Assembly (NCBI GenBank): GCA_016937175.1 | Contig: JAFGWL010000035.1 | Span: 1 to 41,538, forward strand | Length of the DNA: 41,538 nucleotides | Direction: 5' to 3' | DNA from: Candidatus Mcinerneyibacteriota bacterium | GTDB taxonomy: Bacteria; Macinerneyibacteriota; Macinerneyibacteria; Macinerneyibacteriales; DSCS01 | Part shown: in pieces, positions 1-41,538 of the stretch | Numbering within the stretch: the first letter of the stretch is position 1 | How the letters are laid out: every line of letters begins with the position of its first letter | Notes under the pieces: model-generated | What the model saw: the letters and a program-made list of their open reading frames with translations, nothing else | Databases searched by the model: none | Told to the model about the DNA's origin: nothing | Program-made: the position numbers and the translations under genes

Positions 1-2
1 AG

Positions 3-110
3 GAGAAGGGGAAGGCGCGGCTGCTCAAAGCACGTGAAAAGGATCCCTCCTCCCGCCGGGCCGCTGCTGCCCTTGAGTTTCTGGAGGGAAAGAAGAGGGA
101 GGGACGATGA
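3..110 (+). CDS. 3' end of an unidentified gene (partial)
   Basis: The frame open from the window edge encodes about 35 residues, rich in Lys, Arg, Glu and Ala, ending in TGA at 108-110. The stop overlaps the ATG of the next gene (ATGA), which suggests translational coupling with the ECF ATPases. The visible tail is charged and probably helical, with no membrane segment. Position suggests a transporter partner such as the T or S component, but the tail does not show this and I do not recognise the protein. Confidence 0.5.
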   Translation, partial: EKGKARLLKAREKDPSSRRAAAALEFLEGKKREGR

Positions 111-904
111 TCAGGTTTGAGAAGGCCGGTGTCTCCTTCGGAGAGTTCAAAGCTCTCGATTCTCTCTCGCTTACCATAGGACAGGGGGAATTTGTTGCGC
201 TCATAGGCCCGAACGGGTCAGGGAAAAGCACGTTTATCAGGCTGATCAACGGGCTTCTTCTCCCCACAGAGGGAAGAGTCACCGTCGAGGGGCTGGATAC
301 AGCCCGGGACGATCTCTTTGAGATCAGGAAAAGAGCTGCGGCTCTGTTTCAGAACCCCGATAATCAGATCGTCGCCGCAACGGTGGAAGACGAAGTCGCC
401 TTCGGCCCCGAGAACCTCATGCTTCCCGCCGAAGAGATCGAAAAGAGGATAGACGATGCTTTGAGTTTTGTGGATATGCTCCAGTACAGGCAGCATCTGA
501 CAGCCAATCTCTCCGGAGGGCAGAAGCAGCGGGTCGCCTTCGCTTCGATCATCGCCATGGAGGCCTCCGCCTATCTTTTTGACGAGCCTACATCACTCAT
601 CGATGTTCAGGGACGCAAAAAAATCATGGAGATCATACAGCGGATCCACGAAAAGGGAAAGACGGTGGTCCTGGTCTCACACTTTCTCGAGGAGGTCTTT
701 CTGGCCGGGCGTATCATCGTCCTTCATGAAGGGAGGATACTCTTTGACGGTACTCCTCATTCTCTTCTGCATCGCAGCGACATTCTGGATATTCTCGATT
801 TTCCTCTTCCTGTCCACCTGGAGGCAGCACGCCGCTTTGACCTCGAGTGCTCGATCCTGGATCTGAAAAATGTGGCGCAGGCCCTCCGCAGGAGGCTTGG
901 ATGA
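107..904 (+). CDS. ecfA1: ECF transporter energy-coupling ATPase EcfA1
   Basis: ABC ATPase of 265 aa, the usual length for an energy-coupling factor (CbiO/EcfA) subunit. Walker A is GPNGSGKST (34-42), the Q-loop Gln is near 82, the signature LSGGQKQR is at 135-142, Walker B is YLFDEP (156-161) and the H-loop His is at 192. The D-loop reads SLID instead of the common SALD/SMLD. A GGGAGGG ribosome site lies 5 bases before the ATG. It overlaps the preceding frame and ecfA2 by ATGA junctions. EcfA1 and EcfA2 normally form a heterodimer on the membrane protein EcfT to power uptake of a vitamin or metal. No EcfT or S component is visible here, so the substrate is unknown. Confidence 0.9.
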   Translation: MIRFEKAGVSFGEFKALDSLSLTIGQGEFVALIGPNGSGKSTFIRLINGLLLPTEGRVTVEGLDTARDDLFEIRKRAAALFQNPDNQIVAATVEDEVAFGPENLMLPAEEIEKRIDDALSFVDMLQYRQHLTANLSGGQKQRVAFASIIAMEASAYLFDEPTSLIDVQGRKKIMEIIQRIHEKGKTVVLVSHFLEEVFLAGRIIVLHEGRILFDGTPHSLLHRSDILDILDFPLPVHLEAARRFDLECSILDLKNVAQALRRRLG

Positions 905-1737
905 AGGTATCCGTCAGGAACCTCAGCCATATCTATCTGTATGATACCCCGCTGGAGACATTAGCTCTGGACGGGGTGACCCTTACTCTGGACAGCCGGG
1001 AGAACACAGCTATTCTGGGACAGACCGGGTCGGGGAAATCGACGCTGATCCAGCACTTCAACGGCATCCTGCAGCCTACTTCGGGAGCCGTCTGTATCGA
1101 CGAAAAGGATATCAATAAAGAGCGTGTTGAAGGGTTGCGGCGGAAAGTGGGGCTGGTCTTTCAGTTTCCTGAGATCCAGTTGTTCGAAGAGACGGTTTTT
1201 GAAGATATAGCCTTCGGCCCGAAAAACATGGGATGGGACAAAGAAAAGATCGAAGAAGCCGTGGTTCGGGCTGTAGAGCTTTTTGCTCCGGAACTTCGTA
1301 CCAAAATGGAGGTCTCTCCTTTTTCCCTCAGCGGCGGTGAGAAGAGGAAGGCTGCCCTTTGCGGTGTTCTGGCCATGGAGCCTGAATTTTTATGCCTGGA
1401 TGAACCCACAGCAGGCCTTGACCCGGGGGCGAAACGGGATCTCTTTATGCGGCTTGGGGATATTCACAGAAAAGGCGTGGGGTTGGTATTCATTACCCAT
1501 GATATCAATGATGCCATGGCCTTCGCTGACCGGATCATTATCATGGCAGACGGGAGGGTCGCTCTGGACAGGACACGTCAGGAGCTGATGAAAGAGATCT
1601 CTCTACTGGGGGAACTGGGGTTTGCTCCCCCGGATATCTGGATCCTTTCCCATTATGTCGCCGATCTTCTGGAAGAGGGCCCCTTCTTTGAAGAACAACT
1701 CTTTTTCGATCTTCTGGGAAAACGTCTCTTTCCTTAA
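901..1737 (+). CDS. ecfA2: ECF transporter energy-coupling ATPase EcfA2
   Basis: ABC ATPase of 278 aa. Walker A is GQTGSGKST (40-48), the signature LSGGEKRK is at 143-150, Walker B is CLDEP (165-169) and the H-loop His is at 200. The opening residues (KVSVRNLSHIYLYDTP) fit the EcfA2 type, which recognises an extended N-terminal pattern. An upstream in-frame start at 847 lies inside ecfA1; the ATG at 901, 6 bases after GGAGG and overlapping the ecfA1 stop, is the better start. It is probably the partner of EcfA1 in a heterodimeric motor. The next gene is on the other strand, so the transcription unit ends here. No clear terminator was seen. Confidence 0.9.
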   Translation: MKVSVRNLSHIYLYDTPLETLALDGVTLTLDSRENTAILGQTGSGKSTLIQHFNGILQPTSGAVCIDEKDINKERVEGLRRKVGLVFQFPEIQLFEETVFEDIAFGPKNMGWDKEKIEEAVVRAVELFAPELRTKMEVSPFSLSGGEKRKAALCGVLAMEPEFLCLDEPTAGLDPGAKRDLFMRLGDIHRKGVGLVFITHDINDAMAFADRIIIMADGRVALDRTRQELMKEISLLGELGFAPPDIWILSHYVADLLEEGPFFEEQLFFDLLGKRLFP

Positions 1738-1769
1738 GAGAAGGGGTTTTCCTGCTGATTCTTTGTCTG

Positions 1770-3230
1770 TCAGGTCTCCAGAAATCTGATGATCTTTTCT
1801 AATATCTTCTTCTTTTCCTTGACGACGAGAGTATCTCTCTGACTGTTTTTCCCCTTTTCCTTGTTGGCGCTGTCCCGTTCAACGACTAGACGGCTGAGGG
1901 TCTCGGTGAGGGCGTCACACTCCTTCATGAAGGTAAAGAGTTTCTTTTTGGGGACGAAGAAGAGATAACCCGGGGTCTGCATGATGCAATCTGCTGAAAC
2001 GGGCTGATCCCTCAACAGAGACATCTCGCCCAAAATAGTGCCGGGTTCCACAGAAGCGATGACTTTCCCGTTTTTAACGACTTCCGCTGTTCCGCGGACG
2101 AGAAAATAGAGGCCGCGGCTCTCCTCCCCGTCTGTTAAAAAGGCCTCGCCTTTACCATAAGGATCCAGGCTCCCCAGGGAGAGCAGCTTTTTAAACTCGG
2201 AGGGGGTGAGATATGAGAAGTGGGGGTGATGGTCGAGCTTTGGCACAGGTGGACTCTTGCGGGGGGTATGCCGTTCCAGCGACTGGATGGGATAGGGGAT
2301 CACGATGTTGTTCCTTTTCAGGACGTAATAGAGGTTCCGGTAAAACTCATGCCGGATCCTGCGGAAGTGCTGCCGGTTGTCAATATAAAAATAGACAGAG
2401 TAGTTGACAGAAAAGTCGCCGTACTCTTCCAGATAGATCTCGGGCTCTTCTCTCCGGGAGACATTATCGATCCCTCGGAGAGCTTCACGGACAGCGGCGT
2501 CTACCTCATGGGGGGCCGTATCGTAGGAGATTCCTATGGGGAGCGAGATCTTTTCCCTTTTCAAAGGTTTGGAGTAGTTTGTGAGTTTTGTCTTGAGGAT
2601 CTCCCCGTTAGGGATGACCACCAGATGATTGTTCATGGTCCTGATCTTTGTATTGTACCAGTTGATCTCCACTATCTCCCCTTCATGGGGATCCAGGCGG
2701 ACCCAGTCCCTTACACGGATGGGGGCGTTGATGGAGATGATGATCCCTGCGAAGATATCCGCCAGAAGAGACTGAAGGGCAAGGCCCAGGATGATGGACA
2801 TAACGCCCAGAGATGCGAAGTATCCGGTACTGAGTTTAGGGATATACTTGCCGAGGAAAAGGACGATGAAGAGGGATACCAGGACGATCTTGATGAGGTT
2901 TCTCAAAAGCTGAGGGACTTCATACTTCTTTTTTTGGATGAGATAGTAGTCAAAAAAGATGACATCTATAAAGGTGAAGAGGTTGTAAAAAAGGATAAAC
3001 CAGACGACCAGGGAAAACCAGGTATCGATATTGGAGATTTTGAAGACCGGCATGACTTTCAGGCAGATGTAAAGGGACGAAAGAGTCAGAAAAAGTCCGA
3101 TAAGCCTGAGTTTCTTGAAGACAGGAACGGTTTTCCATAAGAGGCGTTTCAGAAAAAGCAAGAGTCCGGTCAGAAGCAGAAAACCGGCCAGGAAAAAGAG
3201 ATAGGTGGCAAATAAAGTCATCTCAGGCAT
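1770..3230 (-). CDS. MscS-family channel with C-terminal cyclic-nucleotide-binding-like domain
   Basis: A 486-aa membrane protein. Hydrophobic segments cover about 5-28, 41-62, 70-98 and 113-165; the last is the pore helix region (LGLALQSLLADIFAGI). The MscS beta domain follows (about 170-220, ending IPNGE...TNYS), then the alpha/beta domain to about 320. Residues 345-460 resemble a cNMP-binding domain with the phosphate-cassette GEMSLL at 401-406. This order matches the bCNG subset of the MscS superfamily. The cassette Arg that binds the cyclic phosphate is missing: the sequence is PVSA, with Val at 411. The start has no ribosome site but a consensus -10 six bases upstream; ATG 9 bases further in is an alternative. 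Mechanosensitive or ligand-gated inner-membrane channel; the ligand is unknown. Confidence 0.85.
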   Translation of the reverse strand: MPEMTLFATYLFFLAGFLLLTGLLLFLKRLLWKTVPVFKKLRLIGLFLTLSSLYICLKVMPVFKISNIDTWFSLVVWFILFYNLFTFIDVIFFDYYLIQKKKYEVPQLLRNLIKIVLVSLFIVLFLGKYIPKLSTGYFASLGVMSIILGLALQSLLADIFAGIIISINAPIRVRDWVRLDPHEGEIVEINWYNTKIRTMNNHLVVIPNGEILKTKLTNYSKPLKREKISLPIGISYDTAPHEVDAAVREALRGIDNVSRREEPEIYLEEYGDFSVNYSVYFYIDNRQHFRRIRHEFYRNLYYVLKRNNIVIPYPIQSLERHTPRKSPPVPKLDHHPHFSYLTPSEFKKLLSLGSLDPYGKGEAFLTDGEESRGLYFLVRGTAEVVKNGKVIASVEPGTILGEMSLLRDQPVSADCIMQTPGYLFFVPKKKLFTFMKECDALTETLSRLVVERDSANKEKGKNSQRDTLVVKEKKKILEKIIRFLET

Positions 3231-3236
3231 GAAATG

Positions 3237-3264
3237 ATTATATCATGGGAAGGGGAATCCACAA
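3237..3264 (-). promoter_or_regulatory. leaderless promoter of the MscS-type gene
   Basis: On the minus strand TTGTGG (3259-3264), a 16-base spacer and TATAAT (3237-3242) precede the ATG by only 6 bases. Transcription would begin at or next to the start codon. There is no GGAGG-like site. The -35 overlaps the end of the T-run that follows tRNA-Phe. Confidence 0.6.
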
Positions 3265-3265
3265 G

Positions 3266-3273
3266 AAAAAAGG
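3266..3273 (-). terminator. T-run directly after the tRNA operon
   Basis: On the minus strand a run of six T follows the tRNA-Phe gene after only CC. The folded tRNA itself (acceptor/T arm) may serve as the terminator stem. Confidence 0.45.
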
Positions 3274-3346
3274 TGGCGGGACCCAGAATCGAACTGGGGA
3301 CACGAGGATTTTCAGTCCACTGCTCTACCGACTGAGCTATCCCGCC
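3274..3346 (-). tRNA. tRNA-Phe (anticodon GAA)
   Basis: Minus strand, 73 nt including discriminator A. The acceptor stem is GGCGGGA/TCCCGCC, the T-arm holds TTCGATT, and the anticodon loop CTGAAAA gives GAA. The full 3' CCA is not encoded (CC then T), so a CCA-adding enzyme is needed. Last of three tRNAs transcribed together. Confidence 0.95.
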
Positions 3347-3357
3347 GAAAAAGAAAA

Positions 3358-3432
3358 CGGAGCTGACGAGACTCGAACTCGCGACCTCCTGCGTGACAGG
3401 CAGGCGTTCTAACCAAACTGAACTACAGCTCC
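3358..3432 (-). tRNA. tRNA-Asp (anticodon GTC)
   Basis: Minus strand, 75 nt. The acceptor stem is GGAGCTG/CAGCTCC with discriminator G, as expected for tRNA-Asp. The anticodon loop CTGTCAC gives GTC, and the T-loop is TTCGAGT. CCA is not encoded. Confidence 0.95.
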
Positions 3433-3441
3433 TTAAGGAAA

Positions 3442-3515
3442 TGGGCGATGTAGGACTTGAACCTACGACCCCCTGCTTGTAAGGCAGGTGTTCTAGCCAA
3501 CTGAACTAATCGCCC
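3442..3515 (-). tRNA. tRNA-Val (anticodon TAC)
   Basis: Minus strand, 74 nt. The acceptor stem is GGGCGAT/ATCGCCC with discriminator A. The anticodon loop CTTACAA gives TAC, and the T-loop is TTCAAGT. CCA is not encoded. First gene of the Val-Asp-Phe cluster, about 18 bases after the -10 element. Confidence 0.95.
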
Positions 3516-3532
3516 GCTGGCTGACGCAAAGG

Positions 3533-3560
3533 AATATAACATAGTGAGTCTTTTTGTCAA
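3533..3560 (-). promoter_or_regulatory. promoter of the tRNA-Val-Asp-Phe operon
   Basis: Minus strand TTGACA (3555-3560), a 16-base spacer and TATATT (3533-3538), immediately before tRNA-Val. It separates the tRNAs from the upstream cysS gene, although read-through is possible because no strong cysS terminator was seen. Confidence 0.75.
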
Positions 3561-3577
3561 GCGGTAATTGTGAAGTT

Positions 3578-4954
3578 TTATCTTTTTTTATACCGTGTCC
3601 CATCAGGGGTATCTTCAAGCATAATCCCCAGTTCTTTCAGGCGGTCACGGATCATGTCGGCCAGTTCGAAATCCTTCGAGGCCCTGGCCCGATGACGTAT
3701 ATCGATTAAGATCTCCATGAGTCCGTGCAGGGTCTCTCCCGTAAGAGAAGTCTCCTCTCCGGGCAGGATGAAGAACAGGCTGTCCCATCGGCGCAGCCAG
3801 TGTTTCACGGCTCCGGCCAGGCCTGCAGGGTCCTTTTCTTTGAAGCAGGCGGCCACGGCTTCGAAGAAGACGCCCAGTGCCCCGGAGGTGTTGAAATCAT
3901 CATTGAGAAAGGCCCGGACTCTCTCATCCCACTCTTTGACAAGAGAAAAATCCTCTTTCTCCTCTACATCCGAAAAGGTATGGAAGAAGTTATTGAAGCG
4001 CTGATATTTAGCCTCTGCGTCTACCAGAGCATCGGCGGTGAAGTCGAGGAGTTTCCTGTAATGGGCTGAAAAGAGGAAGAGGCGAAGGACCTGGGGGGGA
4101 TGGTCCTTCAGCAGAGAACGGACCGTGACATCATTCCCCAGAGACTTGCTCATCTTGGCTCCGTTGAGGTTGACATAGGCGTTGTGCATCCAATACCGTG
4201 CCAGGGGCTCCCCCAGGGCTGCTTCAGACTGGGCGATCTCGTTTTCGTGGTGAGGGAAGACCAGGTCTTCTCCGCCGGCATGAATATCCAGGGTCCGTCC
4301 GGCATATTGCCTGCTCATGGCAGAACATTCGATATGCCAGCCCGGGCGTCCCCTTCCCCAGGGGCTTTCCCAGGCAGGTTCGCCTGGTTTGGAGAATTTC
4401 CATAAGGCGAAATCAAAGGGATCCTCTTTTTCATCATTGACAGAGATCCGGGATCCTGCCCTGAGGTCGTCCAGGCTTTTTTTGGAAAGTTTTCCGTACC
4501 CTTCGAATTTTCTTACACGGAAATAGACACCGTCTGATATGGTATAGGTAAAGCCCTTTTTCTCCAGGGTTTCGATGAGGGTGATCATGGCGGGGATGGT
4601 CTCTGTGGCTTTGGGGGAGATGTCAGGAGAAAGGACTCCCAGCCGGGCCATGTCCTCCTGAAAAGCCCGGGTAAAGCGCTCTGCAACGCTGTCCCAGCTC
4701 TTCTTCTCTTCGGCTGCTTTTTTGATGATCTTATCCTCGACATCGGTAATATTCTGGATAAAAGTGACCGTGTAGCCGTTTTGGGCCATATAACGCCGGA
4801 TGAAATCAAAGAGGACAAACGCCCGGGCATTCCCGATATGAATATAATTGTAGACTGTAGGACCGCAGCAGTAAAAAAAGACCTTGTTGCCTTCCAGGGG
4901 CTTAAAAATCTCTTTTTTCCCGGCCAGGGTATTATACAAAGTGATCTGCTCCAT
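3578..4954 (-). CDS. cysS: cysteinyl-tRNA synthetase
   Basis: A 458-aa class I aminoacyl-tRNA synthetase, normal length for CysRS, charging tRNA-Cys in the cytoplasm. The N-terminal metal-site Cys lies in CCGPTVYNYIHIGNAR, which also carries the HIGH motif as HIGN. Further zinc-site residues are in WHIECSAMS and FPHHENE, and the second signature is KMSKSLGN. The frame stays open to 5005, but 4954 is the better start: a GGGAGG ribosome site lies 7 bases upstream, and the promoter (4977-5005) would fall inside a longer protein. The tRNA operon lies downstream on the same strand. Divergent from ftcD. Confidence 0.97.
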   Translation of the reverse strand: MEQITLYNTLAGKKEIFKPLEGNKVFFYCCGPTVYNYIHIGNARAFVLFDFIRRYMAQNGYTVTFIQNITDVEDKIIKKAAEEKKSWDSVAERFTRAFQEDMARLGVLSPDISPKATETIPAMITLIETLEKKGFTYTISDGVYFRVRKFEGYGKLSKKSLDDLRAGSRISVNDEKEDPFDFALWKFSKPGEPAWESPWGRGRPGWHIECSAMSRQYAGRTLDIHAGGEDLVFPHHENEIAQSEAALGEPLARYWMHNAYVNLNGAKMSKSLGNDVTVRSLLKDHPPQVLRLFLFSAHYRKLLDFTADALVDAEAKYQRFNNFFHTFSDVEEKEDFSLVKEWDERVRAFLNDDFNTSGALGVFFEAVAACFKEKDPAGLAGAVKHWLRRWDSLFFILPGEETSLTGETLHGLMEILIDIRHRARASKDFELADMIRDRLKELGIMLEDTPDGTRYKKR

Positions 4955-4976
4955 GTGACCTCCCGTTCTCTGGTCG

Positions 4977-5005
4977 ATTTTACAGTCTCCGGCGAAAAGT
5001 GTCAA
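4977..5005 (-). promoter_or_regulatory. cysS promoter
   Basis: Minus strand TTGACA (5000-5005), a 17-base spacer and TAAAAT (4977-4982), giving a leader of about 16 bases with GGGAGG. It supports the cysS start at 4954. Confidence 0.75.
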
Positions 5006-5050
5006 CGGGAAGGAGTCTTCCGGGGGAGAAAAAGAGACGGCCGATAGTCC

Positions 5051-5078
5051 TTGACAAGGAAGCGGCGCTCTTTATAGT
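5051..5078 (+). promoter_or_regulatory. ftcD promoter
   Basis: TTGACA (5051-5056), a 16-base spacer and TATAGT (5073-5078), followed by GGAGG and the ATG at 5102. It is divergent from the cysS promoter. Confidence 0.75.
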
Positions 5079-5101
5079 AAGAGAAATCGCGGAGGTGTAT
5101 C

Positions 5102-6784
5102 ATGCAGAAAATCATAGAGTGTGTCCCTAATTTCAGTGAAGGCAGGAACATGGGTCTGATCGAGAAGATCACTGCGGAGATCAGCCAGACAGAGGGAGTC
5201 GTGCTTCTTGATGTGGATCCCGGGAAAGATACCAACCGGACCGTGGTGACTTTTGTGGGGTCTCCCGAAGGGGTCAAAGAAGCCGCCTGTAAAGCCATCA
5301 AAAAAGCTTCTGAACTTATCGACATGCGGCAGCACAGCGGAGCGCATCCCCGCATGGGAGCCACTGATGTCTGCCCGCTTATCCCCGTTTCGGGGGTCAG
5401 TGTGGAAGAGTGTGTGGCCCTGGCCCGCGAGATCGGCCGGCGAGTGGGGGAGGAACTTAAGATCCCCGTCTACCTCTATGAAGAGGCAGCGACACGTCCG
5501 GAAAGAAAGAACCTTGCCGCTATCCGGAAAGGGGAATATGAAGCGCTGCCCGAAAAGATGAAGGATCCTGATTTTGCTCCCGATTTCGGCCCTGCAGAGT
5601 TCAACGCCAGGTCGGGCGCTACGGTCATCGGCGTCCGTGAATTCCTTTTGGCTTACAATATCAACCTCAATACCAGAGACCAGAAGGCGGCTCATGATAT
5701 CGCCCTGACCATACGGGAAAGCGGCCGCTCCAAGAGGGACCGCCAGGGGAAGATCGTCAGAGATGCCCAGGGGAAAGCTGTAAAGGTTCCGGGCCTGCTT
5801 CAGAACTGCAAAGCGGTGGGCTGGTACATAGATGAATACGGTTATGCCCAGATCTCCATGAACCTGACCAATTATAAAGTCACAAATCTCCATCAGGCTT
5901 TTGAGACTGTTTCCAGAGAAGCAGCCAAAAGAGGCCTGCGGGTAACGGGTAGCGAAGTGGTCGGCCTTTTGCCCAAAGAGGCTCTTTTAGAAGCGGGCCG
6001 GTATTTTTTAAAGAAGCAAAAGAAAAACACGGGTATCCCGGAAAAAGAGATCATTCACACAGCGGTCTTATCTCTGGGGCTGAACGACACCACTCCTTTT
6101 ATCCCTTCAGAAAAGATCATCGAATACCGGATCCATCCTGAACAGAGTGGACTGGGAGCTCTTTCGGTCAAAGATTTCGCCGATGAACTCTCATCTGATT
6201 CTCCGGCTCCAGGGGGAGGAAGCGTCGCCGCCCTGGCCGGGGCCCTCTCCGCAGCTCTTTCGTCCATGGTGGCCAATCTCACCTTCGGCAAAAAGGGGTA
6301 TGAGCGCCGTAACCTTCTGATGGAAGAAGTCTCGCAGCGGGCCCAGAGAGCCAAGCGGGATTATCTGGCGCTCATCGACAGAGATACGGAAGCCTTCAAT
6401 ATCTATATGGATGCCATGAAGATGCCGAAAAAGAGTGATGAAGAGAAAAAAAGGCGGGCGGAGGCCATGGAAGCAGCTGCGATCCGGGCCACGGAGATCC
6501 CCCTGGAGACCTTAAAAGAAGCCGAGACCCTCTGCAGCCTTGCCGAGATCGTCGGGAAAAAGGGAAATCCCAATGCTGCCAGTGATGCCGCTGTCGCGGC
6601 CCTCATGGCGGAAGCAGCCGCAGAAGGGGCTTATCTGAATGTTTTGATCAATCTGCCGGGGATCAACGACAGATCTTTCAAAGAGCGTGCAGCCCGTGAA
6701 GCAGACGAAGCCCTGTCCCGGGTCAAAAAGAAGAGAAGGGCCATTGTATCCGCCGTAAAGCGGAAGATCTCAGCAGATCAATAA
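5102..6784 (+). CDS. ftcD: bifunctional glutamate formimidoyltransferase / formimidoyltetrahydrofolate cyclodeaminase
   Basis: A 560-aa protein joining two enzymes of folate-linked histidine breakdown. The N-terminal ~300 residues match the formimidoyltransferase, which moves the formimino group from formiminoglutamate to tetrahydrofolate (opening QKIIECVPNFSEG; SGAHPRMGATDVCPLIPV around 78-98). From about 355 the cyclodeaminase begins (VKDFADELSSDSPAPGGGSV), a helical domain that releases ammonia to give methenyl-THF. This resembles the mammalian fused enzyme; many bacteria keep the two parts separate. It has its own promoter and a following terminator, so it is probably monocistronic. No other hut genes are in view. 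A good GGAGG site supports the start. Confidence 0.95.
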   Translation: MQKIIECVPNFSEGRNMGLIEKITAEISQTEGVVLLDVDPGKDTNRTVVTFVGSPEGVKEAACKAIKKASELIDMRQHSGAHPRMGATDVCPLIPVSGVSVEECVALAREIGRRVGEELKIPVYLYEEAATRPERKNLAAIRKGEYEALPEKMKDPDFAPDFGPAEFNARSGATVIGVREFLLAYNINLNTRDQKAAHDIALTIRESGRSKRDRQGKIVRDAQGKAVKVPGLLQNCKAVGWYIDEYGYAQISMNLTNYKVTNLHQAFETVSREAAKRGLRVTGSEVVGLLPKEALLEAGRYFLKKQKKNTGIPEKEIIHTAVLSLGLNDTTPFIPSEKIIEYRIHPEQSGLGALSVKDFADELSSDSPAPGGGSVAALAGALSAALSSMVANLTFGKKGYERRNLLMEEVSQRAQRAKRDYLALIDRDTEAFNIYMDAMKMPKKSDEEKKRRAEAMEAAAIRATEIPLETLKEAETLCSLAEIVGKKGNPNAASDAAVAALMAEAAAEGAYLNVLINLPGINDRSFKERAAREADEALSRVKKKRRAIVSAVKRKISADQ

Positions 6785-6802
6785 TCTTCTCATATTCAAA
6801 GG

Positions 6803-6840
6803 CCGGAGCCCTCACAGAGGGCTCCGGTATCTCTTTTCAA
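6803..6840 (+). terminator. ftcD terminator
   Basis: A perfect 11-bp stem (6803-6813 with 6817-6827) with a 3-base ACA loop, followed by the T-rich stretch TATCTCTTTT. It lies 19 bases after the ftcD stop. Confidence 0.85.
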
Positions 6841-6871
6841 AAATAAAAAAGACATTATATGTAAAGTATGC

Positions 6872-6900
6872 TTGACAGTTAGGTTGCCCCTATGTAGAAT
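6872..6900 (+). promoter_or_regulatory. promoter of the 138-aa membrane protein gene
   Basis: TTGACA (6872-6877), a 17-base spacer and TAGAAT (6895-6900). The start of transcription would be near 6907, leaving an unusually long leader of about 140 bases. Confidence 0.75.
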
Positions 6901-6906
6901 AACGGT

Positions 6907-7045
6907 GTAAAGTTAATTTTACTATTGAGGCCTCTTTTTCCGTAGCTTTAAAGAGACGGCATGAAAAGAGGGCGCCGTACTTTCAGGTTGTGGGCATGTG
7001 TGCCGCTGAAGCAGGTAGGATTGTTGAATAAAAAAGGAGGAACGT
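6907..7045 (+). promoter_or_regulatory. structured 5' leader of unknown class
   Basis: The leader can form two hairpins. In the first, 6931-6938 pairs with 6964-6971 (8 bp) and encloses CCGT 6940-6943 with ACGG 6956-6959. In the second, TTCAG 6982-6986 pairs with CTGAA 7006-7010 around an inner GGCA 6993-6996 / TGCC 7001-7004 stem with a TGTG loop. A strong AAAAAGGAGG site follows. I do not recognise a known riboswitch consensus. A 32-codon frame starting at 6961 overlaps the next gene, but it has no good ribosome site. Confidence 0.4.
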
Positions 7046-7462
7046 ATGAAAAAAAATGAGCATCTGACTCTGAAGACTTTTGTCTTTACCAATATCGTCT
7101 ATGCCCTATTGGTAGCAGGGGCCTTGTTGATCGCTCCGCTCCTGGAGCTTCCCGAGGGAAGTGTGACCTTCTTTAAAGGAATCGCGGGGGGAATCGCTGC
7201 CGTATGGCTCCTTTTCCTGATTTTCGGTATCCGGGAGATGAGGAAGCCCTCTTATGTCTTTGACGAACGGCTGAAAGAAGTCGTGCTAAAATCGGGTTTG
7301 TCCTCTTTTCTCATCAGTCTGGTGGCCATCGACCTCTTTCTTATCCTGTCCCGTCTGGGCCTGATCTCCGGGGCTGTCAGCGAAAATGCCCCGGGATATT
7401 TTATGCTGGGGATGCTCGCATCTTTCCTTTTATCTTTTGGGTTCTTTTATAAAAAGGGGTGA
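7046..7462 (+). CDS. four-helix membrane protein, DUF2178-like
   Basis: A 138-aa protein with four hydrophobic segments at about 12-32, 44-62, 84-104 and 116-134. Between segments 2 and 3 lies a DER motif (73-75) followed by a basic/hydrophobic stretch. This layout resembles the DUF2178 and related small membrane proteins, whose function is unknown. In other genomes such proteins often sit beside a small HTH regulator; none is adjacent here. The start follows AAAAAGGAGG. It has its own promoter and a long folded leader, which suggests regulated expression. Family assignment is tentative. Confidence 0.7.
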   Translation: MKKNEHLTLKTFVFTNIVYALLVAGALLIAPLLELPEGSVTFFKGIAGGIAAVWLLFLIFGIREMRKPSYVFDERLKEVVLKSGLSSFLISLVAIDLFLILSRLGLISGAVSENAPGYFMLGMLASFLLSFGFFYKKG

Positions 7463-7464
7463 TG

Positions 7465-7493
7465 GAGAGGGGGTGTCCCCCCCCCTCTCTTTT
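7465..7493 (+). terminator. terminator between convergent genes
   Basis: A 9-bp G-rich/C-rich stem (7465-7473 with 7481-7489), a 7-base loop and TTTT. It ends the membrane-protein transcript; the opposite strand lacks a good T-run. It abuts the stop of the convergent M18 peptidase gene. Confidence 0.8.
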
Positions 7494-8794
7494 CAGATGG
7501 AAGGACGATTGAAAAAGGCACGGAATGCCCGGGTCATATAATCGTGGTCGAGGACACCGGCGGTCTCCCGTATGGAGTGCATAGCCCACATGGGGTTGCC
7601 CACGTCGACGGTCCTGATCCCCAGAGAAGCGGAGCTGACCGGGCCGATGGTGCTCCCCGAAGGGATATCCGAGCGGTTGGTCATCTTCTGGCAGGGGATC
7701 TCTTCATCCCGGCAAAGGTCTTCGAAGAGGGAAGCGGTTTCTGCTGTGGTGGCATATCTGAAATTGGCATTCAGCTTGATCACAGGACCCTGATTGATGC
7801 GCGGGGCATAATCGGGGTCATGTTTATCTGAAAAATTGGGGTGCAGGGCGTGGGCCATATCAGCGGAGATCATAAACGAACGGGCCGCAGCTCTGTACCA
7901 GGAATCAGGAGCGATGTCACCGAATGCAGAAAGAAGCCTGGTGAGGGTATCTTTGAGAAAAGAAGAGCCGGCTCCCTGCAGGGTATTGCTCCCTACTTCT
8001 TCGTTATCATAGAAGGCCGCGACGGCAGAGACATCGGGATTCTCCGATGAGAGGAGGGCATTTAGAGCTGCATGGCACATGGCCAGGTTATCGATACGCC
8101 CTGCCGTGATGAGTTCTGTGTTCATTCCCGTATACATCCCCGGGGTGGCGTCAAAGAGAAAGAGGTCCATCTCTCCCATCTTCTCGGGATGGATCCCGAG
8201 TTCCCGGGCGACGAAACGTCGGAGAGCACCTTTCTGAGGCTCATCATTATAGGCGGAAAAAACAGCGGGAAGATGGGATTGTCTGTTCAGTTCGAAGCCT
8301 TTGTTGACCTCTCTGTTCATATGGATGGCCAGGTTAGGGATGACAGCGACAGGACGTTTAGTTTTGATGAGTTTTTGGATGCTTCCCCCTTTTTCCCGGA
8401 TCATGACCCGGCCCGCCAGGGAGAGTTCTCTGTCCAGCCAGGTATTGAGGATCGGGCCTCCATAGACTTCCACGCCGACTTTCAGGTAATTGCCGGAAAC
8501 GGATTCGCTCTCATTTTTGACCTTGAACAGGGGGCTGTCTGTGTGGGCCCCGATAAGGCGGAAACCCCTTTTCACAGGGCTTTCCTTCCCCAGAGTGAAG
8601 GCGATGAGGGCAGAGTTATTTCGGACGACATAATATTTGCCTCCCGGGCGGACGGCCCAGCTCTCTTCCTCTTTGAGAAGTGTAAAGCCCTTCTCCTCCA
8701 GTTTCTGTATCAAAGCGGCTGCCGCATGGAACGAGGTGGCCGATTTGTTGATAAAAGTTAGCAGATCATCAGTCAATGCATAGACATGTTCCAT
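7493..8794 (-). CDS. apeB: M18 family aminopeptidase (aspartyl aminopeptidase type)
   Basis: A 433-aa zinc metallo-aminopeptidase of family M18, cytosolic, removing N-terminal residues (acidic ones in typical members) from peptides. Zinc-site and catalytic motifs are visible in order: GAHTDSP (about 90), RIDNLA (about 235), DNEEVGS (about 263), SADMAHALHPN (about 310) and the C-terminal MWAMHSIRE. The length matches the family. The frame extends to 8809, but the ATG at 8794 follows AAAGGAG by 5 bases and is preferred. It has its own promoter (8816-8843). Confidence 0.95.
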   Translation of the reverse strand: MEHVYALTDDLLTFINKSATSFHAAAALIQKLEEKGFTLLKEEESWAVRPGGKYYVVRNNSALIAFTLGKESPVKRGFRLIGAHTDSPLFKVKNESESVSGNYLKVGVEVYGGPILNTWLDRELSLAGRVMIREKGGSIQKLIKTKRPVAVIPNLAIHMNREVNKGFELNRQSHLPAVFSAYNDEPQKGALRRFVARELGIHPEKMGEMDLFLFDATPGMYTGMNTELITAGRIDNLAMCHAALNALLSSENPDVSAVAAFYDNEEVGSNTLQGAGSSFLKDTLTRLLSAFGDIAPDSWYRAAARSFMISADMAHALHPNFSDKHDPDYAPRINQGPVIKLNANFRYATTAETASLFEDLCRDEEIPCQKMTNRSDIPSGSTIGPVSSASLGIRTVDVGNPMWAMHSIRETAGVLDHDYMTRAFRAFFNRPSI

Positions 8795-8815
8795 TGTGAC
8801 TCCTTTCATGGCATT

Positions 8816-8843
8816 ATGGTAATCTGAAAATCGGGTGGGTCAA
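8816..8843 (-). promoter_or_regulatory. M18 peptidase promoter
   Basis: Minus strand TTGACC (8838-8843), a 16-base spacer and TACCAT (8816-8821). It starts within a few bases of the end of the upstream gene's terminator. Confidence 0.55.
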
Positions 8844-8844
8844 G

Positions 8845-8880
8845 AAAATAAAAAGAAGAAGGGGGAGGGAATCCTCCCCC
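8845..8880 (-). terminator. terminator of the DUF4282 gene
   Basis: On the minus strand a GGGGGAGG/CCTCCCCC stem (8861-8868 with 8873-8880) and a 4-base loop are followed by TTCTTCTTTTTATTTT. It sits 7 bases after the gene's stop. Confidence 0.85.
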
Positions 8881-8887
8881 GGAACGA

Positions 8888-9181
8888 TCATTTTTTGCTG
8901 TCGATGCTTTTCAGAGTCTCATAGATCTTGAAGAGGATGATAATGATCTCCATATAGACACGGGTCAAAATCGTCGCGATGAGAATGAAGAGCGGGGCTC
9001 CGATGATGAGCGCCAGCAGTCCGGCAGCGAAGCCTCCCTGAAAACCGGCGACGATAATACCCAGGGCTCCAAGAACGATCCCGATGAGACTCAGGATGTA
9101 GAGAAACTTGATGACTTTCCCGGTGATGAAATCGGTAAAGTTAAAATCCAACAGCGCTTTCAAAAAACTCTTTCCTTCCAT
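8888..9181 (-). CDS. DUF4282 family small membrane protein
   Basis: A 97-aa protein. It opens with a short amphipathic part (FLKALLDFNFTDFITGKVIK), then has two long hydrophobic segments at about 22-50 and 52-80 and a basic tail. The pattern matches DUF4282 membrane proteins, whose role is unknown. A longer frame begins at 9238, but the ATG at 9181 has GGAGG 7 bases upstream and a promoter just beyond. It is flanked by its own promoter and terminator, so it is monocistronic. Confidence 0.85.
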   Translation of the reverse strand: MEGKSFLKALLDFNFTDFITGKVIKFLYILSLIGIVLGALGIIVAGFQGGFAAGLLALIIGAPLFILIATILTRVYMEIIIILFKIYETLKSIDSKK

Positions 9182-9209
9182 ATCGAACCTCCATTTGTTA
9201 ATGTTCTCT

Positions 9210-9238
9210 ATTATAACCCAGAGAAGCAAAGAATGCAA
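9210..9238 (-). promoter_or_regulatory. DUF4282 gene promoter
   Basis: Minus strand TTGCAT (9233-9238), a 17-base spacer and TATAAT (9210-9215). This argues against the longer frame start at 9238. Confidence 0.75.
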
Positions 9239-9256
9239 CTGTTCCTTAAGTTTCCC

Positions 9257-9284
9257 TTGATTTTTTAAAGGTCACGTTTAGTAT
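9257..9284 (+). promoter_or_regulatory. promoter of the DUF4837/barrel operon
   Basis: TTGATT (9257-9262), a 16-base spacer and TAGTAT (9279-9284), followed by GGGAGG and the ATG at 9306. Confidence 0.65.
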
Positions 9285-9305
9285 GAACGAAGATGGGAGG
9301 TCAAT

Positions 9306-10352
9306 ATGAACCGCTTTTGCCTTATGATAATCGTTGTCATCCTTCTTTTCACCGGTTGTGCCCGGACCCATAAATTCTCCACCATGGGGACAGAATATCA
9401 GATCGCCTATTTTACAGATGAGGGGCTGGACAGGAAACATGGCCCGCTTATCATGAAAGAACTCTCTTTCCCTCTCTATTTTACCCACAGGGAAAGCGTT
9501 TTTGAAATCGTCCCGCGGGATATCGCCTCTGTGGGGAAATTTACAAAATTCAAGAACATCGTCTTTGCAGACGATATCTCCACGGAAGACGGGGTGACTG
9601 TTTTTTTAAGGGATATTCTGGGAAGCGACGTGCTGAATAATGTCAGGAGGATCTCCATCGCCCACCAGAAGGATGTCTGGATAGAAGGACAGAGTGTCCT
9701 CTTTCTCCTTTTCAACGGGAAGGACTATACCCCGGCGGAAGTCGAAAAGACCGTGAAAGGAGCCCACACGAGGCTTTCTGAGTATATCGGAGAACGTATC
9801 AGCGAAGACCTGGCCAAAGAGAAAGTCTCAAAGAAAGCGGAGTCGATGAGCCGTGAACGATTCGGTTTTCCCCTCCTCATCCCTTTCAGGTACTCTCTCT
9901 TTAAAGAATCGGAGACATTTCTCTCTTTTGTGACCAGGATGCCGGACAGGCTCTTTTTCATTGCAGAGCTCCCCCCGACGGAAGTGCCCGTGACCATGTC
10001 CTTCATGATAGAAGCCAGGAACAACCTCACTGCTGAATACTACGGAGGAGACCGTATCGTCGAACTGATCTACCAGTGGCAAAAGGAGTCTCCTGACGTT
10101 CCCTGGTACGGAGAGTTTGATGTGGTCACCGTGGATGGAAGGCCGGTCTACAGGCTGACCGGACTATGGGAAAACCAGGAAAATGTAAACGGCGGGCCCT
10201 TTATCACCTACCTGGTGGAAAGAGAAGGTAAACGCTATCTTCTGGACGCCATGCTCTTCTATCCTTCCGGGAATAAGTGGCCGTTTTTGAATAAACTGGA
10301 AGCGTCTCTCAAAAGGACGGTCCGCAGCCTTCAGGCAGGAGCGGGGCAGTGA
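9306..10352 (+). CDS. DUF4837 family lipoprotein
   Basis: A 348-aa lipoprotein: a signal peptide (MNRFCLMIIVVILLFTGC) with lipobox LFTGC at about 14-18. The C-terminal third carries a pattern I recognise from DUF4837: TGLWENQENVNGGPFITYLV, then FYPSGNKWPFLNKLEASLK (about 285-335). The middle segment with PFRYSLFKESETFLSFVTRMP also fits. DUF4837 proteins are known mainly from Bacteroidota and have no defined function. The gene overlaps the following beta-barrel gene by GTGA, so the two are probably coupled and may act together at the outer membrane. That link is inferred from context. Confidence 0.8.
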   Translation: MNRFCLMIIVVILLFTGCARTHKFSTMGTEYQIAYFTDEGLDRKHGPLIMKELSFPLYFTHRESVFEIVPRDIASVGKFTKFKNIVFADDISTEDGVTVFLRDILGSDVLNNVRRISIAHQKDVWIEGQSVLFLLFNGKDYTPAEVEKTVKGAHTRLSEYIGERISEDLAKEKVSKKAESMSRERFGFPLLIPFRYSLFKESETFLSFVTRMPDRLFFIAELPPTEVPVTMSFMIEARNNLTAEYYGGDRIVELIYQWQKESPDVPWYGEFDVVTVDGRPVYRLTGLWENQENVNGGPFITYLVEREGKRYLLDAMLFYPSGNKWPFLNKLEASLKRTVRSLQAGAGQ

Positions 10353-12637
10353 CAGGCCGCCGAGGAGCCCTGCTCCTTTTTCTGGTGTTTCTGACTTTGC
10401 CGGTATGGAGCAGCCCCTGGCCTCTCATGGATGACAATCTTTATCCCTGGAAGAGCCTTTCGCTTCTGGACGGGACAGAGCCGTGGCGTCAGGAGTCCCT
10501 GGAAGAGTGGGACAGTTCCGCCCGATTCCCCTGGGAGTGGGTTTCACAAAAGAAAGAGGCGGAAAAGGGAGCTCTGTTTACCGTCTACAATACAGCCTCG
10601 CTTTTCGATATCGATGTCTTTTACGGAAGAGAGGGTTTCCCGGAAGGGCGGCGCCTTCCCCTTTTCAAAGGAAATAATTATAACCTTACCCTGAACGGGA
10701 CCCCTCTCTATTCAGACGATTATCTCTACCGGACCGGGTCAGTGAAGGATAAGGTGGAAATATTTTTGAATAAAGAGACTGAGGATTTCAGCGTCGAAGC
10801 TGCTCTTTCTGTGGAATCGGGGGAGAACTTCGAGGCTGAGGGAGCTATCTTCTCTTTCGACCACCTTTCCGTGGTCTACGAGAAAGGGACGCGTCTGACC
10901 GTTGGAAAGATCACCCCTTTCTTCGGCCCCTATCTCTTCGACAAACGGGACGAAGGGATCGCAGGGTTTGAAGTAGAGACAACTCTCGGAGGGGTCGCCC
11001 TGCACTTTGTGGCAGCCCGCCCCGATATCCCCCTGGATTTTACAAAGTCCGGGTCTCAACTTGTCATTCTTGACAGGGAGAAGTGGGAGAGCGGTGATGT
11101 CATCTATCATTTTCCGAAGCCCTTCGACTATTTTGAAGGAGAGGAGCTTCCTGTCTGGGTCTATGAGATAAGCGACGGGGCCGGTGAAGTCGTTACCCGG
11201 GACATTACCTCGTTATGCCATGTGACCCACAGTGATGTGATCATCCCTGCCGGGGCGCTCGATCCCGGGGCCCTCCGGGTGGAGATCCATTATACAGATG
11301 AACAGAGCGGAGCCCGTCAGCAGATGTATATCAATGCCTTCAACCTGGAGAAAGAGTGGCCCTGGGGGTTGTCAGCCGCTGTCGCCTATGTGGACCTCCA
11401 CAATGATACCCATTCGGTGGAGAACACCCAGGGATTGACCGGGCCTCTGGATTCAAATATCTGGAGTTTCCGGGCTTCCTTCCAAAAGGGAGGGTTGGCT
11501 GCCTCAGGGCATTATGCTGTCTCCAAGATCGTCCCGGATGACAACCTTTTTGATGACCGGGAGATCGATTTCATCACCCGGCTGAAAGCCGCCCTGGATT
11601 GGGGACGCATCAGGCTGGTAGGGGAGTATGCGCGGATGGGTGCCGATTTTCTCCCCAATGTCCTTTCTCTCCGTGATAAGTGGAAGCTCTACACAGACAG
11701 AGACGGGGATTTCACATGGAACTATGAAGAAGAGATGCCTCTCGGGGTGGAAACTTTTAGAGCGTCTCTCTCGCTGGAAGGGGCTCTTCAGCAGGAAATC
11801 CGCTTCAGCCGGATGACTGACCTCGAAAGCCGCTACATGCAGAACGAGGAGTATGCCTCTTATGACCGTTTTTACCTCCCGTATTACAGTTCCACGGGGA
11901 ACGAATACCGGCTCTATGGAGAGGGGATCTCCGACGGGCAGGAGACGACTCTCATCTCCTGGGAAGGAGCCTGGAAAGGACTCTCTGCCTCTTTCACCTA
12001 TACAGCCGAAAAGGATGATGACCTGGTGATCTCTCCGCTGAAGAAGCAGATGAAGAGTGTCTTGGTGCAGTCCGGATGGGAGAGCTCATTCGCTGAAGTG
12101 ACCGTTTCTTACCAAAAGAGCCGGGATAAGATCTATTTCAGCCCCGTTGAGGGGGGATTCGTCCGGCAGCAGAAGGATGAGACCTTTACACTGGAAGGAG
12201 CCGGGCATTACAGGATCCCGCTCCCCTCACATTTCGCCCTTAAACTACTGGGGGAGGGGGAATATGTGAAAGATGCCGATTCCATCTATGAAGAGTGGAG
12301 GCGTCTCATGTTCCGTGAGGTGATCTTTCCTTTTGACCGAGTAGGAGAAGAGTATCTCCGCTTCCGTTACGGGTATCAGCTTTTCTATCTCTTTGGAGAA
12401 AAAGCATACCTTATGGCCTACTATCAGCGGGAAGAAAGCCGCGGCGAAAACTCTCTGGGAGGAGCTTCTCTTGATTACTACTCCTATGAGAGGGGATTGA
12501 AGTTCTTTTCCGATTTTGGCGAGACGAACTTCAGGTTTGCTGCCTTTTACGATGAATATGAACTCCGTTTTGATCATTGGAGTCCCTGGGACTACTCCTT
12601 CAAACGGATCGGGGCTTTGCTGGAGATGAAGTTCTAA
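10349..12637 (+). CDS. large putative outer-membrane beta-barrel protein
   Basis: A 762-aa protein starting with GTG that overlaps the upstream stop; an AGGAG-like site precedes it. Residues 1-21 form a signal peptide (GALLLFLVFLTLPVWSS). The rest alternates polar and hydrophobic/aromatic residues and ends in LEMKF, with the terminal Phe expected of a BAM-inserted barrel. Much of the C-terminal ~400 residues looks like barrel strands (for example FRASFQKGGLAASGHYAV, LYGEGISDGQETTLISWEGA). Residues ~230-310 look more like a globular beta insert. No family is recognised and no TonB box was seen. The stop overlaps the stop of the convergent glycosylase gene by 2 bases. Confidence 0.7.
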   Translation: MTGRRGALLLFLVFLTLPVWSSPWPLMDDNLYPWKSLSLLDGTEPWRQESLEEWDSSARFPWEWVSQKKEAEKGALFTVYNTASLFDIDVFYGREGFPEGRRLPLFKGNNYNLTLNGTPLYSDDYLYRTGSVKDKVEIFLNKETEDFSVEAALSVESGENFEAEGAIFSFDHLSVVYEKGTRLTVGKITPFFGPYLFDKRDEGIAGFEVETTLGGVALHFVAARPDIPLDFTKSGSQLVILDREKWESGDVIYHFPKPFDYFEGEELPVWVYEISDGAGEVVTRDITSLCHVTHSDVIIPAGALDPGALRVEIHYTDEQSGARQQMYINAFNLEKEWPWGLSAAVAYVDLHNDTHSVENTQGLTGPLDSNIWSFRASFQKGGLAASGHYAVSKIVPDDNLFDDREIDFITRLKAALDWGRIRLVGEYARMGADFLPNVLSLRDKWKLYTDRDGDFTWNYEEEMPLGVETFRASLSLEGALQQEIRFSRMTDLESRYMQNEEYASYDRFYLPYYSSTGNEYRLYGEGISDGQETTLISWEGAWKGLSASFTYTAEKDDDLVISPLKKQMKSVLVQSGWESSFAEVTVSYQKSRDKIYFSPVEGGFVRQQKDETFTLEGAGHYRIPLPSHFALKLLGEGEYVKDADSIYEEWRRLMFREVIFPFDRVGEEYLRFRYGYQLFYLFGEKAYLMAYYQREESRGENSLGGASLDYYSYERGLKFFSDFGETNFRFAAFYDEYELRFDHWSPWDYSFKRIGALLEMKF

Positions 12638-13275
12638 CGGATAAAATCGAGAGCCTTTCTGATATCCTCCTTGAAGGATGGGATGAAGGAAGCTCCGTTG
12701 GGGCGGATGAGAAAAGAGGGGTGAAATGTCAGAAGCAACGGGAACTCTCCGTGCCGGGTGATCCTGCCGTGTTCCCTGGTGATCTTGATCTCCTTTTCCC
12801 CGCTGAGGATCGTCCCCGGCACTTTCCCCAGGGCAACGATAATACGCGGAGTAAGAAGGTTCAGCTGTCTTTCCAGATAGGGAAGGCAGGCCTTGACAGC
12901 CTCTTCCCGGGGATTTTCATTATTAAAGGGACGACATTTGACAATATTGGCGATATAGATCTGTGAGGGGTCAGTCCCTGTCTCTTCTAAAACCTGGCGC
13001 AGGAGGCGGCCGGCCCGGCCCACAAAGGGGCGTCCCGATTCGTCTTCTTCCCTTCCCGGGCCTTCCCCGACAAAGACAAGGGATGCTCTAGAATCGCCTT
13101 CACCGAAAACGGGGTGAAGGCGCTTTGTCCCGTAGAGACATGCCCGGCAGCGGCTGACCTCCTCCCGGAGAGTCTCCCATTCACTTTGAGTATCAGTAAC
13201 GGAGATATGGTTAAGGGGTGAAAACTCCAGGCCGTTCCATTTGATCCACTTTTTGTAAAAATAATTTTCTTCCAT
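12634..13275 (-). CDS. family 4 uracil-DNA glycosylase (4Fe-4S)
   Basis: A 213-aa DNA repair enzyme that removes uracil from DNA. Motif A is VGEGPGREEDESGRPFVGRAG (69-89), and a late FHPSFLIR holds the family His-Pro. Four cysteines fit the iron-sulfur cluster: C43, C46, C114 and C130. The preceding frame extends to a TTG at 13311 inside a terminator, so the ATG at 13275 is preferred. It lacks a ribosome site but has TATACT 7 bases upstream. It converges with the barrel gene with overlapping stops. Confidence 0.92.
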   Translation of the reverse strand: MEENYFYKKWIKWNGLEFSPLNHISVTDTQSEWETLREEVSRCRACLYGTKRLHPVFGEGDSRASLVFVGEGPGREEDESGRPFVGRAGRLLRQVLEETGTDPSQIYIANIVKCRPFNNENPREEAVKACLPYLERQLNLLTPRIIVALGKVPGTILSGEKEIKITREHGRITRHGEFPLLLTFHPSFLIRPNGASFIPSFKEDIRKALDFIR

Positions 13276-13282
13276 AGGGAGG

Positions 13283-13311
13283 AGTATATCAGAGCAGCGA
13301 AAAGAGCGCAA
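13283..13311 (-). promoter_or_regulatory. leaderless promoter of the uracil-DNA glycosylase
   Basis: Minus strand TTGCGC (13306-13311), a 17-base spacer and TATACT (13283-13288), 7 bases before the ATG. The -35 is weak. The sequence between -10 and ATG is CCTCCCT, the complement of a ribosome site, so ordinary initiation is unlikely. Confidence 0.45.
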
Positions 13312-13343
13312 AAGAAAAAGCCCGCTCCAATGAAGCGGGCTTT
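13305..13343 (-). terminator. terminator of the DUF4097 gene
   Basis: A perfect 10-bp stem (13317-13326 with 13334-13343) with a 7-base loop; the minus-strand copy runs into TTCTTTTG. It lies 27 bases after the gene's stop and touches the next promoter. Confidence 0.8.
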
Positions 13344-13370
13344 CACAGAAAGGGAGGTCCGGTCAGGCTG

Positions 13371-14858
13371 TCATGCCTTCACGTCCTCTTGGGTATGGGT
13401 GGCTTTGATAACCGTGACGTCAAGGTCTCCGGAAACGCTGGAAAAGCTCTTTTCTTCGATCCGGCAGCCCCTGAAAGTAGCATCCCCGCTTACGGAATTG
13501 CCGTTGAAACGGCCGAAAGAACAATCTTCACCGGCGATATCTCCGCTTGTGGAGCGGAACTCAAGGGATTCGGCCTGGCTCTTTCTGAAATAAAAATCAC
13601 CGCTTACTGTAGTAAAAAGAGCCTCTTTCATAGTAACCATCTCCCCTTTGACATCTCCGCTTGTGGTCTTCAGGGTCATGCTGCCTGTCTTTATGTCGGA
13701 GATCTTCATGTCGCCGCTGACGGTGGCCAGTGTCGTGCTGTCAGAAAAGCGGATATCTTTGATGTAAAGGTCCCCGCTTGTGTTTTTCAAAGTGATCTCT
13801 TGTCCTTTCAGCTCAAAGAGGGTCATGTTTCCGCTGAGGCTTTCCAAAAAAAGCTCGGAAGAATCCACCCGGGAGACATTGATGCTTGAGGAGAGTCCCT
13901 TGACAGAGATCTTTTCCATAGCGGGGATTTCGAAGATGAATTTAACCGAGAGGCGTTTGACGGATCGGGAGATCTGCTCATTCATCTCAAGAGTCTTTCC
14001 TTTTTGCTTCATGACGATCTTATATCCTGTTTCCGGTACGAACTTTTTAATGACAGTCACTTTGACCTCATCTCTGTCGGCCGGAAGAAAAGCGACAGAA
14101 GAGGAGGCCAGAGAGAGGTCGATCTCGTCTATGTCCTTATAATAGTAGGTCTCGATGACCGGCACGCGCACCTCTTCATCTTCTGATGTGGTGATACGGA
14201 TACCGTTATCTCCTTTGATGATCGTGAAGTCGGGGACCTTCTCGGAGAGAAGGTCGTTAAGTGAGCTGCGAAGGATGTCCGTTTCCCTGAAAGCGGATTC
14301 CAAAGAATGTGAGACAGCTTTTCGGGTGATCAGGCTGATCAGCTTTCCCAGAAGGCCCAGCCGGACCTCTTCCCCGTTATCCTTGATGACGATCCCCTCT
14401 CCGGATATATCGACTTTTTCATCTTCTGATGTGATGAAGACGCCTTTGTCGGTGACCTTGACCACATTCCCGTCATTACGGATATAGAGGCCGGAGGCGC
14501 TCTTTTCGATAATATTATGGCCATCCTCGGTCTCGATCTTATATTCTCCGTTCTTAAACCAGATCCGCCCTTCAGGGCGAAGCAGAGTAAAGCTCGATCC
14601 CGCCGGGAGGATAAGCTTATGGATGACAGTGTCCGGCTTTTCCCCTTCCAGGCGGATCTTTTCTTTGGTGACTCTGGCTTTGAGCGGGCCGCTCTCGATG
14701 GTCATGCTGTTGGTCTCTTCAAAGAGGATGGACTCGATCTTCCCGATATTCTTAAATTCAAGATTGTATGAGGGGTCGTTAAGTGTCAGAACAGTGCTGG
14801 CTCCGAAAGCCGGCAAAAAGCATATCAAAAGAAATCCTGCCAAGGTGATTTTTTTCAT
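13371..14858 (-). CDS. exported DUF4097-type beta-repeat protein
   Basis: A 495-aa protein with a signal peptide (MKKITLAGFLLICFLPAFGAS). The C-terminal ~170 residues contain at least six repeats built on T/V-SGD (for example KNTSGDLYIKDI, ATVSGDMKISDI, KTTSGDVKGEM, TVSGDFYF, STSGDIAGE, SSVSGDLDVTV). This is the DUF4097 right-handed beta-helix/beta-roll pattern, often called putative adhesin. The N-terminal half has regular beta-rich segments. AAAGGAG precedes the ATG by 7 bases. It lies 52 bases after envC on the same strand, so it may be co-transcribed with ftsEX-envC. Probably periplasmic or surface; function unknown. Confidence 0.8.
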   Translation of the reverse strand: MKKITLAGFLLICFLPAFGASTVLTLNDPSYNLEFKNIGKIESILFEETNSMTIESGPLKARVTKEKIRLEGEKPDTVIHKLILPAGSSFTLLRPEGRIWFKNGEYKIETEDGHNIIEKSASGLYIRNDGNVVKVTDKGVFITSEDEKVDISGEGIVIKDNGEEVRLGLLGKLISLITRKAVSHSLESAFRETDILRSSLNDLLSEKVPDFTIIKGDNGIRITTSEDEEVRVPVIETYYYKDIDEIDLSLASSSVAFLPADRDEVKVTVIKKFVPETGYKIVMKQKGKTLEMNEQISRSVKRLSVKFIFEIPAMEKISVKGLSSSINVSRVDSSELFLESLSGNMTLFELKGQEITLKNTSGDLYIKDIRFSDSTTLATVSGDMKISDIKTGSMTLKTTSGDVKGEMVTMKEALFTTVSGDFYFRKSQAESLEFRSTSGDIAGEDCSFGRFNGNSVSGDATFRGCRIEEKSFSSVSGDLDVTVIKATHTQEDVKA

Positions 14859-14910
14859 ACATGCTCCTTTCCTTTATAACGTATAAGACAGATGGGGGCA
14901 GAAGATTGTT

Positions 14911-16062
14911 TCATGAGCGCGGAGAGAGCCAATCCAGGGGAGAGAGGGGGCTGGCTTCTTTGCGGATCTCAAAATGAATCAGCGGGGTGTCTGAAAGGAT
15001 GTCTCTTCCTGCCAGTCCGATAATGTCCCTCGGGGAGACGACATCTCCCTCGGTCACCCGGGCTGAGGCAAGGTTGGAATAGATTGTGAAATAGTTTTCT
15101 CCGTGGTCAAGGATGACCATGGTACCGTAGCTTTTAAAGGAACGGGCATAGATGACCTTGCCGGCGGCTACAGCTCTTACAGGGGACTTGAACGCAGCTG
15201 TGATGTCGATCCCGTCATTGGTCAGGACTGTCTTGTAGGTGGCGTCGATATTCTTTCCGAAATTTTTAAAGAGGGCCCCCTGGACAGGCCAGGCGAGGAT
15301 GCCTTTTAAGTCGGCGAACCGCACGTCTGCGCTGTAGGTGGACCCTTTCTTTTCGAGGTCCCGGATAAGTCCGGTAAGAGCCTCTTTCTGTTTCTGAAGT
15401 TCTTCGGCAAGCTGAAGGTAGTATTGTTTTTTTGACCGGATGGAAGTGAGGGCTGCCGATTTCTCCCGGTCCAGGCGCACCAATCTCTTTTCAGCGACTT
15501 TAGCGCTAAGAAGATTGTATGTGAGCCTTTCCAGGGCGGATGAGGTCTCTTCCCGGATATAGCCCAGCTCTTTCATAGTCTTTATATTTTCCATGAGGAC
15601 ATAATAGTTGAAATGGCCGAGGATCCTGAGCAGGGCAGAGTCGCGTCCGGCCCGGACCCCGGTATCGGGAATAAAAGCCTCAAGTTGTGATTGTTTCCAA
15701 TTGATGAAGGAGCGGGAGAAGACTGCTTTCAAAAAGAGAGAGAGACTCTCCTTACGGGCCTGGAGTTCAGCTCCCTTTTCGTCCAGTGTGACCAGTTCTT
15801 TCTCCGTCTCTCTGACGTGTCTTTCAAGCCGGGCTTTTTCTTCGCGTCCCCGGTCGATCCTTGCCTGAAGCTTTTGAAGCTGCTCCAGGAGGTCTCCCTC
15901 CTTCAAAGAAAAATATTCTGTCTTCTCGCGGCTCTCCCGAAGCTGACGTTCGATCTCCTCCAGCTCTTTTTGTTTTGCCCGGATATCGGCTCCAAGGGAT
16001 TGGGGGAAAAGAGGAATAAACATATAGAAGAGGAGGAGGGGAAGGATGAAAAGGGCCCTCAT
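14911..16062 (-). CDS. envC: EnvC-like amidase activator with degenerate LytM (M23) domain
   Basis: A 383-aa protein: signal peptide (about 1-24), a long coiled coil (25-110 and 165-243), and a C-terminal LytM/M23 domain (about 255-383). The zinc-ligand positions of active M23 enzymes are mostly lost: the first His is N282 (NDGID), the HxH pair reads LIH (L361, H363), and YxH reads YSN (N330); D286 remains. Loss of ligands is typical of EnvC, which activates cell-wall amidases rather than cutting itself. It starts one base after the ftsX stop. The frame continues upstream into ftsX, but ATG 16062 with the signal peptide is correct. Acts in the periplasm during cell separation. Confidence 0.85.
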   Translation of the reverse strand: MRALFILPLLLFYMFIPLFPQSLGADIRAKQKELEEIERQLRESREKTEYFSLKEGDLLEQLQKLQARIDRGREEKARLERHVRETEKELVTLDEKGAELQARKESLSLFLKAVFSRSFINWKQSQLEAFIPDTGVRAGRDSALLRILGHFNYYVLMENIKTMKELGYIREETSSALERLTYNLLSAKVAEKRLVRLDREKSAALTSIRSKKQYYLQLAEELQKQKEALTGLIRDLEKKGSTYSADVRFADLKGILAWPVQGALFKNFGKNIDATYKTVLTNDGIDITAAFKSPVRAVAAGKVIYARSFKSYGTMVILDHGENYFTIYSNLASARVTEGDVVSPRDIIGLAGRDILSDTPLIHFEIRKEASPLSPLDWLSPRS

Positions 16063-16063
16063 A

Positions 16064-16930
16064 CTACCTGAAAAAGCGGTTAATGGCCTTTTCTGTTCCC
16101 AGAATTGCCAGAAGAAGTGTAAGCCCCCCGGCTGCGGCCAGATCTTCGGGAGGGATAAAGGAGAGTCCCGGGAGAGGGATGCGGGCCATGGAGAACAGAT
16201 GGTGGAAAAGCGCCAGACTTCCTCCGAAGGAGAGGAGAGCATAGAAGAGGGACTCGATGTAAAAGGGGGTCCGGATATAGAGTTTGGTCCCGCCTACGAT
16301 CTCCATGATCTCGATCTCTTCCTTAAGGGGATAGAGAGTGGCTTTGAAGATGGAGACCCAGAGGATATAAGTTACCAGGAAGAGAGCTCCCAAAAGAAAA
16401 AGGAAAAAGAGCTCGGCCCCGCGTGTGATACGGAAGAGGAGGGCGAACCATTCCCCGGGGTAGATCACGGCAAGGACTTCACCTCTCTTTTCCAGGGCTC
16501 CTGCAAAACCATCGATGTTTTTAAGCGTCTCGAGGCTCAAGCTGCATTGCACCGTCAGTGTGGGAGGAAGGGGGTTCTCTCCCAGAAGTTCAACGGCCTG
16601 GGCGAGAGTCTCATCTTGGGCGGCGAAGTCATTAAGATTCTCCGTTTCGTCCCGGAATGTGATATTTCTTACACTCACGAAACGATTGTCCCGCACCCAT
16701 CCGATGAGGGATGCGACCTCTTCCTGGGATAATCCCTTCCTGAGGATGATCTCCAGACGGGCCCGGGAAGCCAAGAAATCGAGTCCCGTATTGATATTAG
16801 CTCTGCCCAGAAGGAGGAGGAGGTTCAGAGAGATCAAGACAAAAAGAGATAGTATAAGCGGCCAGGATGTCTTGCGGTGCTGAACGATATTTCTCAGCCC
16901 CAGTCTTATGAGAAAAAAGAACTTAGTCAC
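16064..16930 (-). CDS. ftsX: cell division protein FtsX
   Basis: A 288-aa inner-membrane protein. A TM segment at about 22-42 is followed by an extracytoplasmic domain (about 43-165), then three TM segments (about 172-196, 222-245, 262-280) in the FtsX/FtsX-like permease layout. The cytoplasmic loop EEIEIMEIVGGTKLYIRTPF (about 207-226) is the conserved FtsX coupling segment. It overlaps ftsE by 8 bases and is followed at once by the EnvC-like gene. FtsEX transmits ATP hydrolysis across the membrane to switch on the periplasmic activator. Confidence 0.93.
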   Translation of the reverse strand: MTKFFFLIRLGLRNIVQHRKTSWPLILSLFVLISLNLLLLLGRANINTGLDFLASRARLEIILRKGLSQEEVASLIGWVRDNRFVSVRNITFRDETENLNDFAAQDETLAQAVELLGENPLPPTLTVQCSLSLETLKNIDGFAGALEKRGEVLAVIYPGEWFALLFRITRGAELFFLFLLGALFLVTYILWVSIFKATLYPLKEEIEIMEIVGGTKLYIRTPFYIESLFYALLSFGGSLALFHHLFSMARIPLPGLSFIPPEDLAAAGGLTLLLAILGTEKAINRFFR

Positions 16931-17576
16931 GGATCCGGCCCTCCTCCAGTTCTATCCTCCTGAAAGGATAACGGTCGACAAGATTGTAATCGTGGGTAGC
17001 CATGATCACGGTAGTCCCGTTAGCATTGATCTGTTTAAGGAGGTCCATGATGGTGGAGGAGAGGGAAGGATCCAGGTTTCCCGTGGGCTCATCGGCCAGG
17101 ATGATCCGGGGTGATGTGACGAGAGCCCTGGCGATAGCCGCTCTCTGTTGCTCACCGCCGGAGAGCTGATAGACAGGAGTCTTGATCTTGTGCCCCATAT
17201 GCAATGTGGAGAGGACCTCAAGGATACGTGTGTGGGCCACCGACGGGGAGAGCCCCACGACATTAGCCGCCAGGGCCATGTTTTCATAGACCGTTTTCGT
17301 CAGGATGAGTTTGAAATCCTGAAAGACCACGCCGATCTTCTGGCGAAGCAGGGCCCGTCCTCGATGGGACATCTTACGGACTTTTTTCCCGAAGACATAG
17401 AGTTCTCCCCGGGTAGGGCGCTCTTCTCCATAGATCAGTTTAAGGAAAGTCGATTTACCGGCTCCGCTGGGCCCGGTGAGGAAAACGAATTCACGATCGC
17501 TCACAGTAATATTGATATCTTTCAAAGCAGGCCATGTTTTTAAATAGGTCTTGTAGAGATGGCTCATGCGTATCAT
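16923..17576 (-). CDS. ftsE: cell division ATP-binding protein FtsE
   Basis: A 217-aa ABC ATPase, the normal FtsE length. Walker A is GPSGAGKST (35-43), the Q-loop FQDFKL is near 90, the signature is LSGGEQQR, and Walker B is ILADEPTGNLD. FQDF and DEPTGNLD are typical of FtsE. It opens an ftsE-ftsX-envC operon. The start has no ribosome site; a -10 hexamer lies 6 bases before the ATG, so the mRNA is probably leaderless. A second ATG 9 bases in is the alternative. Confidence 0.95.
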   Translation of the reverse strand: MIRMSHLYKTYLKTWPALKDINITVSDREFVFLTGPSGAGKSTFLKLIYGEERPTRGELYVFGKKVRKMSHRGRALLRQKIGVVFQDFKLILTKTVYENMALAANVVGLSPSVAHTRILEVLSTLHMGHKIKTPVYQLSGGEQQRAAIARALVTSPRIILADEPTGNLDPSLSSTIMDLLKQINANGTTVIMATHDYNLVDRYPFRRIELEEGRIRD

Positions 17577-17582
17577 ATTCTC

Positions 17583-17610
17583 ATCATATCAAAAAAGTAC
17601 GGTTCATCAA
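17583..17610 (-). promoter_or_regulatory. leaderless promoter of ftsE
   Basis: Minus strand TTGATG (17605-17610), a 16-base spacer and TATGAT (17583-17588), 6 bases before the ATG. The geometry matches the MscS gene's promoter exactly. Confidence 0.6.
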
Positions 17611-17624
17611 TAGGGAATAGAGGC

Positions 17625-17652
17625 TTTACCTTTTTTTATTTCTTTTTATAAT
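17625..17652 (+). promoter_or_regulatory. manC promoter
   Basis: TTTACC (17625-17630), a 16-base spacer and TATAAT (17647-17652), then AAAGGAG and the ATG at 17679. Divergent from the ftsE promoter. Confidence 0.65.
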
Positions 17653-17678
17653 AGAGAAAGGCAAAGAAAGGAGACCAC

Positions 17679-19040
17679 ATGACATTTCTTATCTTAGCCG
17701 GAGGAAGCGGAAAACGGCTCTTTCCCCTGAGCCGGGATAAATTCCCGAAGCAGTTCCTTTCTCTGACAGGAGAGAATTCCCTCCTCGGGGAGACTCTTCT
17801 CCGGACGCGTGAGGAGCCTTTTCTTCTTATCGGGAACCAGGCAAGCCTTCACCTCCTCCGGAAGGAAGTGAAGAAGATGAAGGCCGACAAGCGCGGCGAA
17901 GTCATCGCAGAGCCGTTCGGGAGGAATACAGCACCTGCCATCCTTTTGGGCCTTTCCCGTATCCCTGATAATGATATCGTTGCGGTAATCCCTTCGGACC
18001 ACTTCATCAAAGAGACAGAAAAGTTCTGGAAAACTCTTCAGGACGCCGTAGAGCTGGCCCGAGCCGGTTACATCACTACCTTGGGGGTCACTCCCGAAAG
18101 GCCTGAGACGGGATACGGTTATATCAAAAAAGGAGCACCCCTGAGTAGAGGATTCAAAGTCGGCGCCTTTAAGGAAAAACCCGATGCCGAAACAGCGGAA
18201 AAGTATCTTCAAGAGGGAAACACGCTGTGGAATTCGGGGATGTTTGTCTTTGAGAAAAGGGCCATGGTGGAAGAGATCAGGGCCCTTCATCCGGATCTGT
18301 ATCGTTTTTATATTGCCGTTAAAGGGGCTTCCCCGGAGGACTGGAAAGAGATCTATAAAAAGGCTCCGGATATCTCCATAGACTATGCTGTTATGGAGAA
18401 GACAGAAAAAGCTGCTGTCGTAGAGGGGGATTTCGGATGGACCGATATCGGCAGCTGGGAGGCCCTGAAAAGATTTCTGGCGCCGGAAGAGGGGAATGCC
18501 GCGCTGAAGACAGAGCTCTATTCCATGGACAGCCATGACAATCTTGTCATCACGAGGGATAAAAGCGTGGGGTTGATCGGCGTTCGGGAGACCGCTGTCA
18601 TCGATACCGGGGATTTTCTTCTGGTCGGAGACCTCAGACGTTCCCAGGACGTGAAAGAGCTGGCTTCCCTTGTACAGGAAAGAGACCCGGGGACAGCGGA
18701 AGCCCATAAAGATGAAGTACGGCCCTGGGGGAGTTTTACATCCCTGGATGAAGAAACGGGGTTTAAAGTTAAAAAAATCGTTGTCTCTTCCGGGGAACGC
18801 CTCTCCCTCCAGTATCATCATCAGAGGGACGAAGACTGGATCATCGTCCGGGGAGAAGGCCTGATGACATTGGGCAGCCGTACCTTTCCCGTCAAGGCGG
18901 GAGACCATGTCCACATCCCGAGAGAAGAGACCCATACAATCGAAGGAGTGACTGAGACGGTCTTTATCGAAGTCCAGAGGGGCGAGTATCTGGGTGAAGA
19001 CGATATCGTCCGCCTTGAAGACCGATATGGACGGACGTAA
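17679..19040 (+). CDS. manC: mannose-1-phosphate guanylyltransferase / mannose-6-phosphate isomerase
   Basis: A 453-aa type II bifunctional enzyme that makes GDP-mannose for surface polysaccharide. The N-terminal nucleotidyltransferase (about 1-270) has LILAGGSGKRLFPLSRDKFPKQ (4-25) and the sugar-binding FKEKPD near 168. A linker leads to a C-terminal cupin isomerase (about 340-453) with SLQYHHQRDEDWIIVRG and HIPREETHTI metal-site residues. The ribosome site AAAGGAG supports the start. It is a single gene; the TAA lies inside the first upstream dyad of the heat-shock promoter. Confidence 0.95.
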   Translation: MTFLILAGGSGKRLFPLSRDKFPKQFLSLTGENSLLGETLLRTREEPFLLIGNQASLHLLRKEVKKMKADKRGEVIAEPFGRNTAPAILLGLSRIPDNDIVAVIPSDHFIKETEKFWKTLQDAVELARAGYITTLGVTPERPETGYGYIKKGAPLSRGFKVGAFKEKPDAETAEKYLQEGNTLWNSGMFVFEKRAMVEEIRALHPDLYRFYIAVKGASPEDWKEIYKKAPDISIDYAVMEKTEKAAVVEGDFGWTDIGSWEALKRFLAPEEGNAALKTELYSMDSHDNLVITRDKSVGLIGVRETAVIDTGDFLLVGDLRRSQDVKELASLVQERDPGTAEAHKDEVRPWGSFTSLDEETGFKVKKIVVSSGERLSLQYHHQRDEDWIIVRGEGLMTLGSRTFPVKAGDHVHIPREETHTIEGVTETVFIEVQRGEYLGEDDIVRLEDRYGRT

Positions 19041-19103
19041 TGTCCGTTTATTAGACAACTGTCTTGTATTTGGACTAATTGTCTATTTTTCGGACAGTTG
19101 TTT
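19033..19103 (+). promoter_or_regulatory. four evenly spaced dyads, putative enhancer-binding sites
   Basis: Four dyads of the form RGAC-N4/5-GTYY: 19033-19045 (GGACGTAATGTCC), 19053-19064 (AGACAACTGTCT), 19072-19084 (GGACTAATTGTCT) and 19092-19103 (GGACAGTTGTTT). Their centres are about 19.5 bases apart throughout. They lie about 100-170 bases upstream of the sigma-54 -12 element, the usual place for activator (bEBP) sites. The first overlaps the manC stop and extends to ACGGAC/GTCCGT, so it could also be a weak terminator stem. Confidence 0.6.
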
Positions 19104-19191
19104 GCACGGGTAAAACTAACCCTAATTTTACTATTACTTCTATCTCCTTTATATTCTTATAATTAGCTTATTCATCCAGAAGGCCGAGATT

Positions 19192-19207
19192 TGGCACGGT
19201 CTTTGCT
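19192..19207 (+). promoter_or_regulatory. sigma-54 promoter of the small heat-shock operon
   Basis: TGGCAC (19192-19197), N5 and TTGCT (19203-19207) is an exact match to the -24/-12 consensus, with GG and GC 10 bases apart. It lies 31 bases before the ATG at 19238. No sigma-70-like promoter or CIRCE element was seen in the same gap. Confidence 0.85.
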
Positions 19208-19237
19208 AAATTATAAGAGAAAAAAAGGAGGTGTGTT

Positions 19238-19711
19238 ATGAAACCTGTCAAGAGAAGTGATGAAAAGAGGATGGATGTGGCACGTCGGTATGACCCTTTC
19301 AGAGACTTCTTCGACGAATTCGAATCGATGTTCGAGGACTTTTTCCGTCCCGGCCTTGTAAGCCGGACGGAAGATTCCCCGGCTTTGATCCATGCAGATA
19401 TAGGGGAAGATGATGAGAAATATATGGTCAGGGCGGCGCTTCCCGGCATGGATGAAAAGAACATCAAAGTGAGTGTCGAAGACGGCGTCCTCTCTATTCA
19501 GGCGGAGCGGAAAGAAGAGGAGAGTGAAGAGAAGAAGGGCTATTTCCGACGGGAGATCGGGTACGGAAGGTATGAACGCCGGTTCCGCCTCCCGGATAAT
19601 GTCAATCTGGACAAGGTCGATGCCCGTTACAAAAACGGCATCCTGGATATCGACTTACCGAAAAAAGAAAAAGGGATGTCCAAAAAAGAGATCAAGGTCA
19701 AAGGGGCCTGA
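19238..19711 (+). CDS. small heat-shock protein (Hsp20/alpha-crystallin)
   Basis: A 157-aa chaperone. The N-terminal arm is rich in Phe and acidic residues (DPFRDFFDEFESMFEDFF, about 19-36). The alpha-crystallin domain spans about 48-148 and holds VRAALPGMDEKNI and the conserved ARYKNGILDIDLPK. The C-terminal KEIKV is an IxI/V-type assembly motif. AAAGGAGG precedes the ATG. It is expressed from a sigma-54 promoter, so it probably responds to a signal sensed by an enhancer-binding protein rather than by HrcA or sigma-32. Cytoplasmic holdase that forms oligomers, perhaps with the next gene's product. Confidence 0.95.
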   Translation: MKPVKRSDEKRMDVARRYDPFRDFFDEFESMFEDFFRPGLVSRTEDSPALIHADIGEDDEKYMVRAALPGMDEKNIKVSVEDGVLSIQAERKEEESEEKKGYFRREIGYGRYERRFRLPDNVNLDKVDARYKNGILDIDLPKKEKGMSKKEIKVKGA

Positions 19712-19723
19712 GCCCCTTTGACC
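19696..19723 (+). promoter_or_regulatory. 12-bp hairpin spanning the stop codon between the two Hsp20 genes
   Basis: A perfect 12-bp stem (19696-19707 with 19712-19723) around a CTGA loop that contains the first gene's stop. There is no T-run, so it is not a standard terminator. The second gene's AAGGAG site follows 8 bases later. It may stabilise or process the mRNA and set the ratio of the two chaperones. Confidence 0.6.
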
Positions 19724-19740
19724 CTGGGTAAGGAGCAGAT

Positions 19741-20106
19741 ATGACTGTTATCGCATTGAACAGGTGTTATCCCGGAATACGGGAAAAAGAAGCAGAGATC
19801 GAGGCTGTCGTAGGACAGACCGATGAAGGCTTTGAGGTCAGGGCAGCCCTGCCCGGTGTGGACAAAGAGAAGATCACTCTTTTTGTGGACAGCGGACGTC
19901 TGGTGATCAAGGCCCTGCGAGAGTCCTCCTTTGCCCAAGGACGGGAGATACGGCGGGAACTGGCTCAAGGCGAGATGAAAAAAGAGTACTACCTTCCAGA
20001 GTCCGTCGACGTGGACAATGTCTCTGCACGATTTGAAAACGGGATTCTCTCTGTCCGGTTACCTTTGAGACAACAATCCGGCCCCAGAGCCGTTTCCATA
20101 GAATAG
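19741..20106 (+). CDS. second small heat-shock protein (Hsp20), short form
   Basis: A 121-aa Hsp20-like protein, about 35 residues shorter than its neighbour. The N-terminal arm is reduced to about 25 residues. The alpha-crystallin core has VRAALPGVDKEKI and ARFENGILSVRLP, the same signatures as the first gene, and ends VSIE. An AAGGAG site lies 5 bases upstream. It is co-transcribed with the first Hsp20 gene and ends in a strong terminator. The pair probably arose by duplication and may form mixed oligomers. Confidence 0.92.
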   Translation: MTVIALNRCYPGIREKEAEIEAVVGQTDEGFEVRAALPGVDKEKITLFVDSGRLVIKALRESSFAQGREIRRELAQGEMKKEYYLPESVDVDNVSARFENGILSVRLPLRQQSGPRAVSIE

Positions 20107-20121
20107 GCTTCCTAAAGCCGC

Positions 20122-20150
20122 AGGGCGGGTTTCCCGCCCTTTTTTTTATT
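20122..20150 (+). terminator. terminator of the Hsp20 operon
   Basis: AGGGCGGG/CCCGCCCT stem (20122-20129 with 20133-20140), TTT loop and a run of nine T. A classic intrinsic terminator. Confidence 0.95.
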
Positions 20151-20168
20151 TCTGTCAACTAATTTCGC

Positions 20169-20197
20169 TTGACACTTTTCCCGGGCCATGGTAGGCT
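20169..20197 (+). promoter_or_regulatory. ylxM-ffh operon promoter (leaderless)
   Basis: TTGACA (20169-20174), a 17-base spacer and TAGGCT (20192-20197), 7 bases before the ATG at 20205. No ribosome site is present. The -10 is weaker than the -35. Confidence 0.5.
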
Positions 20198-20204
20198 CTG
20201 TCTC

Positions 20205-20534
20205 ATGAAACAGATGGAAAACAGAGAATATATCATCGACCTCTATGAGATCTATAAAGAGCTCCTCACGTCAAGGCAGAGGCAGTATTTCGAATATTAC
20301 TATTACGAGGATTACAGCCTGAGTGAGATCGCTGAAAATTTTGGTGTCAGCCGTCAGGCCGTCCAGACGGCTTTGCAAAAATGCAACGATAATCTTCAGA
20401 GATTTGAAAAAGCGCTTTCTGTTTACAGAAAAAAAGAGGAGAGAAACAGGGCTCTTGACGAGCTCATGGGCTTGACACGCCGGGCCTCATGTTTTAAAGA
20501 GATCTCGCAACTGGCGGAAAGGCTGAGAGGCTGA
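20205..20534 (+). CDS. ylxM: YlxM-type helix-turn-helix protein, SRP-associated
   Basis: A 109-aa protein of the UPF0122/YlxM family. The HTH YSLSEIAENFGVSRQAVQTALQ lies at about 39-60 after LTSRQRQYFEYYY. YlxM genes usually sit directly before ffh, as here (2 bases apart), and the protein is linked to the signal recognition particle. The frame opens earlier at 20169, but that codon is the -35 element. ATG 20205 (MKQMEN) or 20214 is the start; the mRNA is probably leaderless. Confidence 0.88.
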   Translation: MKQMENREYIIDLYEIYKELLTSRQRQYFEYYYYEDYSLSEIAENFGVSRQAVQTALQKCNDNLQRFEKALSVYRKKEERNRALDELMGLTRRASCFKEISQLAERLRG

Positions 20535-20536
20535 TT

Positions 20537-21844
20537 ATGTTTGACTCTCTGTCAGCGAAACTTGATGCTGTCTTTAAAAAGCTCTCCCGCCATGGGATCC
20601 TGCGCCCCGAAGATGTCAAAACAGGCCTCCGTGAGATCAGGATCGCCCTTCTTGAGGCGGATGTCCATTACAAGGTGGTAAAAGAATTCATTCAGAACGT
20701 GGAATCCAGGGCTGTCGGAGAGGCGGTGCTGAAAAGCCTCACCCCGGCCCAGCAGATCGTCAAGATCGTACGGGATGAGATGCTTGCCGTTTTGGGAAAA
20801 CCGGCTCCGGTGGATACCTCAGCCTCTCCGGCTATCATCATGCTTGTGGGCCTTCAGGGTTCCGGGAAGACTACTGCTGCAGCTAAAATAGCTAAGAAAT
20901 TCAAAAAGGAGGGGCTGAAGCCTTTTCTGATAGCAGCTGACCTCCAAAGGCCCGCTGCCATCGACCAGCTGGAACATCTTGCCCATGAGATCGGAGTGGG
21001 CATCTATGCCGACAAAGAGAGTAAAGATGTCGGGAAGGTGGCCCGACAGGGGGTGGAGGCCGGGAAAAGGTCATTCGCAAAGGTCATTATCCTTGATACA
21101 GCAGGGCGTCTTCAGATCGACGGGGCACTGATGGATGAACTGGACATCCTTCAGAAAAGTATCCGGCCGCAGGAGACCCTTTTAGTCGTAGATGCCATGG
21201 CGGGGCAGGATGCCGTCAATGTCGCTTCGGGGTTTCAGGAGAAAATCGGGATAGACGGCGTCATCTTTACAAAGGTTGACAGTGATGCCCGCGGAGGAGC
21301 TCTTCTCTCTTTAAGGATGGTCACAGGAAAGCCTGTGAAGTTTATCGGTGTGGGGGAAAAAAGCGATGATCTGGAAACCTTTCAGCCTGAGCGGATGGTA
21401 TCCCGTATCCTGGGAATGGGAGACGTCCTCACCCTCATCGAAAAAGCTGAGGAGCAGTGGACGGAAGATGAAGCCCGGGATATGGAGGCCAAGTTTCTTA
21501 AAGCCCAATTCACGCTGGAAGACTTTATGAAGCAGATCAAGATGATTAAAAAGATGGGTTCGCTGAGTACACTTCTGAAAATGATCCCGGGGATGCCGCG
21601 GGATCTTGATGTGGATGAAAAACAGCTTGTCCGGGTGGAATCGATCATTCAGTCGATGACACCACGGGAAAGGCAATATCCCGGGATCATCAAAGCGAGC
21701 CGGAAGAAGAGGATCGCCCGGGGGTCCGGGCGGAGTGTGGCAGAAGTAAACCAGCTGCTTAGGCAGTATGAGATGAGTAAGAAGATGATGAAAAAACTGG
21801 GAAAGGGCGGACAGAACGCCGGGATTCCCGGGCTTTTTCAGTAA
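20537..21844 (+). CDS. ffh: signal recognition particle protein Ffh
   Basis: A 435-aa SRP54 GTPase that with 4.5S RNA targets membrane proteins to FtsY and SecYEG. The N domain is followed by the G domain with GLQGSGKTT (about 104-112), DTAGRLQID, TKVDSDARGG (about 246), and the M domain with its Met-rich helices from about 325 (FMKQIKMIKKMG, SKKMMKKLGKGG). It starts 2 bases after ylxM and opens the ribosomal-protein cluster. The 4.5S RNA gene was not found in this window. Confidence 0.97.
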   Translation: MFDSLSAKLDAVFKKLSRHGILRPEDVKTGLREIRIALLEADVHYKVVKEFIQNVESRAVGEAVLKSLTPAQQIVKIVRDEMLAVLGKPAPVDTSASPAIIMLVGLQGSGKTTAAAKIAKKFKKEGLKPFLIAADLQRPAAIDQLEHLAHEIGVGIYADKESKDVGKVARQGVEAGKRSFAKVIILDTAGRLQIDGALMDELDILQKSIRPQETLLVVDAMAGQDAVNVASGFQEKIGIDGVIFTKVDSDARGGALLSLRMVTGKPVKFIGVGEKSDDLETFQPERMVSRILGMGDVLTLIEKAEEQWTEDEARDMEAKFLKAQFTLEDFMKQIKMIKKMGSLSTLLKMIPGMPRDLDVDEKQLVRVESIIQSMTPRERQYPGIIKASRKKRIARGSGRSVAEVNQLLRQYEMSKKMMKKLGKGGQNAGIPGLFQ

Positions 21845-21865
21845 ACGTGATGACAGGAGGTCGTT

Positions 21866-22132
21866 ATGGCAGTGAAGATCAGAATGAAACGTATCGGAAA
21901 AAAGGGACAGCCCTATTACAGGGTCGTTGTGGCGGATTCCCGGACTAAGAGAGATGGCCGCGTCATTGAAGAGGTGGGATATTATAATCCCAACACCCAG
22001 CCGGCCGATATCTCCATCAAGGAGGAGCGGGTCCTGGAATGGCTCGCCAAGGGAGCCCAGCCTACGGTTATCGCCAGGAATCTGTTGAAAAAGACCGGGA
22101 CCTGGGCCAAGTTCGCCGAAGGGAAAAAATAA
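21866..22132 (+). CDS. rpsP: 30S ribosomal protein S16
   Basis: An 88-aa ribosomal protein with the typical opening [25 protein letters not shown] and a later EEVGYYNP. The strong AGGAGG site fits high expression. Order ffh-rpsP-khpA-rimM-trmD-rplS is the common bacterial arrangement. It assembles early in the 30S subunit. Confidence 0.98.
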
Positions 22133-22136
22133 GGGT

Positions 22137-22376
22137 ATGAGAGAGAAAATGAAGGAAAACCTGGCCTTTTTCGTCCGGGAACTCGTCGAAGAGAAGGATG
22201 CCGTCCGCATCGACCTGGAGGAAGACCGGGAGACGATCATCCTGAAGATACACCTCGCGGAAAAAGACCGCGGAGCTGTTATCGGGGTGAATGGGAAACG
22301 GATCAAAGCCCTGAAAGAAGTCATCCATATGGAAGGCTTCAAAACAGGGAAGAAGGTACGCCTGGAAGTCATATGA
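22137..22376 (+). CDS. khpA: KH-domain RNA-binding protein KhpA
   Basis: A 79-aa single KH-domain protein (YlqC/KhpA family). The GxxG loop is GVNG in RGAVIGVNGKRIKAL (about 44-58). It sits between rpsP (4 bases) and rimM (ATGA overlap), the usual place. In other bacteria KhpA pairs with KhpB and affects cell-length and RNA metabolism. AAGGGT precedes the ATG; a second ATG four codons later is possible. Confidence 0.93.
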   Translation: MREKMKENLAFFVRELVEEKDAVRIDLEEDRETIILKIHLAEKDRGAVIGVNGKRIKALKEVIHMEGFKTGKKVRLEVI

Positions 22377-22879
22377 GTTATTTTCGGATCGGACGCATCT
22401 TAAAACCTCACGGTATCCGGGGCGCTTTCAAAGTCCTCGTCGAGACGGACTTTCCCGAACGATTTGCCCGTGATGAGAGTATCATCATTGAGCATAAGGG
22501 GGAATACAGAAGTTTTCCCCTGGAAGAGGTCAAGTACTTGAACAACGGAGTCGTGGTCTTGAAAGCTCAAGGGATCGATTCTCCAGAAGAGGCTGTCCGA
22601 TACAAAAACGAAGCGCTGGTCGTAACGGAAGAGGAGCTTACTCCCCTGGAAGAGGGGATGTATTATCACCACGACCTTATCGGCTGCCGCGTGATCCAGG
22701 CGGGGAAAGAGATCGGATCTGTCAAAGAGATCTTTTTTAACGGAGGGACAGATATCTATGTCGCCGAGACCGGCGACGGCCGGACTGTCATGATCCCGGC
22801 GGTCACCGACTTTGTCAAAAAGATCGACATTGAAAAAAAAGAGATCCTGGTCGAACTCATCGAAGGAATGATAGAATGA
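22373..22879 (+). CDS. rimM: ribosome maturation factor RimM
   Basis: A 168-aa protein with the RimM N domain ([28 protein letters not shown], about 4-31) and a PRC-barrel C-terminal half ([35 protein letters not shown]). It helps mature the 30S head through S19. It overlaps khpA and trmD by ATGA at both ends, so translation of the three is coupled. Confidence 0.96.
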
Positions 22880-24114
22880 TCGTGGATATCCTCACCCTGT
22901 TTCCCGAGATGTTCACCTCACCCTTCGAGGAGAGTATCCTTAAAAGAGCCCGTGAAAAGGGATATCTTTCGCTGGATGTCCACAATATCAGAGATTATGC
23001 ACAGGACAGACATCAGGTGACAGATGATTACCCCTACGGGGGCGGAGCCGGTATGGTGATGAAGGCCGAGCCTCTGGTGTCAGCCATCGAATCGTTGAAC
23101 AAGGGGCATCACCGGATTCTTCTGACTCCCCGCGGCAAGCCTCTTACACAGGAAACGGTTCGGCGTCTTTCCGGGCTGAAAAAGCTTATGCTTGTGTGCG
23201 GAAGATATGAGGGGGTCGATGAGCGTGTCACAGAATTGGCTATCGACGAAGAGATCTCCCTGGGAGACTTTGTCCTCTCCGGAGGGGAACTGGCCGCCAT
23301 GGCCCTGGTGGACGCTGTCGTCAGGCTTATTCCCGGGGTATTGGGAAACGAAGATTCAGCAGCTGAAGAGAGTTTCAGCGAAGGGCTGCTTGAATATCCC
23401 CAGTATACCCGTCCTGCTGAATTCAGGGGCCGGGCTGTCCCCGAGGTCCTCTTATCAGGGGACCACGCCAGGATCGCTGCCTGGCGGAAGGAAGAGGCCT
23501 TGAAAAAGACCCTTCGGGTCAGGCCTGACCTGGTCTGCAGGCGTCCTGTATATTGCGGGTTAGTCCATTTTCCCGTCAAAGACAAGACGGGGGAGGTGGT
23601 CAGCACATCGGTCACCCCCATCGATATCCATGATATCGCCAGGACATGCCGGACCTACGGGATCAGGAAGTATTTTGTCATTTCTCCTCATCCCGCTCAA
23701 AATGAAGCCATCAGGAAGATGCTGGACTTTTGGGAAGAGGGCGCCGGGAAAAAGTATAATGCCAACAGGGCAGAAGCCCTTTCATTGGCCCGTCTGGCTG
23801 AAAGCATCGATGAAGCTGCAGAGAGAGTCACACGGGAAGAGGGGGAGTCTCCTGAGATCTGGGCCACAAGCGCCCGGTTCGAGGGGGAGACCCTTGGATA
23901 TGCCGAAGCGCGCTCTATGCTTCAGAGTGAAAAAGGAAAGCCTCTCATGATCCTTTTCGGGACAGGATGGGGCCTTTCCGATGACGTTACAAATAGAGCT
24001 GATTTTAGGTTGGCGCCGGTGAAGGGCGCAGGTGAAGGTTTTAACCACTTATCGGTACGAAGTGCCGCAGCTGTTATGTTAGACAGATTATTTGGAAACG
24101 GGAGGTCGTTATGA
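22876..24114 (+). CDS. trmD: TrmD fused to a second SPOUT-like RNA methyltransferase domain
   Basis: A 412-aa protein; TrmD alone is about 230-250 aa. Residues 1-219 are TrmD, which makes m1G37 in t[15 protein letters not shown] (51-62), [10 protein letters not shown] (108-117), [11 protein letters not shown] (128-138) and EYPQYTRP (173-180). Residues ~223-412 match the PF09936-type RNA methyltransferase ([60 protein letters not shown]). In several bacteria this second protein is a separate gene between trmD and rplS. No stop or frame change is seen at the joint, so the fusion looks real. The second domain's target is not established. Confidence 0.93.
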
Positions 24115-24461
24115 ATGAAATAATCAAGCAGATCAACAGTGAAAACCTGAGGACGGATTTGCCTGATATCAAAGTGGGCGATACAGTCAAGGTCTTTGTG
24201 AAGATCACAGAGGGAAACAAGGAGAGGATCCAGTTCTTCGAAGGGTTGGTCCTCAAACGTCAGGGTTCCGGATTGAACGCCAACTTTACTGTGCGCCGCG
24301 TGACAGGGAAGATCGGAGTCGAGAGGACTTTTCTTGTGAATTCGCCCCTCATCGACAAGATCGAGGTCAAAAAGAGTGCAAAAGTCCGCCGTTCAAAACT
24401 CTACTATATGAGAGAGCGTTTCGGGAAAAAAGCCCGGCTTAAGGAGAAACGCGACTTTTAA
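24111..24461 (+). CDS. rplS: 50S ribosomal protein L19
   Basis: A 116-aa ribosomal protein with [28 protein letters not shown], the signature [16 protein letters not shown], and the basic C-terminal part [21 protein letters not shown]. It overlaps trmD by ATGA and has AGGTCG/GGGAGG upstream. It sits at the interface of the subunits. Confidence 0.98.
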
Positions 24462-24467
24462 GGCTTC

Positions 24468-25148
24468 ATGAAGGATAATGAGGCGTTTGACCGGAAGATA
24501 TTCGAAGAGGACCGGCAGGCCCGCTTTCTGATCGGGATGGATGAGGCTGGTCGGGGGCCCCTGGCCGGCCCGTTGTCTATTGGCCTTTTTGTGCAGGCGC
24601 GGGAGGCGGAGTTTGCAGACGGGGTGAACGATTCCAAGAAGATGAGCCCTTCGGTAAGAAAGAGGCTCTTTTCACGTCTGAAAAGGGAGGCTTTCACCAT
24701 GTGGGCTGTCTCTCTCATCCCGCCGCGTGTCATCGATGAACGTAATATCTACCAGGCTACACGCCTGGGGATGGAAGAGCTGCTTCTCTCCCTTCCCCGA
24801 TGGATCCTTGATAATGCCCGGATTTTAGTCGATGCTATGAGCCTCCGCCTTCCCGGAAGGAATGTCTCATCCCTGATCAGAGGAGACAGTCTCTCCTATA
24901 CCGTGGGATGTGCTTCTATCATGGCCAAAGAGGTCCGGGACCGGTATATGGAAGCTGCTGCGCTCCGTTACCCCGGGTATCAATTTGAACAAAACAGGGG
25001 ATATCCCACAAAAGGGCATCTGCTTTTCCTGAAAACGGCGGGGCCGACGCCGATTCACAGGATGAGTTACCGGCCTGTGCGGGAAAGTGCCCCTCAGACA
25101 GAAATGCGACGGCGGCTGCCGTTCTCTGTTTTAAAGGAGGAACTATGA
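24468..25148 (+). CDS. rnhB: ribonuclease HII
   Basis: A 226-aa endonuclease that removes RNA or single ribonucleotides from RNA-DNA hybrids. The catalytic residues are seen: D25 and E26 in GMDEAGRGPLAGP, D122 in ILVDAM, and D158 in AKEVRDRYM. DSKK at about 55-58 is also typical. It lies 6 bases after rplS. The stop overlaps the next ATG. It belongs to the same operon. Confidence 0.96.
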   Translation: MKDNEAFDRKIFEEDRQARFLIGMDEAGRGPLAGPLSIGLFVQAREAEFADGVNDSKKMSPSVRKRLFSRLKREAFTMWAVSLIPPRVIDERNIYQATRLGMEELLLSLPRWILDNARILVDAMSLRLPGRNVSSLIRGDSLSYTVGCASIMAKEVRDRYMEAAALRYPGYQFEQNRGYPTKGHLLFLKTAGPTPIHRMSYRPVRESAPQTEMRRRLPFSVLKEEL

Positions 25149-26023
25149 AACGTTTTCCGTTGACTCTTGTGGCCCTGCTGGCCCTTTTTGTCGTCCAGTC
25201 GTGCGGGACCTCGCCTAATCCCTTGTTTTATGCGGCCCAAAAGGATGGAGAGACTGTCTATCTCTTCGGGTCTATCCATGCCGCCGACGAGAGCTTCTAT
25301 CCCCTTCCGGAAAAGATCGAGACAGCCTTCGAGTCATCACAGGCTCTGGCTGTGGAGGCGGATATCAGAAACATCGACCAGATGGAGATCACCAGATTTG
25401 TCTTTGCCCATGGGATGTATCCTGAAGGGGAGACCCTGGAAAAAGCCCTGGGGGATGAGGCATGGAAACTGAAAGCCTTTTGTGACAAGGTGGGGATTCC
25501 CTGGCAGCAGCTGAATCCCATGCGGCCCTGGATGGCATCCATGGTCCTTTCGCAGGTCATGATCCAGAAAGCGGGAATCGACCCTTCCCGGGGACTGGAC
25601 CTCTATTTTTTGGAAAAAGCCCGGGAGCGCGGAATCATCTCCCTGGAAACCATGGAGGGCCAGTTAAAAGCATTCTCCGATATCCCCGAGGAGGTCCAGA
25701 TCCTTGCCCTTCTGGACGGGATCGATAAAGAAGAAGATCCTGTGAAATCACTCAACGAGTTGACCCGTCTGTGGAAAAAAGGGGAGCGGCTTGCCCTGGA
25801 GGAGAATATCTTTGAAAGCCGCCTGGAGAAACCCGAGTTGGAACCCTATTATCAGGCCCTCTTTGATATCAGAAACAGAGGCATGGCAGAGGGGATCGAG
25901 AAGGCTCTGGACGGGGAAGGGATCTCCATCCTTTTTGTCGTTGTGGGAGCCGGCCATCTTATAGGGGATGAGGGGCTCGTGGAGTTAATGAAACAAAAGG
26001 GCTATGAGGTAGAGAGACTGTGA
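25145..26023 (+). CDS. TraB/GumN family lipoprotein
   Basis: A 292-aa protein with a signal peptide and lipobox (VQSCG, Cys near 20). It has the TraB/GumN/Tiki hallmarks: YLFGSIHAADESFYPLP (GxxH, about 40-56), a central EADI, and near the end VVVGAGHLIGDEGLVELMKQKGY. Eukaryotic Tiki relatives are metal-dependent membrane proteases; the bacterial role is unclear. AAAGGAGG precedes the ATG, which overlaps the rnhB stop. It is the last gene of the ylxM operon. Probably periplasmic and membrane-anchored. Confidence 0.88.
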   Translation: MKRFPLTLVALLALFVVQSCGTSPNPLFYAAQKDGETVYLFGSIHAADESFYPLPEKIETAFESSQALAVEADIRNIDQMEITRFVFAHGMYPEGETLEKALGDEAWKLKAFCDKVGIPWQQLNPMRPWMASMVLSQVMIQKAGIDPSRGLDLYFLEKARERGIISLETMEGQLKAFSDIPEEVQILALLDGIDKEEDPVKSLNELTRLWKKGERLALEENIFESRLEKPELEPYYQALFDIRNRGMAEGIEKALDGEGISILFVVVGAGHLIGDEGLVELMKQKGYEVERL

Positions 26024-26029
26024 TTCTTC

Positions 26030-26058
26030 TTGAAATGCCTTGAAAGATATGAAATAAT
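26030..26058 (+). promoter_or_regulatory. glyQ promoter
   Basis: TTGAAA (26030-26035), a 17-base spacer and AATAAT (26053-26058), followed by GGAGG and the ATG at 26098. The leader of about 35 bases leaves no room for a T-box. Confidence 0.6.
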
Positions 26059-26097
26059 CATCACCATTGGGGACCGTTGTTAACTATCGGAGGCGTA

Positions 26098-26958
26098 ATG
26101 ACATTCCAGCAGATGATCAGGACATTGAATGATTATTGGGAAAAACAGGGGGCTCTTCTCCTCTATCCTTATGATATGGAGAAGGGGGCAGGGACATTCA
26201 ACCCCCATACTTTTCTGCGGTCTCTGGATCGCAGGCCCTGGAAAGCAGCTTATGTGGAACCCTGCCGCCGTCCCAAAGACGGACGTTACGGAGAGAATCC
26301 CTACAGGGGACAGCACTATTTTCAATATCAGGTCGTTTTCAAACCGGTCCCGGAAAATATTCAGGACCTCTATATCAAGAGCCTGGCCTGTCTCGGCCTT
26401 GTTCCTGAAGAACATGATATCCGTTTTGTCATGGATGACTGGGAATCTCCCACAGTGGGAGCCTGGGGACTCGGCTGGGAAGTCTGGGTAGACGGGATGG
26501 AAGTCACCCAGTATACCTATTTCCAGCAGGTCGGGGGGCTGGAAGTGGATCCGGTGACGGTCGAATTGACTTACGGGCTGGAACGGCTGGCCATGTATAT
26601 CCAGGATGTGGAGAGTATGTTTGATTTGAAATGGAATGAAGAGACGACATATGGGGAGATCTACCACCAGAATGAAGTGGAAAATTCCTTTTATAATCTG
26701 CAAGCAGCCGATACCGCTCTTTTATGGGATACTTTTGAGGCCAATGAGAAGGAGTGCCTGCGGCTTGTCAGTGAGGAGCTGGTGCGCCCTGCCTATGATT
26801 TTGTCATCAAAAACTCGCATCTCTTCAATGTCCTGGAAGCCCGGGGAGCCATCTCTGTCTCGGAACGGACAAACTTCATAGGAAGGATAAGGAAGCTGGC
26901 CCGGGCTTGCGCCAGGGTTTACCGGGAAAAAGAGAGCCGGGGTGAGGACAATGCGTGA
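26098..26958 (+). CDS. glyQ: glycyl-tRNA synthetase alpha subunit
   Basis: A 286-aa class II synthetase core of the bacterial alpha2beta2 type enzyme. Opening [34 protein letters not shown] and the segments [25 protein letters not shown] and [24 protein letters not shown] are strongly conserved. A frame extends to 26077 (TTG), but GGAGG 5 bases before the ATG at 26098 fixes the start. It overlaps glyS by 8 bases. Confidence 0.97.
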
Positions 26959-29053
26959 TCTGCTTCTTGAAATCGGAGTGGAAGAGCTCCCTGCTGATTA
27001 TATTCCCGGCGCCATAGCGTCCCTTGAAGCGCAGTTCCGGCGTCTTTTTGAAGAAAACCGCATCACTGTGGGATCAAGTGAAGCCCTGGCTACTCCCCGG
27101 CGGCTGGTCTTCTTCTGTCGTGGGGTAGCCGAAAAGGAAGAGGACCGGACAGAAAAGGTCATGGGGCCGCCCCGGAACATCTGTATCAAAGAGGGTAAAG
27201 CCACCATGGCCTATGAAAAGTTTTTGGAAAAAAACAATTTGACTGAGAGTGATATCTTCTGGGAAGAGACGGAGAAAGGGGCCTATCTTGCGGCTCACCG
27301 CTTTGTCCCCGGACGTATGACCCGGCAGATTATCACGGAGGCATGGCCCGGGATCCTGGGTGCTGTGGAATTCCCCAAAAAAATGCGTTGGGATGACAGC
27401 GGCCTTCTTTTCGCCCGTCCCGTGCGTTGGTTGCTGGCTTTCTGGGGGGAAGAGATACTTCCTCTGAAAGCAGGAGGGGTGACAGTGGGGCAGGAGACAT
27501 TCCTTCTTCGGAACAGCCCGGAAAAAAGGGCTCGCGTCAGCAGCCCTGCCACTTATTTTGAGGTAGTGGAAAAGAGCGGCCTTATCCTTTCGAGGGAGCG
27601 CCGGAGAAAGGTGATTCTGGAGGGTCTGCAGGCTGTTCTCGAGAAGAGCGGGGCCTCTTCCTTTCATTCGGAGTCCCTGGTCGAGGAAGTCGTGGACCTA
27701 GTAGAAGCTCCTTTTGTCTTAACCGGGGAGATCGAGAAACACTATCTGGCCCTGCCCCCTGAAGTCATTTCGGCGGCTATGAGCCAGCATCAGCGTTATT
27801 TCAGCTTTTACAGAGAGGGGAAGGTCCTTCCTCTCTTTGCCTTTGTGGCGAATGGCAGCTTTGTCCATCCCGGAAAGGTCATCCGGGGTAATGAGAGAGT
27901 CCTTAAAGCCCGGCTTGACGATGCCATGTTCTACTGGAAAGAGGATACATCCAGAGGTGTGGAAAGATTATTCGATTTGCTGGATACAGTGACGTGGATG
28001 GAGGGGCTCGGGTCTCTGAGTGAAAAGGCAGCCAGGCTGGAAAGTCTCACCGCCTTTCTTTTCGACGGGGATGAGACAGCCCGGACCGGGGCCAGGATGT
28101 CCAAGATCGATATCGTGTCTGAAATGATCAAAGACGGAAAAGAATTTACCAAGCTTCAGGGGTCCATCGCCAAGTATTACCTTCTGGAAGACGGCCGGGA
28201 AGAAGAAGTCGCCTGTATCGCCGAGGAGCACTACTGGCCCAGGGTCTGGGGAGATTCTCTGCCTCGCCCCCGTGCTGCCGCCGTGGGCCTTGCCGACCGG
28301 GCCGATAATATTATCGGGGCTTTCCTTAAAGGTTTTATCCCCACAGGGACAAAAGACCCCTATGCTTTGCGCCGTCAGGCCAACAGCATGATCGCGCTGA
28401 TTTTGGGTTATGAGAAGGGAGAGGTCCATTTAGATAAAGGGTTCGATCTTGAATCTGTCCAGGAGCTCTTCATAAAGACAGCCCGGCTTTACGGGGTGGA
28501 GGTTCTCCCTCCGAAGGAAGAACCTGAACTTTTGAGGCAGGTCAACGATTTTTTCGAAGACCGGTTCCGCGCGCAGCTGAGAGCCCTGGGTATCCCCTAT
28601 GATATAGTCGATGCTGTCTGCGATACCCCTGAAAAGGACCTGAAAGTGAAATACAGGAAGGCTCTTGCCTTCAAGGCCCTCTCTGGAAGAGACGAGTTCC
28701 GGGATGTGGCCGCCACTTTCCGGCGGGTGAATAATATTGTTAAAAAGGCGCGTGAAGAACTTAGGGTAGAAGATTTCGGGCCGCCCCGGGATGATCTCTT
28801 TGTGGAGAAAGAGACAAAGGCTATGAGCCGGGAGTGGGTCAAAGTCAAAGAGGAGATCCAAAGGGCGGGGGATGATTATGACCGTATCTTTAATGCGATC
28901 CTCTATTTCAAGACGTTGGTGGATCCCTTTTTTGATACGGTTCTTGTCATGGATAAAGACGAGTCCTTGCGGAATAACCGTTTGGCTCTTCTTCAGGATA
29001 TATCCGCTCTTTTCGGAGGAATTGTTAATTTCGACCATATTGTCGTGACATGA
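26951..29053 (+). CDS. glyS: glycyl-tRNA synthetase beta subunit
   Basis: A 700-aa beta subunit that holds the tRNA-binding parts, including an HD-like and an anticodon-binding (DALR-type) C-terminal domain. It opens [20 protein letters not shown] and has [16 protein letters not shown] (about 138-145), [17 protein letters not shown]-like helical segments and [13 protein letters not shown] (about 461-473). The ATG at 26951 follows GGTGAGG; an in-frame GTG at 26942 is less likely. Needs GlyQ for activity. Confidence 0.97.
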
Positions 29054-29071
29054 TGAATAAGGAGGATGATT

Positions 29072-31732
29072 ATGGGTAAATATGTCTATTTTTTTGGTGC
29101 CGGCCAGACCGAGGGGAAAGCCGACATGAAGAACCTTCTGGGAGGAAAGGGAGCCAACCTGGCCGAGATGGCCAACCTGGGTGTTCCTGTCCCCCCGGGG
29201 TTTACCATCACCACTGAAAGCTGTGTGGAGTACTACAACCAGGGAGAGCAGTTGTGGGATACGTTGAAAAAGGAGGTCATGGAGAATCTTGCCCGGCTGG
29301 AAAAAGCCATGGAGATCAAATTCGGGGACAACAGCAATCCTCTCCTTGTCTCCGTGCGGAGCGGCGCCCGTGTCTCCATGCCCGGAATGATGGACACGAT
29401 CCTCAACCTGGGGCTTAATGATGACGCAGTGGAAGGGATGGCCGCTGTAACGTCTAATCCCCGTCTTGCCTACGACTCCTACCGCAGGTTTATTCAGATG
29501 TTTTCCGATGTGGCCATGGGAGTAGACGGAAGCCTCTTTGAACACGCCCTGGACGGCCTTAAAAAGAAGAAAGGCTATAAAGTGGACACAGACCTTTCTG
29601 TCGAGGACCTGAAGGCCCTTGTTGAGGAGTTCAAAGCTATCTATAAGAAGGAGAAGGGGGAGGATTTCCCGCAGGATCCCATGGAACAGCTTTGGGCGGC
29701 CATAGAGGCCGTCTTCAAGTCCTGGAACACAAAAAGGGCTGTCCATTACAGAAAGCTCCACTCTATCCCCGACACATGGGGGACAGCTGTCAATGTCCAG
29801 ACCATGGTCTTCGGGAACATGGGAGATGATTCAGCCACAGGGGTCTGCTTTACCCGTGACCCGGCTACCGGAGAGAATGTCTTCTTCGGAGAGTACCTGA
29901 TCAATGCCCAGGGAGAAGACGTTGTCGCCGGGATAAGGACTCCCCAGCCGATCAACAAGAGCAAAAAGAAAAGCAGTGATGAGGTATCCCTGGAAGAGGC
30001 TATGCCCAAAGCCTACGAACAGCTGGTGGAGATCTACAAGCGGCTGGAAAAACACTACAGAGACATGCAGGATATGGAGTTCACCATTCAGAAGGGGACG
30101 CTCTTCATGCTTCAGACCCGGACCGGGAAAAGGACTGCCCAGGCTGCGGTCAAGATCGCTGTGGATATGGTGGATGAAGGCCTTATTTCCCAGGAAGAGG
30201 CGGTTCTTCGTGTGGAACCGGAACAATTGGACCAGCTCCTCCATCCCATGATCGACCCGAAGGCGGAGAAAAAGGTCATCGCTACAGGTCTGCCCGCTTC
30301 TCCCGGAGCAGCCGTAGGAAAGGTCGTCTTTGACGCCGAACATGCTTTTGAACAAGCTGAGTCGGGTGAAGATGTCATCCTGGTCCGCCTGGAGACCTCA
30401 CCGGAAGATATCAAGGGGATGGCCGCCGCTAATGGCATCCTTACTGTCCGCGGAGGGATGACCTCTCATGCCGCTGTAGTCGCCCGGGGTATGGGAAAGT
30501 GCTGTGTATCTGGGGCTGAGGCCATCAACCTGAGTTATCAGAAAAAACTTTTCGAAGTGGGAGGCACCACGGTGAAAGAAGGCGACTGGATCACCTTGAA
30601 CGGGTCCACCGGTGAAGTCATGGCCGGGAAAGTCCCCACCATCGACCCTGTACTCGCGGGAGATTTCGGACGTCTTATGGAATGGGCTGATAAGGCCAGG
30701 ACTATCGGGGTCCGGACCAATGCGGACACGCCCCATGATGCCAAAGTGGCCCGTGATTTCGGAGCCGAGGGGATCGGCCTTTGCCGGACAGAACATATGT
30801 TTTTCGAAGGGGACCGTATCACCGCCGTCCGTGAGATGATCCTTTCGGAAAACGAAGCTGGGCGCAGGAAAGCCCTGGCGAAGATCGAGCCCATGCAGAC
30901 CGAAGATTTTATCGGGATCTTCACAGCCATGGAAGGCCTTCCTGTTACCGTGCGCCTTCTGGATCCGCCTCTTCACGAGTTTGTCCCCCATGACCGGGAG
31001 CAGCAGGAGGAGATGGCCCGTCAGATGGGGGTCAGCGCTGAAAAGATTGCAGAGAAGGTCGCTCAACTTTCAGAATTCAACCCTATGCTGGGCCACCGCG
31101 GCGTCAGGCTGGGGATCACCTATCCCGAGATCTATGAGATGCAGGCCAGGGCTATTCTGAAAGCCGCCTGTGAAGTGGCTAAATCCGGCAAGAAAGTCAT
31201 CCCCGAGATCATGATCCCCCTTGTCGGGACAAAAGCGGAGTTTGACGTCATGAGGGAGATGGTGGACCGCATAGCCAAAGAGGTCTTTGAAGCAGAAAAA
31301 ACAGAAGTCCCGTATAGTGTGGGGACCATGATCGAGATCCCCCGGGCCTGTGTCATAGCAGACAAGATCGCTGAAAAAGCCGAGTTCTTCTCCTTCGGGA
31401 CAAACGACCTCACCCAGATGACTTTTGGCTTCTCCCGTGACGATGCAGGGAAATTCCTGAAAGAATATGTAGACAAGAAGATCCTTCCCCGTGACCCCTT
31501 CCAGGCTCTGGATCAGGAAGGCGTGGGAGAGATGGTTAAAATGGGAATCGAACGGGGACGGGCTCAGCGGCCCGGTTTGAAGGTGGGGATCTGCGGAGAG
31601 CACGGCGGAGAGCCGTCATCTGTAGAGTTTTGCCATAAAGCGGGTATGAACTATGTCTCCTGTTCTCCTTACCGGGTTCCCATTGCCCGGCTGGCTGCAG
31701 CCCATGCTGCGCTGAAAGAGAAAAGACAGTAG
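29072..31732 (+). CDS. ppdK: pyruvate, phosphate dikinase
   Basis: An 886-aa enzyme interconverting pyruvate, ATP and phosphate with PEP, AMP and PPi. The N-terminal ATP-grasp part opens with FGAG...LLGGKGANLAEMANLGVPVPPGFT. The swivelling phosphohistidine domain has LTVRGGMTSHAAVVARGMGK (His about residue 466). The C-terminal TIM barrel has GLCRTEHMFF, FGTNDLTQMTFGFSRDD and GICGEHGG. AAGGAGG sets the start. It follows glyS by 18 bases and may share its transcript. A PPDK often signals PPi-linked glycolysis/gluconeogenesis in anaerobes, though no pathway partner is in view. Confidence 0.97.
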   Translation: MGKYVYFFGAGQTEGKADMKNLLGGKGANLAEMANLGVPVPPGFTITTESCVEYYNQGEQLWDTLKKEVMENLARLEKAMEIKFGDNSNPLLVSVRSGARVSMPGMMDTILNLGLNDDAVEGMAAVTSNPRLAYDSYRRFIQMFSDVAMGVDGSLFEHALDGLKKKKGYKVDTDLSVEDLKALVEEFKAIYKKEKGEDFPQDPMEQLWAAIEAVFKSWNTKRAVHYRKLHSIPDTWGTAVNVQTMVFGNMGDDSATGVCFTRDPATGENVFFGEYLINAQGEDVVAGIRTPQPINKSKKKSSDEVSLEEAMPKAYEQLVEIYKRLEKHYRDMQDMEFTIQKGTLFMLQTRTGKRTAQAAVKIAVDMVDEGLISQEEAVLRVEPEQLDQLLHPMIDPKAEKKVIATGLPASPGAAVGKVVFDAEHAFEQAESGEDVILVRLETSPEDIKGMAAANGILTVRGGMTSHAAVVARGMGKCCVSGAEAINLSYQKKLFEVGGTTVKEGDWITLNGSTGEVMAGKVPTIDPVLAGDFGRLMEWADKARTIGVRTNADTPHDAKVARDFGAEGIGLCRTEHMFFEGDRITAVREMILSENEAGRRKALAKIEPMQTEDFIGIFTAMEGLPVTVRLLDPPLHEFVPHDREQQEEMARQMGVSAEKIAEKVAQLSEFNPMLGHRGVRLGITYPEIYEMQARAILKAACEVAKSGKKVIPEIMIPLVGTKAEFDVMREMVDRIAKEVFEAEKTEVPYSVGTMIEIPRACVIADKIAEKAEFFSFGTNDLTQMTFGFSRDDAGKFLKEYVDKKILPRDPFQALDQEGVGEMVKMGIERGRAQRPGLKVGICGEHGGEPSSVEFCHKAGMNYVSCSPYRVPIARLAAAHAALKEKRQ

Positions 31733-31753
31733 CAAAAGACTGCGTGTAACCAC

Positions 31754-31784
31754 AAAGGGGGGGGGTGACCCTCCCCCCTTTTTT
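31754..31784 (+). terminator. terminator after ppdK
   Basis: A run of nine G (31757-31765) pairs with CCC and CCCCCC (31769-31778, one T bulge), flanked by AAA/TTT and a final run of six T. Confidence 0.85.
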
Positions 31785-31857
31785 CATCACTTCTTCATCT
31801 CTTCTTCGCCTGATGTTCAAAGAGTATCCTCATAATAAAGAAAAGAAGGAGAGAGGA

Positions 31858-31938
31858 ATGTCCCTTTTCGGAATAATCATCTTTGCCGGAATCATTGCCC
31901 TGGCCCTTGTCCTGACAGGGCAAAACAGAAAAAAGTGA
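31858..31938 (+). CDS. 26-aa single-helix membrane peptide
   Basis: A short frame from ATG to TGA encodes 26 residues: MSLFG, a hydrophobic stretch of about 18 residues (IIIFAGIIALALVLTG), and the polar basic tail QNRKK. An AAGGAG site lies 7 bases before the ATG. The make-up (one TM helix and a basic end) is typical of real bacterial small membrane proteins. It lies alone between a terminator and the next promoter. Function unknown. Confidence 0.55.
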   Translation: MSLFGIIIFAGIIALALVLTGQNRKK

Positions 31939-31956
31939 GATGTAAAGAGTTTTTTC

Positions 31957-31985
31957 TTGCCTGTGCCGCAAGCTTCCTGTAATAT
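31957..31985 (+). promoter_or_regulatory. promoter of the 77-aa membrane protein
   Basis: TTGCCT (31957-31962), a 17-base spacer and TAATAT (31980-31985), then AAAGGAGG and the ATG at 32012. Confidence 0.55.
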
Positions 31986-32011
31986 CAAAATACTATAGGA
32001 AAGGAGGCCGT

Positions 32012-32245
32012 ATGGCAAAGACAGGAACAGTAACTTTAGGGGAATGGATCGTGACCATGCTTCTCATGGTGATCCCCATCGTCAATCTCGTTTTACTGGT
32101 GATCTGGGGATTCGGAGGCAATGCTAACGAAAGTAAGGCCAATTGGGCTAAAGCGACTTTGATCTTCATCGTCATCAGTTTTGTGCTTTCCCTGGTTATG
32201 GGAAGTGCCCTGGCGGGTATTTTCGCATCCATGGGAAGAGGCTGA
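32012..32245 (+). CDS. 77-aa two-helix membrane protein
   Basis: A 77-aa protein with two hydrophobic segments at about 12-34 and 48-70, joined by a polar loop GGNANESKANWAKA. The pattern (helix, N-rich loop with NWAKA, helix, Gly-rich end) resembles small CD225/DUF4190-type membrane proteins, but no family is assigned. A strong AAAGGAGG site and its own promoter and terminator suggest a well-expressed single gene. Confidence 0.75.
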   Translation: MAKTGTVTLGEWIVTMLLMVIPIVNLVLLVIWGFGGNANESKANWAKATLIFIVISFVLSLVMGSALAGIFASMGRG

Positions 32246-32253
32246 TCACCTCA

Positions 32254-32282
32254 GGGGGCTTTTCCGGCCCCCGTTTCTTTTC
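32254..32282 (+). terminator. terminator after the 77-aa gene
   Basis: GGGGGC/GCCCCC stem (32254-32259 with 32267-32272), 7-base loop and GTTTCTTTTC. It ends only a few bases before the next ATG. Confidence 0.75.
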
Positions 32283-32283
32283 T

Positions 32284-32667
32284 ATGGTTCCCGTCCAGGT
32301 TATCTGTCTCCTGCCTGACGATAGAGAAAGCTGTCGGGTCAGGGGAATACTCAAGACATTTCCCCTCTTCTGTGCCAGGGATATCCTCTTAACGGGAGAT
32401 AGTGTTGCACAAGTACGGAAAGCAAGGGCAGACCTTTTCCTCTTGAATGACCGTATCAACGGGCAGGAGTCCTTCGCTCTTATAGAGGAGGCCGAATGGC
32501 CGGGGGAAGTCATCATCGTCTCCCGGGATCCGGCTCTCGGAGTGAAGGCCTTTGAAAAGGGAGCTGCCGGCTTTCTGATCCACCCTGTGACCCCGGAAAA
32601 AATGGCTCTCGCTCTATGGCGGGCCTATGAGCGACTCTGGTTTCGAGGCAGAACGGAAACTTATTGA
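32284..32667 (+). CDS. stand-alone degenerate receiver (CheY-like) protein
   Basis: A 127-aa protein with the receiver fold pattern: a first strand ending in PDDRE (D12, D13), RADLFLLN (strand 3), EVIIVS (strand 4, S80) and FEKGAAGFLIHPVTPEKMALAL (strand 5 to helix 5). The phosphorylated Asp position is Asn (N55; D56 follows), and the invariant Lys before Pro is His (H100). It therefore may not be phosphorylated normally. It has no ribosome site and starts directly after a terminator, so expression is unclear. It may be a pseudo-receiver adaptor. It has no output domain. Confidence 0.6.
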   Translation: MVPVQVICLLPDDRESCRVRGILKTFPLFCARDILLTGDSVAQVRKARADLFLLNDRINGQESFALIEEAEWPGEVIIVSRDPALGVKAFEKGAAGFLIHPVTPEKMALALWRAYERLWFRGRTETY

Positions 32668-32691
32668 CTCCCGGACCGGAAAGGGTAGAAT
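32664..32691 (+). promoter_or_regulatory. promoter of the propeller lipoprotein operon
   Basis: TTGACT (32664-32669), a 16-base spacer and TAGAAT (32686-32691), overlapping the stop of the receiver gene. AAAGGAG and ATG follow 40 bases later. Confidence 0.65.
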
Positions 32692-32737
32692 AGCGTAAAA
32701 AATCTGACCGTTCACAGAACGGGAAAGGAGAATAATG

Positions 32738-33868
32738 ATGAAAAAAATCAGTCTGATCCTTATTGCTGCGATTATTCCTCTTATTCTGGGAGGCTGCGGA
32801 AAAGGAGGGGCTGTCCCGGTGGAAACGGTCTCCGTGATAAAAGCCTGGATGCCTGATTATATGGCCCCCAACGACCCCCAGTCGAAAGCGGCTATGTACC
32901 AGGGAGAGATCTACTATCCCGTGATGGAAGGCAATACCTTCGGCCTGCAGTTTTACTCAGTCACCGGAGAGAAGGGGCGTCGGATCACCTTTCCCGCAGG
33001 CAACGGACCGGGGGAAGTCCAGCCCTTTTCCGTGTCTGCTCTCAAGATCGTCAACGAGAAGATCTATATAGTCAATCTGGCCGCACGGACACTCTCCCTC
33101 TTTGATACAGAAGGCAAGTATATGGATGATATCCAGCTGAATGATGAGATGGGATTCCTCTATTCCCTGGACACGTTCAAAGACCGGCTCTATTTTACCG
33201 GACTCTTTAAAAACAGGATCGGAGCCATCGACCTGAAGGACGGCTCTCTCATCAAGCGGGTGGAATATGAAGACCCGATTACAGATATGACCAAGATCAT
33301 GGGATCTGACCTCAAGACAGGATCCCTCAATGTGGATCAGTCCGGCGGCCATATCTATCTGGGCTATTACAATGCTCCGTACCGGATAGAGGAATATGAT
33401 GAGAACCTGGAGCTTGTGCGCACCATGTCCCGCCCGCTGAAGGAGAAGTATGAGAATATGAAGGTGGGCGGCCTGGGAGGGGGTCACCTTCTTATCTCCT
33501 CGGTGAAGAATGACGAGAAGTATATCTACGCCTCTTTCGGAGGGGGACAGAAGACTTCCCGCGACGGGGGAGGGATGCAGATCGAAGCCATGCCCCGCCC
33601 CTTCTTTGTCTCTGTCTTCGACAAGGCGTCCGGACAATGTGTCAAAGAGATCCGGATCGACGCTATTCCTGTCCTTGAAGGCGTGGCTGGGCTTGTGGGC
33701 GTGACCAAAGAGCATCTTGTCTTTCTTATCGCTGATTTTAAAGATACTTTGAAAGATGTCTCCCTGGAAGGGGAAGAAAAACAGGTGGAATTATTGGGGC
33801 AGATGGGGCTGAAGATGCATTTTGCCTTTGTGGTGACTGACAATCCCCTTTATGAACAAGGTCAATGA
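32738..33868 (+). CDS. beta-propeller lipoprotein
   Basis: A 376-aa lipoprotein with a signal peptide (KKISLILIAAIIPLILGGCG; Cys near 21). The body has repeated beta-rich units with NHL/6-bladed propeller character, including the GNGPGE motif common in these proteins (RITFPAGNGPGEVQPFSVSALKI). Strand phrases such as KIYIVNLAARTLSLFDTEGKY and HIYLGYYNAPYRIEEYDENLEL recur. ATG 32738 is 7 bases from AAAGGAG; ATG 32735 is 4 bases away and also possible. It overlaps the M20 gene by 17 bases, suggesting a joint job in the envelope. Function unknown. Confidence 0.8.
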   Translation: MKKISLILIAAIIPLILGGCGKGGAVPVETVSVIKAWMPDYMAPNDPQSKAAMYQGEIYYPVMEGNTFGLQFYSVTGEKGRRITFPAGNGPGEVQPFSVSALKIVNEKIYIVNLAARTLSLFDTEGKYMDDIQLNDEMGFLYSLDTFKDRLYFTGLFKNRIGAIDLKDGSLIKRVEYEDPITDMTKIMGSDLKTGSLNVDQSGGHIYLGYYNAPYRIEEYDENLELVRTMSRPLKEKYENMKVGGLGGGHLLISSVKNDEKYIYASFGGGQKTSRDGGGMQIEAMPRPFFVSVFDKASGQCVKEIRIDAIPVLEGVAGLVGVTKEHLVFLIADFKDTLKDVSLEGEEKQVELLGQMGLKMHFAFVVTDNPLYEQGQ

Positions 33869-35171
33869 TCTGATACGGAAAACAGCCCGGGAGCTTTTCC
33901 CCCGGGCTGTGGATCTTCGCCGTTCTTTTCACAGCTACCCGGAAACAGGGTGGAATGAGTATAGGACAGCTTCCCTTATAGCCGAGGCTCTGTCAGAAAG
34001 CGGGTGGGCCGTCAAATGCGGGAAAGAGCTCACAGGCCGATCGGATCGTCTGGGCCTTCCGCCTGCTGAGACAAGGGCTGCGGAGTTTCAGCGGGCCCGC
34101 CGGGACGGAGCGTCCTCCTCGTTTCTTTCTCTTCTGGAGGACGGGCACACGGCTGTGTCGGCTTCGTTGGATCTTGGTGAGGGCCCGGTGACGCTGATCC
34201 GGTTCGATATGGATGCTCTCCCGATTGAAGAGTCACAGAGAGAGGAATACCGCCCGGCACGGGAGGGGTTTGTCTCCCGGTACCCGGGGGTGATGCATGC
34301 CTGCGGCCACGACGGCCATGCCGCTGCGGGAGCAGTCCTTTCTCTGGGGATAAGCCGTCTTAAGGCCCTGTACCGGGGCAAGATCGTACTCCTTTTTCAG
34401 CCGGCTGAAGAGGGCGTAAGGGGTGCTTCTTCCCTTCTCTCCCTGCTTCATCTAAAAGAGGCGGAGAATGTCCTGGGATTTCATTTTTTAAGCAGTGTCC
34501 CGGAGGGGATGGTGGTCCCATCTATCGGGGGGATCCTGGCCACGACAAAATATGATTATTGTTTTTACGGACAGGCCGCCCATGCGGGAGGTGATCTGAA
34601 AAAGAGCCGAAACGCCTTGCTGGCTGCATCCCGGGCTGTTGTGGATATTTATGAGATGAGTGCAGCGCTTTCAGAGAAAGGACGTGTTCACGTAGGCCTT
34701 TTCAACAGCGGCCGGGGACGGAATATCATCGCTGATTATGCGGAGCTGGCCATGGAAAGCCGGGGGGAAAGTGACAGCCTGAACGAATTTATCAGCGAAC
34801 AGGCATGGAAGAGAGCCCTGAAAGCAGCCTCCCTCTACGGCTGCCGTGCAGAGCGGGTGAAAAGAGGGCAATCTTCGGCTTTTATGCAAGATAAGATGCT
34901 GACAGCTTTGATAAAAAAAGCTGTTCAGGAGGCGGGAGCCCGGATCTATCCGGCGCCCTTCTCCCTGGGTGGGTCTGAAGATTTCAGTCTCCTGGCCCGG
35001 GAATCGGCCCGTCATGGAGGGAAAGCCCTCTATTTCGGCATCGGGGCCATGGGAAAAGGAGGCCGGGCCTATGATCCCCATACAGCGGAATATGATATCG
35101 ATGAAAGATCTATGGAGACAGCGGTGTCCGTCCTTCTTTCTCTTCTCCGACAGACAAACGGCAGGGGCTGA
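33852..35171 (+). CDS. M20 family metallo-amidohydrolase, AbgA-like
   Basis: A 439-aa zinc-dependent M20D peptidase/amidohydrolase. It has DLRRSFHSYPETGWNEYRTASLIAEAL, the metal-site strand MHACGHDGHAAAG (about 148-160), LLFQPAEEG (about 180) and GSEDFSLLA near the end. The extra segment with GRSDRLGLPPAE after the first motif resembles AbgA, which cleaves p-aminobenzoyl-glutamate from folate breakdown. Substrate is inferred. The gene starts inside the propeller gene and has no clear ribosome site, so translation is probably coupled. No AbgB partner is seen. Confidence 0.88.
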   Translation: MNKVNDLIRKTARELFPRAVDLRRSFHSYPETGWNEYRTASLIAEALSESGWAVKCGKELTGRSDRLGLPPAETRAAEFQRARRDGASSSFLSLLEDGHTAVSASLDLGEGPVTLIRFDMDALPIEESQREEYRPAREGFVSRYPGVMHACGHDGHAAAGAVLSLGISRLKALYRGKIVLLFQPAEEGVRGASSLLSLLHLKEAENVLGFHFLSSVPEGMVVPSIGGILATTKYDYCFYGQAAHAGGDLKKSRNALLAASRAVVDIYEMSAALSEKGRVHVGLFNSGRGRNIIADYAELAMESRGESDSLNEFISEQAWKRALKAASLYGCRAERVKRGQSSAFMQDKMLTALIKKAVQEAGARIYPAPFSLGGSEDFSLLARESARHGGKALYFGIGAMGKGGRAYDPHTAEYDIDERSMETAVSVLLSLLRQTNGRG

Positions 35172-35176
35172 TTCTT

Positions 35177-36241
35177 ATGAAACGATTTTCAGCCCTTTTT
35201 CTTTTGATTCTTTTGATAACGGTCTCCCTGGAAGCCGGAGAGAGGCGGATCCCTGTCTACTTTTTTTCAGACCCTCATTGCAAGACATGTTTTCAAGTGA
35301 AAGAGATCCTTGCCGACCTGAGCAAGGAGTATGAAATGGAAATCATCGAATATCAGGCGGAGGAATCTCTGCCCAGGCTCCGTCCCCTGAGGGAGTCGCG
35401 GGGTTATGTCCCCGGAGAGATCCCCATTGTCCTTGTGGGAGAGGAAATCCTTGAAGGGGGGCATCCTGAATCAGTATACCGGGAGGCCCTCTCACGCTGG
35501 CGGACAGATACCTTCGGGGCTCTTCTGGAAGAGAACAACAGGGGGCCGGGGGAGTTATCGGCCTGGCTCGTGATCACAGCAGGGCTCCTGGACGGGATCA
35601 ACCCCTGTGCATTTTCTGTTTTTGTCTTTTTGATCCTTTATATGGCAGCCGCCCCGAAACGGAAAAAGGTCATGATGAGAACGGTGGCAGGGTTTGCCGC
35701 CGGGGTCTTTTCTGTCTATCTGGCCCTGGGGCTGGGGTTAAGGGAAGTCGCACGCCAAGCGGCACGGTATCATTGGATCAAGAGTTGGCTTTATGCCGGA
35801 GCGGGGATAATTCTTTTCGTGCTGGCCCTCTTTTCGTTTATTGATTTTTTGAGGATGAGAAAAAACCGCCTGCCTCTTATCAGGATCCCGGATAAACTGA
35901 AAAAGAGGATCACCCGCCTGGAAGAAAAAGCAGGGCTCTTCTGGACCGGGGCTTTTTTGACAGGAGGGCTTGTGGCCTGGCTGGAGCTGGGGTGCACAGG
36001 GCAGATCTATTTCCCGGTCATCCTCTCCATAGCCGGAAGAAGCCCGGCAGAGGGACTCGGCCTTCTTTTTCTCTACAATATCATGTTTATTCTGCCGCTC
36101 CTTGCTGTGGGGGGCGCTGTCTTATCCGGATTCTCAGTACGACGTTTCCGAGGGGCCTACACGCGGTTTCTGCCGCTGGCTAAACTATTTATGGCCCTCT
36201 TTTTTATTCTGCTTGGAATCACCTTTTTTTCTTTAGCTTAG
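35177..36241 (+). CDS. thioredoxin-like domain fused to a CcdA/DsbD-type membrane domain
   Basis: A 354-aa protein: signal/anchor (1-20), a thioredoxin/glutaredoxin-like domain (about 23-110) with CKTC (C35, C38), and then about six TM helices (130-354). The TM part has the two cysteines typical of CcdA/DsbD electron carriers: C144 in DGINPCAFS and C273 in LGCTGQIYFPVIL. It should move reducing power from the cytoplasm to periplasmic thiols. It follows the M20 gene by 5 bases, with only a weak ribosome site. The next gene converges with a 1-base gap. Confidence 0.88.
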   Translation: MKRFSALFLLILLITVSLEAGERRIPVYFFSDPHCKTCFQVKEILADLSKEYEMEIIEYQAEESLPRLRPLRESRGYVPGEIPIVLVGEEILEGGHPESVYREALSRWRTDTFGALLEENNRGPGELSAWLVITAGLLDGINPCAFSVFVFLILYMAAAPKRKKVMMRTVAGFAAGVFSVYLALGLGLREVARQAARYHWIKSWLYAGAGIILFVLALFSFIDFLRMRKNRLPLIRIPDKLKKRITRLEEKAGLFWTGAFLTGGLVAWLELGCTGQIYFPVILSIAGRSPAEGLGLLFLYNIMFILPLLAVGGAVLSGFSVRRFRGAYTRFLPLAKLFMALFFILLGITFFSLA

Positions 36242-36242
36242 C

Positions 36243-36545
36243 CTATGACCGTTCTCCGGAAGGGGTGCGTTTTCTGAACAACCCGAAAAAGAGGGCACAG
36301 ATGAAATAAAGAAGAAGAAATGGAAGAAGAACGGGAATAAAAACAGCTAAAAGAGCCGCCAGGGGAATAACAAGAAAAACGGCAAGAAGAGAGAAGAGGG
36401 AGGCCAGCAGCCGGACCAGGAAAAGAGCTGTGAAAAAAAAGATGATAAAGGTGAGGATCCCCCCTAAAAAGAAAGCGGAGAAAAGAGCCGGGAAGAAGAT
36501 CACGACAAAGGCCAGTCCCAGGGCTAACGCAAAAAGTGTTCTCAT
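36243..36545 (-). CDS. very hydrophobic 100-aa membrane protein
   Basis: A 100-aa protein, about 75% hydrophobic, with three to four closely packed segments (about 4-28, 30-50, 52-75, 76-92) and a basic tail RKRTPSGERS. AAGGGGGG lies 4 bases before the ATG. No family is recognised. The bias is strong enough to suggest a real membrane protein, but low complexity makes it less certain. It converges with the thioredoxin-CcdA gene. Confidence 0.6.
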   Translation of the reverse strand: MRTLFALALGLAFVVIFFPALFSAFFLGGILTFIIFFFTALFLVRLLASLFSLLAVFLVIPLAALLAVFIPVLLPFLLLYFICALFFGLFRKRTPSGERS

Positions 36546-36594
36546 AAACCCCCCTTATCGGTTTTGAAAAAGACAGTCCGGCAAAGGGAAAAGT

Positions 36595-36624
36595 TTCAAA
36601 GAGAAAGGCGCCCGAAGGCGCCTT
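36595..36624 (-). terminator. terminator of the nfeD-slipin operon
   Basis: A perfect 8-bp stem AAGGCGCC/GGCGCCTT (36605-36612 with 36617-36624). On the minus strand the loop reads TTCG, a very stable tetraloop, then TCTCTTTG. It lies 10 bases after the slipin stop. Confidence 0.75.
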
Positions 36625-36633
36625 GTCTACACT

Positions 36634-37374
36634 CTATTTCTCTTTCTTGAGAAACGGTTTGATGAGATCCAGGGGAATGGGGAAGACTATGGTGGAGTTG
36701 TTTTCCGAAGCGATGTCATTCAGAGTCTGCAGATAACGCAGCTGCAGGGACATGGGAGATTTTGTCAGCATATCTGAAGCCTGGGCTAACTTTTCCGCCG
36801 CCTGCTGTTCTCCCAGCGCATTGATGATCTTGGCTCTTCTGATTCGCTCGGCTTCAGCCTGGCGAGCCATGGCGCGCTGCATCTCCTGGGGCAGGTCCAC
36901 ATGTTTGATCTCCACCGCGGTCACTTTGACGCCCCAGGGATCTGTGAGTTGGTCCAGGATGGTCTGGAGTTCATCATTGATCTTGTCCCTTTTGGAAAGC
37001 AGCTCATCCAATTCCACTTGCCCCAGGACACTCCGCAGAGTTGTCTGGGCCAGCTGCTGGGTCGTATAGACGTAGTTTTTGACTTCGATCACAGCCTTGA
37101 TGGGGTCGACCACACGGAGGTAGACGACAGCGTTGACCCGAACAGATACATTGTCACGGGTAATGACATCCTGCTCGGGAACGTCGATGGACAGAAGGCG
37201 CAGGCTCACCCGCTCCATCTTATCAAGGACGGGGAACAGGAAGATCAGGCCCGGCCCTTTGACAGGGATAATACGCCCCAGACGGAAGATGACGGCCCGC
37301 TCATACTCTCTGATGACCCGGAACATGGACGGCAGAAGAATGAGAAGAATGAATAAGACGACATAGATAAACAT
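36634..37374 (-). CDS. slipin (SPFH/stomatin-like) membrane protein
   Basis: A 246-aa protein. An N-terminal hydrophobic anchor (2-19) is followed by [13 protein letters not shown], the SPFH domain (about 22-180) with [18 protein letters not shown] and [23 protein letters not shown], and an EA-rich helix ([28 protein letters not shown]). This is the prokaryotic slipin family, which assembles membrane microdomains. AAGGAGG precedes the ATG. It follows the NfeD gene by 9 bases; slipin and NfeD are a common gene pair. Confidence 0.93.
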
Positions 37375-37383
37375 AATACCTCC

Positions 37384-37722
37384 TTACAGGATCGTATGAT
37401 CCGTTTCTTCCACAATTAGGACCATATTTTTGACTCCTTTTACCGCGATTTTCTGCCCCTTCTTAATAGGGGCCCTGCTGACGGCATGCCATATTTCTCC
37501 ATGGACAAAGACCAGGCCTCCCCGGGGGGAAACAGCTGTCCTGGCCACTCCCCTGGCCTCCAACAACCCATCGATCCCGGTCTGTGTCGTTCTTTTATGA
37601 GCTTTAACTGCCAGGATGACTCCTGCCGCCGCTATGAGAAGAAAAATCACCGTTGCGGTCACAATAAAGCCCTGGCTGAAAAGCTGAAAAAGCAAATTGA
37701 GAAAATGAACATCTAACTCCAT
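37384..37722 (-). CDS. short NfeD-type protein (partner of slipin)
   Basis: A 112-aa protein: a TM helix (about 18-40), then a C-terminal OB-fold domain (about 50-112) with GLEARGVARTAVSPRGGLVFVHGEIWHAVSR-like order and IKKGQKIAVKGVKNMVLIVEE. This is the short (NfeD1b-type) form without the serine protease domain. GGAGG precedes the ATG. It lies next to slipin, as expected, and is the first gene of the pair from promoter 37744-37772. Confidence 0.88.
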   Translation of the reverse strand: MELDVHFLNLLFQLFSQGFIVTATVIFLLIAAAGVILAVKAHKRTTQTGIDGLLEARGVARTAVSPRGGLVFVHGEIWHAVSRAPIKKGQKIAVKGVKNMVLIVEETDHTIL

Positions 37723-37743
37723 ATTAAACCTCCAGTCGATTTT

Positions 37744-37772
37744 ACTATACGATACTTTTACGAAGATTTCAA
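37744..37772 (-). promoter_or_regulatory. nfeD-slipin promoter
   Basis: Minus strand TTGAAA (37767-37772), a 17-base spacer and TATAGT (37744-37749), followed by GGAGG. Confidence 0.75.
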
Positions 37773-37789
37773 TAGAGGATGAGTAATCA

Positions 37790-37818
37790 TTGAAAAGAGC
37801 GGGAAAGTGGAGTATAGT
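37790..37818 (+). promoter_or_regulatory. promoter of the TPR lipoprotein-murE operon
   Basis: TTGAAA (37790-37795), a 17-base spacer and TATAGT (37813-37818). The hexamers and spacing are identical to those of the divergent nfeD promoter. Confidence 0.75.
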
Positions 37819-37850
37819 GTGAAAAAACCAGGCAGGAGTAAGGGGTGATG

Positions 37851-39194
37851 ATGAAGCAACTTTTCTTTTTAGCCCTCTTTATAGCAACGATCACAGCTTG
37901 TGCGCGTCATCCGGAAGAGACTTCTTCTGCACGCCGGGTTCCTGTGGTGGAGCCGGTTTTGATCGACTCGTCAGATATCGTTCCCTATTTTAAATATTAT
38001 GTCGCTCAATATGAGTCGATGTGGAAAGAAGGAACGTTTGTCCGGGATGTCGTTGATGATGTGGGGGGCAAGTTCCTCCTTCTCGCTGAGATGTTCCCCG
38101 ATTCAAGATATGCCGATGATGCGCTTTTCATGGCCGGCAAACTCTACCTTGACATGGGGGATTATGAACAGGCGAAGACTCTCTTTGAAGAGATCGTCGA
38201 CCGCTATCCCGAAGAGACGGTGAGCCCGCTGTCCAATAAAGAGGGTTACAGTTTTCACATTGCTCCGCTGGCCCATCTTCTTATTGCTCAGATCTACCAA
38301 TACTACTATGAAGATGTGCCCATGGCGTATTGGGAATATAGCCGGATCCATAAGAAATATGCTCACTATCTTGATGAACACTATCTTTTAAATGACACAA
38401 TGGGGCATGTGCTGGCTGAAGCCCAGTTCAATATGGGAGAGCTCAGCGGGCCCCTTTTCGGCATTAAAAGCTCTGTTGAAAACTATCAGAGGACGGTTCT
38501 TCGATATTCGGGATATTATTGGGAAAACGGAAGCGGTGTCAAGTACGATTACGGGCTCCTGGCGCTGGAGCGTATCTATGAGATGGGCCGCGAAAACCGG
38601 GTCGCGGCTGACTGGGCCCTGATCTTCTTCTCGGAGATGCTGAGGCAGCATATCTATTCTCCGGTCCACACGACTATCCTCTTTTACAGGGGACGCATAG
38701 AGATGGACAGAGGGCAATTCAAAAAGGCGGTGGAGACCTTTAAAGAGTTGATCTACTCTTATCCCGTGGAGACGGACAATGATGTCGCCGTCTCCGTCAG
38801 GGCTTTGGAGATGCTCAGGGATATCGAGGCCATGAAGCTGGACTACCTGAAAGCGGATACAGAAAACCTTACCGAGCAGGTGGCCCGGACGATCATCAAA
38901 GGGAAAGAGAATGAACTGCTCCAGGTGGAAACGCTTCTCTTCCTGGGGCGGCTCTATTTTGAAAAGGGGGATGCGGCTTCAGCTCAGGAGGTTTTGGGGA
39001 CAATTTTTAAAAGATATCCCTACATGATGACCCTCGAGGAGAGGGAGGCGACTCTTCAGGCGGCTTCGTTGATAAGAGACCAGGTGCCGATTGAGGAGTA
39101 TAAAGCTTTTCTTAAAAAAAACATCTTTTTTATTCCCGAGAAATATAATGCGAAGAGGATCCTTCGCGGGGAGCTCAAGGCTGATGGATCTTAA
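37851..39194 (+). CDS. TPR-repeat lipoprotein
   Basis: A 447-aa lipoprotein: signal peptide MKQLFFLALFIATITAC with the lipid Cys near 17. The body is built of TPR-like helix pairs, for example SRYADDALFMAGKLYLDMGDYEQAKTLFEEIVDRYPEE (about 82-120) and ETLLFLGRLYFEKGDAASAQEVLGTIFKRYP, as in BamD/YbgF-type envelope proteins. ATG 37851 has AGGGG 5 bases upstream; 37848 (ATG) and 37845 (GTG) are alternatives. It overlaps murE by 11 bases. A role in envelope assembly is inferred from the TPRs and lipoprotein signal. Confidence 0.8.
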   Translation: MKQLFFLALFIATITACARHPEETSSARRVPVVEPVLIDSSDIVPYFKYYVAQYESMWKEGTFVRDVVDDVGGKFLLLAEMFPDSRYADDALFMAGKLYLDMGDYEQAKTLFEEIVDRYPEETVSPLSNKEGYSFHIAPLAHLLIAQIYQYYYEDVPMAYWEYSRIHKKYAHYLDEHYLLNDTMGHVLAEAQFNMGELSGPLFGIKSSVENYQRTVLRYSGYYWENGSGVKYDYGLLALERIYEMGRENRVAADWALIFFSEMLRQHIYSPVHTTILFYRGRIEMDRGQFKKAVETFKELIYSYPVETDNDVAVSVRALEMLRDIEAMKLDYLKADTENLTEQVARTIIKGKENELLQVETLLFLGRLYFEKGDAASAQEVLGTIFKRYPYMMTLEEREATLQAASLIRDQVPIEEYKAFLKKNIFFIPEKYNAKRILRGELKADGS

Positions 39195-40626
39195 ACGTGA
39201 GAAGTTTCTTGAGTACGGCGGGACCAACTGGGGTTTGTCCCGGGAAACTCTCATTTCCCCCTTGCTGACTTCTGATTCACGAAGATGCCGCCCGGGATCC
39301 CTCTTTGTCGCTAAACAGGGGCATACTGCCCATGGGGAAGCCTATGTGCAGGATGCCATCAGGAGAGGGGCTATTGCTGTCATCTCCGAAAAAGCTCTTC
39401 CGGGAGTCGCCACGTTAGTCGTTCCTTCGGTAGAGTATTTCGAGGAGTCGGTCCTGCCCCGGCTTTATGATGAGAGCCTGAGTAAAATGAAACTCATAGG
39501 TGTGACCGGGACCAAAGGAAAGACGACGACAGCTTTCTTCTTTTATGAAGCAGCCTTGAAGGAGGGAAGGGCCGCTGCCTATATCGGGACGGTGGGAGTC
39601 TATACCAAAGAGGGGTTTTTAAAGCGTACCCTGCTGACTACCCCTGATATTTATGAACTCTATGCTCTTCTTGAGCAGCTCGCCTCTCTCAGACACTCTT
39701 TATGTGTTCTGGAAGTCTCATCCCATGCTTTGGATCAGGGGCGGATTCGGGGACTGCGTTTCCAGGGAGCCGGATTTACAAATCTTTCCTGGGATCACCT
39801 GGATTATCATCATTCCATGGAAACATACTTTGATACAAAAAGAAAGCTCTTTACCTCCTATAATGAAGGAACCTCTGTCATCAACTGTGATGACCCGTGG
39901 GGGAGAAGACTCTGCTCATCTCTGGAGAGCCGGCAAGTCCTCTGTTTCGGGCAGAAGAACGGAGATGTCCGGTTTCGGAAAAAAGGGGAAGGGGGCGATG
40001 CGCTTCTTACTCTGTCTGACGGAGGGGCTGTCAGGCTCGGGATGCCGGGGGAGTTCAATGCTTATAATGCTATCCTTGCGGCCCTTCTTCTTAAAGCGGC
40101 CGGGTCGCAATCCAAGGAGTGGAGTATGGGGTTCAACGGAGTACCGGGGCGGCTGGAACGCGTAGACGGCCATGGTGTGGATATCTATATCGATTATGCC
40201 CACTCTCCGGACAGCCTGGATAAAGTCCTTTCTCTGCTGGCCGGGGAAAAAAAGGGACGGCTGATCACTGTATTCGGGTGCACCGGGGACCGGGACAGAG
40301 GGAAGCGGCCGGAAATGGCCAAAATCGCTTCACGCTTCAGCGATTTTGTCATCATTACTTCAGATGACCCCCACAGTGAAGACCCCCTTCAGATCTGCAG
40401 AGAAGTAGAAGCAGGGATGAAGAGCGATTTCCCCTATGAGGTGGTGGTGGATCGGGAAGAAGCTATCCGGACAGCCTTGAAAAAAGCCCGGAACGGAGAT
40501 ATGGTATTAATAGCGGGGAAGGGGCACGAAAGATTTCAGATATTCGACCGTTACGAGATTCCCTTTAATGACCGGGAAGTCGTCGAGCGTCTGTTAAAAA
40601 AAAGGAGAACATGTGGGGAAGATTAA
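39184..40626 (+). CDS. murE: UDP-MurNAc-tripeptide synthetase MurE
   Basis: A 480-aa Mur ligase that adds the third residue of the peptidoglycan stem. Seen: LTSDSRRCRPGSLFVAKQG (28-46), P-loop GVTGTKGKTTT (106-116), LEVSSHALDQGR (176-187), YIDYAHSPDSL and VFGCTGDRDRGKRP. The specificity motif is DDPHSEDP (DDPH 394-397), not the DNPR of meso-DAP enzymes. That suggests an amino acid other than meso-DAP, such as ornithine or lysine. The frame extends upstream, but ATG 39184 fits the family length. Confidence 0.95.
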   Translation: MDLKREKFLEYGGTNWGLSRETLISPLLTSDSRRCRPGSLFVAKQGHTAHGEAYVQDAIRRGAIAVISEKALPGVATLVVPSVEYFEESVLPRLYDESLSKMKLIGVTGTKGKTTTAFFFYEAALKEGRAAAYIGTVGVYTKEGFLKRTLLTTPDIYELYALLEQLASLRHSLCVLEVSSHALDQGRIRGLRFQGAGFTNLSWDHLDYHHSMETYFDTKRKLFTSYNEGTSVINCDDPWGRRLCSSLESRQVLCFGQKNGDVRFRKKGEGGDALLTLSDGGAVRLGMPGEFNAYNAILAALLLKAAGSQSKEWSMGFNGVPGRLERVDGHGVDIYIDYAHSPDSLDKVLSLLAGEKKGRLITVFGCTGDRDRGKRPEMAKIASRFSDFVIITSDDPHSEDPLQICREVEAGMKSDFPYEVVVDREEAIRTALKKARNGDMVLIAGKGHERFQIFDRYEIPFNDREVVERLLKKRRTCGED

Positions 40627-41233
40627 AACCGCTGTTATCATTATTGAACTTGTTGTCATCGTTTTGCTCTTAGCGTATATAGTTCATCTTAAATCCGTTC
40701 CGGCCCCGACAGAAGAAGAAAAGATCATCAACACATTGATCATCAATGACATCAAAGAGATTCTGAAGCTCGCTGTGCTGGAAGTCAATGTCTCCGATAT
40801 CGTGGAAAGCCGGAAGGAGAAGTTCGTCAATATCCTCTCTTTCCCTGTCTATATCGGAAACAAGGAGATGGATCTTCTTGTGCGCGGCAAGATGACAGTA
40901 GGGTTTGACCTGAAGAAGATGGAGGAAGAGGACTTTCTTCTGAACAGGACTGACAAAACCATTACAGTGACGCTGCCGGCTCCGGAACTCATTGCAACGG
41001 ATATCGATTACAGGTTTATGAACGAATCCAAGACCTTCTGGCTTTCCATAAGCGAGGAAGAACGGAATCAGATCATGGCTTTCGGGAAAGCCAGGCTTTA
41101 CCGGATCGCACGGGACAAACGGATACTGGATAAGGCAGAGTTTTCAGGGGTCGATACCATCCAGGCCTACCTGGAAAAACTTTTCCCGGGGTACAGCATC
41201 AGTATGATCGTCACAGCAAAAGACGAAGTTTGA
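40613..41233 (+). CDS. DUF4230 family membrane-anchored protein
   Basis: A 206-aa protein that starts with GTG (GGAG 5 bases upstream) and overlaps murE by 14 bases. One N-terminal helix (about 6-26) anchors it, and the rest is outside or inside the membrane as one domain. GKMTVGFDLKKMEEEDF and DKTITVTLPAPELIATDIDY match the DUF4230 pattern. The role is unknown. An overlapping ATG two bases earlier is in another frame and gives only a short peptide. Last gene before the rRNA operon. Confidence 0.85.
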   Translation: MGKIKTAVIIIELVVIVLLLAYIVHLKSVPAPTEEEKIINTLIINDIKEILKLAVLEVNVSDIVESRKEKFVNILSFPVYIGNKEMDLLVRGKMTVGFDLKKMEEEDFLLNRTDKTITVTLPAPELIATDIDYRFMNESKTFWLSISEEERNQIMAFGKARLYRIARDKRILDKAEFSGVDTIQAYLEKLFPGYSISMIVTAKDEV

Positions 41234-41241
41234 TTTTTTTG

Positions 41242-41270
41242 TTGTAAGGCCGGAACACCCGGTGTATAAT
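41242..41270 (+). promoter_or_regulatory. rRNA promoter P1
   Basis: TTGTAA (41242-41247), a 17-base spacer and TATAAT (41265-41270), just after the DUF4230 stop. Confidence 0.6.
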
Positions 41271-41291
41271 AAGTGTTAATAAATAAGAGTT

Positions 41292-41346
41292 GATCGAAAT
41301 TTTTTTATTATTTTCTATTGACAATAATCTATGACGTGTGTATATT
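41292..41346 (+). promoter_or_regulatory. rRNA promoter P2 with AT-rich upstream element
   Basis: TTGACA (41318-41323), a 17-base spacer and TATATT (41341-41346). The 25 bases before it are almost only A and T, like an UP element. This is the strongest promoter in the window. Confidence 0.85.
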
Positions 41347-41450
41347 GTCTTTCGCACCGGAAGGTGTTTGCCTTTTAAAGGCTGTTGTAGTGAAATGGAA
41401 TAGATAGCAGAGCGGGTTTCAATTAATTAATTTCTTTTGAATTCAATCAA
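41347..41450 (+). other. rRNA leader
   Basis: About 100 bases between P2 and 16S. It holds a CACC-GGAA-GGTG hairpin (41355-41366), then TGCCTTTTAAAGGC, which is both a short palindrome and faintly like boxA, and a final AT-rich stretch. Confidence 0.4.
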
Positions 41451-41538
41451 CTCAATGAGAGTTTGATCCTGGCTCAGAGCGAACATTGGCGGCGCGTTTA
41501 ACACATGCAAGTCGAGCGAGAAAACTTCTTCGGAAGTG
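41451..41538 (+). rRNA. rrs: 16S ribosomal RNA, 5' end (partial)
   Basis: AGAGTTTGATCCTGGCTCAG (41458-41477) is the universal 16S start (E. coli 8-27), followed by ACATGCAAGTCGAGCG. The 5' end is set by alignment to about 41451. The gene runs off the window. The bases between, GCGAACATTGGCGGCGCGTT, do not place the phylum with confidence. Confidence 0.97.

Follow-up and report, generated by a model that had tools for sequence, protein, structure and literature searches.

Small heat-shock genes have been placed under sigma-54 before. In phage-shock control, a stress operon under sigma-54 is driven by PspF, an enhancer-binding protein (bEBP) without a sensor domain. The E. coli ibpB gene has a sigma-54 promoter (Allen 1992; Kuczynska-Wisnik 2001, both as cited in PMC4316790), and a 2025 survey predicts sigma-54 control for a group of targets that includes IbpA (COG0071) and is enriched in Planctomycetota and Bacteroidota (PMC12316311). 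By these two sources, small heat-shock genes under sigma-54 are already known as a kind.

The locus described here lies in the window, a stretch of 41,538 nucleotides from a Candidatus Mcinerneyibacteriota bacterium. As in ibpB, a small heat-shock gene stands behind a sigma-54 promoter. However, E. coli ibpAB is also under sigma-32 and carries its sigma-54 promoter before the second gene (PMC4316790), whereas the promoter in the window precedes the first gene and is accompanied by an array of dyads. The 2025 survey resembles our analysis in making genome-scale predictions of -24/-12 sites before chaperone genes, but the accessible text of PMC12316311 gives no upstream activator motif for hsp20, and the lineage of the window is another one. 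An earlier note on this DNA had proposed sigma-54 control and implied that it was new. The control gained support from rpoN, six bEBPs and a kept register in a relative, but the novelty falls to ibpB (PMC4316790) and the survey (PMC12316311).

Results

The hsp20 operon is separated from manC by 197 bases, and both of its genes score above the PF00011 cut-off for the Hsp20/alpha-crystallin family (Table 1). The exact -24/-12 promoter that the earlier note had placed ahead of this pair is present. It has GG at -24 and GC at -12, as expected of a sigma-54 promoter, and 30 bases separate it from the ATG of Hsp20-1 (19238). There are three exact TGGCAC-N5-TTGCW sites in the 1.88-Mb genome, before hsp20, pilA and a pilin-like gene.

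Table 1. Coordinates of the hsp20 locus in the window, and the bEBP genes of the genome
Feature	Position	Strand	Remarks
manC	17679-19040	+	gene preceding the hsp20 pair; ORF end 19040
Dyad D1, GGAC-GTAAT-GTCC	19033-19045	+	covers the manC stop codon; missing in the same-genus relative
Dyad D2, AGAC-AACT-GTCT	19053-19064	+	position kept in the relative (GGAC-ATGT-GTAG)
Dyad D3, GGAC-TAATT-GTCT	19072-19084	+	kept in the relative (AGAC-ACAGT-GTCC, 8/8)
Dyad D4, GGAC-AGTT-GTTT	19092-19103	+	degenerate in the relative (AAAC-ATTT-TTTT, 6/8)
Sigma-54 -24/-12 element, TGGCACGGTCTTTGCT	19192-19207	+	consensus TGGCAC-GGTCT-TTGCT
Hsp20-1, 157 aa	19238-19711	+	PF00011, E 2.9e-26
Hairpin spanning the Hsp20-1 stop codon	19693-19726	+	lies between the two hsp20 genes; MFE -25.1 kcal/mol, z -4.3
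Hsp20-2, 121 aa	19741-20106	+	PF00011, E 1.3e-16
Intrinsic-terminator-like site closing the operon	20122-20148	+	also delimited as 20122-20140
bEBP on C59			PAS bEBP adjoining a NifX/Mrp-like cluster
bEBP on C6			after a histidine kinase gene
bEBP on C26			response regulator
bEBP on C30	L044:3809-4777 (G000:C30)		lacks an N-terminal sensor domain; immediately follows two M42 aminopeptidase genes
Two bEBPs on C71	one copy at 27287		response regulators; one adjoins pil genes

The gap also holds a weak sigma-70-like match, TTTACT-N17-TATATT (19127-19155). Such matches occur about as often as expected by chance, and this one is partly alike in the same-genus relative. If it were the working promoter, the dyads would serve as operators for a repressor, or for some other regulator of that promoter, and the -24/-12 match would be secondary or a second promoter. 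We think this unlikely, as no block ahead of the ribosome-binding site is better conserved between the window and the relative than the -24/-12 element, and the dyads stay in register with that element. They also sit 30-100 bp ahead of the sigma-70-like match and do not overlap it. Judged from the sequence, the -24/-12 site before the first gene appears to be the only convincing promoter of the operon.

The hairpin at the Hsp20-1 stop codon has a 12-bp stem and is found in the relative too, where G-C takes the place of one A-T pair and there is one bulge. It could keep the Hsp20-1 transcript above that of Hsp20-2.

The dyads are of the type RGAC-N5/4/5/4-GTYY and lie ahead of the -24 element, at distances of 94-153 bp. 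Their centres, at 19039, 19058.5, 19078 and 19097.5, follow an even step of 19.5 bp; every centre given in the earlier note was reproduced exactly, as was the overlap of the first dyad with the manC stop. The proposal that the dyads, about two turns apart, share one face of the helix survived only in part. Neighbouring half-sites of adjacent dyads are a constant 11 bp apart, or about one turn. At 10.5 bp per turn, a step of 19.5 bp amounts to 1.86 turns. Each dyad is thus rotated by about 51 degrees from the last, which adds up to about 154 degrees along the array, so the dyads lie on one face only approximately.

Of 100 first-order Markov simulations of the window, none contained two dyads at a 19-20-bp step, whereas the real window has four in a row; the pattern was picked after the site had been seen, so the simulation overstates the difference somewhat, but the margin is still large. 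Scanning the whole genome for a dyad followed by the next half-site returned 33 matches, compared with 55 for the reversed control. The check for further arrays in the genome, suggested in the earlier note, found consecutive matches at this locus only.

The array may have arisen through duplication, as the interval of 39 bp from D1 to D3 recurs between D2 and D4 and the N5/N4 order repeats. Taken further, the promoter would depend on sigma-54 but the dyads would be a decaying tandem duplication with no role, and the bEBP would act from elsewhere or without specific DNA binding. The missing D1 and weak D4 of the relative fit this account. It nevertheless seems improbable to us, as the relative keeps three dyad positions in register with the promoter, and dyads are again found upstream of sigma-54 hsp20 genes in other genomes, in some cases as tandem copies with a step of about 20 bp.

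The conservation test rests on a single same-genus genome, G001, whose promoter before hsp20 is TGGCACGTCTCTTGCT. Its dyads lie at -132.5, -113 and -93.5 from the TGG, compared with -133.5, -114 and -94.5 in the window, and have the spacers N4/N5/N4, the same as D2-D4. A three-dyad template matched 20 of 24 consensus positions at offset +1, a score reached by 0 of 100000 shuffles, while no other offset gave more than 12. Identity across the gap was 67% in half-site columns and 45% in other columns, a modest difference (p 0.04). Aligning the gap between relatives, as the earlier note had advised, thus recovered the promoter and three dyad positions in register but not the first dyad, which G001 has lost. 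Apart from this loss of D1, none of the earlier note's refuting conditions that genome data could address was borne out. The register counts as support, not proof, since identity by descent contributes to it.

A public MAG contig, DSCS01000071.1, has an Hsp20 at 81% identity, the same value as for G001, and keeps the order manC, both hsp20 genes, ylxM and ffh; it probably belongs to the G001 genome. G002, a genome of the same taxonomic order, has another exact sigma-54 site, TGGCACAATCATTGCT, ahead of its hsp20, and no recognisable RGAC array was found upstream of that gene.

The search for rpoN and for bEBPs that the earlier note had called for found rpoN and the six bEBPs of Table 1. Each of the six has an orthologue in G001, and five have one in G002; the C30 bEBP is represented in both. 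Two other upstream regions carry dyads of different types, read by eye. A sigma-54-like promoter precedes pilA together with a TGTAAC/GTTACA-type dyad (L020, L123), and another precedes the NifX-like cluster together with a TTGCA/TGCAA-type dyad (L040, L125), in both species in each case.

If these dyads are owned by the neighbouring bEBPs, four bEBPs are left for hsp20, and by elimination the candidates would be those of C30, C6 and C26 and the C71 copy at 27287. The sensorless C30 bEBP is a weak first choice, and on balance a doubtful one. It resembles PspF in being a candidate activator without an N-terminal sensor domain for a stress operon under sigma-54, but it falls far below the PspF cut-off (245.5 against 443.6) and does not stand beside the hsp20 operon.

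Other approaches linked no bEBP to the array. No bEBP adjoins hsp20 in 20 loci with sigma-54 hsp20 genes, the one bEBP in the neighbourhood being about 5.8 kb away. Trees of bEBPs, searched for an orthologue shared across lineages, gave no single clade, and no copies of the array were found near bEBP operons. An hsp20-kinase-bEBP cluster in G042 was considered as a lead and set aside, having no strong sigma-54 site.

The genome also encodes HrcA, the apparent regulator of its hrcA-grpE-dnaK chaperone genes. A CIRCE one base off the consensus stands before hrcA-grpE-dnaK (L049:2692-2720 (G000:C48), L109), and the presence of HrcA and this near-perfect operator raises the question of whether hsp20 is an ordinary HrcA/CIRCE or sigma-32 target. 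We consider this barely credible. A search for the CIRCE, TTAGCACTC-N9-GAGTGCTAA, in the hsp20 gap found none, which places the operon outside the HrcA/CIRCE regulon and refutes the CIRCE part of the idea. The HrcA system works through a repressor operator, whereas hsp20 here has a promoter predicted to depend on an activator. With HrcA and CIRCE at hrcA-grpE-dnaK and none at hsp20, the regulation of DnaK seems to be separate from that of Hsp20. A sigma-54 'promoter' match on C48 proved to be the CIRCE itself, which matches the sigma-54 consensus with one mismatch and is a trap for promoter scans.

We surveyed hsp20 upstream regions in other genomes, mostly from different families and related to the window at domain level only. 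In a 60-genome set, strong -24/-12 sites, scoring 18 or more out of 20, were found in 15 of 108 rows, some of which are the same gene twice, compared with about 1 in shuffles. A second set of 100 upstreams, mostly from genomes outside the first 60 although a few rows are not, gave 22 sites at a score of at least 18.5, with 0.5 expected. Among the 4-mers preceding the sigma-54 hsp20 promoters, GACA/TGTC showed the strongest enrichment in the first set, and it was enriched again in the second (43 vs 19).

These upstreams share a palindrome, TGNCA-N3-TGNCA. The 34 sigma-54 hsp20 upstreams hold 14 exact matches, with 0.08 expected; the palindrome was defined on the second set, and four of the 14 come from the first, which was not used for the definition. 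Matches of at least 7/8 occur in 21 of the 34, compared with 9 of 78 upstreams without a strong sigma-54 site. Some genomes have pairs 19-22 bp apart, that is, in tandem at about 20 bp. On this palindrome the window's own dyads stay below 7/8, with D1 and D3 at 5/8 and the relative's D3 at 6/8. What they have in common with it is layout (12-13-bp dyads, steps of about 20 bp and a similar distance to the promoter); the bases are different. The palindrome may resemble the NorR site, GTCA-N3-TGAC; a literature search for this resemblance gave no confirmation.

Discussion

We consider it likely that the two-gene small heat-shock operon is transcribed by sigma-54 RNA polymerase, mainly from the -24/-12 promoter, and that bEBP dimers occupy the dyads 94-153 bp upstream. 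Under some signal the dimers would assemble into a hexamer, which would reach the promoter by a DNA loop and open it through ATP hydrolysis. The outcome would be tight control with little leakage.

Several lines of evidence favour this reading. The promoter fits the consensus and lies at a suitable distance from the start codon, rpoN and bEBPs are present, and the array exceeds chance, stands at the usual distance for an enhancer and keeps its register in G001. The G002 site, the excess in the survey and the recurrent palindromes point the same way, as do the other dyads at the pilA and NifX-cluster sigma-54 promoters. The reading is weakened by the lost D1 and weak D4 of G001, the modest column conservation, the lack of an array in G002, the weak sigma-70-like match and the lack of a linked bEBP.

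The wider pattern across genomes is the most valuable result, and it is a computational one. Promoters of this kind stand ahead of small heat-shock genes across many unrelated bacteria, so sigma-54 control seems to be a common but little-described means of switching on these chaperones. More specifically, we suggest, at somewhat less than an even chance, that the small heat-shock genes of many lineages make up a sigma-54 regulon that has largely gone undescribed. Its recurring TGNCA-N3-TGNCA enhancer, sometimes in tandem at about 20 bp, would be served by a bEBP that senses proteostasis. The lineage of the window would have kept the layout and changed the half-sites. The excess of -24/-12 sites before hsp20 and the recurrent palindrome are new; a search of the open-access literature found no description of this array or of the palindrome.

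If this holds across lineages, holdase chaperones would be gated by an ATP-consuming activator able to integrate a signal other than heat. Within one genome, the holdases, under sigma-54, would be set apart from the DnaK machine, under HrcA. The defined enhancer motif provides a handle for finding the activator. In G114 there are just three bEBPs, and hsp20 is preceded by a pair of exact TGNCA-N3-TGNCA dyads at a distance of 19 bp (L326), which makes it the best genome for identifying the activator.

Sigma-54 may also act through a second sigma factor. A sigma-54-like promoter with one mismatch precedes a sigma-70-family factor gene (G000:C14:3416-3431, - strand, L030; also L124:1501-2302 (G001:C23)), which suggests a cascade from RpoN to an alternative sigma factor. 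The factor has 251 aa in G001, and its nearest models are RpoS and RpoD, with scores below their cut-offs.
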